A stretch of DNA of 37,552 nucleotides from Candidatus Saccharimonadota bacterium. Lineage in GTDB: Bacteria; Patescibacteriota; Saccharimonadia; Saccharimonadales; AWTP1-31. The notes under the pieces were generated by a model. That model worked only from the letters and a program-made list of their open reading frames with translations. It did not search any database and had not been told where the DNA came from. The translations under genes and the position numbers were made by a program. This document shows, piece by piece, positions 1-37,552 of this stretch. The stretch lies in assembly GCA_026395435.1 (NCBI GenBank), contig JAPLYT010000012.1:1-37552 (forward strand), given 5' to 3'. How positions within the stretch are numbered: position 1 is the first letter of the stretch; every line of letters starts with the position of its first letter.

Positions 1-1
1 T

Positions 2-526
2 GTTGCGCTCATTCTTGCTGCTGCTCAAAATAAAGGATACCTCAAACCGGCAACTCAAAAAGTAGTCGTCGCCCAACCTGGGCTCTACCAAGTTACTTCG
101 TTTAGCGATGGGGATACCTTCACCGTGGACATGAATGGGACCAAAGAAAAGGTTCGACTGATTGGTGTCGATACGCCCGAGACACACGATCCACGTAAAA
201 GTGTTCAATGTTTTGGCAAAGCCGCCAGTAACTTTACTAAAACCCTCATTGGTCAAAATAGAGTGAGACTGGCAGCAGATCCCACCAATACCGACCGTGA
301 CCGATACAACCGTTTACTCCGCTATGCCTATCTGCCTGACGGCCGTTTAGTGAATGCCGAGATCATCAAACAAGGCTACGGCTTTGCCTACGTATATTTC
401 CCATTTGAAAAATTAGAAGAATTTCGAGGTTATGAAAAAGACGCACGCCAAAAAAATCTAGGATTATGGGGAGAATGCACACCGACTACCGACGATAAAG
501 GCCAATCTAAATCTAACGATAGTTAG
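2..526 (+). CDS. Thermonuclease/SNase-like nuclease, 5' end outside window
   Basis: Frame is open to the window edge (VALILAAAQNKGYLKP...FSDGDTFTVDMNGTKEKVRLIGVDTPE); SNase motifs RLIGVDTPE, DRDRYNRLLRYAYL, GLWGEC. Confidence 0.88.
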   Translation, partial: VALILAAAQNKGYLKPATQKVVVAQPGLYQVTSFSDGDTFTVDMNGTKEKVRLIGVDTPETHDPRKSVQCFGKAASNFTKTLIGQNRVRLAADPTNTDRDRYNRLLRYAYLPDGRLVNAEIIKQGYGFAYVYFPFEKLEEFRGYEKDARQKNLGLWGECTPTTDDKGQSKSNDS

Positions 527-1365
527 TCAAATGGATGTGGACGTGGTTTATTACGATCAAAAAATAGTTTTCGAAGTGAGAATTTTTGCGTTTTAGAATC
601 ATAGCAAAAGTACAGAGGCCTCAGCACGATAAATCCAACTACATATGCCATAATTGAGATGGAAGAACCAATAGTATTAATGCCGTGTTGACCATAGGTA
701 ATTTTCTGCAGTTTAATATATCGCAAAAAGCCTTTGAAAGTATCCGTGCCACGACGGGCCGACATGCCGGCCCGAAGGTTTATATCGTAGAGTAACGTTT
801 GTTTATTTTGAAAAAGGTGAATTGCTAGGTCGGCATCTTCGAAAATATATTTCTGGTCACATAACTCCGATCGGACCGCTTTCCAGGCAGTTTTTCTAAT
901 AGCCATATTGGTGCCGAAAAGAAACGGGAAGTTTCGTTCATGCTTAAACAACATATTCTTGAAGAAGTCTTCAACCCAGTGATTGAGAGGTGAAAATGGC
1001 ATGTCATACCAGTGCGAGGATCCGGTTACTGCCGCAAGGTCGGCATCTTCGAAGTCCTCGATCAGCTTGGCGATCCAGTTAGGTTCAAGCCGTGTATCGG
1101 CATCTATCCTGCCAATTATGTCGCCTTTGCTGGCATTGAACCCACGATTCCGAGCATAGAGTGCGCCTTGTTTTGGTTCGTGCAAAAGTGTTACGAAAGG
1201 AAATTTTTTGAGACATTGTAGCGTATTGTCTGTTGAGTTATTATCGATCACAATAACTTCCATAGGTGCAACGGTCTGTGCAGCTACCGATTCAAGGCAT
1301 CGATAGAGATAGTCCTGCTCGTTGTAAACTGGTATAATTAATGAAACTGTTAATGGTTTGCTCAT
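523..1365 (-). CDS. Glycosyltransferase family 2
   Basis: VSLIIPVYNEQDYLYRCLESVAAQT...VIDNNSTDNT...GRIDADTRLEPNW; start set at MSKPLTV rather than at the long-ORF start. Confidence 0.88.
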   Translation of the reverse strand: MSKPLTVSLIIPVYNEQDYLYRCLESVAAQTVAPMEVIVIDNNSTDNTLQCLKKFPFVTLLHEPKQGALYARNRGFNASKGDIIGRIDADTRLEPNWIAKLIEDFEDADLAAVTGSSHWYDMPFSPLNHWVEDFFKNMLFKHERNFPFLFGTNMAIRKTAWKAVRSELCDQKYIFEDADLAIHLFQNKQTLLYDINLRAGMSARRGTDTFKGFLRYIKLQKITYGQHGINTIGSSISIMAYVVGFIVLRPLYFCYDSKTQKFSLRKLFFDRNKPRPHPFD

Positions 1366-1387
1366 AGATATGTCTAGATAGTACCAA

Positions 1388-2593
1388 ATGAAAGATAAAA
1401 AACCGATTACAAAAGCATCACGGAAGGAACTCGCAGCAGAGCGTAAGCTTCTTGGCACGCATTCTGGCCTCAAAGAAGAAAGACTCTATCATCGGATACT
1501 CAATAAAGTTCGTTTCGAAAAGCCCACCTTTTGGTGGCAAGACCGATCGATCTGGCAAAAGATTGGGCTAATCCTCGTATCCTTAATAGTTTTGCTTACA
1601 AGCTCCATGTACGGCATCGCCCGCTGGTATATTGCCAGCCAAGCCCACAAAGAATTCAAGTTTGGAGCCACATTCATTCCAAGTTATGCAGAATATTTCG
1701 AGCTTGACCCGCAAGCTACTATGCAGGCCATGATCGATGAGCTCGGCATTCACCATTTCCGCTTGGTCAGCTATTGGAATGATATCGAGAAAAACCCTGG
1801 AACGTACGATTTCAGCCAGCTTGATTGGCAATTCAAAAAAGCAAATGAATCAGGATCGACGGTCAGCTTAGCAATTGGCCTGCGACAACCTCGGTGGCCA
1901 GAATGCCACATGCCAGACTGGGCCATGACCCAGCAAAAAGATGTTTGGTATCCGCAGCTCAAAGCCTTTATGGCCAAGGTTATTGATCGTTACAAGGGGA
2001 ATCCCGCGCTTCAAAGTTATCAGCTCGAAAACGAATACTTCCTCGATGTATTTGGAGAGTGTAAAGACTTCAGTAGAGATAGACTGGTAGATGAGTTTAA
2101 TTTTGTGAAGCAGCAAGACCCGACTCATACCGTCATAATCAGCCGAAGCAATAATGCTATTGGGCTACCGATAGGCAATCCTCGACCAGATAAATTTGGC
2201 ATATCTGTCTACAAACGGGTATGGGATAAAGCGTTTACCAAGCGGTACTTTGAATATCCGTTCCCGGCCTGGTTCTACGCTTTCTTGGCGGGAGCGGGCA
2301 AGATAGTCACCGGTAAGGATATGATCATCCATGAGCTTCAGGCAGAGTCCTGGGGACCAAACAAAGGCATTACCGAAATCTCAATTGAGGAACAAAATAA
2401 ATCACTCAATGCCGAACGGCTGACCAACCGTATCAAATACGGCAGGGCGACTGGCATGCGCGAAGTCGATCTTTGGGGCGTCGAAATGTGGTACTGGCGC
2501 AAAGTGAAGATGAATGACCCAAGCTTGTGGAATGCCGGTAAAGCCGCCATCCGCGATCAGCAATGCTACGATTGCTATCTGCCCAACAAATAG
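1388..2593 (+). CDS. Membrane-anchored glycoside hydrolase-like TIM-barrel protein
   Basis: N-terminal TM; HFRLVSYWNDIEKNPGTYDFSQLDW...YQLENEY; ...IIHELQAESWGP, resembling clan GH-A glycosidases. Confidence 0.65.
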   Translation: MKDKKPITKASRKELAAERKLLGTHSGLKEERLYHRILNKVRFEKPTFWWQDRSIWQKIGLILVSLIVLLTSSMYGIARWYIASQAHKEFKFGATFIPSYAEYFELDPQATMQAMIDELGIHHFRLVSYWNDIEKNPGTYDFSQLDWQFKKANESGSTVSLAIGLRQPRWPECHMPDWAMTQQKDVWYPQLKAFMAKVIDRYKGNPALQSYQLENEYFLDVFGECKDFSRDRLVDEFNFVKQQDPTHTVIISRSNNAIGLPIGNPRPDKFGISVYKRVWDKAFTKRYFEYPFPAWFYAFLAGAGKIVTGKDMIIHELQAESWGPNKGITEISIEEQNKSLNAERLTNRIKYGRATGMREVDLWGVEMWYWRKVKMNDPSLWNAGKAAIRDQQCYDCYLPNK

Positions 2594-2633
2594 CCATCTG
2601 TTAGGAACGCTTTCTCCCTGTTATACTGCATGC

Positions 2634-3107
2634 ATGGTAAAGAAAAAGACTGCCACCAAACCAAAAACCATACAGAACCGTCGCGCTCGGCATGATTATG
2701 CTATCGATGATAGTTTGCTGGTGGGTATCCAACTCACTGGAGCCGAAACCAAATCTCTCCGACACGGTCATGGTCAGCTTCGTGGTGCCTATGTGACCGT
2801 CAAAGATGACCAACTATGGCTCATCAACGCCACCATTTCCAGCATGCAAGGAATATCCATTGATGAAGCAGACCAAACGCGTACTCGCAAACTACTGGCT
2901 CACCGCAAAGAAATCGACAAACTGATCGAACTCAAAAAACAAGGGCAGGCAATCGTGCCGCTGGAGCTTCTCACTAGTTCGCGCTTCATAAAACTACGCA
3001 TCGCAACAGGACGTGGTAAAAAGCTCTATGACAAGCGACAAACGCTCAAAGCACGTGATGAAGGCCGACAGATCAATGCTGAAATCAAGGCGAAAGTCCG
3101 ATCGTGA
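2634..3107 (+). CDS. smpB: SsrA-binding protein SmpB
   Basis: NRRARHDYAIDDSLLVGIQLTGAETKSLRHGHGQLRGAYV...KLYDKRQTLKARDEGR; start MVKKKTATK 6 nt after a TATACT -10. Confidence 0.95.
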   Translation: MVKKKTATKPKTIQNRRARHDYAIDDSLLVGIQLTGAETKSLRHGHGQLRGAYVTVKDDQLWLINATISSMQGISIDEADQTRTRKLLAHRKEIDKLIELKKQGQAIVPLELLTSSRFIKLRIATGRGKKLYDKRQTLKARDEGRQINAEIKAKVRS

Positions 3108-3622
3108 TCAGCGACGGCCACGATGAGATGGTGATCGTAGTTGATGATAATGACAATATTTTAGGCTACAAAACTCGTAATCAATTGTTATTTACCGATC
3201 GAACTCGTGTATCTGGAGTCTGGATAGAGAATGGCAAGGGCGACGTACTGCTGGCACAACGTTCTTGGCAAAAAGAATTTCACCCCGGCTTATGGGGATC
3301 AGCTGCTGCTGGTGGGGTAGAGAAAAGCGAAAGCTATGAGCAGAACGCCTACAAAGAATTATTTGAAGAGGTTGGCCTGCGCGATGTGCCATTGAAGCTT
3401 GTCGATACCCGCCCGGTGACCGATGCCGACGGCCACATGATGTATTTGGCATTTTATAAAGGAACCGTGGATGTAGAAATCGATCAGCTGGAACTTGAAG
3501 ATGAAGTTGAAGCAGTTCAATGGATGACGAAGAAAGATCTTACAACTGATATCAAGAATAATCCCACTAAATACGTCCCCAGTGCCTATGCACTGTGGGA
3601 TGAACTGTTCCTGTCTAAATAA
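3104..3622 (+). CDS. NUDIX hydrolase (isopentenyl-diphosphate isomerase/YfcD-like)
   Basis: NUDIX box GVEKSESYEQNAYKELFEEVGL; start overlaps smpB stop. Confidence 0.85.
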   Translation: MISDGHDEMVIVVDDNDNILGYKTRNQLLFTDRTRVSGVWIENGKGDVLLAQRSWQKEFHPGLWGSAAAGGVEKSESYEQNAYKELFEEVGLRDVPLKLVDTRPVTDADGHMMYLAFYKGTVDVEIDQLELEDEVEAVQWMTKKDLTTDIKNNPTKYVPSAYALWDELFLSK

Positions 3623-3681
3623 CAGCCTGTCTCATTGCAAAAATAGCGTAATGCGCCTATGCTAACCAATAGTTGTACAAA

Positions 3682-4053
3682 ATGAAAAATCATCACAAAC
3701 AAAAACTATTCTTACTCAAAGAGTTCAGCCTTGGATTCTTAGCCGTTGCCAGCATTGGGCTGGTACTATATGAGTTTATCGGTAACCCCAGCGAAGCGCG
3801 CATTGTAACCATCCAGCATATTGATTTCTGGATAGCGATCGCATTTTTAGTTGACTTCACCATAAGCCTCATCACCACTCGCGATAAGCAAAAATATGTC
3901 CGGCATAACTGGTATTTTCTGCTTGCAGCCATTCCACTCACCGACGCTATAGCTGAGTCGCTTCGTGGCATTCGTGTGCTCCGTTTAATCCGACTCATCC
4001 GGGCAGGTGAGCACCTGGGGTTCGAACAATCCGAAACAAAACGAAAGCGATAA
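3682..4053 (+). CDS. Small voltage-sensor-like/ion-channel N-terminal domain membrane protein
   Basis: Hydrophobic helices and S4-like RGIRVLRLIRLIRAGEHL; ends without a visible pore region. Confidence 0.55.
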   Translation: MKNHHKQKLFLLKEFSLGFLAVASIGLVLYEFIGNPSEARIVTIQHIDFWIAIAFLVDFTISLITTRDKQKYVRHNWYFLLAAIPLTDAIAESLRGIRVLRLIRLIRAGEHLGFEQSETKRKR

Positions 4054-4086
4054 ATTCCCGCGCCTCACCATTTTACTCCTAAGGAG

Positions 4087-4115
4087 TTGCGAAGAAGCCC
4101 CACCTTCGGTATAAT
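4087..4115 (+). promoter_or_regulatory. Putative sigma70-type promoter of the tRNA-Asn array
   Basis: TTGCGA-N17-TATAAT. Confidence 0.55.
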
Positions 4116-4156
4116 TCACGAGTTGTAGCACATTCTACACGTTCCTTTTAGTATAT

Positions 4157-4395
4157 TCCCGGGTAGCCTACAAATAAGCGTGGAACAAGATGCTCCACCA
4201 GAGCTACCTAGGAAAAATCAACATTAAAATTATAATCCCGGGTAGCCTACAGATATGTGTGGAGCAAGATGCTCCGCCAGAGCTACCTGAGAAAATCGTT
4301 CGTTCACCAATATATTCCCGGGTAGCCTACAAATAAGTGTGGAGCAAGATGCTTCACCAGAGCTACCTGAGACTTATATACATACACCACAATAT
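4157..4395 (+). repeat. Three tandem ~80-bp tRNA-like units upstream of tRNA-Asn
   Basis: TCCCGGGTAGCCTACAxATAxGYGTGGARCAAGATGCTYCRCCAGAGCTACCT starts at 4157, 4236, 4316; the tRNA starts at 4396 (spacing 79/80/80). Confidence 0.9.
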
Positions 4396-4470
4396 TCCCG
4401 GGTAGCTCAATGGTGGAGCAAGAAGCTGTTAACTTCGAGGTTGTCAGTTCGAGTCTGACCCCGGGAGCCA
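4396..4470 (+). tRNA. tRNA-Asn(GTT), CCA encoded
   Basis: Acceptor TCCCGGG/CCCGGGA, D-arm GCTC..GAGC, anticodon loop CTGTTAA, T-arm GTCAG TTCGAGT CTGAC, G73 CCA. Confidence 0.93.
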
Positions 4471-4498
4471 GACCCAGCAGAGAAATAGGCAGACCAGG

Positions 4499-4690
4499 TT
4501 CCTAGACCTGTCCCTAACTTCTCTCCTTGGTCAGACAAATGCTAATTTACGGTTCGTAAGTTACAAATGTTGGAACCGTCCGAAAGGGCGGTTCTTTCAT
4601 TTAAACCCTGTAACTCGGTTCGAACCCAGCCTCTCTCGTACTGAGGGAGCAAGCAGACGAAGACCCGACCTGTTTCCTAGACCTGTCCCT
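4499..4690 (+). repeat. 17-nt direct repeat TTCCTAGACCTGTCCCT (4499-4515 and 4674-4690)
   Basis: Identical 17-mers; each sits in a local inverted-repeat context (AGAGAA..TTCTCT; TGAGGGA..TCCCTCA). Confidence 0.8.
4571..4598 (+). terminator. Rho-independent-like terminator after tRNA-Asn
   Basis: GAACCGTCC GAAA GGGCGGTTC TTTCATTT. Confidence 0.75.
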
Positions 4691-4718
4691 CAAAGATTGA
4701 GCGGTATATACTATGCTT

Positions 4719-4886
4719 ATGACAAAGAAAAACTTTAAATTACTCAAGAATGTTTGTTGGATTTTAGCAGCAATATGTATGTTCTTTTTGATCCTGGGCA
4801 ATACAAAAAATAATCTATTAAGCCTTACTGCATTCGTATTCATTATTTTGGGTATCGTATTCAATGTACTTGAGGATAGAAAATAA
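4719..4886 (+). CDS. Small (55 aa) two-TM protein, absent from the supplied ORF track
   Basis: MTKKNFKLLKNVCWILAAICMFFLILGNTKNNLLSLTAFVFIILGIVFNVLEDRK; TATACT ends 6 nt before ATG. Confidence 0.6.
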   Translation: MTKKNFKLLKNVCWILAAICMFFLILGNTKNNLLSLTAFVFIILGIVFNVLEDRK

Positions 4887-4945
4887 TTCGCTAGATAAGC
4901 AGTTTAAGTGCTGATCAATATTGCTTAGGTACCGAGTAACTTGTT

Positions 4946-5623
4946 ATGCTTTTAGGAGTGAAAAATAGCACAAAACCGTCCTTAATAAATAGGCTTCTCG
5001 CGAATAGCAGGTTCTGGATACTCGCAACAGGCATAACAATGTCATTTTTAATTGCTGGTTTTATACAACTGATGATTCCCAGCGGAACGCTTCAGCTAAT
5101 CCGTATTGAACAATCTTTTGGCTTTGTGTCGATTCTTCTGCTGTATGTAGCACTCCTGGCCTCACCACTTACTAAGGTATTTCCTAGTCCTAGTTTTAAA
5201 GATGGCTATATTCATGCAAGGCGAGCGATTGGAGTGATGGCATTCTATTACGCATTTTTACACACCTACCTAACTTTTTATAAACAGCTTAATGGGTTAA
5301 CTGGTATCCAATACTACAATTCAAAATACAGCCTTTCTTTGCTTCTCGGGACTATAGGCCTTGGGATATTACTCATTTTAACGATTACGTCACTTGATTG
5401 GGCGGTTTACACACTGAGGTTCAAAAACTGGAAGCTGATACATCGCCTCGTGTATATAGCAGGACTTACCATTCTGCTACATATCGTTATTATTGGCCCG
5501 CATTATGTTGGTCTTGGTTTTGTTAGTGCGCTGTCGTATGTTGGGGTAGCTATTTTGTTACTGCTAGAAGCGATTCGTATCCGATTATCGTATTTAAATC
5601 GCAAAAAGGTAGCACGTAAATGA
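4946..5623 (+). CDS. Ferric-reductase-like/YedZ-like heme transmembrane protein
   Basis: Multiple TMs, ARRAIGVMAFYYAFLHTYLTFYKQL, WKLIHRLVYIAGLTILLHIV (His pairs). Confidence 0.7.
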   Translation: MLLGVKNSTKPSLINRLLANSRFWILATGITMSFLIAGFIQLMIPSGTLQLIRIEQSFGFVSILLLYVALLASPLTKVFPSPSFKDGYIHARRAIGVMAFYYAFLHTYLTFYKQLNGLTGIQYYNSKYSLSLLLGTIGLGILLILTITSLDWAVYTLRFKNWKLIHRLVYIAGLTILLHIVIIGPHYVGLGFVSALSYVGVAILLLLEAIRIRLSYLNRKKVARK

Positions 5624-6156
5624 AACGAGTAATAATTTCATTCTTAGCTGTAATCTCAATATGTATTACAACTTCTCAGCCAGTTTTCGCCCATGTACTA
5701 AAGACAGATGGCACAATTGGGGCAATTTTACATATTCAGCCGGATGATAATCCAAAAAGTGGCGCACCAACCACCTATGAACTGGCGTTTAAGGATACCA
5801 ACTATCAGTTTTCAATACAAAACTGCAACTGTACAGTTACAATTCGACAGAACGACAAAACACTAGACACAGGTCCACTCATCGCTAGCAGCGCACACGT
5901 AAGTAAGAACAGGTATACATTTCAAAATCCTGGTGTATATACGCTCAACGTTTCCGGCCAGCCTACACAGCCAAATGATTTTGCACCATTCTCGTTAACT
6001 TATACAATTAGGGTTGAAGCGGGTAGAGGTAGCAAAAACCTAGATTCCTTTCCGCTGACTTTAGCCATAGGTATGGCACTCATGATAGGTCTCATTATGC
6101 TTGCAGCATATGCGATGGATCTAGGCGAAAAAGAAGATAACCATAAAAAGGAGTAA
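5620..6156 (+). CDS. Secreted, C-terminally anchored protein of the redox/metal operon
   Basis: Signal peptide, HVLKTDGTIGAILHIQPDDNP start of the mature part, CNC motif, C-terminal TM; overlaps upstream stop. Confidence 0.55.
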   Translation: MKRVIISFLAVISICITTSQPVFAHVLKTDGTIGAILHIQPDDNPKSGAPTTYELAFKDTNYQFSIQNCNCTVTIRQNDKTLDTGPLIASSAHVSKNRYTFQNPGVYTLNVSGQPTQPNDFAPFSLTYTIRVEAGRGSKNLDSFPLTLAIGMALMIGLIMLAAYAMDLGEKEDNHKKE

Positions 6157-6158
6157 AG

Positions 6159-6758
6159 ATGTTTAAAAAAATTTCAGCAAGCGTAACAGCATTTATAGCA
6201 GTATTATTGATTCCTGCAGTGGCAACAGCCCATGTTGCAGTCCAGCCAAGTGAAGTCGGCATTGGCAAAACACAAGTGTTTGGTATTAGCATACCAACCG
6301 AAAAAGAAGTACCGACTGTTGGAGTACGCATTGTGCTTCCGTCAGGTCTGCAAGAAGTTAAGCCAACCGTAAAAGCGGGCTGGCAGATTGAGACCAAGAC
6401 GACGGGCGAAGGCGACAAAAAAGAAGTTTCCGAAATTATCTGGACGGGTGGCTCGATCCCAGCCGAACAACGCGATGAATTTTCGTTTTCTGCTCAAGTT
6501 CCAGCACAAGCAACTACTTTGCAGTGGAAGGCATACCAAACATACCAAGATGGTAGTGTCGTGACATGGGACCAAACACCAACAGGAAGTGACGACGCTG
6601 AAGGCGACAAGGGCCCATACTCAACGACAAAAGTTGTAGACGATTTAGCCACTCCTGCTACAAGTACTACAAAAAATAACAATGTCACTGGGGCATATGT
6701 ACTAGCAGGAATTGCACTTATCGTTGCAATCGGTGCAATTGTAGTAAAACGAAAGTAG
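6159..6758 (+). CDS. YcnI-like (DUF1775) protein, C-terminal TM anchor
   Basis: ATAHVAVQPSEVGIGKTQVFGISIPTEKEVPTVGVRIVLP; N-terminal His after signal peptide. Confidence 0.8.
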   Translation: MFKKISASVTAFIAVLLIPAVATAHVAVQPSEVGIGKTQVFGISIPTEKEVPTVGVRIVLPSGLQEVKPTVKAGWQIETKTTGEGDKKEVSEIIWTGGSIPAEQRDEFSFSAQVPAQATTLQWKAYQTYQDGSVVTWDQTPTGSDDAEGDKGPYSTTKVVDDLATPATSTTKNNNVTGAYVLAGIALIVAIGAIVVKRK

Positions 6759-6760
6759 AC

Positions 6761-7489
6761 ATGGTTAATATATTTCGAAAATACTTCGCTCTACTACCCG
6801 TACTCTATTTGTTTGTAGCAATATTTCTTGCACGTAGCAAAGTTCAGTATGTCTATCTCGCAGCAGCAATTCTAGTCGCACTTACGTTCGCAATTAATTA
6901 CAAACGTAAGTTAAAGCCCGAAATTTTCTTGGCATATTGGATGGCAGTTCTTGCAGTATTAGGCCTTAGTGCAGCAGTCATACTCTCTATTGAGAAAGTC
7001 GAGTTGCTTGCTAACCCAAACCGTATTGCCAGCTGCAGCCTCAGCCCGATCGTTGCATGTTCGCCAGTTATAGCCAGCCCGCAATCTAGTGCATTTGGAT
7101 TCCCGAATTCATTCATCGGTATATTCGGATTTACAGCTATTTTTGTTGCTGCAATGACAATACTGGCTGGCGCGACAAAGCTTAGTAAGGTTTGGTGGCG
7201 AACATTACTCGGCGGTATTATTTTTGGTGCAGGATTTTGTACTTGGTTGTTTCATGAAGGAGTCTATGAAATTGGTAAGCTGTGTCTTTACTGCATGCTG
7301 GTATGGCTTGTTACGTTTGCACTACTCTGGCTGGTAACTGCACATAGTATCGAGAATAAATATATAAACCTTGGCGCAAAACTTAACAAGCTACTCAGTT
7401 ATAAATATGAACTTATTGCGACAACCTATCTTGTAATCTTCATTCTGTTGTTCTTCAGGTGGTCAGATTATTGGACTAGTCTTTTATAG
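6761..7489 (+). CDS. Vitamin K epoxide reductase (VKOR) family protein
   Basis: ASCSLSPIVACSPVIASPQSSAFGFPNSFIG...CLYCMLVW. Confidence 0.8.
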   Translation: MVNIFRKYFALLPVLYLFVAIFLARSKVQYVYLAAAILVALTFAINYKRKLKPEIFLAYWMAVLAVLGLSAAVILSIEKVELLANPNRIASCSLSPIVACSPVIASPQSSAFGFPNSFIGIFGFTAIFVAAMTILAGATKLSKVWWRTLLGGIIFGAGFCTWLFHEGVYEIGKLCLYCMLVWLVTFALLWLVTAHSIENKYINLGAKLNKLLSYKYELIATTYLVIFILLFFRWSDYWTSLL

Positions 7490-7520
7490 AATTAATTTGT
7501 AATAAATTATGACTAATAAC

Positions 7521-7596
7521 AGATGTAAGCTAGCATGAAGCGAGCCTATAAATGAGGTGGTAGAACTGCTTGGTTCGAATCTGGTTGCGGGAGCCA
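7521..7596 (+). pseudogene. Possible tRNA remnant (3' half)
   Basis: GGTTCGAATCTGGTTGCGGGAGCCA resembles a T-loop plus acceptor-CCA; no matching 5' acceptor strand seen. Confidence 0.35.
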
Positions 7597-7635
7597 ATGT
7601 AAAATACCTCAGCCTTTGGCTGGGGTTTTTACATT
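7595..7635 (+). terminator. Long bidirectional terminator hairpin
   Basis: AATGTAAAAxACCTCAGCC TTT GGCTGGGGTTTTTACATT. Confidence 0.8.
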
Positions 7636-7636
7636 G

Positions 7637-7797
7637 ATGTCCTGAGAATCAGGACATTCGAACTGAAAGTTCGGTCGTGAACAGCTCTCGCAGGAACTTG
7701 TTCCGAGAAAGCTGTGAAACGTGCAACTTGTTGCTGCCCTGACCCCGGTCAGCCCACCTGACAACCAGCCCGAGCTTGCTCGGACGTAGGTTGTCAG
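7637..7797. repeat. Cluster of six consecutive hairpins
   Basis: ATGTCCTGA-GAA-TCAGGACAT; CGAACT-GAA-AGTTCG; ACAGCT..GGAACTTGTTCC..AGCTGT; GCAACTTGTTGC; CTGACC-CC-GGTCAG; CTGACAACC..CCGAGCTTGCTCGG..GGTTGTCAG. Confidence 0.8.
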
Positions 7798-7819
7798 TTC
7801 GTTCATCAAGTTAGCTGGT

Positions 7820-8398
7820 TTAAAATTGGTTATTATTCGGTCGGCAATAATTAGATATTTCAGTTTCAATGGTGATATTAGTAGTGACGGGTTCATTCTG
7901 GCGAGTGACCGGGTTTGGCCAATAGTTAATTTTCTGGCAAATTGAGCCACTACTATAGGGTCGGATATAAAGTCTTTCAATACTCCTGTGCTCTTTTTTT
8001 GCATAATCAAAATTTTCGACTAATGTGAAAAGAGTTGGAGAATTATTATTTTGCCAGCCAGCTGAGTACATCAGTCTGTCAGCCGCCTCGACCATATTTA
8101 CTGTTATATTTGGGGCAGTAAATAAATCTTTAAGACTCCATTCATACCTTGTCCAAGCGTGATAGCCGTCCAGTTGGGTACTGGCTATGGTTAACTCAGG
8201 TGAATACCCCTTATCATATAGTTGTCTTCCGGTGTGTTCTTTAAAATTCAAGACTTTATATGTGGCATCGGCGTATATTGTAACGATTGGTAATTTGGAC
8301 TTTGTGGTCAGATTTTTAAATGCGATAGAGTTGAAAAATGTGTAGCCAAAGAAGCCCAACAAGGTAACCATTAGAAATATTAAAAATTTTCGTATCAT
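7820..8398 (-). CDS. Secreted/membrane-anchored protein of unknown function
   Basis: MIRKFLIFLMVTLLGFFGYTFF signal anchor; no family recognised. Confidence 0.65.
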   Translation of the reverse strand: MIRKFLIFLMVTLLGFFGYTFFNSIAFKNLTTKSKLPIVTIYADATYKVLNFKEHTGRQLYDKGYSPELTIASTQLDGYHAWTRYEWSLKDLFTAPNITVNMVEAADRLMYSAGWQNNNSPTLFTLVENFDYAKKEHRSIERLYIRPYSSGSICQKINYWPNPVTRQNEPVTTNITIETEISNYCRPNNNQF

Positions 8399-8418
8399 AC
8401 ATCATACATCATACATCA
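8394..8418. repeat. 7-bp microsatellite (ATCATAC)x3 + ATCA
   Basis: Direct reading at the minus-strand gene start. Confidence 0.95.
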
Positions 8419-8607
8419 GCCATTACTGATATCAGCGCATTACATTGCAAAAGGCCAGGGCATTGTGGCCTATATAAGGTTGATATAACTTTTCCTGGCA
8501 CCTTAGTTCTTCAAATTGTTTTAGTATGGATTCATATTATTGAACAGCTAGATTTTCTATTATTAGCAATATGCATTGCAAAGAGGCACTGATATAATCA
8601 AAATATT

Positions 8608-8853
8608 ATGGGCACCGACGAATTCACCAAACTATTCCAATACATGACTAAGAGATTTGATTCTGCGGATCAGAAGCTTGAAAACACAGCCACAAAACAA
8701 GATATCGATCAGATACTGAAACGACTGAATTCTATTGAGAAGCAATTAGAAATATCTGATGACGAAAGGTTGGTTATGGGTCATCAGCTCGATCGGGTCA
8801 ATCGGTGGGTAAAAGCAGTCGCAGACAAAATCGACTATACACTAACCGTTTAG
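8608..8853 (+). CDS. Small coiled-coil protein
   Basis: Heptad-like EFTKLFQYMTKRFDSADQKLENTATKQDIDQILKRLNSIEKQL. Confidence 0.65.
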   Translation: MGTDEFTKLFQYMTKRFDSADQKLENTATKQDIDQILKRLNSIEKQLEISDDERLVMGHQLDRVNRWVKAVADKIDYTLTV

Positions 8854-8910
8854 ATTAATCTTCACTTCTTAATATTTGACTAACCGTATATTTTATGATA
8901 TTTATGTCCT

Positions 8911-9132
8911 ATGTCTAAAGAATGCATCCAGAATTGTCCCGCTGTCCTTGAGGCAATCGAAAATTATCCTGAGGGTGGTCACCCAAGTGTCGCTATGGCC
9001 GAAGTATTACAAGCTTGCGTAGAATCATATAGCTGCCCCGGGCCGAGAGAAGGTATCATTGAATCTAAAGTAGGAATCTTTCGAAATCGAACCGTATCGG
9101 AGCTCGGCTACATCTGCGGCTTACCTGAATAG
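8911..9132 (+). CDS. Small hypothetical protein, Cys-containing
   Basis: MSKECIQNCPAVLEAIENYPEGGHPSVAMAEVLQACVESYSCPGPREG. Confidence 0.55.
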   Translation: MSKECIQNCPAVLEAIENYPEGGHPSVAMAEVLQACVESYSCPGPREGIIESKVGIFRNRTVSELGYICGLPE

Positions 9133-9164
9133 GCCTGTTTAAGATTAGAGTGGATACCTAGAGC

Positions 9165-9617
9165 TTATTCGTCTGAAAATTCGGCGGGGACAACGTATTT
9201 AGTATCAGTAATATCATGTCGTTCCGTGATCCGGAGATAGTAACCAAATGGATCCTCGATCCTGAAATCCCACAAACCCCATGGTCGTTTGACGAGTGGA
9301 TTGACGATCTTTACAAAGTCACAAATCTCGTCATGGAGTTTCTTGACGTCATCCACCGGGATGACAATCTCTACCCCATATCCTCGTTTAGTATCTTTTG
9401 GAAATCGTTTGAAATACGATTGGTTATAGACTTCGTCGTTTCCTGGCCAAAAGCTGAGCAGCGTACCTTGGCGATCCAAAACTAAGTAATCCCCGCTGTT
9501 TCCTTCATTTCGATGCCAAATCTTTTTGAATCCGAGCTTTCCGTAAAATTCGAGCACCTTTTCGAAATCGGGCACATGCAGTTCGATCTGAATCCTATTG
9601 ATAGTGTCTTTGTCCAT
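9165..9617 (-). CDS. VOC/glyoxalase-like protein
   Basis: RIQIELHVPDFEKVLEFYGKLGFKKIWHR...FRIEDPFGYYLRI. Confidence 0.85.
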   Translation of the reverse strand: MDKDTINRIQIELHVPDFEKVLEFYGKLGFKKIWHRNEGNSGDYLVLDRQGTLLSFWPGNDEVYNQSYFKRFPKDTKRGYGVEIVIPVDDVKKLHDEICDFVKIVNPLVKRPWGLWDFRIEDPFGYYLRITERHDITDTKYVVPAEFSDE

Positions 9618-9721
9618 GTACTAAATAGTAACAATTGGTATTACAAACGTCTATCCGGGTTATAAGATCAAAACCTGTCGAATAGATTTTTGCTGATCAT
9701 GGATCCGTATATAATGACAGC

Positions 9722-10219
9722 ATGGAGCCAAGACTTATTATCATTCGAGGGAATTCTTGTAGTGGTAAGTCTACGATCGCAAAAAGGCTAAAAGTAGAAA
9801 TGGGCCAAGGAACATTATTGGTACCTCAGGATGTCGTGCGACGCGACATGCTTGGCATCAAAGACACTGCCGGGAATCCTTCGATTCAGCTAATCCACGA
9901 TATTGTTTTGTCTGGCAAAAGTATGCAATATGACGTCATATTAGAAGGTATACTTTCGGTAAAAAAATACGGCAAGATGTTACATGAACTTATCGCTGAA
10001 TTCAATAACAATACGCACGCATATTATTTCGACATACCATTTGAAGAAACCATACAGCGATATAAAACAAAACCCAACCGTGCGGGGTATTCAGAAGAGC
10101 ACTTGAAATTATGGTGGAAAGATAAAGATTATCTCAATATTAAGCATGAGCAGAAAATCACAGCCAGCATGTCAGAAGATCAGATAATAGCTAAAATATT
10201 ACAGGATTTTTCCCGGTAG
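9722..10219 (+). CDS. AAA/zeta-toxin-like P-loop kinase
   Basis: Walker A RGNSCSGKSTIAKRL; leaderless TATAAT 6 nt before ATG. Confidence 0.7.
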   Translation: MEPRLIIIRGNSCSGKSTIAKRLKVEMGQGTLLVPQDVVRRDMLGIKDTAGNPSIQLIHDIVLSGKSMQYDVILEGILSVKKYGKMLHELIAEFNNNTHAYYFDIPFEETIQRYKTKPNRAGYSEEHLKLWWKDKDYLNIKHEQKITASMSEDQIIAKILQDFSR

Positions 10220-10350
10220 TTTTCTTTACCAAATATTTAATTCTTGGTGCGGTGAGGGCAGCCGGAACATCAATGTTACTTTCAGACAACGTCGAGATAC
10301 TTAGTAATCATGAGCATTTAGTTCACTATCGTATGGTATACTTAAGAAAT

Positions 10351-10716
10351 ATGAAACAAAAACAAATCATGAAAAAAATTACTCTAGTTTTTATAGCCTT
10401 TTTATTAGGGTTTTTGCTTTTGTATACGATCAATGATAGAACTTCACTTAAAGGAATCAAGGAGCCTAAGAGCTGGACAAGCGAATGCATTCAGCCGGGT
10501 GGACAATATAATCTCGGAGGATGTTTTGGCTGCCCACCTCATGAAGAACGCGGGTTCCCTATCTCTACAAATACAGAACCTAATGCGTGTGCGAGCTCTG
10601 AAGCTGAGCTTAACGGAGTTCAGCTAATGATATTAAACTCTGTTTTTGGTGGCCTATTTTTTGTAGGTGTGTACTCAGTATTTTCTGTTGCGCGCAAACG
10701 AATAAAGAAAAATTAA
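10351..10716 (+). CDS. Small two-TM protein with a Cys-containing loop
   Basis: MKQKQIMKKITLVFIAFLLGFLLLY...GGQYNLGGCFGCPPHEERGFP...VFGGLFFVGVYSVFSV; start is tentative. Confidence 0.5.
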   Translation: MKQKQIMKKITLVFIAFLLGFLLLYTINDRTSLKGIKEPKSWTSECIQPGGQYNLGGCFGCPPHEERGFPISTNTEPNACASSEAELNGVQLMILNSVFGGLFFVGVYSVFSVARKRIKKN

Positions 10717-10740
10717 AATAATTCTATAGTTTAAGCCAGT

Positions 10741-11001
10741 TTATTTTTTGGTGCGGTGAGGGCAGCCTGCCCAGCAGCAAGGGCGGCGGTCACCTTCGAG
10801 CAATCGAGTGATGGTTTGCTCGATATGATTCTTGCGTGTTTTAGCTTTTTTTACTGTTACCGACCAGCAAATCCATTCATTACGAGCAAGGGGAGTCAGA
10901 TCTTCCCATCGCTCGAGGGCTGATTCGTCTGCCATCAGTGATTTGCGTAGATCATCCGGTACTTCGTGAACGACGCCCGTGGCGATAGCGGTTTTTAACA
11001 T
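10741..11001 (-). CDS. YdeI/OmpD-associated-like protein
   Basis: VPDDLRKSLMADESALERWEDLTPLARNEWICWSVTVKKAKTRKNHI; TATAAT-AAACAT-ATG leaderless start. Confidence 0.7.
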   Translation of the reverse strand: MLKTAIATGVVHEVPDDLRKSLMADESALERWEDLTPLARNEWICWSVTVKKAKTRKNHIEQTITRLLEGDRRPCCWAGCPHRTKK

Positions 11002-11062
11002 ATGTTTATTATACAATATTTCAACGCTAAGCATTACAACTGTATAGGTTATACTGGAATCA

Positions 11063-11746
11063 ATGGTAGAATTTATTCCGATTACGAAGGGTGACCAAGA
11101 AACAGTATCATCGTATATTGCCGAGCGGATTGGGGCACAACTTAGTAACGGCAAAACAGTTGCGTGGTTTGTGTCTGGCGGATCTAATATCCCTGTCGAA
11201 TTGGCCACAATCGAAAAACTTAAAAGCACCCAGAACCCAGCAAATCTTCATATCATTATGGTGGATGAACGCTTTGGGCCCGTGGGCCATGCCAATTCAA
11301 ACTGGCACAGTATGAATCTCGAAGATCACAATGACGCAGGGCACACGCTGCACCCAATTCTCGCTGAGGGCGATACCAGCGAAACCGCGACCCAACGTTA
11401 CGACAGCACCGTTGCGAAACTTATTGAAGACGGTGCTTACACCATCGGGCAATTTGGTTTGGGTGCAGATGGTCACACAGCTGGACTCCTCCCGGGTAAC
11501 CCTGTCATGGAAAGCGACGGCTTGTATGCTCATTACCATGGCAAGGATTTCGAACGGATTACAGCTACGCCCAAGCTTATCGCGCGTCTCGACGAATGTA
11601 TTTTGTACGCCAGCGGAGACGACAAAGCGCAGGCATTTGCCGACATGCAAAAACCGGGAGATGAGAACGTAGTGCCATCTCGTATATTACAAAACGCGCG
11701 GAAGCTAACAATTTTGAGTGATTTAAAACAGGAGGAAATAAAATGA
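11063..11746 (+). CDS. pgl: 6-phosphogluconolactonase
   Basis: NLHIIMVDERFGP..HANSNWHSMN...QFGLGADGHTAGLLPG. Confidence 0.92.
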   Translation: MVEFIPITKGDQETVSSYIAERIGAQLSNGKTVAWFVSGGSNIPVELATIEKLKSTQNPANLHIIMVDERFGPVGHANSNWHSMNLEDHNDAGHTLHPILAEGDTSETATQRYDSTVAKLIEDGAYTIGQFGLGADGHTAGLLPGNPVMESDGLYAHYHGKDFERITATPKLIARLDECILYASGDDKAQAFADMQKPGDENVVPSRILQNARKLTILSDLKQEEIK

Positions 11747-12645
11747 AAATCGGATTTATCGGGCTCGGCAAAATGGGCGGCAACATGACCAAACGACTTA
11801 TAGCCGCTGGGCACGAGGTGGTGGCTCTCGACCCAAATGAGGCAGCACAAACTGATGCCAAAACCGCTGGCGCAACCGTCGTTGCCGATCGCCAAGAACT
11901 CATCACGAACTTAGAAAAACAAATCATCTGGCTCATGATCCCATCCCAGCTTGTCGATGCTGAGATCGACGCACTCTTAGGGCTCGTACAGCCTGGTGCG
12001 ATCATCATCGACGGAGGAAACTCCGACTTCCGACTTAGCCAAAAACGAGCCGAAACATGTAAGGCCAAAGACGTAGTCTTTTTGGACGTCGGCACCAGTG
12101 GTGGCATATTGGGCCTCGAAAACGGCTACGCCATCATGGTGGGTGGGGACCAAGCAGCAGTAGCTGAACTGTCACCAATATTCGACGCACTTGCACCAAA
12201 GGACGGTTGGAGCGCATTTGGCGAAAGTGGCAGTGGCCATTATGTGAAGATGGTTCATAACGCCATCGAATACGGCCTGATGGAGGCATACGCCGAAGGC
12301 TACCGCATGCTCAAAGACGGACCATTCAAGAATATCGACCTCGCCAAAGCCGGTGGTGTTTGGCAACACGGCAGCATCATCGAATCCAAGCTCAATGAGC
12401 TCACCACCCAGGCGCTCATCGAAAACCCTCAGCTCGACGGCATCGACGGCTTCGTCAAAGAATCGGGAGAGGCTCGCTGGGCACTCGAAATGGCCAAAGA
12501 TAATGGCCTCGATGCGCCAGCCATTTCGGCATCCTTCGACGTCCGACTGCAAAGCCAAAAAGGTCAGGTCAACTTCGCCACCAAGCTACTGGCTGCCATG
12601 CGTAACAAATTTGGTGGGCATGCCATCAATAAGGAGCAATCATAG
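11743..12645 (+). CDS. gnd: 6-phosphogluconate dehydrogenase (decarboxylating)
   Basis: MKIGFIGLGKMGGNMTKRLIAAGHEV...IIDGGNSDFRLS...DVGTSGGILGLENGYAIMVGG...GSGHYVKMVHNAIEYG; SD AGGAGG. Confidence 0.95.
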   Translation: MKIGFIGLGKMGGNMTKRLIAAGHEVVALDPNEAAQTDAKTAGATVVADRQELITNLEKQIIWLMIPSQLVDAEIDALLGLVQPGAIIIDGGNSDFRLSQKRAETCKAKDVVFLDVGTSGGILGLENGYAIMVGGDQAAVAELSPIFDALAPKDGWSAFGESGSGHYVKMVHNAIEYGLMEAYAEGYRMLKDGPFKNIDLAKAGGVWQHGSIIESKLNELTTQALIENPQLDGIDGFVKESGEARWALEMAKDNGLDAPAISASFDVRLQSQKGQVNFATKLLAAMRNKFGGHAINKEQS

Positions 12646-14126
12646 TGAATAAAGGGCAGCCGCTCGAGCCAGCCATTCTGACGATCTTCGGCATCACCGG
12701 CGATCTAGCTCGGCGAAAACTGTTGCCGGCGCTGTATCAATTGGCTCACCAAAAACATCTTCCAGCCTCTTTCAAAATTGTTGGAATTAGCCGACGGGGA
12801 ACCAAAGTCAGTGACGTCATTGAAGTCATAAAAGACAGCGTCCATGCATCCGGCAAACGCTGCGACGATACCACCATCACGTGGCTCGAGCAAGCTATCA
12901 GCATCGTCGATATGGATATCACTAATCCTGACGATTATGCCAAGCTCAAAACCGAGCTCGATACCCTCGAGGATTCAGTCGGCGTCTGCTTGAACCGTTT
13001 ATTCTACCTAGCTATCCCAGCATCACTGTTTAGCTCGGTCATCGATCGGCTTGGCAAAAAAGATCTCAACACCGGCTGCCAACATGGCATCACCGAAAGC
13101 CGTTTGCTTATCGAAAAACCTTTTGGCTACGACTTGAGCTCCGCCAAAGAACTCATCAACACTCTTGGTAAATCATTCAGCGAGGATCACATCTACCGTA
13201 TCGATCACTACCTTGCCAAAGAAGTATCCCAAAACATTTTGACCCTCCGTTTCGAGAACCCACTGTTTAGCACATCGTGGAACAAAGACCACATCAGCCA
13301 CATCGTCATCACCTCATCCGAAACTATCGGCATAGAGGGCAGGGTGGCATTTTATGAACAAATGGGAGCCTTTAAAGATCTGATCCAGAGCCATCTATTC
13401 CAGATCCTAGCACTGGTCACCATGGACCGGCCGACCAAAATGGAAGCACCTGAAATTCACAAAGCTAAAGTAGCAGTCATGCACAAAATGCTGCCTCCAC
13501 ACGAAAACGACATGGCCACCCAAACGGCTCGGGGCCAATACCAAACATATAAAGAAGAGGTGAGTAGCCACCACAGCACGGTAGAAACCTATGCTGCTGT
13601 ACGCGTGACCATCGACGACCCAAAGTGGCAGGGCGTGCCCATGTATATCCGCACCGGTAAAGCATTATCCGACAAAGTCATCGAGGTGACCGTGGTCTTT
13701 AAAGATCCCGTAGCGCCAGAATGCACCAACCACCTGACCATTCGCATCCAACCCAACGAAGGCATCGTGCTCAACCTCCGCATCAAGAAGCCCGGCTTCG
13801 AACATGTGATCCAAGATGTGAATATGGACTATTGCTACAACCAAACGGCCGATACCGCCCACCCAGACGCCTACGAACGAGTCCTGGTAGACGTTATGCG
13901 GGGCGACAAAACCCTCTTCGCCACCAACGACGAAGTCCTGGCCAGCTGGCAGATCACCGAACCCATCATGCAAGCCTGGCAAGCCAACCAAGTCCCACTC
14001 CACATCTACCAAAACGGCACCTTCGGCCCCAAAGAAGCCGACGACTTCCTCTCAGAAGTGCAGGGCACCTGGCCAAAGAGCGGCCCAAACATCTGCCACA
14101 TCCCAGAAAAATCCTCAGTCAATTAA
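12645..14126 (+). CDS. zwf: Glucose-6-phosphate 1-dehydrogenase (GTG start)
   Basis: TIFGITGDLARRKLLPALYQL...YRIDHYLAKE...YIRTGKAL. Confidence 0.95.
   Translation: MNKGQPLEPAILTIFGITGDLARRKLLPALYQLAHQKHLPASFKIVGISRRGTKVSDVIEVIKDSVHASGKRCDDTTITWLEQAISIVDMDITNPDDYAKLKTELDTLEDSVGVCLNRLFYLAIPASLFSSVIDRLGKKDLNTGCQHGITESRLLIEKPFGYDLSSAKELINTLGKSFSEDHIYRIDHYLAKEVSQNILTLRFENPLFSTSWNKDHISHIVITSSETIGIEGRVAFYEQMGAFKDLIQSHLFQILALVTMDRPTKMEAPEIHKAKVAVMHKMLPPHENDMATQTARGQYQTYKEEVSSHHSTVETYAAVRVTIDDPKWQGVPMYIRTGKALSDKVIEVTVVFKDPVAPECTNHLTIRIQPNEGIVLNLRIKKPGFEHVIQDVNMDYCYNQTADTAHPDAYERVLVDVMRGDKTLFATNDEVLASWQITEPIMQAWQANQVPLHIYQNGTFGPKEADDFLSEVQGTWPKSGPNICHIPEKSSVN
14037..14104 (+). repeat. Copy 1 of the 68-bp zwf 3'-end direct repeat
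   Basis: 60/68 identical by eye to 16943-17010. Confidence 0.93.
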
Positions 14127-14145
14127 AGATGATATGATGTAAGAC

Positions 14146-14826
14146 ATGAATAATCAAACACGCGAAGCTATGACAGAGATAAATCCAATTGATAAAAAAT
14201 CGTTTCGACGGCCAAGAATATTTCGTAGGTCTGTTGCAGCTGCAGGATTTGTAGGAGTTTTATTGAGTGGGGCATGCACGCCTAGCACTGGAGAGCCAGG
14301 ACCGACAACATCGACAACAGAAGTGACTACAACTACAGAGTTAGCTACCACGACTACAACTGAATTACCGACAACTACAACAACCACCGAAGTACCTCGA
14401 TTAAAATTATTCGATGGAAATAATGATTTAATTGGCATAGAACCGGTATTCGTAGGGCCAAACAATCAAGCGTTCAACCAACAATTAGGTAGACTGGTAA
14501 TTTTTGATAATCTTGGAAGGATAAAAACTTCTGATGTAACTTTCGATAGGCCAAATTGCAGCGGTAATGCATACTATTCAACTCGAGATAATTCACCTAT
14601 TAGCCCGCAATTAAGTTTAGGCGTAATTAAAAACACACTAAACTTTAATCATTATTACATTACCGACAATAGCGTAGCACCTGTATATACAGCGCTCCCA
14701 AGTTACCGAGATGATAATAATGTTTGCAATAATTCAACATTCATTGGAAACGTATACAGACTCGATGAAGTTACTTTGCCGTTTCAAGAACCAATAGTTC
14801 AACCACTTCGACTTAGCGTTGAATAG
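14146..14826 (+). CDS. Lipoprotein with Thr-rich linker and unknown C-terminal domain
   Basis: Lipobox LLSGAC; TTSTTEVTTTTELATTTTTELPTTTTTTE; leaderless TATGAT-7 nt-ATG. Confidence 0.7.
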   Translation: MNNQTREAMTEINPIDKKSFRRPRIFRRSVAAAGFVGVLLSGACTPSTGEPGPTTSTTEVTTTTELATTTTTELPTTTTTTEVPRLKLFDGNNDLIGIEPVFVGPNNQAFNQQLGRLVIFDNLGRIKTSDVTFDRPNCSGNAYYSTRDNSPISPQLSLGVIKNTLNFNHYYITDNSVAPVYTALPSYRDDNNVCNNSTFIGNVYRLDEVTLPFQEPIVQPLRLSVE

Positions 14827-15262
14827 AAATATTGAAGTAACTGTCGATAAATTTTGCAGATCCCATCTGTTTCTTTGTGACTGCCATAGCGCCAACGTCT
14901 AGGCCAGCATTGAGAGTCGTCTCGCCAAGACTAGGGCTTCCAGCGCGAAGTGGATTATAGTTTCTGACATTAGAATACAAATCAAAGACCAAACCTACCA
15001 AAGCTATTCTAGGCAACCATATATACAATATTTTATTGAAGGTTCGATAATAACTCTTCGGGGTAGGGTAGTTATAGAAGTTTACGATCGACAGAACAGT
15101 GAAAAACACCACAAACGCAGCCATAATGAGCGCAAACATTACTTTGTTATCTATATCTTTCAGGCTATAGACACCCACGACCATCACTAGCCCAATACCA
15201 ACCAACGGCCCAACAATTCTACTTTTTATGATCGATGCTATCTCGTTTTCCATACTTAGCAT
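14813..15262 (-). CDS. Small integral membrane protein
   Basis: Three hydrophobic helices; tail overlaps convergent lipoprotein gene. Confidence 0.6.
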   Translation of the reverse strand: MLSMENEIASIIKSRIVGPLVGIGLVMVVGVYSLKDIDNKVMFALIMAAFVVFFTVLSIVNFYNYPTPKSYYRTFNKILYIWLPRIALVGLVFDLYSNVRNYNPLRAGSPSLGETTLNAGLDVGAMAVTKKQMGSAKFIDSYFNISIQR

Positions 15263-15301
15263 AAGTATAGCTGAATATTTTAGTTGTGATAATCGCCTCT
15301 T

Positions 15302-15334
15302 AACTAGTGTTTACTGCTTGGCTAAAGTAGAATG
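15302..15334 (+). repeat. 33-bp promoter-region repeat, copy 1
   Basis: AACTAGTGTTTACTGCTTGGCTAAAGTAGAATG; 30/33 identical to 17531-17563. Confidence 0.9.
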
Positions 15335-15374
15335 AAATTATTATTTAAGCATTTGTTAAAAATAAGGACGATAC

Positions 15375-16076
15375 ATGGCAACAGAGCATCAACTTAATTC
15401 GCTAAAAGAATCAATCAAGTTATACAAGAGAAAGTATCTACGAAAAGAATTTTCCCAGCTTGATGAATCGGCAACAAGAATCATGACAAACAATTTCTTG
15501 ACTGAAATTCTTGGCTACAAAGAACTTGAAGAAATAAAAACAGAATACAGAATTAGGACCGAATATGCCGATTATGTAATTCAACTCAAACGGAAAAAGC
15601 ATTTTGTAGTCGAAGTTAAATCTATTGATATTGATATAAGTGAAAAACATCTTCGTCAAAGTTTAAGTTATGCAGCGAACGAAGGTATTGACTGGATTTT
15701 ATTATTAAATGGACGTGAAATTCAACTCTACAGAGTAAATTTTGGAAAACCTGTAACAACCACACTCATTTTTAAATTAGATCTAACAGTTGATGAAGAC
15801 TTGAAAAAAGCCCCATCACTAGTTTGGAACCTTACTAAAAAAGCTGTAGAAAAAGGGGACTTAGAAGATTTCTGGAAGCGTACGAACGCACTTAACACTC
15901 AAAACCTTTCTAGACTACTGTATTCAGAAGAAGTGATTAAAAGACTCAGGAATGACCTCAAAGAACAGACCGGCATATATTTTCAAATGGAAGATATTGC
16001 AGAATCATTATGCCAAATTATCAAAGAGCCGATTGATTTTCCTAAACCAAGAATAAGAACTAAACGTAAGAGCTAA
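15375..16076 (+). CDS. HsdR-N-like PD-(D/E)XK nuclease domain protein
   Basis: YRIRTEYADYVIQLKRKKHFVVEVKSIDIDISEKHLRQSLSYAANEGIDWILLLNGREIQLYRV; SD AAGGA. Confidence 0.75.
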   Translation: MATEHQLNSLKESIKLYKRKYLRKEFSQLDESATRIMTNNFLTEILGYKELEEIKTEYRIRTEYADYVIQLKRKKHFVVEVKSIDIDISEKHLRQSLSYAANEGIDWILLLNGREIQLYRVNFGKPVTTTLIFKLDLTVDEDLKKAPSLVWNLTKKAVEKGDLEDFWKRTNALNTQNLSRLLYSEEVIKRLRNDLKEQTGIYFQMEDIAESLCQIIKEPIDFPKPRIRTKRKS

Positions 16077-16199
16077 TAGCAACTTTTATATCATTAATAC
16101 ACGGATAAGTAGGATGTTTGACAAAATTTCACTCCTAAACACTTCTCATGGGAAAATTGCTATAGTCATTCAAACTACTCCATATAGTCGTGCATTTAT

Positions 16200-16871
16200 A
16201 TGAGGTTATTTTTAGCTACATTAGTACTACTATTTTTCTTTGTTTTAGTCTTATGGCTGGATTATATGAGCGACAAGACTTTTAAGTCTGAGACAGGTGG
16301 TAAGCATTACTATCCATCAAAAAAAGAAATTGTAAAACCGACTATAGTTAAAGAGAATAATGGGTTGTATAACTGGAGTTACTGGACAATTGACCATCTT
16401 GGTAAGCATGTGGATCCAGATAGTAGTTGGGGTATATTACGACTAAAAGTATTTTCGAGGGATGATCATAAATGCTTAGATTGCGGATCTAGAACCAATC
16501 TAACAGTACAGCATAAGGTTGCGCTTTCACTTGGCGGTTCAAATAAAACCGACAATCTAATTACACTTTGCGCAAAATGTCATGAAAAAGCTGATAAAAA
16601 GATTATTTTTACTGCGAAAAAAGATTTCGGTGACTTCAGTAATTATGGTGATCAAGATATTTTAACAGATCGCGTCGACCAAATAAGCGAACAGATCTAT
16701 CTGAACGAAACCATAGAGATAGAGTATACGGACGACAAGGGGACCAAAACAGTGAGACGAATAACGCCAAAGAGACTTTTTTTAGTTGACGAGAAAGCTT
16801 ATCTCAGAGCATATTGTGATCTAAGAAAAGCAGATAGGACATTTAAAATAGCTAGAATTATTATCCGCTAA
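16200..16871 (+). CDS. N-terminal TM + HNH endonuclease + WYL-like domain fusion
   Basis: TM LFLATLVLLFFFVLVLWL; HNH CLDCGSRTNLTVQHKVALSLGGSNKTDNLITLCAKCH; WYL-like QIYLNETIEIEYTDDKGTKTVRRITPKRLFLVDEKAYLRAYCDLRKADRTFKIARI. Confidence 0.75.
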   Translation: MRLFLATLVLLFFFVLVLWLDYMSDKTFKSETGGKHYYPSKKEIVKPTIVKENNGLYNWSYWTIDHLGKHVDPDSSWGILRLKVFSRDDHKCLDCGSRTNLTVQHKVALSLGGSNKTDNLITLCAKCHEKADKKIIFTAKKDFGDFSNYGDQDILTDRVDQISEQIYLNETIEIEYTDDKGTKTVRRITPKRLFLVDEKAYLRAYCDLRKADRTFKIARIIIR

Positions 16872-16942
16872 ACCTGTCAGTGACTTATTTAGCTCTTGGG
16901 GTATCGACAACTTGATGACATAAAGTCTGATCATCAGTAAAT

Positions 16943-17020
16943 GCCGACGACTTCCTCATAGAAGTACAGGGCACCTGGCCAAAGAGCGGTCCGAACATCT
17001 GCCTTGTCCCTTCAAGTTAA
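16943..17020 (+). pseudogene. Displaced zwf 3' end (copy 2), still coding ADDFLIEVQGTWPKSGPNICLVPSS*
   Basis: 68-bp homology to the zwf end, own TAA at 17018-17020 directly abutting the convergent stop of the next gene. Confidence 0.9.
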
Positions 17021-17497
17021 CTAGAGAATCTTTTTTGCAGCGTTAACGACATCACTCGTTAATGAGATATTGTAAGCACCCATAGTGCTATGCCACTTTT
17101 TAAACTCATTGAATTGATCGAAAGTTAATTCATATATGTTTTTAGGGAGATAATCTTCGAGTACAACGATAATTAAATATTCAAAGTTCTTTATCAAATT
17201 TGGGCTATCAGGTTTTCCATGCCCACGAAATACTCCGGTAGTTTTATTTGGATAAGTAATAGTTTTTATAGTGTATCTTTCTCCTTTATCGCTTATAGCA
17301 TCGATATTTTTAGTACTAGGAGGCGCTAAAAGTAAACGAGGTAGATTTGGGGTTTTTATGTATGTCGAAACAGCTAATTTCTCACCTCTTTCACCAGTGA
17401 CATTCTTGCTAGAAATCTCACCTTCTTCTTGTAACTGCTTATAGACATCAGAGTAGAGCTGCCATAGTTCATCAACTTTATAATTTTTTAAATTCAT
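17021..17497 (-). CDS. Restriction-endonuclease-like (DUF6998-like) protein
   Basis: GERGEKLAVSTYIKTPNLPRLLLAPPSTKNIDAISDKGERYTIKTI. Confidence 0.6.
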   Translation of the reverse strand: MNLKNYKVDELWQLYSDVYKQLQEEGEISSKNVTGERGEKLAVSTYIKTPNLPRLLLAPPSTKNIDAISDKGERYTIKTITYPNKTTGVFRGHGKPDSPNLIKNFEYLIIVVLEDYLPKNIYELTFDQFNEFKKWHSTMGAYNISLTSDVVNAAKKIL

Positions 17498-17530
17498 TTT
17501 ATGATTATAGTTTTATTATTTATATCCTAC

Positions 17531-17563
17531 AACTAGTGTTTACAGATTAGCTAAAGTAGAATG
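17531..17563 (+). repeat. 33-bp promoter-region repeat, copy 2
   Basis: AACTAGTGTTTACAGATTAGCTAAAGTAGAATG. Confidence 0.9.
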
Positions 17564-17568
17564 TACGT

Positions 17569-17916
17569 ATGAATGATATTACTACACTCCAAAAACGAAT
17601 CGTTGATTTTAGAGATGCAAGAGATTGGAAACAATTTCATAATCCAAAAGATATGGCTATTTCATTAGTTCTCGAAGCAGCTGAAGTGATTGAACATTTC
17701 CAGTTCAAATCACCTGAGGAGATTCAAAGTCACTTAGAAAAGAATAAAGAAGATTTATCAGGAGAGCTTGCAGATGTTCTTTACTGGGTATTACTCATGG
17801 CTCATGATTTAGATATAGATATTTCAAAGGCTTTTGATAATAAAATGGCGCAAAACGAAGCCAAATATTCTGTCGAAAAATCAAAAGGGAATAATAAGAA
17901 ATATACCCAACTCTAA
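17569..17916 (+). CDS. MazG-like nucleotide pyrophosphohydrolase
   Basis: LQKRIVDFRDARDWKQFHNPKDMAISLVLEAAEVIEHFQFKSPEE...ELADVLYWVLLMAHDLDID. Confidence 0.9.
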   Translation: MNDITTLQKRIVDFRDARDWKQFHNPKDMAISLVLEAAEVIEHFQFKSPEEIQSHLEKNKEDLSGELADVLYWVLLMAHDLDIDISKAFDNKMAQNEAKYSVEKSKGNNKKYTQL

Positions 17917-19497
17917 ATGGCGCATATTCATACAATTAGTTACGAACCCGAATCATATAACTTACTTCGAAAAATTGAATTTACCTTTAACTGGCCGACC
18001 GTTTATCTACTTGAAGATGGTAAAGAGATTTATGTTGGTCAATCCGGTAACGTTGCAAGCAGATTTAAACAGCATAATAAAAATCCATCTAGAAGTAGGC
18101 TTAAAAAAGCCCACATTATTACAGATAGGGAATATAACCTATCTGCGACACTGGATATCGAATCTAAACTCATTCAATTTATAGCGGCTGATGAAAAATA
18201 TGTTTTACAAAATAGTAATGCAGGATTATTAGATCATAACTATTACGATAGAGAAAAGTATCTTACCAAATTCGAAGAACTTTGGATTGAGTTAAAAAAA
18301 CAGAACATTGCAGTACATGACTTGATTCAGCTGCGAAACAGCGATCTATTTAAATATTCGCCGTACAAATCGCTTACTGAAGAGCAAATTTCTATTGTTT
18401 CGAGTATTAAAGAATCTCTAGACACAGGGTTAGACCGATCTTACATCGTAAATGGGGAACCGGGTACAGGTAAGTCAATACTTGGTGTATATCTAGCAAA
18501 ATATTTGCTTGAAACTTTAAAGAGCGAGGAACCACTAAAAATTTCTCTTGTAATTCCAATGACTTCACTCCGAAAAACACTTAAGAAAGTCTTCGGTAAA
18601 GTTAAGGGTCTCAATTCAAGCATGGTTATTGGTCCTTCTGAAGTCGTAGGCAATACTTATGACGTGCTTATCGTCGACGAAGCACATAGATTAAGTCGAA
18701 GAATAAACCTTAGTGGCTATGGTCCTTTTGATCAAGCAAACAAATATTATAATCTTGGCAACAACGGTTCCCAACTAGACTGGATTCTATTGTCATCAAA
18801 GTCTCAGATTTTTCTCTACGATAGCAGACAGTCAATTACACCAAGAGATGTTAGGGCTGAAAAATTCAGCGAGCTGCCCGCAATTCATTACAACCTTACA
18901 AGTCAGTTAAGAGTTACTGCAGGTGATGACTATCTGAAATTTATTGATCAGTTGCTTGCGGCAAACGTTGGAGTTAAGCCTGACTTTAAAGCCTATGATC
19001 TTGAGTATTTTGAAAATCTAAAACCAATGATTGAAAAAGTTAAGGCAATGGATAAAAAGCATGGGCTTGCACGACTCGTTGCTGGATATGCATGGACATG
19101 GGAAACGAAGAAGAAAGATTCACAAGATTACGATATTGAACTAGACGGCCTGAAACTAAAATGGAATAGCGAAAACATTGATTGGGTCAATTCACAGAAT
19201 GCAATTAATGAAGTCGGCTGCATACATACAGTTCAGGGTTATGATCTGAACTATGTTGGAGTGATTATCGGACCAGAAGTAGGGTACAACCCAGATACCA
19301 AGAAGATAATTATCGATAAAGAAAAATATAAGGACATTAACGGCAAGAGAACACTTGAATCTCTTGAAGAACTTGAGCTATATATTAAAAATATCTATAA
19401 AACTTTATTGTCGCGCGGTATCAAAGGAACTTATATACACGCTGTCGACAAAGGCCTGTCTGACTTTATGTACAAAATGTTCAATAATTCTAACTGA
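17917..19497 (+). CDS. GIY-YIG-like domain fused to DUF2075/SF1-like ATPase
   Basis: VYLLEDGKEIYVGQSGNVASRFKQH; Walker A VNGEPGTGKSILGVYL; VLIVDEAHRLSR; ATG directly follows mazG-like TAA. Confidence 0.85.
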   Translation: MAHIHTISYEPESYNLLRKIEFTFNWPTVYLLEDGKEIYVGQSGNVASRFKQHNKNPSRSRLKKAHIITDREYNLSATLDIESKLIQFIAADEKYVLQNSNAGLLDHNYYDREKYLTKFEELWIELKKQNIAVHDLIQLRNSDLFKYSPYKSLTEEQISIVSSIKESLDTGLDRSYIVNGEPGTGKSILGVYLAKYLLETLKSEEPLKISLVIPMTSLRKTLKKVFGKVKGLNSSMVIGPSEVVGNTYDVLIVDEAHRLSRRINLSGYGPFDQANKYYNLGNNGSQLDWILLSSKSQIFLYDSRQSITPRDVRAEKFSELPAIHYNLTSQLRVTAGDDYLKFIDQLLAANVGVKPDFKAYDLEYFENLKPMIEKVKAMDKKHGLARLVAGYAWTWETKKKDSQDYDIELDGLKLKWNSENIDWVNSQNAINEVGCIHTVQGYDLNYVGVIIGPEVGYNPDTKKIIIDKEKYKDINGKRTLESLEELELYIKNIYKTLLSRGIKGTYIHAVDKGLSDFMYKMFNNSN

Positions 19498-20080
19498 TTT
19501 GGTTGTCGCAACGAAAGAGAATGATTAGCGGAGATATCTAAGTTTGCTTCTTTTCCTTCAAAACAACTGGTGACTTGGATTAGATTTCAAAAATGATCAA
19601 TAGTCACATATAGACCATGCAGGGTAGTCAGTTAATTGCAATGCATTAACTTTTGAGGCATGCGATGCATTAAGAAATCAGGTGTCATCAAGTAAGTCAA
19701 AGAGTATGATCGATGAATTTAATAATAAAAAATATTCTATGTGAATTAGTAATAATTCTTTTTACGAAAAGAGCATGAACACCGCTAAAATGCGTGATAT
19801 GAGATACCTCAAATTATGTGCAATGAGTAATAATAAGCGTTGCTAAAGCTTATGTTTTAAATACAAGTATTCATCATATTCAACAGGGATAAATGTAGTA
19901 AAATATATTATATAAGTAGCTGAACACAAAATTAGGTATACTGGTCATTTTTCAAATAATATTAATATGAATCATTATCATTTCTCCAATGTCGCATATT
20001 AAAGAATTTCTAAGCAACTAATACTTTATATAAGCTATAACATTTGTATTATATTCAAATTAGTTGTTAAAATATTAAAG

Positions 20081-23000
20081 ATGAACAAAAGGTCAAAGAA
20101 TTTATTTAGCATTCTAGTATTTCTGTCCCTAATGCTAATAGGAGTATTTGCTATTTGGTGGTTCAACCCATCTCATATACCAGCGAACTTCTCAGGATAC
20201 TTTCACTTATTTGATTTACTACTATTTATTTGTATCTCATATGTAATTTGGCATCCGATTGTAATGCAGGTATTCTCTTGGGCCATTACATCTAATATAA
20301 AAGAAAGAGCTTACATAAAGCCTCAAAAAGGTTATAAAGTTGCTTTTATTACTAACTTCGTCCCAGCATCGGAGTCTATTGAGCTTCTCCACAAAACACT
20401 TCCCGCAATGGTTCGAGCAAATTACGCACATGATACTTGGCTCCTTGATGAAGGCGACGACCCAGAAGTAAAGAAATTGTGTGAGAAATTAGGGGTATTA
20501 CATTTCAGTAGATTTGGTAAAGAAAACTATAATACTCAAGGTGGAAAGTTTGCGATAAAGACTAAGGGCGGCAACCACAATGCATGGTATGACAGCTTTG
20601 GAGATTCGTATGACTTTGTTGCTCAGATTGATACTGATTTTATCCCTAAAAAAAACTTCCTTATAAAAACCCTGGGTTATTTTAGAGATTCAAATGTCGC
20701 CTTTGTAGGAACTCCTCAAATATACGGGAATATTGATGAATCATTAATATCACGTGGCGCTGCTCAGCAGACATATAACTTTTATGGGAACATTCTTCGT
20801 GGTTTCGACGGGATGAATATGAATATGCTCATAGGAGCAAATCATGTGATTCGTGTTGGTGCTTTGAAGGATGTTGATCACTATAGTGCTCACATCACCG
20901 AGGATCTGTTAACCGGTATGAAGCTTCACTCGAAGGGTTGGAAGAGTGTTTACGTACCAGAAGCCCTTGCAGTAGGAGAAGGACCAACTTCATGGCAAGC
21001 TTATTTTAATCAGCAGATGAGATGGGCCTACGGGTGTATTCATATTCTTTTTAATCATAGCCCTGGGCTTTTTAAGAAAATGGATCGTAGACAAAAGATT
21101 TATTATTTCTTTCTTCAACAACATTACTTTTCAGGGTTTGCTATGTCCCTCGGGGTATTAGGCCTAGGAATATACTTTATTTTAGGAGTAAACGCTGCAG
21201 ATATGTCACTTGCACCGTTCCTCTCATTTTATTTACCTGCGCTTATAGCTTGTGGACTAATGGCCTTGTGGATTCAAAGATTCAACGTGCGACCAAAGGA
21301 AGAGAGCGGGATGTTATGGGCAGGAAAAATTATTAGTATCGCATCTTGGCCTATATTTTTTCTTGCATTTTTTAGTGTTCTTCGAGGCAAACGACTCACC
21401 TATAAGGTAACGCCTAAAGGCGAAGGACAGGATATAGAACTTTCAAAATCGAGAACTATGAAACTGTTTAATATTCACCTAGTGATTGGATTAATATGTT
21501 TATTAAGTTTACTCACAAGTTTAATCACCGGCAGGTCATCAATTATCATGGTTTTTTGGGCTACTTGTACGACCCTTCTTATGTTCTTCGTCCCTATTTC
21601 TGAACCTATAATTAGGGTAACGACACAACTGTACGACGTTATTAGGACCAATATTTTGATAATAAATAGCCGATACAGAATTTTTGAATTTAGAACTGAA
21701 ATAAATAACTTAGTACCATCTAGAGTGTCTAATTTAGAAAAATATATGTACAGTAAAAGAAATTATTTAATTCTTCTTATATTTTCATTTATTAGTTTTT
21801 CAACTGCGACTTTCAGTATGTTTAGGTTTTTAAAAGCGAATCCACTCTTATGGCCAATGTATATCTTACTTATATTCAGTATTTCATACTACATAGTCTC
21901 AATTGCAGTAAATCTGTTTACACGCAATTTCGATACTGATAAACACAATTTGCTAGTTAGTAAATGGAAGCCGCCTGATCCTCCTAATGTTGATATTTTC
22001 TTACCAATAGCAGGAGAACAAATCCATGTATTAAAAAATACATGGAATGGAGTTATTGAATTAATTCACCATTATAAAGGGCATATAAAAGTATACTGCC
22101 TTGATGATAGTAATAGTGAAGAAATAAAAAGCGCTGCCAATTTATACGGCTTTAACTATGTAGTTAGACCAAACCGTGGTGAATTTAAAAAAGCTGGGAA
22201 TCTTAGACACGGGTATAAAATTTCCAAAGGAGAGTTTATTGCCATATTTGATGCCGATTTTAGACCGCGAAAAGATTTCTTAAACGAGCTCTTGCCATAT
22301 ATGTATAATCAAATTGATATTGGGATAGTTCAAAGTCCACAATACTTTGATGTAAGTCCTAGCCAGAATTGGCTTGAAAGAGGTGCAGGAGCCGTGCAAG
22401 AGCTTTTTTATAGATTTTCACAAGTATCCCGGCAAAATCATCAAGCTGCCATCTGCGTGGGCAGTAATGCGCTCTACAGGCGTAAAGCGCTGGAATCTAC
22501 TGGTGGCACGGCGTTAATAGAACACTCGGAAGATGTTCATACAGGATTTAATCTAAAGATGCACGGCTGGAATGTAAAATACATTCCAATTATTCTTGCT
22601 AAAGGATTATGTCCTGAATCTATGCCAGCGTTCTTTAAGCAGCAATATAGGTGGTGCATGGGCTCGATGAGTCTGCTTAGATCTAGTAAGTTTTGGCAGA
22701 CAAAACTGCCTGTTCGCACACGCCTGTCCTACATTTCTGGTTTTCTGTATTACATAAATACAGCAATTCTTTCAATAATCACACCTTTCATTCCTCTAAT
22801 TCTTCTAGCTTTTATGCCCGAAAAGATAGAAATAAAATATACTTTTCTTGTTCTTCCTTCGTTACTATTTGCATATATTATTTTTCCTTTATGGCATAAG
22901 TCAATCTATGGACTTGAATCATGGTCAGTAAGACAAGTCTACGGCTGGGCTCATCTTTTCGCTATTTCGGATGCGATTAGTAATCGATCTATGCAATGGA

Positions 23001-23281
23001 CTCCTACGGGTGTAGTTAAGGGAAATGACTTTAGATATAAAAGTTTTCGAATACTGCAAGTAGTATTTAATTTCATACCCTCAGTTCTTTGGGTAGGCCT
23101 ATCAATTTGGCATTTATTTAAAAGTGAATCATTTGCCTATGTACCTATTCTTATTAGCGGAATTCTCTATCTTCTTATATCCATGAAAGTTACTTTCTAT
23201 ACATCACGAGCTCCCATTTTAACGAAAAATGAGACTTTTCCAGTTGTTAATCTCGGCATAGTTAATAGCCCTACTAAATAA
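20081..23281 (+). CDS. 1066-aa tandem double GT2 (cellulose-synthase-like) membrane protein
   Basis: Two GT2 cores: LDEGDD/DTDF/TEDLLTG/QQMRW and LDDSN/DADF/SEDVHTG/QQYRW, each with TM helices. Confidence 0.9.
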   Translation: MNKRSKNLFSILVFLSLMLIGVFAIWWFNPSHIPANFSGYFHLFDLLLFICISYVIWHPIVMQVFSWAITSNIKERAYIKPQKGYKVAFITNFVPASESIELLHKTLPAMVRANYAHDTWLLDEGDDPEVKKLCEKLGVLHFSRFGKENYNTQGGKFAIKTKGGNHNAWYDSFGDSYDFVAQIDTDFIPKKNFLIKTLGYFRDSNVAFVGTPQIYGNIDESLISRGAAQQTYNFYGNILRGFDGMNMNMLIGANHVIRVGALKDVDHYSAHITEDLLTGMKLHSKGWKSVYVPEALAVGEGPTSWQAYFNQQMRWAYGCIHILFNHSPGLFKKMDRRQKIYYFFLQQHYFSGFAMSLGVLGLGIYFILGVNAADMSLAPFLSFYLPALIACGLMALWIQRFNVRPKEESGMLWAGKIISIASWPIFFLAFFSVLRGKRLTYKVTPKGEGQDIELSKSRTMKLFNIHLVIGLICLLSLLTSLITGRSSIIMVFWATCTTLLMFFVPISEPIIRVTTQLYDVIRTNILIINSRYRIFEFRTEINNLVPSRVSNLEKYMYSKRNYLILLIFSFISFSTATFSMFRFLKANPLLWPMYILLIFSISYYIVSIAVNLFTRNFDTDKHNLLVSKWKPPDPPNVDIFLPIAGEQIHVLKNTWNGVIELIHHYKGHIKVYCLDDSNSEEIKSAANLYGFNYVVRPNRGEFKKAGNLRHGYKISKGEFIAIFDADFRPRKDFLNELLPYMYNQIDIGIVQSPQYFDVSPSQNWLERGAGAVQELFYRFSQVSRQNHQAAICVGSNALYRRKALESTGGTALIEHSEDVHTGFNLKMHGWNVKYIPIILAKGLCPESMPAFFKQQYRWCMGSMSLLRSSKFWQTKLPVRTRLSYISGFLYYINTAILSIITPFIPLILLAFMPEKIEIKYTFLVLPSLLFAYIIFPLWHKSIYGLESWSVRQVYGWAHLFAISDAISNRSMQWTPTGVVKGNDFRYKSFRILQVVFNFIPSVLWVGLSIWHLFKSESFAYVPILISGILYLLISMKVTFYTSRAPILTKNETFPVVNLGIVNSPTK

Positions 23282-23354
23282 ATTGGTTACGGATAAATTA
23301 GTGCATATTAAATACTGACACAAATAAGTATTTAAATACATACGTTTGCAATGG

Positions 23355-23480
23355 TATAATACAGCTTATGATTTTTCAGAATATAACTGCAGGATTTTCA
23401 AAGAAGCGCTCAAAGCTTAGGCCATAGCGTATTTTTCTGCATATATTCACACCTCTCGCTATGGCCGAGAGGTGTTTTTT
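23355..23480 (+). promoter_or_regulatory. Leaderless leader peptide plus terminator/antiterminator upstream of M23 gene
   Basis: TGG-TATAAT at 23355-23360; ATG 23368 encodes MIFQNITAGFSKKRSKLRP*; terminator ACACCTCTCG-CTATGGC-CGAGAGGTGT-TTTTT (23449-23480); GGCCATAGCG 23420-23429 complementary to CGCTATGGCC 23457-23466. Confidence 0.7.
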
Positions 23481-23511
23481 ATGTACCGTAAATTTGAAAT
23501 AAGGAAAAACT

Positions 23512-24201
23512 ATGACAACCCTAACTACAGAAATAATGCCGGAGCTCTTTAGCCGGTCTGAAATACTCATCTGGAACTTTAGCGATATCACACCCGGTGA
23601 TGCCCATAAAGATATCCAAAGATACATGGATGAACAAGAACAAAACGGTCATGATCCGCGTGACGCGTTCCACCGGCAAGCATTCAATGAGCAGGTCTTT
23701 GATCGAATCGAAAGCAGATATTTAATTGGCAGATATGCCGAAGATAGAAGCGACATCCTCCGCGGCAGCCATATGGCCGAGGAGGGCAGGACATACCATT
23801 TGGCCATGGATATATTCTCTCGAGATTTCGAGCCGGTGTTTGCACCGTGCGATGGAGAAATAGTCCGCAGCGAGTATGAGCCGGGGCTCAATAACTACGG
23901 CAACTATGTGATCATCCGGCCAGACGATGCATCGCTGCCCTATATATTTATGGGGCACCTAGATAGCACGAGGCTGCCGGTGGGCAGAGTCTCGGCCAGG
24001 CAGACCATTGCCCATCTGGGAACATTCGAGAATTTAGAAAACGGTGGTTGGAGCGTGCATGTGCATTTGCAATTACTAACCGTACTCCCGCCAGAAGGCG
24101 AGTCGCCGATCGGCTATTCCAGCCTGGCTGATCTGGAAGCAAACAAACAGCGGTTTCCAGACCCACAGGCACTATTCCCGCAGTGGAATATTACTCGCTG
24201 A
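23512..24201 (+). CDS. M23/LytM-type peptidoglycan peptidase-like protein
   Basis: HLAMDIFSRDFEPVFAPCDGEIVRSEYEPGLNNYGNYVIIRP...VHVHLQL; SD AAGGA. Confidence 0.75.
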   Translation: MTTLTTEIMPELFSRSEILIWNFSDITPGDAHKDIQRYMDEQEQNGHDPRDAFHRQAFNEQVFDRIESRYLIGRYAEDRSDILRGSHMAEEGRTYHLAMDIFSRDFEPVFAPCDGEIVRSEYEPGLNNYGNYVIIRPDDASLPYIFMGHLDSTRLPVGRVSARQTIAHLGTFENLENGGWSVHVHLQLLTVLPPEGESPIGYSSLADLEANKQRFPDPQALFPQWNITR

Positions 24202-24925
24202 GGCTGTCGTCGAGCATATGTAGTGTTTGCAAGAATTCTGCTCGCATGGCGGCAGCGTATGGATTGTGCCGTTGGATGGTTTCAAATAATTCTTGGCTGT
24301 GGTGTCGCTCGGTTTCGACGAGCGCCATGAGTTTGTCGAAGTATCCGGTGACCAGCAGAGATGGCTGAATATCCATGGTCAGCAGAGCTCGTCCAATGAA
24401 GAAGGTCAGGGCATGAACCCGGGCCATTTCTTGGTCGTGGGCGTCGGCGGTCATGTGCATGATGTTGAGCCCTTTGCTTTGCCAATCTTCGAGGAGCAGT
24501 TTGCTGGTTGGGCCTTTTTGTTCAGTCACCACAATAGACTTGCCAGCCACACCCGTCTCAATCGATTGTGGCCCAAACATCGGATGCGCCATCAGGACCG
24601 ACAGTCTATCCAGGAGTCCATGCTCCTGGAATAGTTCTGTCGGGCGGACCTTGACTGAACAGATGTCGACGATTAGGGTGTCTTTGGGTGTCAACGCGAC
24701 TACTTCGGGCACTAACGCTTCGAATGACGGGAAGGGGACGGCAAGCACGACTACGTCCGCTTGGGTGACAGCCTCGAGCCCCACCCGGCGGACCGATTCA
24801 GGGAAGGTGGCATTGGGGTTTACATCAAACCCCAATACTTCGCTGCCCGCAGGTGCCAGGTGCATGGCCACCACATTACCGAATTCACCTCCGCCAATTA
24901 CACCAAAAGTTTTTATGTTATTCAT
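24191..24925 (-). CDS. tyrA: Prephenate/arogenate dehydrogenase-like protein
   Basis: FGVIGGGEFGNVVAMHLAPAGSEVLGFDVNP...VVLAVPFPSFEALV...DICSVKVRPTELF...MAHPMFGPQS. Confidence 0.8.
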   Translation of the reverse strand: MNNIKTFGVIGGGEFGNVVAMHLAPAGSEVLGFDVNPNATFPESVRRVGLEAVTQADVVVLAVPFPSFEALVPEVVALTPKDTLIVDICSVKVRPTELFQEHGLLDRLSVLMAHPMFGPQSIETGVAGKSIVVTEQKGPTSKLLLEDWQSKGLNIMHMTADAHDQEMARVHALTFFIGRALLTMDIQPSLLVTGYFDKLMALVETERHHSQELFETIQRHNPYAAAMRAEFLQTLHMLDDSLSE

Positions 24926-24946
24926 TGTATTCTCCCAAAATGGTAT

Positions 24947-24972
24947 TAAAAAAACCGCCTGTGTGGCGGTTT
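24947..24972 (-). terminator. Attenuator-type terminator upstream of tyrA
   Basis: Minus strand AAACCGCC-ACACA-GGCGGTTT followed by T tract, then SD GGGAGAA and tyrA ATG. Confidence 0.75.
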
Positions 24973-25010
24973 GGTGTGTTCGATTTGATTGTGTTTTAAA
25001 ACATAGGTAA

Positions 25011-25067
25011 TTAGTCCGCCAAATAATAGGGGACTAGATATGATTGGGCTACGTTTAGATTAATCAT
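25011..25067 (-). CDS. Candidate leader peptide MINLNVAQSYLVPYYLAD*
   Basis: TTGACA-N17-TATGCT promoter (25103-25075), -10 ends 7 nt before ATG; three Tyr codons; followed by terminator and tyrA. Confidence 0.65.
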   Translation of the reverse strand: MINLNVAQSYLVPYYLAD

Positions 25068-25150
25068 GTTTGAAAGCATACAAGCGTAATAATTATTTGT
25101 CAAATATTTTATTTTGTACCCCTGGCGTTCCTGCGTTACACTAGATTAAT

Positions 25151-26155
25151 ATGATTTCACTCTTTAGTTCGCTCGAGGCAGCAGCCGTTCATAGCTATCA
25201 CGTGCCATGGTTCATGTACGGATTAGTGGTTTTAGCTCTCATCGTTTACGCCGTCATCGAAGCCCGTCACACCAAGCGCGATCACGAGATCAAGTTCAAC
25301 GAAGCAGTCCGCTGGTCGGTTATTTACATCTCTGCAGCGTTGCTGTTCTCGATTCCGATTTATTTCTTCATCGGCCGTCAGGCATCGGGTGAATACCTGG
25401 CCGCCTGGGCCATAGAGAAGGCCCTAAGCCTCGACAACCTCTTTGTAATGGGCTTGATATTCAGTAGCTTCAAAGTCAGTCGTAGCCTAGAGCGCAGAAT
25501 GCTCAACTACGGAATTGCCGGGGCGATTATCTTTCGTTTGGTTTTCATCCTTGCTGGGCTCGAGCTTCTCAAGCGATTTGAATGGGTGAGCATCATCTTT
25601 GGATTGATCCTAATGCGGGCTGCCTGGAAAGCCTTCCAGGAAGCGCGGGGCGGGGATGAGCTGGAAGAAGATATTGAGATTACCGATAAAACTCTCTGGA
25701 AAGCTCTCACTCGGATCTTGCCCGTGCATCATGAATTTGTCGGCCACAAACTGACGGTCAAGATCGATGGCAAACGGATGCTGACGCTCATGGCGGCCGT
25801 CATCATTCTGATTGAACTAACTGATGTGATCTTTGCGGTCGACAGTGTCCCAGCCGTCTTGGCCGTTAGCCCAGACCGGTTTGTAGCCTATGCTAGTAAC
25901 GTCTTTGCAATCCTTGGGCTCCGGGCATTGTTCTTTGTCTACCAATCAGTTGCTAACAAATTCTGGGCTTTGGCATGGGCACTATCGGGCATCTTGGCCT
26001 GGATCAGTTTCAAAATGATCGCCGCGCCGCTCGGCCTCCATGTGCCAGTGTCTATCAGCTTACTCGTCTTGGCAGTATTCTTATTTGGTAGCATTTTTGT
26101 GTCACTCCAGTGGCCTAAGAAAGTCAAAGAACACCCAATCCACATCGACGAATAG
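25151..26155 (+). CDS. TerC family integral membrane protein
   Basis: AIEKALSLDNLFVMGLIFSSF...ELTDVIFAVDSVPAVLAVS. Confidence 0.93.
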   Translation: MISLFSSLEAAAVHSYHVPWFMYGLVVLALIVYAVIEARHTKRDHEIKFNEAVRWSVIYISAALLFSIPIYFFIGRQASGEYLAAWAIEKALSLDNLFVMGLIFSSFKVSRSLERRMLNYGIAGAIIFRLVFILAGLELLKRFEWVSIIFGLILMRAAWKAFQEARGGDELEEDIEITDKTLWKALTRILPVHHEFVGHKLTVKIDGKRMLTLMAAVIILIELTDVIFAVDSVPAVLAVSPDRFVAYASNVFAILGLRALFFVYQSVANKFWALAWALSGILAWISFKMIAAPLGLHVPVSISLLVLAVFLFGSIFVSLQWPKKVKEHPIHIDE

Positions 26156-26286
26156 TCGTTTCTCCTCAATCACATTTTCTTCATCTGTTAGAGGAGAAAC
26201 CTCAAGTTATAAATAGCGTGAAATGGTTGTAAAAACTATCCTTGAATTGGGTTAAACATAAGGCGTATAGTTGAGGGTAGCAATAT

Positions 26287-26523
26287 GGGTGCTGATTGGT
26301 GGGCGACTTTGTGGCCTCCTAAACTTCCTACTCATAGGCTGAAACCTACTTCCCGAAAAGGGTCGTAAAAATCTCGGGGATCATACACACTAGTCGCCTG
26401 CGACGAAGCGTCACTGTAAACCACAATTTATGCTCATGAGCCACAATATTAGCACTCGAACGGTTGCGAACTATTAGCTCTGACAGCTCCAAAAATTTAT
26501 CCGTTCGACTCCTGTAGCATCTG
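26287..26523 (+). ncRNA. ssrA: Candidate compact tmRNA (SsrA)
   Basis: TTGAAT-N18-TATAGT upstream; acceptor GGGTGCT/AGCATCT with a G3.U70-type wobble; T-loop GTTCGACTC; pseudoknot-like CCCGAAAAGGGTCGTAAAAATCTCGGGG; TAGTC resume context then GCC TGC GAC GAA GCG TCA CTG TAA. The T stem is poorly paired. Confidence 0.55.
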
Positions 26524-26573
26524 TTGCAATGCGAGTATCTCTTATTATTTATAAAAACCCTGGAGCAAAACTT

Positions 26574-26870
26574 ATGTCAATCACTCATTATCAAGACACA
26601 ATCAACCGTGAACAATCTATCAAAAAAGAAGTCGTCGTCAACTCGATGTCCTTCAGCGGCCGCGGCAAACTACGCAGCTTCCCAAAGCAGATCACCATCG
26701 ATTCAGAAGAAATCACCTTTGTGGAAACTGGCATGCGCTACCTCCTCCAAAAAGGCCACAGCGTGGTACAACTCTTCGACATGAGCGACGGCACCAAGAA
26801 CTACCGACTCGAATTCGACTCGCAAAATTTCTCTTGGACCTTACTCAAAGTATCAGCCCTCCCACGATAG
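26574..26870 (+). CDS. Small conserved-looking hypothetical protein
   Basis: MSITHYQDTINREQSIKKEVVVNSMSFSGRGKLRSFPKQITID; SD GGAG. Confidence 0.65.
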   Translation: MSITHYQDTINREQSIKKEVVVNSMSFSGRGKLRSFPKQITIDSEEITFVETGMRYLLQKGHSVVQLFDMSDGTKNYRLEFDSQNFSWTLLKVSALPR

Positions 26871-26957
26871 GGGAGGTTTGAGCTCAGTAAAAACTCCAAC
26901 AAGGCGTATACTATATACAAGAATCCCGTATAAACGGGCCTCGAAAAATTGTAAAAG

Positions 26958-28694
26958 GTGCGAATTATTAAACAAGATCAACCAAGTGTATTCAACGCGC
27001 TGAAGCCGTATCGTAAAATGATAGCGCTCTTGACGGTACTTTCTGTATCGGCGAACGGCTTGACGCTCTGGATACCCAAAATTTTATCTCATGCCATTGA
27101 CGCCTATGCCAAACACACCTTTGTAGTGGCTGACGTAGTTCGACTTTTTGGTGGCGTAAGCTTGGCGATTTTTATCCTGACGTATCTACTCAGCATCGTG
27201 CAGACCTTTGCATCTGAGCGGGTTGCAAAAGATATCCGTAATGAACTAGCTTCCAAAATTTCCAAGCAGTCGTATTCGTACGTCCAAAATAATGATCCTT
27301 CCAAACTGCTGACTAACCTTACCTCAGACATGGACGCCGTGAAATTATTTGTGGCCCAGGCAATCGTTTCGATCATTTCATCGATCGTACTGATTACCGG
27401 TGGAGCAACCTTGCTGATCAATATCGACTGGCGGCTTGGCTTGGCCGTGCTCGGTATTTTGCCGCTCATTGGCGTAACCTTTTTTTTGACGCTCCGAAAA
27501 GTGCGACTGCTTTTTGTCAAAAGCCGAACCGTTATCGACCGACTGAATAGGGTAATCAACGAGAGCATCCTAGGTGCAGCGCTGGTGCGGGTGATCAACT
27601 CTCGAACGTATGAAGCTAAAAAGTTCGAAGATGCCAATGCTGCCTCACGAGATATTGGCTACGGGATCGTCAAAATATTTGCTGCGCTTATCCCGCTCAT
27701 CACGTTCGTGGCAAATGGCGCTACACTTATCATTTTGATGCTGGGCGGACATTATGTGATCAACAACACCCTGAGCCTAGGGAACTTCGCGGCGTTTAGT
27801 AGCTACATGGCGATCTTGATTTTCCCGATTTTAATTCTTGGATTTTTGTCGAACATTGTGGCGCAAGCGAATGCATCATATGGCCGTATCGCATTAGTCC
27901 TAAACGCGCCAGACGAGAAAGAAGGTGGTTCATACGCTGAGCCGATTCATGGTGACATCCAAGCCAAAAAAATCAGTCTGTCGTATTCGGGCAAAAAAGT
28001 GTTGGATAATATTTCCTTTAGCATCAAGGCAGGGAGCCGGACGGCTATCATCGGCCCAACCGCGGCAGGCAAAAGCCAATTGCTTTACGTAATGTCCGGG
28101 CTGGTACATTCAGATTCAGGTAGTATGGAAATCGACGGGCATCCACTTGCTGAATTCGACACGGATTCTTTGCACGAACAAATGGGAATCGTGTTTCAAG
28201 ACAGCATCATTTTCAACTTATCGCTCCGAGAAAACATTGCCTTTAGCCCAACTGCCCGAAGTGACGATCTGGATAGGGCGATCACCACAGCCGAGCTAGA
28301 CGACTTAGTGAAGAGCCTACCAAAAGGCTTAGAAACGATTATTTCTGAGCGCGGTACTAGCTTATCGGGTGGTCAGAAACAGCGCTTAATGCTCGCACGG
28401 GCGCTGGCAATCAACCCCAAGATTTTACTGCTCGACGATTTCACCGCACGAGTCGATGCCGTGACTGAAGCAAAGATTCTGGCCAATATTTCCAAGAATT
28501 ATCCTGGCATTACGCTGGTATCGGTTACTCAAAAGATTGGTGCCATCGAAGAATACGATGAGATAATTCTGCTGATGGAGGGCGAACTACTGGGTACTGG
28601 CACGCATAAGCAACTACTGAAAAGCTCGCCTGAATATATGCAAATTTGTAATTCTCAGCGAAGTACGGAGGCATATGAAATACGCACTAAATAA
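26958..28694 (+). CDS. ABC exporter half-transporter (degenerate catalytic Walker B)
   Basis: GPTAAGKSQLL, LSGGQKQRLMLARAL, ILLLDDFTARVD (canonical Glu replaced by Asp); GTG start. Confidence 0.93.
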   Translation: MRIIKQDQPSVFNALKPYRKMIALLTVLSVSANGLTLWIPKILSHAIDAYAKHTFVVADVVRLFGGVSLAIFILTYLLSIVQTFASERVAKDIRNELASKISKQSYSYVQNNDPSKLLTNLTSDMDAVKLFVAQAIVSIISSIVLITGGATLLINIDWRLGLAVLGILPLIGVTFFLTLRKVRLLFVKSRTVIDRLNRVINESILGAALVRVINSRTYEAKKFEDANAASRDIGYGIVKIFAALIPLITFVANGATLIILMLGGHYVINNTLSLGNFAAFSSYMAILIFPILILGFLSNIVAQANASYGRIALVLNAPDEKEGGSYAEPIHGDIQAKKISLSYSGKKVLDNISFSIKAGSRTAIIGPTAAGKSQLLYVMSGLVHSDSGSMEIDGHPLAEFDTDSLHEQMGIVFQDSIIFNLSLRENIAFSPTARSDDLDRAITTAELDDLVKSLPKGLETIISERGTSLSGGQKQRLMLARALAINPKILLLDDFTARVDAVTEAKILANISKNYPGITLVSVTQKIGAIEEYDEIILLMEGELLGTGTHKQLLKSSPEYMQICNSQRSTEAYEIRTK

Positions 28695-30441
28695 TACCTC
28701 CGAGACCGCTGGAGAGAAAAAGATATCGTTATGGAAGGGTATCAAAAAGCTTTCACCACTGGTGGATGGTGAGCAAACCAGTTTGCTCACGGCACTCGTT
28801 AGTGTGCTTATAAATTCAGGGTTAACGATTGCGGCACCGATCCTTGTTGGTCACGCAGTCGACAACTACATCGTCACTCGTCGCTACCATGGAGTGATTG
28901 TCTATTCCGCCATACTTCTGGCCATATACGCCGGCATGCTCATATCTGGTTTTATCCAAACTAGGATCATGGGTGGCGTGGGGCAGCGAATCTTGTTCCG
29001 CCTTCGCGGGAAGTTATTCGATCGCATACAGGGGCTACCGGTAGCATTTTTCAATCAAAACAAAGCCGGTGACTTAATTTCTCGTATCAATAACGATACC
29101 GACAAACTCAATCAATTCTTCTCTCGTTCGCTCGTCCAGTTTGTAGGAAACATATTTATCATTATTGGAGCTGGAATAGCTATGCTGGTAGTGAACCACC
29201 GGCTTGGAATTGGTGCACTCTTGCCAGCGCTCGGACTGTTGGTTTTGACTCGACTGACGTCGGCGTGGATCAAGCGCAAAAACAAACACAGCCTGCAAAC
29301 ACTCGGGGCGCTCAGTGGAGAGATCCAAGAAAGCCTCGAGAACTTTAGAGTGATCGTGGCCTTCAACCGCCGCAATTATTTCAGAGAACGATTCATCGAA
29401 GTAAACGAGAAAAACTATTCCGCTGCCATTTGGGCCGGGATTGCCAACAATACCTATGTGCCAATATTCGGCTTTGTCTCGAATCTCGGAACGTTAATCG
29501 TTATCACCTATGGTTTGACGCTAATTTCTCGGGGCGAATTGACCATCGGAATTATGATCAGCTACCTCGCGTATGTCAGTCGTTTTTACGATCCGCTTCG
29601 CCAGATGGCATCCATTTGGTCTGACCTTCAGACAGCCCTGGCTGCTTGGGAGCGAATTTCTCAGATCCTCGAAATGAAAAGTAACCTTGTCATCATCGAA
29701 GACAAAACTGAGCGTGATGAGTCAAAACTAATGTCATTTCACAATGTAAACTTTAGCTACGAAACCGGCAAGAATATTCTCAAAGATGTGTCCTTTGAGC
29801 TTGAGCAAAGTAAAATCTATGCGCTCGTCGGGCCAACGGGAGGAGGCAAGTCGACCACAGCCTCGTTGATGGCTCGTCTCTATGATCCAACAACCGGGAA
29901 GGTACTCTTGCATGGCAAGGATATACGGTCATTCACGCCAGATGAACTCGCATCAAAGATCGGCTTCATCCTCCAAGATCCGTTCTTATTTTCAGGAACC
30001 GTTCGTGACAATATCGTCTACGGAAACGAAAAGTACCAAAAGATTAAAAGTAAAGACCTAGCAGCGGTGCTCGAAGAAGAAGGGCTGTCGACATTACTCG
30101 AACGATTCGACCAAGGGCTTGACACAAAAGTGTCAGCTTCTGCAAGTAGCATTAGTCTCGGGCAAAAACAGCTTATCGCATTTATTCGTGCCGTCTTGCG
30201 CCATCCAGAACTAATCATTCTTGACGAGGCAACAGCCAACATCGATACCATTACCGAAAAACTACTCGATGATATTCTAGGAAGCCTGCCAAAAGCAACC
30301 ACCATTGTTGTCATCGCTCACCGACTCAACACTATCGAAAGTGCCGATCAGATTTTGTTCATCAACGATGGACTCATCACGCCAGCCGGGTCACTCAAAG
30401 ATGCCATCTCAATGCTTGAGCACAATGCTCGCAATAGCTAA
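28675..30441 (+). CDS. ABC exporter half-transporter (partner)
   Basis: GPTGGGKSTTASLM, SISLGQKQLIAFIRAVL (atypical signature), LIILDEATANID. Confidence 0.93.
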   Translation: MKYALNNTSETAGEKKISLWKGIKKLSPLVDGEQTSLLTALVSVLINSGLTIAAPILVGHAVDNYIVTRRYHGVIVYSAILLAIYAGMLISGFIQTRIMGGVGQRILFRLRGKLFDRIQGLPVAFFNQNKAGDLISRINNDTDKLNQFFSRSLVQFVGNIFIIIGAGIAMLVVNHRLGIGALLPALGLLVLTRLTSAWIKRKNKHSLQTLGALSGEIQESLENFRVIVAFNRRNYFRERFIEVNEKNYSAAIWAGIANNTYVPIFGFVSNLGTLIVITYGLTLISRGELTIGIMISYLAYVSRFYDPLRQMASIWSDLQTALAAWERISQILEMKSNLVIIEDKTERDESKLMSFHNVNFSYETGKNILKDVSFELEQSKIYALVGPTGGGKSTTASLMARLYDPTTGKVLLHGKDIRSFTPDELASKIGFILQDPFLFSGTVRDNIVYGNEKYQKIKSKDLAAVLEEEGLSTLLERFDQGLDTKVSASASSISLGQKQLIAFIRAVLRHPELIILDEATANIDTITEKLLDDILGSLPKATTIVVIAHRLNTIESADQILFINDGLITPAGSLKDAISMLEHNARNS

Positions 30442-30443
30442 GA

Positions 30444-31451
30444 CTAAGCTTGTGAAATGAGAGGCAAGGAAATCGTAAAGGATGAGCCTTTGCCTGGTTT
30501 GCTGAGTACGGTAATGGTGCCGTCGTGGCGTTCGATGATGTCACGAGCGAGCGACAAGCCGAGGCCATGGCCCTCAGGTTTTGCTGATTCTGATTCTGCG
30601 CCGCGGTAGAATCGTTCGAAGATTCTATCGAGATCACGCGGCTGGATACCAACGCCTTTGTCGGAAATGGTGAGCAAGACTTCATCTTCAGATTGCTTAA
30701 GCACCACGTTGACTGCAGAGACATCCACTCCCGAGTAAGCGAAGGCATTATCGACAATAATATTCAGCACCTGACGGAGCAGGGCGGCGTCACCCGAGAC
30801 CATGACATCTTTGGCAATGTCGCTAGTTATAGGTTGCTTATATCGTTTAGTGAGTTGCTTGAGTTCAGCTTGGACTACGGCATCGAATTTAATGGATTTT
30901 CGTTTCAGTTCATCGCTCGATCGTGTAAGACTCAGCAGGCGATCACTGAGCGTGCGCAAGCGTTCGACTTCCTCGAGGTTGCTAGCCAAAATCTCACGGG
31001 CATCGGCAATGGACATCTTTTTGTCACGCAAAGCCACATCGATCTCCGTTTGCATGACTGCCAGTGGGGTGCGAAGTTCATGGCTGGCGTTAGCAGTAAA
31101 TTTCACCTGAGCAGCGTGAGCTTGTTCGATAGGACGCAAAGTACGTCGAGCAAATAAGTAGCTGGCGATGGCGCCGGCACTAATGATTACGAGATTAATC
31201 AAAACAATATTGTTGATCAAATCATGCCTGTCATCGTCAAGTTGGCGCTCTCTTTGCCGCTCCAGCATCGGGACAATTGAGTTGGGTATAAATCGCTCGG
31301 GGAGTTTGCGGACCACTTCTGTTTGTCGCTCGGCGCCCCGGCGAAGTCGCATGCTGGCAATGTTATACAGTGGAAAGCTAAATACTAGACACACAAGAAA
31401 GAGCGCGCCCACGTACCAGGCGGTCAGTTTGAGTACGGCGGATCGGAACAT
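30444..31451 (-). CDS. Sensor histidine kinase
   Basis: ASHELRTPLAVMQTEID; ISDKGVGIQPRDLDRIFERFYRG. Confidence 0.95.
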   Translation of the reverse strand: MFRSAVLKLTAWYVGALFLVCLVFSFPLYNIASMRLRRGAERQTEVVRKLPERFIPNSIVPMLERQRERQLDDDRHDLINNIVLINLVIISAGAIASYLFARRTLRPIEQAHAAQVKFTANASHELRTPLAVMQTEIDVALRDKKMSIADAREILASNLEEVERLRTLSDRLLSLTRSSDELKRKSIKFDAVVQAELKQLTKRYKQPITSDIAKDVMVSGDAALLRQVLNIIVDNAFAYSGVDVSAVNVVLKQSEDEVLLTISDKGVGIQPRDLDRIFERFYRGAESESAKPEGHGLGLSLARDIIERHDGTITVLSKPGKGSSFTISLPLISQA

Positions 31452-31453
31452 GG

Positions 31454-32131
31454 TTACGCGCCTACCCGCAGACGATAGCCAAAGCCACGAACCGTCTCTA
31501 TCAGTGAATCTTTTTTGGGGTCGTCTATTTTGGTTCGGATGCCACGGATAAATACTTCGACAGTATTGGGCAAAACATCAGCTTCAAAATTCCAGACGTG
31601 TTCGATGAGATGATCTTTGCTGCTAATTTGCTTTGGGTGATGCGCCAAATATTCGAGTAATGCGTATTCCTTTTTACTTAAACGCACTTCTTTACCCCGA
31701 ACGCTCACGCGTTTCAGTGCAGTATCGATACGAATTGGACCAGCTACAACCACAAGAGGTACGGCCTCAGGGGGCCGCCGCGCCAAAGCACGAACGCGGG
31801 CGAGTAGTTCTTCAAAGTTAAATGGCTTGACTAAATAATCGTCGGCGCCACTATCGAGCCCGTCGACTCTGTCTTCGATCTCACCGCGAGCCGTCAGCAT
31901 CAGCGTGGGAGTAGTATTTCCTTTTTTGCGAAGGGCTTTACAAATATCAAGTCCATCGGCGCCACCAGGAAGCATCCGGTCGAGTAAGATCACGTCATAA
32001 GTTTCGGTTTCGGCATACGCCAAGCCATCTTCTGCAGTAGCCAGCAGGTCAACGGCGTAGCCATCTTGCTCAAGCCCGCGCTTGATTGCTCGTCCGAGCT
32101 TTGCTTCATCTTCGACTAAGAGAATCTTCAT
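31454..32131 (-). CDS. OmpR-family response regulator
   Basis: MKILLVEDEAKLGRAIKRGLEQ...VILLDRMLPG; winged-helix C-terminus. Confidence 0.95.
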   Translation of the reverse strand: MKILLVEDEAKLGRAIKRGLEQDGYAVDLLATAEDGLAYAETETYDVILLDRMLPGGADGLDICKALRKKGNTTPTLMLTARGEIEDRVDGLDSGADDYLVKPFNFEELLARVRALARRPPEAVPLVVVAGPIRIDTALKRVSVRGKEVRLSKKEYALLEYLAHHPKQISSKDHLIEHVWNFEADVLPNTVEVFIRGIRTKIDDPKKDSLIETVRGFGYRLRVGA

Positions 32132-32236
32132 GGGTGATATTATAACGATAAATACTGAATTATACCTGAGAGATAATAGTCGGTAATTGTATTAAGTATT
32201 GACTTTTTATAATATTTGTAGTATTATATGTATATT

Positions 32237-33013
32237 ATGAGTGAAATTACCGCTAATTTCGAAAAATACCGCGACCGAATCAACCCAGAAATAGTTGAGT
32301 TCTTTGCTGATTTTGGTGATGATTTTTTAGATACGTACGGCGCTCTCGACGTGCTTCACAATACCTCAAGCGATAATGTAGATTCCATATTATCGGATGG
32401 TTTACGAACAAGCGCTGAACCAATTGATGAACAAGATGCTGAATTCGCGCAGCAACTTTTTCAGGACCAAGCTGGTGTTGATGAAGGAACAAAAAGACAG
32501 TTTGAACGTTATGTCATGGGTACTCCTCAAGGTCGAACGAGAGGCATCTTCCTATATCCTCGTGAAAAATACGGAAACGGATACAACGAAGGCTATGGTA
32601 TCCCCGAACGGGCGCACATACTCGCCCAAGAAATGTCATATGTTTCTAGACAAGACAGATTTTCCGATACCGATCGATCTCGCGCTAACGATATAGCCGA
32701 GCGATTGACACAAACACTATTCGGTGAACATGTGAGTATTACGGTACTTCGCGTAGATCCGTTTGTGCCCGAAGTAATCAATAACAGACTACCGACTGAG
32801 CTCGTAGAAAATTTTAGGGACGCCGGCAAAGAAGCTCTATCCTTTGGATTTGGAGCATTCATTCGTGGTCCATTTGAAGGAATCTATATACCCCAGGATA
32901 TTCCATCTGAAGCACTAGCTGTAGAAGCTTTACTCCCTCTAGATAAACCACGATCTATAGAATCTATTCGGAAGTTTGACTTGAGCCGATTCTTTGCACC
33001 GCGACCTAGCTAG
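32237..33013 (+). CDS. Uncharacterised protein with faint ADP-ribosyltransferase-like motifs
   Basis: VLHNTSSDNVDSILSDGLRTSA resembles the H-x-T...ILxxGL start of ART folds; IYIPQDIPSEAL near C-terminus. Confidence 0.4.
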   Translation: MSEITANFEKYRDRINPEIVEFFADFGDDFLDTYGALDVLHNTSSDNVDSILSDGLRTSAEPIDEQDAEFAQQLFQDQAGVDEGTKRQFERYVMGTPQGRTRGIFLYPREKYGNGYNEGYGIPERAHILAQEMSYVSRQDRFSDTDRSRANDIAERLTQTLFGEHVSITVLRVDPFVPEVINNRLPTELVENFRDAGKEALSFGFGAFIRGPFEGIYIPQDIPSEALAVEALLPLDKPRSIESIRKFDLSRFFAPRPS

Positions 33014-33936
33014 AACCAACGGTTGCGCTTGAAAAAGTTTGCGGCGAAACCGATAAATACGGTAGTGATGCCGAGGATGATCCAAAAGGCATTTGGGTTA
33101 TGAGCGGCTGGCAAGTTGATGTTCATACTGTAAACACCAGTAATAAGGGTGAAAATACCCATCAAGATGGTGATGCTGGTCATCAATTTGAAGACTTTAT
33201 TGAGGTTGTTGGCGGTAATGGTGCTATAGGCTTCGCGAATGTTGCGAAGGGTAGACAAGCGCGATTGGGCAAGTTGAGTGAGCTCTTTGTTTCCAAGGGA
33301 GAGATCTTCGATGAGGTCTTTATCTTCTTCATATAATCGCATAAAACGACCATTCATCAGTGAGTTGAGCACGGCAGCCATTGGTTCAAGCACCAGCAAG
33401 AAGTCATTAAGGTCTTCTTCGATATCGATGAAAGCGATGAAATCTTCGTTGGCGATCTGCGCTTTGTCGAGCTGTGCACGCGTTTGCCAAATACGTCGAC
33501 TCACACTGTTGATACGTCGCTTATAGCCACTGTTTACGGCGTTCAGAATCTCCAGAACCAATTGTGCACGCTTGCTTGTGATAATTTCGTCAGGACCACT
33601 AATTACTTGCTCGAGATTCGTGAACGGTGCCTGACAAATAGTCAGGATGATGCCTTTGCCATACATGATAAGCAGGGGAGCGGTGGTCATTTTTTCAGCC
33701 TCGGGCAGGCAGAAACGAGTGAATATATAGACTGCGTCGCCGTCGCGTTCGATACGCGGAGATTCATTTGGATCGACACCGTCCATCAGCAGGTCAATAT
33801 CTAGCCCTTGTTGTTCAGCGAGTAGTTCGAGTTCAGCTTCAGTTGGTGCTTCCATATGGAGCCAAGCACCATCCACTAGAGTAGGGATCTCTTGGAGTTT
33901 TGGTGCTTTGGCAGAGCTATAAAAAATTCGTGTCAT
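33010..33936 (-). CDS. CorA-like divalent cation transporter
   Basis: C-terminal TMs with YSMNINLP (GMN-like); SD AAGGAA before ATG. Confidence 0.9.
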   Translation of the reverse strand: MTRIFYSSAKAPKLQEIPTLVDGAWLHMEAPTEAELELLAEQQGLDIDLLMDGVDPNESPRIERDGDAVYIFTRFCLPEAEKMTTAPLLIMYGKGIILTICQAPFTNLEQVISGPDEIITSKRAQLVLEILNAVNSGYKRRINSVSRRIWQTRAQLDKAQIANEDFIAFIDIEEDLNDFLLVLEPMAAVLNSLMNGRFMRLYEEDKDLIEDLSLGNKELTQLAQSRLSTLRNIREAYSTITANNLNKVFKLMTSITILMGIFTLITGVYSMNINLPAAHNPNAFWIILGITTVFIGFAANFFKRNRWF

Positions 33937-34023
33937 GTTTGTTTCCTTATGCTTTTCGTATCTACTCACTCAAGTATACGTGGTTTTAGCATGCACCACC
34001 ACCGAACCTGTTAAACTTAATAC

Positions 34024-34626
34024 ATGACTCGGCAACACTTTAGCGACAAATTTGAGTTGTGGCTCAATGCAAACCAAAAGAAAAATATTGGTGATTTGCT
34101 TAAATTTTTTGGTAGCAAAAGTTTTGCGATTCTTTTTCTAGTCTTTATGTTTGTGCCTTCGCTTCCTATCCCAACAGGAGGTATTACGCATTTTGTATTA
34201 CTTCCAGCAGTTTGGATCGTCTCGCTTCAAATGATATTTGGGCGAAAAACTTTTTGGTTACCAAAATCGATTCTAATTAGACCGCTCGGAACAGGTTTTC
34301 TCAAAAAAGCACTGCCGTTTATGATTCGCCGCATTAAGACACTCGAAAAAATATCACGCCCCCGCAACAAAGCAGTCTTCCATAATCAAATCTTTAAATC
34401 GTTTGCTGGAATTTGTGTATTGATATTGGCCATAGTTTGCTTTATCTCACCGCCATTCTCGGGGCTCGATACCGTACCGGCTATGGGAGCAGTCATTATC
34501 GCGCTTTCAATCATAGTAGAGGATAGTGTATTGTTTGGACTTGGCTTTATCGTAGGTTCGATTGGCATTGGCATCATAGCGGCAGCCGCCCACATCGTTG
34601 TGACGTTCTTCAAAGCGCTATTTTAG
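34024..34626 (+). CDS. ExoD family membrane protein
   Basis: FVPSLPIPTGGITHFVLLPAVWIVSLQMIFGRKTFWLPK. Confidence 0.8.
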   Translation: MTRQHFSDKFELWLNANQKKNIGDLLKFFGSKSFAILFLVFMFVPSLPIPTGGITHFVLLPAVWIVSLQMIFGRKTFWLPKSILIRPLGTGFLKKALPFMIRRIKTLEKISRPRNKAVFHNQIFKSFAGICVLILAIVCFISPPFSGLDTVPAMGAVIIALSIIVEDSVLFGLGFIVGSIGIGIIAAAAHIVVTFFKALF

Positions 34627-34628
34627 TT

Positions 34629-35111
34629 TTAAAACTGATAGACATGCCAGCTTTTGTGTTTTTTGCCATTTTTACTAAACGGGAGAGGGAAGATATAGGA
34701 AATAAGCGTTGAGCCTTTTTTCATTTCTTTTTCGACCTTAATTTCGAGGCGCCGCATTGTCCGCGGCACCAAAAAGGCCAACACTACATCGGCCTTAGAT
34801 AGATCGATCTTCCAAAGATTCGCCAGTTTTATATGCGCGTTCGTCGTACGGATGCTCAACAGCCATGCTATGAACCAAATGACAGGATTAAGCTCATAAC
34901 CAGTCGCAATTGCACCACGCTTGGCGGCAGCCCGGACAAGTCGGCCATCGCCGCAGCCCAGCTCCAAGAACACGTCACCTTTGGATAGTTTGGCATCATC
35001 AAGGATGTCAGCAATGTCAAAAGAGCGGGCAGGGACCCACGGGGCGCCCGAAATACTGGCGATCATGAAGCCAAGTGACCCGACAAAAAATACAATATAT
35101 ATAACATCCAT
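34629..35111 (-). CDS. Membrane-anchored class I SAM methyltransferase
   Basis: DVFLELGCGDGRLVRAAAKRGAIATGYELNP. Confidence 0.8.
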   Translation of the reverse strand: MDVIYIVFFVGSLGFMIASISGAPWVPARSFDIADILDDAKLSKGDVFLELGCGDGRLVRAAAKRGAIATGYELNPVIWFIAWLLSIRTTNAHIKLANLWKIDLSKADVVLAFLVPRTMRRLEIKVEKEMKKGSTLISYIFPLPFSKNGKKHKSWHVYQF

Positions 35112-35173
35112 TCGTAGTACACTATACTCAGAAAACAGTAACTTAAGCAAAGTTAAAATTAGGTAACTACTCG

Positions 35174-36448
35174 ATGAAATTCAGAAAACAACTCCCCACG
35201 CTCAACCTAAATCCCGTAGCCCTCGCCGACGTCTTATTCCGCAAAGACAATCGAACCTCATTGTTCCTAAGCTTAGACGCCGACAAGCGAGTGGACATGC
35301 TCCGTTCCGTCACCAAGAGCGTCCGCCGTGAGCTCCTGATGAAATCGCCAGAAGAAGAATTAGTCACCATACTGCAATCGCTCGACCCGGATGAAGCAAC
35401 CGACATGTTGCAGTCGATCACCAAAAATAAACGTGAAAAAGTCTTGGCATTGCTCAGCCAAGAACTCAAAGACTCGCTGTCAACGCTGCTTGCGTTCGAC
35501 CCTGATACTGCGGCCGGTCTGATGACCCTCGACTACATCCAAGCAGACGTATCTGACAACATTGAATCTGTCGCCAAAAAATTCATGAACCATGAAAAAC
35601 GAACGGGGCGACCACCGGTCATCTTGGTGCTTACAGACAATAGACTGTCTGGATTCTTGCCAGGGCACGCACTTGGGCTGGCTGCCAAAAGTGAACTTAT
35701 CGGAAAATTCGTTAAGCGATTGCCAAGCATTTCCTATGCAGCCCGCCATCGTGAGGTTATCGATTTGTTTCAGCGCCACCCGCATAGTAAAGTGGCCGTG
35801 CTGAATGATTCTGGCGAAGTAGTCGGTATCATTTATTCAGATGATATTCTGCAGATCATTCAATCAGACCAAGCCTCGTCACTGTATAACTTCGCTGGTA
35901 TCCGCCAAGAAGAAAGCGTCACCGACTCTGCAAAGAGCAAGGTTAAAAACCGTTACCGTTGGCTGATCATCAACCTTGGTACTGCGTTCTTGGCTTCATT
36001 CACCGTCAGTTTATTTGATAAAACGATTAGTAAATACGTTCTGTTGGCCGTATACATGCCAATTGTAGCCGGGATGGGTGGAAACGCCGCTACCCAAACT
36101 CTGGCGGTTCAAGTTCGTGGTATATCGCTGCGCCAAATTGAGCTCAAGAATGCTTGGGGGACACTCAAGAACGAACTCGGCGCCAGCCTGGTGAACGGAC
36201 TAATCAATGGAATAATCGTGGCTGCTGTTGTCATCTTCGTCAATCATGACGTCAAGATTGCCATCGTCCTTGGATTTGCCATGATCATCAACCTACTAGT
36301 AGCAGGTCTCTTCGGAACCATGGTCCCACTCATCATGAAAAAGCTTGGCAAAGACCCGGCGACATCCGCCACCATCTTCATCACCACAGCCACCGACATC
36401 CTCGGCTTTATGGCATTTCTCGGCCTCGCCACCCTCATCCTCGCCTAA
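35174..36448 (+). CDS. mgtE: MgtE-like magnesium transporter
   Basis: MgtE N-domain helices, CBS region, MPIVAGMGGNAATQTLAVQVRGI...GTMVPLIMKKLGKDPATSATIFITTATDILGFMAFLGLA. Confidence 0.95.
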   Translation: MKFRKQLPTLNLNPVALADVLFRKDNRTSLFLSLDADKRVDMLRSVTKSVRRELLMKSPEEELVTILQSLDPDEATDMLQSITKNKREKVLALLSQELKDSLSTLLAFDPDTAAGLMTLDYIQADVSDNIESVAKKFMNHEKRTGRPPVILVLTDNRLSGFLPGHALGLAAKSELIGKFVKRLPSISYAARHREVIDLFQRHPHSKVAVLNDSGEVVGIIYSDDILQIIQSDQASSLYNFAGIRQEESVTDSAKSKVKNRYRWLIINLGTAFLASFTVSLFDKTISKYVLLAVYMPIVAGMGGNAATQTLAVQVRGISLRQIELKNAWGTLKNELGASLVNGLINGIIVAAVVIFVNHDVKIAIVLGFAMIINLLVAGLFGTMVPLIMKKLGKDPATSATIFITTATDILGFMAFLGLATLILA

Positions 36449-36462
36449 AACTTATTGCTGTT

Positions 36463-37552
36463 TTATTTACCGCCCCTTAATGCGTCTATGGGATCCTTGC
36501 GGGCGGCTTTGACGGCTGGGATAGTTCCGAATACAACACCCACGCCAAACGCAACACCAAACGCGATCGCCACTACAGGCCAAGTGATATATGGAGTTAG
36601 GTTGGTGGTCACTCGTATAACAAAGTTCAGGGCGAAGGAGATAGCGATTCCCAAGATCCCACCGACTGCGCTGAGCATGATGGCCTCGGCCATAAACTGA
36701 TTTCGAATTTGTCGATTGGTGGCGCCGACTGCTTTTCGAATCCCAATTTCATAGGTTCGTTCACTTACCGACACAAGCATGATATTCATGATCCCGATCC
36801 CACCGACGAGCAGGGAAATACCCGCAATAGCAGCGATAAAGCCAGTAAGAATATCAAGTATTCCACCGGTTACTTCAAGGTTCTCGCTTTGGCGCAACAC
36901 GGTTACGTCATTTTGACCGCCGTGGGAATCGCGAAGTTCTTTGCTAATCGATACCGCTGCTTCGTTCGATACGCTTGGGGTTTTTGGTCGAGCGAGTACT
37001 CGGACCACGGGAGCTGCATTGCCAACTACTTCTTTAATGCTTGAATTCGGCACGAATATTGCTTTGTTGAGATCAATACCTTGGCCGAGTGACCCTGGTT
37101 TGAATTCTTCGAATACTCCACGCACGATGAAATCCTGACCGCGAAGAGAAAATGATTGCCCGACTGGAATATTCTCTTGGAATAATTGTTCTGCAACCCG
37201 CTTACCGATAACCGCAACGAGTCGATTATCTTCACCGTCAGTAAAGTAATTTCCGAATTCAACTTTCTGCTGCAGTAAGCTCGGGAGGGCGGGGCTTGAT
37301 CCGAGGATAAAGCCGTCTTGATATTCACGATTTTCTACTTTGGCGCTGCCCGAATACATGCGGATCGGCGATGATTCTTTGATAAATTTCGAGCCTTGGA
37401 TAATAGCAACATCTTGGTCGCTCAGGCTGCCGGACCCAAATCCGTACATATATTCTGGGTTAATCTTAGTGATTCTACCGTCGTTGTCACGGACCACCCC
37501 TCGACCGGCACGAACGGTAATGAGGTCGCTCCCTAAATGGGTTATCTCACCG
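36463..37552 (-). CDS. MacB-like ABC transporter permease (N-terminus outside window)
   Basis: Frame open to the edge (GEITHLGSDLITVRAGRGVVRD); NIMLVSVSERTYEIGIRKAVGATNRQIRNQFMAEA; PAVKAARKDPIDALR. Confidence 0.93.
   Translation of the reverse strand, partial: GEITHLGSDLITVRAGRGVVRDNDGRITKINPEYMYGFGSGSLSDQDVAIIQGSKFIKESSPIRMYSGSAKVENREYQDGFILGSSPALPSLLQQKVEFGNYFTDGEDNRLVAVIGKRVAEQLFQENIPVGQSFSLRGQDFIVRGVFEEFKPGSLGQGIDLNKAIFVPNSSIKEVVGNAAPVVRVLARPKTPSVSNEAAVSISKELRDSHGGQNDVTVLRQSENLEVTGGILDILTGFIAAIAGISLLVGGIGIMNIMLVSVSERTYEIGIRKAVGATNRQIRNQFMAEAIMLSAVGGILGIAISFALNFVIRVTTNLTPYITWPVVAIAFGVAFGVGVVFGTIPAVKAARKDPIDALRGGK

Follow-up and report, generated by a model that had tools for sequence, protein, structure and literature searches.

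What is a run of six hairpins, packed between two genes, doing in the genome of a Candidatus Saccharimonadota bacterium? In the window, that is the whole 37,552-nt stretch analysed (G000:C6:1-37552, from a genome of 0.94 Mb), the run is flanked by a VKOR gene on the + strand (6761-7489) and by an ORF on the opposite strand (7820-8398). By using an inverted-repeat tool, we found paired arms at 7637-7645/7649-7657, 7659-7664/7668-7673, 7681-7689/7707-7715, 7739-7744/7747-7752 and 7758-7766/7789-7797, the last pair with 7770-7775/7778-7783 nested inside; the GCAA(CTTG)TTGC hairpin at 7723-7734 was read by eye from the sequence and is also present in the computed fold. The fold of 7590-7830 is far more stable than shuffles, with z scores of -6.0 as RNA and -7.3 as DNA and 0 of 200 shuffles equally stable, and 7637-7756 folded alone as DNA gave a z score of -4.8. 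All six hairpins proposed by the first-pass annotation were thereby confirmed at their positions. As described below, however, the cluster is one complete and one truncated copy of a repeated unit rather than one isolated ncRNA.

Searching relatives with the cluster region returned two separate conserved things, namely a remnant at 7510-7596 and the core of the third hairpin (hairpin 3). With up to 3 mismatches allowed, the core CTCTCGCAGGAGCTTGCTCCGAGAAAG occurs 38 times in a set of 294 genomes of the order, spread over 26 of them, and the reversed pattern never occurs. A degenerate core pattern retrieved 29 stretches from the named genome collection, whose titles read Candidatus Saccharibacteria (18), “Patescibacteria group bacterium” (5), “bacterium” (5) and Parcubacteria (1), and in a search for a free phage or plasmid form, the exact degenerate pattern had 0 matches in viral_contigs. 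We then aligned 37 copies without internal gaps and built model R1 from them. This model scores 63.5 bits (E 1.2e-15) at 7661-7719 in the window and finds units in 59 of the 367 genomes of the order that are at least 90% complete. A more sensitive search of five unit-bearing genomes gave 17 (this genome), 22, 12, 32 and 8 matches, so the copies elsewhere that a BLASTN-type check had been suggested to reveal do exist, in this and in related genomes. In this genome, 11 of the 36 tRNA genes are followed by a match at no more than 185 nt, which accounts for 12 of the 17 matches. Our list of 137 distinct units was drawn from the model searches after dropping partial matches (L200, L223), 20-21-bit matches (L212, L228) and loci repeating an already listed region, identical copies being removed by script. 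A same-strand upstream tRNA was found within the examined stretch for 124 of these 137 units: 89 start at most 120 nt after the tRNA gene and cover 16 amino-acid types, 21 lie at 121-450 nt and 14 further away. At gathering score, Rfam 15 matched tRNA alone in the window and in 20 unit-type loci, and up to E 10 the hairpin cluster gave chance matches only, with nothing convincing. We found no description of these units in the open-licence PMC literature, and the excerpted text of PMC13059738 and PMC10462680 describes no such element. The element is thus undescribed in Rfam and in the open-licence PMC literature searched.

Units share a common anatomy. A copy of a tRNA V-loop/T-stem up to TTCG is followed by an insert and then by the same tRNA's 3' end to CCA, the junction being TTCG^(N)TCC in most units. 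The insert, of about 52-82 nt in 32 measured units (with one outlier of 136), holds a linker, hairpin 3, whose covarying arms are CTCTCGCAG..CGAGAAAG, and hairpin 4. Upstream of the sense copy stand an antisense copy of the tRNA V-loop/T-arm and then a loop, while the tRNA's terminator hairpin stands between tRNA and unit at the loci read. The closing 3'-end repeat runs from (A)TCC to CCA and is often followed by another terminator. Among the 89 units near a tRNA, those passing the anchor threshold were 51 with a clear 3'-end copy (at least 10 of the last 12 nt) and 38 with a clear sense copy; in 22 of the 51 units in which it could be measured, the 3'-end copy begins 18 nt ahead of the end of CCA, and T-loop position 57 is the last one of the sense copy in 24 of the 38. 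Over its last 18 nt, the local tRNA matches the unit at a mean of 14.99, compared to 9.97 for other isotypes, and the antisense copy matches the local tRNA at 9.88 versus 8.71 when permuted (0 of 2000 permutations). A clear example is found at a tRNA-Asp (L202; GATCGCCGGTTCG|..ATCCGGTCGGGCCCGCCA), both halves of which are copied exactly around the insert. MITEs are defined by terminal inverted repeats with target duplication and REP elements by a hairpin with a RAYT transposase; the units lack symmetry, and what borders them are tRNA halves, not a short target repeat. At a tRNA-Glu locus (L212 1400-1475), a 3'-end copy of the tRNA runs straight into a second hairpin-3-like sequence (GTGAGGTCACGCGCAGAAGTTTACTTCGAGCATGGC), which, from its sequence, looks as if two units had been fused by deletion.

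In the window, the tRNA concerned is tRNA-Asn, and the locus reads as follows.

4396-4470, + strand: tRNA-Asn(gtt), the tRNA owning this array (ARAGORN and Rfam)
4946-7489, + strand: cargo between tRNA-Asn and array, coding for a ferric-reductase-like membrane protein, an unknown protein of 178 aa, DUF1775 and VKOR (ORFs and Pfam)
7510-7596, + strand: the “tRNA-like remnant”, conserved right end of a 3.1 kb insertion, ending in a tRNA-Asn 3'-end copy (7574-7596)
7595-7636, + strand: terminator-type hairpin with arms CAATGTAAAA/TTTTACATTG, read as the original tRNA-Asn terminator from the order tRNA, CCA, terminator, unit seen at other loci
7637-7657, + strand: hairpin 1 of unit 1, a perfect 9-bp stem
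7659-7673, + strand: hairpin 2 of unit 1, pairing a short antisense copy (TTCGAACTGA) of the tRNA-Asn T-arm with a short sense one (AGTTCG), placed as in other units
7681-7715, + strand: hairpin 3 of unit 1, the conserved core (motif 7685-7711), supported by covariation and model R1
7723-7734, + strand: hairpin 4 of unit 1, present in the fold, with a small hairpin at the equivalent place in relatives
7739-7756, + strand: decayed tRNA-Asn 3'-end copy closing unit 1 (7637-7756), sharing CTGACCCCGG with the tRNA gene
7758-7810, + strand: unit 2, truncated after the linker and before hairpin 3, an antisense-sense hairpin in which AGGTTGTCAGTTCG (7788-7801) is identical to tRNA-Asn and is followed by TTCATCAAG

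The tRNA link noticed in the first-pass annotation was right, and it is the key to the cluster. The V-loop/T-stem and 3' end of tRNA-Asn are copied at 7574-7596, 7739-7756 and 7788-7801. The fifth hairpin (CTGACC-CC-GGTCAG) is present as proposed, but its palindrome may be incidental: it resembles a decayed tRNA-Asn 3' end, CTGACCCCGG within it (7739-7756) matches tRNA-Asn at 4396-4470, and the equivalent place in relatives is occupied by the local tRNA's 3' end. It is probably a relic of the tRNA. The sixth hairpin is the antisense-sense arm of the second unit, an arrangement found intact at two other loci (L065 and L071).

Past tRNA-Asn, 3.1 kb of redox-type genes close in the conserved right end, and because a tRNA-Asn 3'-end copy comes after them, we infer that 4946-7489 is an inserted island. 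The right end was found in 9 of 98 other genomes of the order at 73-93% identity, downstream of a tRNA-Asn in L004, L005 and L079. A reading of 7510-7596 as tmRNA was rejected, the genome having one elsewhere (C5:2748-3156). At L079 (3631-9017, in G097), a redox island also lies between tRNA-Asn and right end, about 5 kb apart, with genes that are thioredoxin-like, CcdA-like and methionine sulfoxide reductase-like as read from their translations; its right end is 93% identical to that of the window although the host belongs to another family. On the other side, some 85 bp ahead of the intact gene, there is a partial 5' copy of tRNA-Asn at 4310-4350 (TATTCCCGGGTAGC ... GTGGAGCAAGA), so that duplications are present on both sides of the locus. 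A motif around CCTAGACCTGTCCCT is repeated after tRNA-Asn at 4490-4525 and 4660-4695, and a similar GACCAGGTTACTAGACCTGG directly follows the tRNA-Asn of G052; judged by such sequences, the left side of the locus may hold another conserved element. Finally, GGTTCGAACCCAGCCTCTCTCGTACTGAGGGAGCAAGCAGACG at 4615-4665 resembles a distant unit (GGTTCG, hairpin) and has no model R1 match in the window.

We then asked whether the stems are maintained. In the 37-copy alignment, 85.7% of 481 cells of the hairpin-3 structure were paired and 10 of the 13 pairs had changed on both sides, with 73 double-change cells compared to 25.8 in shuffles. This signal was lost when the partner was slid by 1-3 columns. 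Stem conservation in relatives, the lack of which the first-pass annotation had named as part of its refuting condition, is thus found together with covariation, which shows that a single strand, DNA or RNA, folds at some stage. In contrast, the argument that repeated CUUG loops reveal a plus-strand RNA fails, as the CTTG loop varies and is CTAG, CTCG, TTTG, TTCA or CTGG in relatives. Both strands of the units fold equally well in terms of folding energy. Of the 137 distinct units, 116 are exactly 59 nt long, and wobble pairs were counted in these over all 13 pairs: A.C was slightly above G.T (58 vs 45), as the two outermost pairs and pair 24-52 frequently fail to form or are out of register. 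In the 10 better pairs, a set chosen after the 13-pair result was seen, the observed/expected ratio was 0.28 for G.T and 0.11 for A.C, compared to 0.51 for G.T in tRNA stems.

Units also occur in arrays. At 19 of 100 tRNA loci we counted at least 2 units (2-5), with five at a tRNA-Gln (L216), and at several loci cargo gaps of 0.8-5.3 kb separate them. The genes between units include a Fic protein (SoFic model), a type I methylase with its specificity subunit, a DUF2268 protease and a two-domain KaiC-like ATPase, among others, and a pilin-like gene follows the unit at the tRNA-Glu of L212. No recombinase was found among 10 cargo proteins scanned, and no cargo gene was common to two different tRNA loci among those examined. 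Two tandem modules are nearly identical at L208. The prediction that older 3'-end copies decay along an array was rejected, since the mean match was 14.99 for first and 14.95 for later copies, without decay with distance from the tRNA.

Within one genus, a 3'-end copy (at most 2 mismatches in 16 nt) lies downstream of 17 of 32 tRNAs in G029 versus 0 of 29 in G052, and blast of the flanks established that the tRNA loci compared in G029, G065 and G052 are the same loci. At tRNA-Arg(cct), G029 has 332 bp that include a unit and G052 has 84 bp that do not; the tRNA-Glu locus measures about 1.1 kb versus 0.13 kb, and the tRNA-Pro locus about 6.5 kb, including a serine-recombinase island, versus 0.19 kb. 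At tRNA-Met, where the upstream flank is shared and the downstream one unmatched, G029, G065 and G052 carry 1, 2 and 0 units, respectively. At tRNA-Met as well as at tRNA-Ser(gga), it is the distal G065 unit to which the G029 unit aligns, so that the extra G065 units are tRNA-proximal (2 of 2). Decayed unit pieces remain at some G052 loci, and part of the copy-number difference is therefore loss.

Beyond what was observed (unit anatomy, fit to the local tRNA, covarying stems, tandem arrays, cargo and copy-number differences at syntenic tRNAs), we propose, with a probability of about 60%, that cassette arrays anchored at tRNA genes have integrated at the T-loop and that the units are the structured ends of their modules. 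A module would consist of an extra tRNA 3' end reaching from T-loop position 58/59 to CCA, a terminator, sometimes cargo, and the structured unit, itself made of the antisense T-arm copy, the sense copy ending in TTCG and the insert of about 52-82 nt with hairpins 3 and 4. Modules would enter the T-loop of a tRNA gene, where the incoming tRNA 3' end would restore the gene and the old one would be displaced downstream of the module's own unit. The unit would be the recombination site and would act folded as a single strand, its antisense-sense hairpin rebuilding, by analogy with attC sites and the CTX phage site, a double-stranded T-arm half-site beside the crossover. As the antisense copy ends about at the crossover, the fold would rebuild one half-site only. 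Modules would perhaps integrate as folded single strands, and a recombinase acting in trans, possibly the single Xer-type one, would catalyse insertion. Site-specific insertion at the T-loop fits because of the sharp junction, the matched tRNA halves, the tandem modules and the tRNA-proximal gain. Against the proposal count that the search for a recombinase linked to units found none, that many near units keep no clear 3'-end or sense copy, that the two strands fold alike, that later 3'-end copies match as well as first ones, that different tRNA loci among those examined share no cargo gene, and that neither a circular module nor a viral contig was seen. Among the three options of the first-pass annotation, namely a novel ncRNA, a fold-back recombination site and a MITE-like element, the fold-back site hence fits better, given the duplicated tRNA ends, the tandem arrays and the cargo. 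The RNA that it preferred is not established, because loops vary, strands fold alike and wobble pairs are rarer than in tRNA stems.

Which enzyme could act on such sites? A large serine recombinase was rejected, as it shows no association with units (40 of 59 unit genomes versus 241 of 367 overall) and is absent from G152 with its 32 units. Tyrosine recombinases are mostly single and near-universal (58 of 59 unit genomes versus 353 of 367), therefore they do not explain the patchy spread of units and were discarded as a marker of them. Exactly one PF00589 protein was found in each of G000, G029, G012, G152 and G175, and that of G000 is Xer-sized (306 aa). No integrase lies within the element, units at most 120 nt from a tRNA having no space for a gene. 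Tyrosine integrases are the usual tRNA integrases elsewhere; in these genomes, serine recombinases appear to be common ones. Their genes end in or beside a tRNA-Lys (L082 2179-3801), a tRNA-Gly (L217 14589-16193) and a tRNA-Pro (L241 8822-10423), and in the contig of the window a gene for a 571-aa large serine recombinase (L238 11816-13531) runs into the 3' end of a tRNA-Glu. This last island, of 13 kb, also codes for a large ATPase and a replication-relaxation protein and is a probable mobilizable element.

Serine-recombinase islands, where present, sit between tRNA and unit, which raises the possibility that units are leftover attachment ends of such islands. Genes with Resolvase and Recombinase domains indeed adjoin the tRNA at L082, L217 and L238 (and at L241 by sequence). 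However, the unit stands beyond the far tRNA-end copy of the island, as if it had been there beforehand, and together with the missing association across the 367 genomes this makes such an origin quite improbable. Alternatively, tRNA 3' ends may have been duplicated in tandem passively, through slippage or unequal recombination, and have decayed later, the hairpins being by-products. This would account for the tRNA pieces, their tandem occurrence and the twin modules of L208; yet one 59-nt core whose stems covary is shared by loci of 16 amino-acid types and many families, and the insert breaks the T-loop at one preferred place, so that we consider this explanation very hard to sustain.

A more serious competitor, though in our view still unlikely, is that units are structured RNAs, transcribed by read-through or separately, that mimic the T-arm and 3' end of tRNA and might, for instance, take part in the processing of tRNAs, serve as a decoy that diverts enzymes binding tRNA, or sense the adjacent tRNA via the antisense arm. 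The covarying stems, the location of the unit on the tRNA's strand, the retention of G.T over A.C and the persistence of exact tRNA 3'-end copies are all consistent with an RNA. On the other hand, a terminator hairpin separates tRNA and unit at the loci read, G.T tolerance is about half that of tRNA stems, the two strands fold equally, loop sequences vary and Rfam gives no match, while a mobile element would better suit the patchy occurrence in 59 of 367 genomes and the arrays in which unrelated cargo lies between units.

If units are indeed recombination sites in tRNA-anchored cassette arrays, about a third of the tRNA genes of this genome (11 of 36) would carry a gene-capture port, and the cargo of such ports in relatives would include a pilin-like protein, a Fic-type defence protein and parts of restriction-modification systems. 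The genomes of Saccharibacteria are very small, and little is known about the ways in which genes are acquired there; the units point to an unrecognised way of gene capture at tRNA genes. Such arrays would be a second natural case of cassette arrays on structured sites, with tRNA genes as anchors, and could help in reading how folded-site recombination evolved from Xer-type enzymes. More speculatively, Saccharibacteria might run integron-like gene capture without a dedicated platform, with many tRNA anchors, single-stranded folded sites mimicking the T-arm, a tRNA 3' end renewed at each insertion and a host recombinase or another enzyme in trans. It also follows that tRNA 3'-end repeats in these genomes should not always be equated with a classical island.

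Among known systems, tycheposons restore an interrupted tRNA 3' end and leave a displaced copy, and attC sites carry core boxes GTTRRRY / RYYYAAC at the crossover; these boxes are absent from the consensus of 116 units. Going by the excerpted text on integron gene cassettes with attC sites (PMC2727003, PMC8946536), the likeness lies in tandem cassettes that each end in a structured site with the crossover at its 3' end, in cargo made up of single accessory genes (here protease, Fic and restriction-modification parts) and in possible single-strand folding. Arrays of cassettes separated by related sites, which define integrons, were found at 19 of 100 tRNA loci. Units are nevertheless anchored at T-loops of many tRNA isotypes, unlike integrons at one attI; here, no dedicated integrase was found, and the unit mimics the local tRNA and carries a large insert.

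With tRNA-integrated genomic islands, as far as the excerpts on Islander (PMC4383910) describe them, units share the restoration of the interrupted tRNA 3' end and the displaced copy, and a direct repeat of the 3' end alongside an intact tRNA is present in 51 of 89 near units. They differ in being about 150 bp long and multi-copy over many isotypes per genome; their insert is structured and conserved, and the module lacks an integrase gene. The single-stranded attP of CTX phage used by host Xer recombinases, as portrayed in parts of PMC3089051 and PMC4246890, offers an analogy: once folded, a single strand would restore a double-stranded site resembling the target, on which a host recombinase would act in trans; however, the target here is the tRNA T-arm and not dif, units lack phage genes and Xer use is putative. 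The Xer-flanked modules of Acinetobacter, as presented in parts of PMC7399989, are likewise small gene modules without a recombinase of their own, but they are flanked by Xer sites whereas the ends of the units are structured tRNA mimics. Altogether, the units work most like integron cassettes or tRNA-integrated islands but fail or leave open defining features of each, and we file them as a variant of tRNA-targeted integration.

Follow-up and report, generated by a model that had tools for sequence, protein, structure and literature searches.

A duplicated and diverged zwf 3' end as the probable scar of a recombinase-free insertion in a Saccharimonadota genome

In the draft genome of a Candidatus Saccharimonadota bacterium, the 3' end of zwf is present twice: the working end is repeated 2.9 kb downstream as an orphan, and the two copies bracket a four-gene accessory block. 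Arguing by analogy with related sites, we judge that the orphan end is probably a scar left by recombinase-free insertion through RecA-type homologous exchange, the DNA having most likely been acquired by natural transformation. The zwf geometry, the lack of a recognisable recombinase in the block, the recurrence of the pattern here and in one family mate, two clean empty sites and one mosaic case are directly observed. The study genome (G000) is a 938 kb draft in 17 contigs, estimated to be 98% complete, and the window is a stretch of 37,552 nucleotides from contig JAPLYT010000012.1. Two of the genomes compared below are a family mate (G002) and a congener of that mate (G006).

The zwf gene (12645..14126, + strand) is the last gene of pgl-gnd-zwf and encodes an intact glucose-6-phosphate dehydrogenase of 493 aa, which scores 507 bits against TIGR00871 (cut-off 400.6) and carries both G6PD_N and G6PD_C. 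Copy 1 is its working 3' end, from codon 464 to the stop (14037..14126, + strand), and copy 2 is an orphan, start-less 3' end that runs to a TAA (16943..17020, + strand). As reported in the initial annotation, 14037-14104 and 16943-17010 are identical at 60 of 68 positions, and several of the differences are synonymous. Specifically, the repeated unit corresponds to zwf codons 464-486, with exact runs of 15, 6, 23, 2, 10 and 4 bases; among the six differing codons, 471, 479 and 480 are synonymous and the remainder change the residue (469 S/I, 484 H/L and 485 I/V). In a self-comparison of the whole genome the pair of tails has an E value of 5.5e-16, and the runner-up ungapped match to copy 1 within the window reaches 33/68. 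Searches with the zwf protein and DNA detected no third copy in the genome beyond these two tails, and a third tail, looked for where the AT-rich accessory region ends (it runs past 17020 to about 23.3 kb), was absent from both the window and the genome. The left edge of the repeat is abrupt at codon 464, its left flank scoring no better than shuffles (418/500 reach its score), and the right flank is not clearly above shuffles (140/500).

Copy 2 is still coding, as had been noted, up to its TAA (17018-17020), which directly adjoins the stop of the minus-strand gene at 17021-17497. It is translated as (V)NADDFLIEVQGTWPKSGPNICLVPSS followed by the stop, an open 26-codon end in which no start codon follows in frame after the TGA at 16928. 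Its third-position GC of 0.59 is zwf-like, compared with 0.25-0.44 for the genes of the surrounding region. By analogy with the rplA and NUDIX sites described below, copy 2 would represent the scar, that is, the displaced end of the resident zwf, and the right part of copy 1 would have arrived together with the block.

Within the block, gene 1 (14146..14826, + strand) is a lipoprotein-like ORF of 226 aa with a Thr-rich stretch and gene 2 (14813..15262, - strand) encodes a small membrane protein of 149 aa; profile searches gave no convincing family for either. Gene 3 (15375..16076, + strand) encodes an HSDR_N-type nuclease-like protein of 233 aa (PF13588, 3.5e-7, over the cut-off; phrog_17239, 1.5e-44), with a 52% identical homolog at another locus of G002. 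Gene 4 (16200..16871, + strand) encodes an HNH-WYL protein of 223 aa with an N-terminal hydrophobic segment (PF01844 and PF13280, both over their cut-offs), for which a single full-length relative, 40% identical, was found among 149 genomes of the order; its HNH part additionally matches the IscB model below the cut-off (1.5e-12). None of the block ORFs matches an integrase, in agreement with the initial annotation, or a transposase, and the only phage-integrase-family gene of the genome (PF00589) is located on contig C17, 300 kb or another contig away. Two genes resembling large serine recombinases, at C2:93933-95720 (L106) and C10:32071-33924 (L109), have 3' ends that match tRNA genes; going by these matches, they probably belong to elements that target tRNA genes and have no connection with the zwf site. 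For the block, an origin from a phage or satellite was rejected: scans of viral contigs yielded no HSDR_N or HNH-WYL relatives, one mREase relative and no instance of the core pattern, and the sole matches in phage records were to HNH domains and, distantly, to one restriction enzyme.

Past copy 2, the gene order is mREase_II-like, MazG, GIY-YIG/Schlafen-group-3 helicase and glycosyltransferase. The first of these, convergent to the scar (17021..17497, - strand), encodes a 158-aa protein similar to methyl-directed type II restriction enzymes (PADLOC mREase_II PDLC03205, 5e-39); the MazG-like gene (17569-17916, + strand; PF12643) and the helicase gene (17917-19497, + strand; PF09848), which make up the remainder of the AT-rich accessory region, are both over their cut-offs. 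The helicase also shows a sub-cutoff GIY-YIG-like segment at its N-terminus and weak matches to the Nhi and AbiO defence models, and, taken with the mREase_II-like gene, it hints at a small cluster of defence genes. The two copies of a 40-nt repeat (85%) flank the scar, one upstream of the HSDR_N gene (15302-15341) and the other upstream of the MazG gene (17531-17570), with promoter-like TTTAC and TAGAAT boxes and a conserved spacer; searching the genome with 13900-17100 revealed no third copy.

The pgl-gnd-zwf operon is itself cargo of a family-wide variable region, a setting that, like the general occurrence of the pattern across this family, is absent from the initial annotation. Its left frame (2514..4470, + strand) consists of smpB, a NUDIX gene, an ion-channel-like ORF and tRNA-Asn (4396-4470), with families assigned by domain search, and its right frame is terC (25151..26155, + strand; PF03741). 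smpB and tRNA-Asn are kept together in G001, G002, G003, G004 and G006, and in G002 and G003 terC, 78-79% identical, lies on the same contig as smpB. The cargo between these frames differs, amounting to about 20.7 kb in G000, 26 kb in G002 and 11 kb in G003, and homologs of the HSDR_N and MazG genes occupy other loci in family mates. One of six family mates has a zwf, which is 41% identical; no close zwf was found in relatives in the collections searched (the nearest is 58% identical), and a search of genome contigs returned a distant Chloroflexi zwf as its sole match. No orphan tail follows any of about 19 distant zwf genes, and strong matches to the 26-aa tail, searched in 393 genomes, are confined to this genome. 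Because neither a relative with a close zwf nor an empty or alternative zwf site was found, the zwf event, its polarity and a former adjacency of zwf to the gene at 17021 are read by analogy. At the edge of the variable region, directly upstream of tRNA-Asn, a sequence like the 5' half of tRNA-Asn (TCCCGGGTAGC...GTGGARCAAGATGCT...) is repeated imperfectly, in two to three copies, at 4152-4427.

A scan of 570 kb of relatives identified an orphan NUDIX end in G002, for which G006 provides the empty site. The 400 bp preceding the site are 97% identical in the two genomes. In G002, the NUDIX stop codon is followed by a cassette of 0.9 kb, whose single gene is Ham1-like, and then by the orphan end, the left part of which is about 70% similar and the last 32 bp of which, through the stop codon, are identical; beyond that stop, as far as tRNA-Asn, the sequence nearly matches the spacer of G006. 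Judged from these similarities, copy 1 is resident on its left and foreign on its right, and copy 2 foreign on its left and resident on its right. Such reciprocal mosaic copies are what a crossover leaves behind when it falls inside a diverged junction common to both partners, and 32 identical bases beside 70% identity have a probability of about 1e-5 under uniform decay of an exact duplicate. Related Ham1-like genes are found on opposite sides of one tRNA-Asn in these two genomes, as a reading frame just after it in G006 (L166) and as the cassette gene just before it in G002 (L157 4024-4840).

Further cassettes were identified in 711 kb of G002, with lengths of 0.8-5 kb and brackets of 44-148 bp formed by 76-91% identical copies of a gene end or junction. 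At the end of a 172-aa gene, a 0.93 kb cassette lies within a 44 bp bracket (91%), and the site is empty in G006 and G005, so that G006 has two clean empty sites, this one and the NUDIX site. Both G002 copies at the 172-aa gene share differences from G006, and the duplicate there may therefore be home-made. At the greA-lysS junction, a cassette of about 1 kb is bracketed by 148 bp (85%) that cover parts of both neighbouring genes; the two genes are adjacent in G001, where the site looks empty, and the site is filled in G006. The cargo here (L187 8130-9700; G002 C1 86130-87700) is an inositol-monophosphatase-like gene that opens with the first ten lysS codons (MATLKELRNE), so the insertion supplied a ready start region, an example of how an insertion can capture expression signals. 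Of the remaining G002 cases, one (5 kb) sits at the end of a 542-aa gene, one (0.8 kb) adjoins an apparent tRNA-Pro and one (4.9 kb) is intergenic. The 5 kb G002 cassette at C1:23613 was discarded as a clean empty-site case: G006 lacks it, but the sequence downstream differs there too.

Partly non-coding repeat pairs lying 0.2-10 kb apart are on the same strand in 20 of 20 cases in G002 (11 of them from one cluster) and in 8 of 9 in G000, which points to local brackets within contigs rather than scattered elements. This control of strand and distance disfavours dispersed repeats, even though 48 pairs in G000 do join separate contigs. When N-terminal and mid-gene segments served as census controls, near same-strand cases were few. 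Most of them were tRNA-derived ORFs; the others were the lysS start in the greA-lysS junction, a paralog cluster on C9, an intergenic pair on C5 and, in L163, a match of 20 residues. With so few events, the apparent bias towards 3' ends is not statistically secure.

In line with the zwf case, a second scar is present in the study genome itself. When the last 45 residues of 879 ORFs were compared with the genome, and matches from tRNA-derived ORFs or paralogs, one weak match on the opposite strand and one neighbour match of 14 residues were set aside, two same-strand orphan tails remained within 25 kb downstream of their genes, those of zwf and of ribosomal protein L1. The L1 tail is decayed and frameshifted; it is found 7 kb downstream of its gene, rplA, on the far side of a block of surface genes. 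rplA is followed by dcd in G002 and by a kinase and dcd in G003 and G009; in G000 the order is rplA, surface-gene block and orphan L1 tail, with the kinase and dcd beyond. The orphan tail is thus on the side of dcd, the ancestral neighbour, which gives the polarity of the rplA insertion. The rplA-dcd interval also varies in cargo among relatives, and in G005 it contains related surface genes in a different order and orientation. Among 149 genomes the L1 scar occurs only in this one, its family mates lacking it; the two other second L1 matches are apparently a frameshifted rplA and a match within another long frame. Elsewhere in G000, C15:134287-134389 and C15:146607-146709 form a 103-bp repeat, 96% identical and 12.3 kb apart, and the former adjoins an orphan C-terminal piece of an SRAP-like protein, the complete gene for which lies on contig C6.

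We propose that the incoming DNA carried the four-gene block next to the zwf 3' end of another lineage, and that it underwent RecA-type exchange with the resident zwf 3' end, with a crossover within the short gene-end homology. The working zwf would have retained its own 5' part and gained a foreign 3' part together with the block, and the resident 3' end, by analogy, would have been displaced 2.9 kb downstream, beside its old neighbour. Two routes would lead there: a circular molecule bearing one copy of the gene end could integrate by a single crossover, or a cassette that already has a copy on each side could be transferred by a double crossover; a circular donor with one junction and a linear donor with two are indistinguishable by their product. 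The DNA would most likely have entered by natural transformation, and the presence of ComEC, DprA, PilC-like and pilin/type IV pilus genes makes uptake of DNA from relatives plausible, as a prediction from gene content that is no proof of transformation. The RecA route, the source by transformation and the polarity at zwf are what we infer. The initial annotation had suggested that the block brought a replacement 3' end and left the older end behind, or the reverse; the former stands, and that copy 2 is the recipient's old end we accept by analogy only, from the rplA tail on the dcd side and the displaced NUDIX end that is continuous with the native spacer. A point against RecA-type exchange is the longest exact run, which at 23 bases is short for efficient exchange at today's divergence. 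No donor arrangement was seen in the genomes searched.

Homology-facilitated illegitimate recombination, in which one end of a linear foreign DNA recombines homologously within zwf and the other is joined illegitimately at resident codon 464, would make tail 2 purely resident. It agrees with the arrangement at zwf, where the left edge is abrupt and flanking similarity is missing, and is known from naturally transformable bacteria and from E. coli conjugation (PMC3240628), yet we hold it to be unlikely, since the G002 NUDIX scar combines a foreign or diverged left part with a resident-identical one and the duplicated greA-lysS unit extends over both neighbours. Under site-specific integration into the 3' ends of genes, with the integrase either supplied in trans or lost since, tails 1 and 2 would be attL and attR, the very geometry of 3'-end islands that rebuild their target gene, such as those at trmE and dusA (PMC8409611). 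Against it stand the absence of a recombinase from the block and the distance to the single phage-integrase-family gene; moreover, each case uses an unrelated gene end and a different repeat length, which one recombinase cannot serve, and the repeats have no fixed exact core, so we regard it as quite improbable. The different gene end per cassette, the variable repeat length and the recombinase-free zwf block argue against both a single integrase and transposition, and the mosaic copies fit RecA-type exchange at a short homologous junction.

The copies could also have arisen in place, if a transposition-like event or a replication error had copied the gene end exactly around the insert, with drift thereafter. 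The changes shared by the two G002 copies at the 172-aa gene and absent from G006 favour such a duplication, but the range of bracket lengths, the lack of a transposase in the zwf block and the uneven identity at NUDIX, so rare under even drift, leave it very unlikely. A transposon with target-site duplication was rejected, as the brackets are neither short and exact nor of fixed length. The assembly is a draft, so that two strains might have been joined at the zwf end; this we consider scarcely credible, given that nothing is common to the left of copy 2, that the longest shared exact run is so short, and that a second genome shows the pattern independently, its congeners having empty sites. 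As a general system, small cassettes might travel with a mimic of a gene 3' end as their sole address label, integrate reciprocally at that end in relatives and leave as circles, possibly aided by a dedicated trans-acting recombinase, a speculation to which we give little credence. As base-pair records of single events, the scars reveal the gene end involved, the approximate position of the crossover and the identity of the resident copy. Because a script can count them in any genome, the route of gene gain can be tested directly in small-genome bacteria.

The minimal mobile element of Neisseria is a small cargo between conserved genes that is moved by transformation and recombination and has no mobility gene, and the cassettes resemble it in the small cargo, the conserved neighbours and the lack of a mobility gene. 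To our knowledge, that concept does not include a duplicated junction. Integrase-free hotspots owe their turnover to homologous recombination in the core genes that flank them (Oliveira et al. 2017, PMC5635113), and for replacement islands no clear boundary hallmarks are reported and duplications are not mentioned (PMC4033161). The present sites are like such hotspots in their variable cargo between conserved neighbours, their lack of a recombinase and a content that differs per relative; those hotspots, however, were inferred from recombination statistics or identical clusters, and here the junction of each single event is marked by a gene end that has been duplicated and has diverged. SGI1 at trmE and the dusA islands integrate at gene 3' ends via an encoded integrase at a fixed site (PMC8409611). 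Similarly, the inserts at zwf and at NUDIX, the latter with its empty site, supply a complete target 3' end and displace the old one, but the zwf block encodes no integrase, there is no common attachment site and another gene end is used each time. Homology-facilitated illegitimate recombination adds foreign DNA from one homologous anchor without a recombinase (PMC3240628), but does not predict the mosaic second copy at NUDIX. Taken together, and against a short literature comparison, the hotspot frame is already known and the new part is the duplicated, diverged junction as a scar.

What the first reader, a model, noticed from the sequence alone, without database searches (positions are those of the whole stretch)
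23355..23520. Second leaderless attenuator: basic leader peptide and mutually exclusive hairpins before an M23 peptidase
Extended -10 TGG-TATAAT ends 7 nt before ATG of MIFQNITAGFSKKRSKLRP*. The last codons and stop (AGG CCA TAG CG) form GGCCATAGCG, perfectly complementary over 10 nt to CGCTATGGCC, which spans the loop and inner arms of a perfect 10-bp terminator (ACACCTCTCG/CGAGAGGTGT-TTTTT). A ribosome reaching the stop would block the antiterminator. Stalling earlier, for example in KKRSK, would favour read-through into the cell-wall hydrolase. Alternatively the 10-nt match is a kissing/pseudoknot RNA.
Basis: partly seen in the sequence, partly recalled or inferred. Interest (0 to 1): 0.76.

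Follow-up and report, generated by a model that had tools for sequence, protein, structure and literature searches.

The report
Leaderless leader-peptide attenuator before M23 gene
In a tiny Saccharibacteria genome, a 19-residue peptide read from the very first base of the transcript probably decides, by where its ribosome stalls (most likely on two lysine codons), whether RNA polymerase stops early or goes on into an M23-peptidase-like gene; the mechanism is known from Actinobacteria, but I found no report of it in this phylum.

Summary
The 10-nt match exceeds chance (0.0005 of shuffles; -16.7 kcal/mol antiterminator, z -3.9; outlier among 29 strong terminators in ~400 kb of the same genome).

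This leader is unique: M23 relatives lack it and no DNA homologue was found in 246 genomes. Its interpretation is backed by a class I found in the same genome and order. Leaderless short ORFs with cognate codons precede MetRS (MM), a second ThrRS (TTTT), prephenate dehydrogenase (YY; this window, minus strand) and Asp/AsnRS (DNN). Two more precede orphan genes; one has covarying antiterminator and terminator helices across three genomes. Ribosome-masked folding makes the M23 leader an off-by-default attenuator opened by a stall at Lys12/Lys13.

Best reading: a ribosome-mediated transcription attenuator, probably Lys-responsive, controlling a putatively cytosolic M23-like protein ('cell-wall hydrolase' is not supported). 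The mechanism is known in Actinobacteria; this is a new member in a phylum where it seems unreported. No expression data exist.

The parts
23352..23360 (+). extended -10 element TGG-TATAAT (weak -35-like TTTAAA at 23331-23336, spacer 18)
   Evidence: sequence; scan; same element 5-9 nt before ATG at 23 places in the genome, 3 for the reversed control pattern
23368..23427 (+). leaderless leader-peptide ORF MIFQNITAGFSKKRSKLRP*
   Evidence: sequence; translation not shown experimentally; class of similar leaderless sORFs before aaRS genes in the same genome
23401..23406 (+). AAG AAG (Lys12-Lys13), proposed control codons; first base of K13 lies 16 nt before strand 2
   Evidence: geometry compared with the ThrRS leader (T14, 16 nt) and L053 leader (P13, 17 nt), read from sequences; ribosome-masked folds
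23379..23394 (+). P1 5' strand (GAATATA, TGCAGGA), anti-antiterminator
   Evidence: MFE fold; analogous ORF/pre-terminator pairing in the ThrRS leaders
23432..23448 (+). P1 3' strand, ends immediately before the terminator
   Evidence: MFE fold
23420..23429 (+). antiterminator strand 2, GGCCATAGCG, contains the stop codon
   Evidence: sequence; shuffle tests
23457..23466 (+). antiterminator strand 3, CGCTATGGCC (terminator loop plus inner arm bases)
   Evidence: sequence; shuffle tests
23449..23480 (+). intrinsic terminator, 10-bp stem, 7-nt loop, T6
   Evidence: one of 29 strong terminators in ~400 kb
23501..23505 (+). Shine-Dalgarno AAGGA, 6 nt before the M23 start
   Evidence: sequence; the closest orthologue (L012) has instead TATAAT 8 nt before its ATG, i.e. 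is itself leaderless
23512..24201 (+). M23-domain protein, 229 aa, metal-site residues H96, D100, H149, H183, H185 present and invariant, no signal peptide apparent
   Evidence: PF01551; alignments; NF004799 E 4.8e-22; weak LytM-type PDB matches

Best explanation
A ribosome-mediated (leader-peptide) transcription attenuator. RNA polymerase starts at or next to the A of ATG 23368, so the transcript begins with the leader ORF and is translated as a leaderless mRNA. With no ribosome, P1 and the terminator form. With fast translation, the ribosome reaches the stop codon and covers strand 2 (23420-23429), so the terminator forms: transcription ends near 23480 and M23 is off. If the ribosome stalls with Lys12 or Lys13 in the A site, it breaks P1 but leaves strand 2 free. 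Strand 2 then pairs with strand 3 (23457-23466) before the terminator's right arm is made, so polymerase reads through and M23 is translated from its own Shine-Dalgarno. The most likely signal is shortage of charged tRNA-Lys (AAG codons). Shown: sequence parts, improbability of the complementarity, energetics, and a class of like elements with cognate codons in the same genome and order. Inferred: transcription start, translation of the ORF, termination in vivo, and the signal. My estimates: attenuator 0.75; Lys as the signal about 0.45 given an attenuator.
For: (1) Parts and non-randomness. (2) Ribosome-masked folds: A-site K12 leaves the antiterminator as best fold even in the full transcript (-19.6); A-site K13 gives antiterminator -16.7 before the right arm exists; near the stop only the terminator (-17.1). 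(3) Same genome: leaderless sORFs with cognate codons before MetRS (MIKSNYVTQVVMMPRLG), second ThrRS (MIYSVISNQSTTTTVLS, terminator), Asp/AsnRS (MLTVVITQDNN...), and in this window prephenate dehydrogenase (MINLNVAQSYLVPYYLAD, terminator). (4) Conservation of the class: Met-codon leaders in 8 of 30 MetRS loci; Thr leaders in 4 genomes; Tyr leaders in 4 relatives. LysRS control: 0 of 30 with a Lys-rich leader. (5) Closest architectural match, L053 and relatives (PP at codons 11-13, strand 2 near the stop, strand 3 in the terminator loop): a G>A change in strand 2 is matched by C>U in strand 3 and G>A in the right arm, so both exclusive helices are kept. (6) M23 here has a Shine-Dalgarno, as expected for a second cistron, while its closest orthologue is leaderless.
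Against: The leader itself is seen in one genome only; M23 relatives lack it and no DNA homologue exists in 246 genomes. LysRS in this order has no leader, and no Lys function of the M23 protein is known; the only hint is GNAT neighbours in relatives with weak AblB matches (17-18 bits, cut-off 205). Allowing G-U, 3.9% of shuffled leaders give a run of 10. With K13 in the A site the finished terminator is slightly more stable than the antiterminator, so the switch would have to be kinetic there. Covariation rests on 3 sequences, and its shuffle control is weak (167/500). No transcript, termination or ribosome data.
Confidence: 0.72

Rival explanations
1. Same attenuator, but the stall is not caused by Lys shortage: an arrest-type peptide or antibiotic-dependent stall at basic motifs (KKR, RSK, KLR are of the +X+ form at which macrolides stall ribosomes), or shortage of another amino acid (Ser, Arg, Phe).
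For: Seven basic or Ser residues in codons 11-18. KKR with K13 in the P site would put the ribosome edge about at strand 2, still freeing most of it. The target is not a lysine gene. The macrolide +X+ point is from general knowledge, not tested here.
Against: The confirmed members of the class in this order carry cognate amino-acid codons. RSK and KLR stalls would cover strand 2 and so act in the off direction. R14-S15 and R18-P19 codons are partly explained as RNA strands (CGCT/AGCG and strand 2).
Confidence: 0.3
2. The 115-nt promoter-ORF-terminator unit is a stand-alone small transcript (small protein or sRNA), and M23 is expressed from another promoter between 23476 and 23511 or by read-through from the glycosyltransferase gene.
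For: The terminator is strong (-17 kcal/mol). M23 relatives live without the leader. A poor -10-like TAAATT lies about 16 nt before the M23 start.
Against: Only 36 nt separate terminator and ATG. No good promoter is there. The stop-proximal/terminator-loop complementarity and P1 are unexplained by this reading. The same layout recurs before cognate aaRS genes.
Confidence: 0.15
3. The 10-nt match acts as a loop-tail (kissing or pseudoknot) interaction that coexists with the terminator, for example as a ligand-binding or protein-binding RNA.
For: The 7-nt loop CTATGGC is fully complementary to GCCATAG of strand 2; 7-nt loops can pair completely in kissing complexes (general knowledge).
Against: The full 10-bp duplex takes bases from both terminator arms, so it cannot coexist intact. 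No Rfam family matches. In the L053 and ThrRS leaders strand 3 takes more of the left arm, so exclusion rather than coexistence is the common feature.
Confidence: 0.07
4. Chance: an ordinary terminator of the upstream gene next to a fortuitous short ORF and promoter-like sequence.
For: Single genome; promoter-like hexamer pairs in the region are no commoner than in shuffles.
Against: Shuffle and genome-wide terminator controls; exact extended -10 to ATG spacing, enriched genome-wide over the reversed pattern (23 vs 3); whole leader fold z -3.8.
Confidence: 0.06

Closest known systems
ilvBNC leader-peptide attenuator of Corynebacterium glutamicum (PMC11857589)
   Same: Transcription start one nucleotide from the leader start codon; 15-aa leader peptide; three hairpins acting as anti-antiterminator, antiterminator and terminator; antiterminator and terminator overlap.
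   Different: Branched-chain codons and a cognate biosynthetic operon, proved by mutation; here Lys codons, an orphan M23-like gene, another phylum, no experiment.
Leaderless leader peptides of Streptomyces lividans (leuL, trpL, ilvL, metL, thrL before thrS) (PMC8079986)
   Same: Short ORFs transcribed leaderless, control codons, terminator hairpins in most; thrL lies before thrS as in the ThrRS leaders found here.
   Different: No sequence relation seen; several of those lack a clear intrinsic terminator; targets are amino-acid genes and synthetases.
Polycysteine leaderless sORF attenuators of mycobacteria (Canestrari et al. 2020, seen only as cited in PMC13236596)
   Same: Leaderless sORF whose codons sense one amino acid and control the operon downstream (title only).
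   Different: Details not read here; Cys instead of Lys codons.
trp/thr/his leader attenuators of Enterobacteria
   Same: Logic of strands 1:2, 2:3 and 3:4, control codons placed one ribosome length before strand 2 (general knowledge).
   Different: There the leader peptide has a 5' UTR and Shine-Dalgarno; here it is leaderless, and strand 2 contains the leader stop codon.
L053-type Pro leaders in Saccharibacteria (L053, L165, L166; this work)
   Same: Leaderless sORF (not clear for L166), doublet at codons 11-13, strand 2 at the end of the ORF, strand 3 in the terminator loop, orphan target with Shine-Dalgarno.
   Different: Different peptide, RNA sequence and target; that leader is conserved in three genomes.

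Membership tests
Ribosome-mediated leader-peptide transcription attenuators | Short translatable ORF at the 5' end of the transcript | tested here: met
   ATG 7 nt after the extended -10, 19 codons; ORF presence only, translation not shown
Ribosome-mediated leader-peptide transcription attenuators | Mutually exclusive terminator and antiterminator, position-dependent on the ribosome | tested here: met
   ribosome-masked folds; shuffle tests
Ribosome-mediated leader-peptide transcription attenuators | Intrinsic terminator between leader ORF and structural gene | tested here: met
   10-bp stem, T6, 23449-23480
Ribosome-mediated leader-peptide transcription attenuators | Control codons for one amino acid at the place where a stall frees strand 2 | tested here: inconclusive
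   AAG AAG at codons 12-13, 16 nt before strand 2, same as T14 of the ThrRS leader; only a doublet, and other basic codons follow
Ribosome-mediated leader-peptide transcription attenuators | Target gene belongs to the metabolism or charging of that amino acid | tested here: not met
   M23-domain protein of unknown role. This is common for the class but not required for the mechanism; two other orphan targets exist in this genome
Ribosome-mediated leader-peptide transcription attenuators | Conservation or covariation of the alternative helices | tested here: inconclusive
   no orthologous leader found; met for the sister L053 leader
Ribosome-mediated leader-peptide transcription attenuators | Read-through rises when the cognate aminoacyl-tRNA falls | not testable with these tools
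   needs a reporter or RNA-seq
T-box, riboswitch or other Rfam leader | Match to a covariance model | tested here: not met
   only tRNA-Asn matched in the window at gathering scores
M23 cell-wall hydrolases (exported) | M23 domain with HxxxD and HxH metal ligands | tested here: met
   PF01551; H96, D100, H183, H185 invariant
M23 cell-wall hydrolases (exported) | Secretion signal or membrane anchor | tested here: not met
   N-terminus MTTLTTEIMPELFSRSEILIWNFSDI has no signal-like hydrophobic run, and relatives are alike (by inspection, no signal-peptide predictor was available)

The most novel reading that the evidence does not exclude
Saccharibacteria, which depend on a host for amino acids, use leaderless leader-peptide attenuation as a general amino-acid gauge. 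It controls not only synthetases and biosynthetic genes but also a set of orphan accessory genes, among them this M23-like protein (Lys) and the L053 protein (Pro), as a starvation response.
Probability: 0.35. Interest if true: 0.68.

Novelty: new member of a known kind. Interest (0 to 1): 0.5.

Why it matters
Regulation in Saccharibacteria and other Patescibacteria is almost unknown, since few can be grown and they carry few regulators. A code-like rule (which amino acid is doubled in a leaderless sORF tells which shortage switches on the gene) would let one read amino-acid-responsive genes directly from genomes of uncultured bacteria, and gives uncharacterised genes a testable condition of expression. 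It would also mark leaderless attenuation as shared between Actinobacteria and their Saccharibacteria epibionts.

Tried and rejected
DNA search with the whole leader in 246 genomes of the order: only short chance matches besides itself. Upstream regions of 5 M23 relatives from the order and of 6 further database loci: no similar leader. LysRS leaders as the expected home of a Lys attenuator: none in 30 loci, LysRS is often itself leaderless. First genome-contig scan with the single M23 sequence found nothing; the alignment found 11 loci. Relatives of the L007 (Leu-rich leader) target: none in 384 genomes, so that leader could not be tested by comparison. Rfam: nothing in the window besides the tRNA; the ThrRS main-copy leader in L047 looked T-box-like by eye but gave no Rfam hit at gathering scores. 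Pfam on the L053 target: no family. A first Pfam call failed through wrong coordinates.

Full report
What is there. An extended -10 (TGG TATAAT, 23352-23360) lies 7 nt before ATG 23368; the ORF of 19 codons ends at TAG 23425-23427. GGCCATAGCG (23420-23429) is perfectly complementary to CGCTATGGCC (23457-23466), which is the 7-nt loop of a perfect 10-bp terminator (23449-23475, T6) plus two bases of its left and one of its right arm. 36 nt after the stem an M23-domain CDS starts (23512) behind AAGGA. The unconstrained fold also shows a long pairing P1 between codons 4-9 of the ORF and the segment just before the terminator (-36.3 kcal/mol, z -3.8).

Is it more than chance? Shuffling the leader while keeping dinucleotides gives a 10-nt Watson-Crick run to the terminator in 1 of 2000 cases, or 3.9% when G-U is allowed. 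The energy of the antiterminator with a ribosome masking the first 46 nt is -16.7 against -8.2 +/- 2.2 for shuffles; 7 of 5000 do as well. Among 29 strong terminators found in the window plus 18 stretches of the same genome (about 400 kb), this one has by far the longest upstream complement to its loop region, 10 nt, the next 7.

Is the leader conserved? No relative of it was found. The genus has one genome. The M23 gene occurs in 9 of 392 genomes of the order at any strength and in six convincingly; their upstream regions carry no such leader, nor do further database loci. The best orthologue (58%) is itself transcribed leaderless by its look: TATAAT 8 nt before its ATG. The window gene has a Shine-Dalgarno instead, which is what a gene behind a leader ORF needs. 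Record titles of the relatives place the organism in Candidatus Saccharibacteria.

A class in the same genome. Searching the genome for TGNTATAAT 5-9 nt before ATG gave 23 places against 3 for the reversed pattern. Most start normal genes, but several start short ORFs followed by hairpins and a gene: MIKSNYVTQVVMMPRLG before methionyl-tRNA synthetase; MIYSVISNQSTTTTVLS with a terminator before a second, short threonyl-tRNA synthetase (NF003068, TIGR00418); MLTVVITQDNNLRVVSKTSTVRFA before an Asp/Asn-type synthetase (identified by eye from its sequence); MISVFNQLQLLLSLHGLCFNIVEA before an unknown protein. A survey of the stretches added MITFNLVTFITPPAPIRHRRLG before an orphan 152-aa protein. In the four assignable cases the repeated residue is the one the downstream gene charges or makes.

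Conservation of the class. Upstream of 30 MetRS genes from the order, 8 have leaderless ORFs with internal Met codons, six of them with two or more, nearly all ending in or containing Met-Pro, with otherwise different sequences. Four ThrRS copies in three families carry MIYSVISNQSTTTTVLS, MMNSIIPSNQSTTTVLS, MIYSINSNQATTTTVLS and MIYSIISNQAKTTTVLS; the strand 2 to terminator-loop pairing is CCGTCGGG/CCCGACGG or a G-U or one-mismatch form of it, and a P1-like pairing of early ORF and pre-terminator segment is folded as in M23. Tyr leaders precede prephenate dehydrogenase in relatives, one ending YYLVPYYLAD like the window's. LysRS, used as a control, shows no Lys-rich leader in 30 loci.

The closest sister. 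The Pro-type leader of L053 occurs with its orphan gene in two further genomes (peptides ...SPPTPSRHRRLG and ...LPPAPERHRRLS). Its geometry is that of the M23 leader: a doublet at codons 11-13, strand 2 in the last codons, strand 3 in the terminator's left arm and loop. Between the genomes one base of strand 2 changes G to A, its partner in strand 3 C to U, and the partner of that base in the terminator's right arm G to A, so both exclusive helices survive. With three sequences this is one event, and the shuffle control is not impressive (167/500 and 181/500), but a three-way change is what an attenuator predicts.

How it should work. Folding the part of the transcript not covered by a ribosome (13 nt hidden beyond the first base of the A-site codon; an assumption) gives for A-site Lys12 the antiterminator in both the partial (-16.7) and full (-19.6) transcript; for Lys13 the antiterminator until the right arm exists, then a terminator of slightly lower energy (-18.9); for A-site codon 19 only the terminator (-17.1). 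So free RNA and fast translation both terminate, and a stall on the AAG AAG doublet reads through. The first base of Lys13 lies 16 nt before strand 2, as does Thr14 in the ThrRS leader, and 17 nt for Pro13 in L053 (read from the sequences). For the Leu-rich leader only the isolated Leu17 fits (17 nt), and for the Tyr leader the first Tyr codon lies 19 nt and the YY doublet only 4-7 nt before its short strand 2, so the rule is not uniform. R18-P19 and probably R14-S15 are imposed by RNA strands, so the peptide's basic end should not be over-read.

The target. The M23 protein keeps the metal ligands of the family but shows no signal peptide; its best curated match is the M23 part of NF004799/PRK06148, and sequence matches to solved LytM-type enzymes are weak. 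In relatives a GNAT gene precedes it, with only weak resemblance to beta-lysine N-acetyltransferase AblB (17-18 bits, cut-off 205); that is a lead, not evidence. Calling it a cell-wall hydrolase goes beyond the evidence.

What is known. Leaderless leader-peptide attenuators are established in Actinobacteria: C. glutamicum ilvBNC with anti-antiterminator, antiterminator and terminator (PMC11857589), and Streptomyces lividans with leuL, trpL, ilvL, metL and thrL before thrS (PMC8079986). In the held library no paper joins Saccharibacteria or Patescibacteria with leader-peptide attenuation or leaderless promoters; the library lacks most subscription papers. I therefore file this as a new member of a known kind, with the phylum and the orphan target as the new points.

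Verdict. Observation confirmed. Interpretation as an attenuator is likely (about 0.75), with the signal Lys at about 0.45 given that. Everything about transcription, termination and translation remains inferred.

Noticed in passing
window 25067-24952, minus strand: Leaderless Tyr leader MINLNVAQSYLVPYYLAD (-10 TATGCT) and terminator AAACCGCC-ACACA-GGCGGTTT-T7 before prephenate dehydrogenase (24925-24191); relatives have YY-rich leaders too.
   Followed up: partly
window 4130-4395: Three tandem near-repeats starting TATTCCCGGGTAGCCTACA... that resemble the 5' part of the tRNA-Asn directly downstream (4396-4470), without being called tRNAs.
   Followed up: no
L055, L056, L064, L066, L067, L068, L077, L079 upstream of MetRS: Leaderless Met leaders with a Met-Pro motif and a short GCCC...GGGC hairpin overlapping the Met codons: seemingly a different design in which the stalled ribosome covers the hairpin itself.
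   Followed up: partly
L134-L137: A second, short ThrRS (442 aa, about 85% identical) in four genomes of three families, absent from most others: probably horizontally moved together with its Thr attenuator.
   Followed up: partly
L007 708-1516, minus strand: Leu-rich leaderless leader MISVFNQLQLLLSLHGLCFNIVEA with a 10-nt match TGAAGCCTGA/TCAGGCTTCA before an orphan 216-aa gene found in no other of 384 genomes; an L10_leader lies nearby.
   Followed up: partly
L176: An Actinocorallia (Actinobacteria) genome holds a 42%-identical M23 homologue, possible exchange between Saccharibacteria and Actinobacteria.
   Followed up: no

What the first reader, a model, noticed from the sequence alone, without database searches (positions are those of the whole stretch)
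24930..25103. Tyrosine-type attenuator with a leaderless leader peptide upstream of tyrA
Minus strand: TTGACA-N17-TATGCT, then 7 nt, then ATG encoding MINLNVAQSYLVPYYLAD*, then terminator AAACCGCC/GGCGGTTT plus T tract, SD and prephenate dehydrogenase. The leader end TGGCGG can pair with CCGCCA in the terminator 5' arm, an antiterminator candidate. Stalling at the first Tyr codon would leave that segment free, whereas completing translation would cover it. Classical attenuation logic with Tyr codons in front of a Tyr-biosynthetic gene, but with an apparently leaderless leader peptide.
Basis: partly seen in the sequence, partly recalled or inferred. Interest (0 to 1): 0.74.

Follow-up and report, generated by a model that had tools for sequence, protein, structure and literature searches.

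The report
Leaderless tyrosine attenuator controlling tyrA
A short RNA switch in front of a tyrosine-making gene reads tyrosine supply by how easily a ribosome passes Tyr codons in a tiny peptide that starts right at the RNA's 5' end, and it proves to be one of a large, apparently undescribed family of such switches in very small-genome bacteria.

Summary
Confirmed and extended. All described elements are present: TTGACA-N17-TATGCT, 7 nt, ATG, an 18-aa peptide with three Tyr, a terminator, an SD and tyrA. A covariance model built from 3 Tyr leaders, then a second built only from 38 Trp-type leaders, uncovered a family. The second model, which does not contain the window, recovers the window at E=5e-8. 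In the order, 29 of 58 trpS genes have such a leader upstream; tyrS has 0 of 30. Five tyrA genes, in five families, have Tyr leaders. All 38 trpS leaders analysed contain Trp; 0 of 5 tyrA leaders do (P=1e-6). The sensor codon sits about 20 nt before the pairing segment in both kinds: one device with a swapped codon. Helices 1:2, 2:3 and 3:4 all covary; even the terminator loop covaries with the leader codons. Start codons lie 6-9 nt after the -10 box, as in many genes of this order, so leaderless starts are normal here. Distant relatives in the phylum have His and Trp versions before hisS, trpB and trpS. No Rfam match and no paper found. Mechanism: ribosome-mediated transcription attenuation (leaderless form known in Sinorhizobium and Streptomyces). 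No TSS or expression data exist.

The parts
25098..25103 (-). -35 element TTGACA
   Evidence: sequence; TTGACA-N16-18-TATNNT at this place recurs in most of 52 analysed leaders
25075..25080 (-). -10 element TATGCT; start codon follows after 7 nt, so the expected transcript begins at or within 1-2 nt of the AUG
   Evidence: order-wide peak of -10 boxes 6-9 nt before ATG
25011..25067 (-). leaderless leader peptide ORF MINLNVAQSYLVPYYLAD*
   Evidence: sequence; comparable Tyr leaders before tyrA in G255, G115, G043, G051
25038..25040 (-). sensor codon: Tyr10 (TAT), 20 nt 5' of the region-2 core; equals the Trp position in trpS leaders (mostly 19-23 nt)
25027..25036 (-). region 1 (TAGTCCCCTA), pairs with region 2 when no ribosome covers it
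   Evidence: 1:2 helix covaries in the trpS-type family; 7.1 pairs expected in free RNA
25012..25021 (-). region 2 (TGGCGGACTA): pairs with region 1 or, through TGGCGG, with region 3 (antiterminator)
24964..24969 (-). region 3 (CCGCCA): 3' half of the antiterminator; CCGCC is also the 5' arm of the terminator
24952..24972 (-). intrinsic terminator AAACCGCC-ACACA-GGCGGTTT (3:4); T tract 24954-24948
   Evidence: 3:4 helix covaries in the family
24931..24936 (-). SD-like GGGAGA of tyrA
   Evidence: sequence
24191..24925 (-). tyrA, prephenate dehydrogenase, 244 aa

Best explanation
This is a tyrosine-responsive, ribosome-mediated transcription attenuator of tyrA whose leader peptide is translated from a leaderless transcript. 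RNA polymerase starts at or next to the AUG; a ribosome loads on the 5'-terminal AUG and follows it. With enough Tyr-tRNA the ribosome runs to the stop codon and covers region 2, so region 3 pairs with region 4 (terminator) and transcription stops before tyrA. When Tyr-tRNA is short the ribosome stalls at Tyr10, covers region 1 and leaves region 2 free; region 2 pairs with region 3 as it emerges, the terminator is delayed or blocked, and tyrA is transcribed and then translated from its own SD. Without a ribosome, 1:2 forms and termination is the default. Anatomy, conservation, codon specificity and the three alternative helices are shown by sequence; TSS, leaderless translation, stalling and Tyr response are inferred.
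For: Elements present. Tyr leaders before tyrA or CM-tyrA in five families of the order. R2, trained only on trpS-type leaders, finds this site at E 5.3e-8. Trp in 38/38 trpS leaders and 0/5 tyrA leaders, Fisher 1e-6; sensor codon mostly 19-23 nt before GGCGG in both. Antiterminator: terminator-loop nucleotides, which play no part in the terminator stem, pair with the sequence's own leader codons: 102 pairs vs 72.4 (sd 5.0) when partners are permuted, 0 of 20,000. All three helices exceed shuffled and slid controls. Fold model: 2:3 forms in 51/51 with region 1 masked; the window goes 1:2, then 2:3, then 3:4 in the three states. Leaderless: start codon 6-9 nt after -10 in 44/52 leaders; same peak over 466 genes, nearly exclusive with SD. 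Leader scan: 14 of 40 trpS upstream regions, 0 of 40 on the opposite strand, 0 of 30 at tyrS.
Against: No expression, TSS or ribosome data. The window's 2:3 helix is only 6 bp, and once region 4 exists the terminator wins at equilibrium even when stalled (7.0 vs 1.4 expected pairs), so antitermination must be kinetic and may be partial. Only 5 of about 42 tyrA loci in the order sample show the leader, and one of these (L076) has no clear region 2/3. The genome lacks detectable chorismate synthase and chorismate mutase, so Tyr is not made from scratch.
Confidence: 0.87

Rival explanations
1. A decayed attenuator: the parts are inherited, but in this genome the weak 2:3 helix no longer competes with the terminator, so it acts as a nearly constant partial terminator.
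For: The 6-bp 2:3 helix loses to 3:4 at equilibrium in the stalled state; the upstream pathway to chorismate and prephenate seems absent.
Against: Promoter, Tyr codons, 20-nt geometry, 1:2, 2:3 and 3:4 are all intact, and R2 scores it at E 5e-8. Classical attenuators also rely on kinetics (general knowledge).
Confidence: 0.07
2. A small leaderless gene followed by its own ordinary terminator, with tyrA read from another promoter; the aromatic codons are incidental.
For: Promoter and terminator motifs alone are at chance level; short leaderless ORFs are plausible here.
Against: The Trp/Tyr swap matches the downstream gene, terminator loop and leader codons covary, and the arrangement recurs before trpS, DAHP synthase, pheA and hisS.
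Confidence: 0.03
3. The terminated leader RNA or the peptide also acts in trans, like rnTrpL/peTrpL of Sinorhizobium; cis attenuation is only part of the function.
For: Such dual use is documented for a leaderless trpL (PMC7298713); the peptide end YLVPYYLAD is identical in two families.
Against: Peptide conservation is explained by Tyr codons plus region 1/2 pairing; other family members keep the RNA pairing while the peptide changes.
Confidence: 0.03

Closest known systems
Sinorhizobium meliloti trpL attenuator (leaderless leader peptide)
   Same: Leader RNA begins at the AUG of a short ORF with cognate codons; the terminator precedes the biosynthetic gene (PMC7298713).
   Different: Trp, proteobacterial, before trpE(G); no sequence relation seen (no Rfam match here).
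Streptomyces lividans trpL1, trpL2 (trpS), leuL, ilvL leaders
   Same: Leaderless leader peptides, one before trpS, with proposed attenuation (PMC8079986).
   Different: Actinobacterial; trpL2 has one Trp and no U-rich tail; no Tyr version listed; the family here has a shared GGCGG/CCGCC core with three covarying helices.
Enterobacterial pheA, pheST and trp attenuators
   Same: Regions 1-4 logic (general knowledge).
   Different: Those leader peptides use an SD; Tyr genes there are under TyrR (general knowledge).
Tyr T-box of Firmicutes
   Same: Senses Tyr charging before tyrosine genes (general knowledge).
   Different: T-box binds tRNA directly without a leader peptide; no T-box match here.

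Membership tests
Ribosome-mediated (trp-type) transcription attenuator | short translated leader ORF with codons for the end product | tested here: met
   3 Tyr in 18 aa before tyrA; Trp in 38/38 trpS leaders and 0/5 tyrA leaders; translation itself not shown
Ribosome-mediated (trp-type) transcription attenuator | intrinsic terminator before the structural gene | tested here: met
   24972-24952 plus T7; covarying 3:4 helix in the family
Ribosome-mediated (trp-type) transcription attenuator | mutually exclusive antiterminator | tested here: met
   2:3 covariation including the terminator loop
Ribosome-mediated (trp-type) transcription attenuator | sensor codons placed so that stalling masks region 1 only | tested here: met
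   sensor mostly 19-23 nt from region-2 core; stalled fold gives 2:3 in 51/51
Ribosome-mediated (trp-type) transcription attenuator | read-through rises when the amino acid is short | not testable with these tools
   needs reporter or term-seq
Leaderless mRNA | start codon within a few nt of +1, no SD | tested here: inconclusive
   -10 lies 7 nt before ATG, as in most relatives and at the order-wide peak; TSS not mapped
Known Rfam leaders, T-box, riboswitches | match at Rfam gathering threshold | tested here: not met
   only tRNAs found in the window and 16 related loci
TyrA / prephenate dehydrogenase | PDH family match with conserved His | tested here: met
   PF02153 E 4e-12, H114 invariant in 14 aligned sequences, PDB 5t95 E 3e-45; substrate preference not tested

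The most novel reading that the evidence does not exclude
Leaderless leader-peptide attenuation is a main, so far undescribed way in which this phylum of reduced-genome bacteria controls amino-acid genes: one ancestral GGCGG/CCGCC device retuned by codon swap (Trp for trpS and trpB, Tyr for tyrA, mixed aromatic for DAHP synthase, His for hisS), with translation starting at the 5' AUG.
Probability: 0.7. Interest if true: 0.78.

Novelty: new variant of a known kind. Interest (0 to 1): 0.66.

Why it matters
These tiny, probably symbiotic genomes are generally thought to regulate little and to import amino acids. A conserved attenuator family suggests that they sense charging of specific tRNAs and adjust single genes. 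It gives a natural test of leaderless translation coupled to transcription, a clear case of evolution by sensor-codon swap, and a guide to which amino-acid genes are actively controlled. In this genome it controls a tyrA that seems to work on imported prephenate or a related precursor.

Tried and rejected
Rfam scan: only tRNAs. The search for related loci in genome contigs gave only distant dehydrogenases. Wider tyrA search in the two families of other Tyr-leader genomes added no new Tyr leader. MAFFT alignments mixing the Tyr leaders misplaced the terminators, so pairings were also located per sequence. About 15 of the weaker R1 hits were coding sequence or plain terminators and were dropped. 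Several phylum-wide R2 hits (G647, G609, G617, G749, G523, G716, G513 and others) look like plain terminators and were not counted. tyrS was tested as another possible Tyr target: 0 of 30 upstream regions have a leader. A Phe leader at the genome's own pheA was looked for and not seen. No phage similarity. The antisense 185-aa ORF at 24453-25010 was considered spurious and not pursued.

Full report
Observation. The minus-strand elements are all there and the coordinates are right. The promoter and terminator motifs are individually no more than chance, so conservation had to decide. The downstream gene is a genuine TyrA. Genomes listed from its phylum are about 0.6-2 Mb, which fits Patescibacteria; the gene content suggests Saccharimonadales. 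That naming is my inference and was not tested.

Tyr leaders before other tyrA genes. tyrA was found as full-length matches in 16 of 60 relatives, with weaker partial hits in others, and in 42 of 392 genomes of the order. Upstream regions were read for nearly all of these. Besides the window, four have a leaderless-looking Tyr ORF: G255 (MQRVMATTYYLVPYYLAD*), G115 (MSSIIINSTYYVRIYLADYYSVS*), G043 (VKKINVNFYYYP*, before chorismate mutase-tyrA) and G051 (MNRLTYRRLSMRNAPYYVTEDQYLHLDTL*). The five genomes belong to five families. G255, G115 and the window share GGCGG in the leader and CCGCC..GGCGG in the terminator; G043 has AGCGG and CCGCT..GGCGG. In most other tyrA loci the gene follows another gene closely or has a -10 box just before its own ATG (by eye).

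A larger family. A covariance model (R1) from three Tyr leaders hit 79 of 392 genomes at E up to 0.5. Inspection showed about 50 real leaders, most of a second kind: a short ORF with YWF-type aromatic codons (for example MKRIQNNQYWFTDTSVAVCSVRS*), then GTGGCGG, then ACCGCC..GGCGGTTTTTT. Downstream lies trpS in 40 leader operons, often with class I DAHP synthase (13) or an Asp/Glu racemase-like gene (8) between. The window's own genome has one, G000:C15:13420-13534 minus, MNKITINNAYWFTGYSRTVYSA*, before a racemase-like gene and trpS.

Tests against circularity. (a) Starting from trpS instead of the model: 58 of 60 relatives have trpS. In 40 upstream regions from genomes not already counted, a rule-based scan found leaders in 14 on the sense strand and 0 on the other. 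With the 15 already known this makes 29 of 58. The same kind of scan at tyrS, asking for Tyr, gave 0 of 30. (b) R2, built from 38 trpS-type leaders without any Tyr leader, recovered the window site at E 5.3e-8.

Sensor codon. Trp occurs in 38 of 38 trpS leaders and in none of the 5 tyrA leaders (Fisher 1e-6). The Trp codon lies mostly 19-23 nt before the region-2 core; in the window, G255 and G115 a Tyr codon lies exactly 20 nt before it, and in G043 at 21. With a ribosome A site at that codon, region 1 is covered and region 2 is just free (footprint size from general knowledge). The device looks the same and the codon is swapped.

Helices. On 38 aligned trpS-type leaders all three helices covary: 1:2 score 0.196 vs 0.099 shuffled (0/500), 2:3 0.121 vs 0.089 (7/500), 3:4 0.137 vs 0.093 (0/500), each above its slid versions. 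The sharpest test uses nucleotides that play no part in the terminator stem: the terminator loop next to CCGCC pairs with the nucleotides just 5' of GGCGG in the same sequence's leader far more than with other sequences' leaders (102 vs 72.4, sd 5.0; 0 of 20,000 permutations; 94 vs 67.3 after removing duplicate combinations; register set from the leader motif alone). G149 changes all regions together (ATCG/CGAT, GTGGCGATCT/AGGTCGCCAC, GTCGCC/GGCGAC); G000 (its trpS leader), G002 and G004 use GGACGG/CCGTCC. Relatedness is not fully removed by permutation, which is a caveat.

Energetics. With region 1 masked, 2:3 forms in 51 of 51; with the ribosome at the stop, 3:4 forms in 51 of 51 (the second is partly built in, because region 2 is masked). 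The window steps 1:2 (7.1 expected pairs) in free RNA, 2:3 (5.8) when stalled, 3:4 (7.7) at the stop. Two reservations: in the stalled window RNA, 3:4 wins at equilibrium once region 4 is made, so 2:3 must act kinetically; and in most trpS leaders free RNA favours 2:3, so their untranslated default may be read-through, unlike the window.

Leaderless start. In 44 of 52 leaders the start codon lies 6-9 nt after the -10. Over 466 genes of at least 200 aa in fetched loci, -10 boxes peak at 6-9 nt before ATG (21-27 per position vs 4.8 background), and genes with such a box almost never have an SD (3 with both, out of 98 and 119). So leaderless transcripts appear common in this order and the leaderless leader is ordinary here.

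Wider. In other classes of the phylum R2 hits include WW leaders before trpB (G690) and trpS (G540), HH leaders before hisS (G682) and before a nucleoside hydrolase-like gene followed by hisS (G752), and a Phe/Tyr-rich FFYFYFF leader before a gene that looks like DAHP synthase (G643; by eye only, no family model matched). Inside the order, FFYFWF precedes pheA (G011). Weaker hits are mixed with plain terminators.

Comparison. It works like, and meets the sequence-testable features of, a trp-type ribosome-mediated attenuator. Leaderless leader peptides in attenuators are known in Sinorhizobium trpL and Streptomyces trpL, leuL and ilvL. No Rfam family matches, and searches of the held library for attenuation or leader peptides in this phylum found nothing relevant. 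I know of no Tyr-codon attenuator of tyrA, but that rests on memory and an open-access library.

Metabolic context. The genome has tyrA and a prephenate dehydratase but no detectable chorismate synthase or chorismate mutase of either type. TyrA would then use imported prephenate or a related precursor (inference).

Noticed in passing
L132 (G000:C15:13420-13534, minus): Second member in the same genome: leaderless MNKITINNAYWFTGYSRTVYSA* with a GGACGG/CCGTCC antiterminator before a racemase-like gene and trpS.
   Followed up: yes
G000, whole genome: tyrA and pheA are present but no chorismate synthase or chorismate mutase was detected in a 98% complete genome: possible prephenate salvage.
   Followed up: partly
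L323 (G000:C15 about 72400-73250, minus): tyrS of this genome reads in two frames (279-aa N-terminal part, then the C-terminal part in another frame); assembly error or real break.
   Followed up: partly
466 genes in window and fetched loci: Sharp peak of -10 boxes 6-9 nt before ATG, nearly exclusive with Shine-Dalgarno motifs: leaderless mRNAs look common in this order.
   Followed up: partly
L288 (G682), L277 (G752), L271 (G690), L273 (G540): Leaderless HH leaders before hisS and WW leaders before trpB and trpS in other classes of the phylum.
   Followed up: partly
L160 (G124:C5:23493-23630): Tyr-rich leader MIFRLITRNTYYATSLKAATAAMAYRRYSY* with the family terminator before a HAD-type hydrolase; the link to tyrosine is not understood.
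   Followed up: partly
L142 (G090:C21:9572-9694), L270 (G645): Aromatic leaders before LysE/Rht-type amino-acid exporters, where induction by starvation would be odd.
   Followed up: no
L138 (G083), L141 (G019), L142 (G090), L232 (G012), L266 (G021): Two leaders of the family in one operon or close together.
   Followed up: no
L069 (G160), just upstream of tyrA: Leaderless-looking ORF MRTNTRHKLAECIGL* overlapping an ACCAATAC/GTATTGGT hairpin: a different or decayed regulator.
   Followed up: no
51 leaders: Free RNA folds to 2:3 (antiterminator) in most Trp leaders but to 1:2 in the window and G255 Tyr leaders, so the untranslated default may differ between the two kinds.
   Followed up: partly
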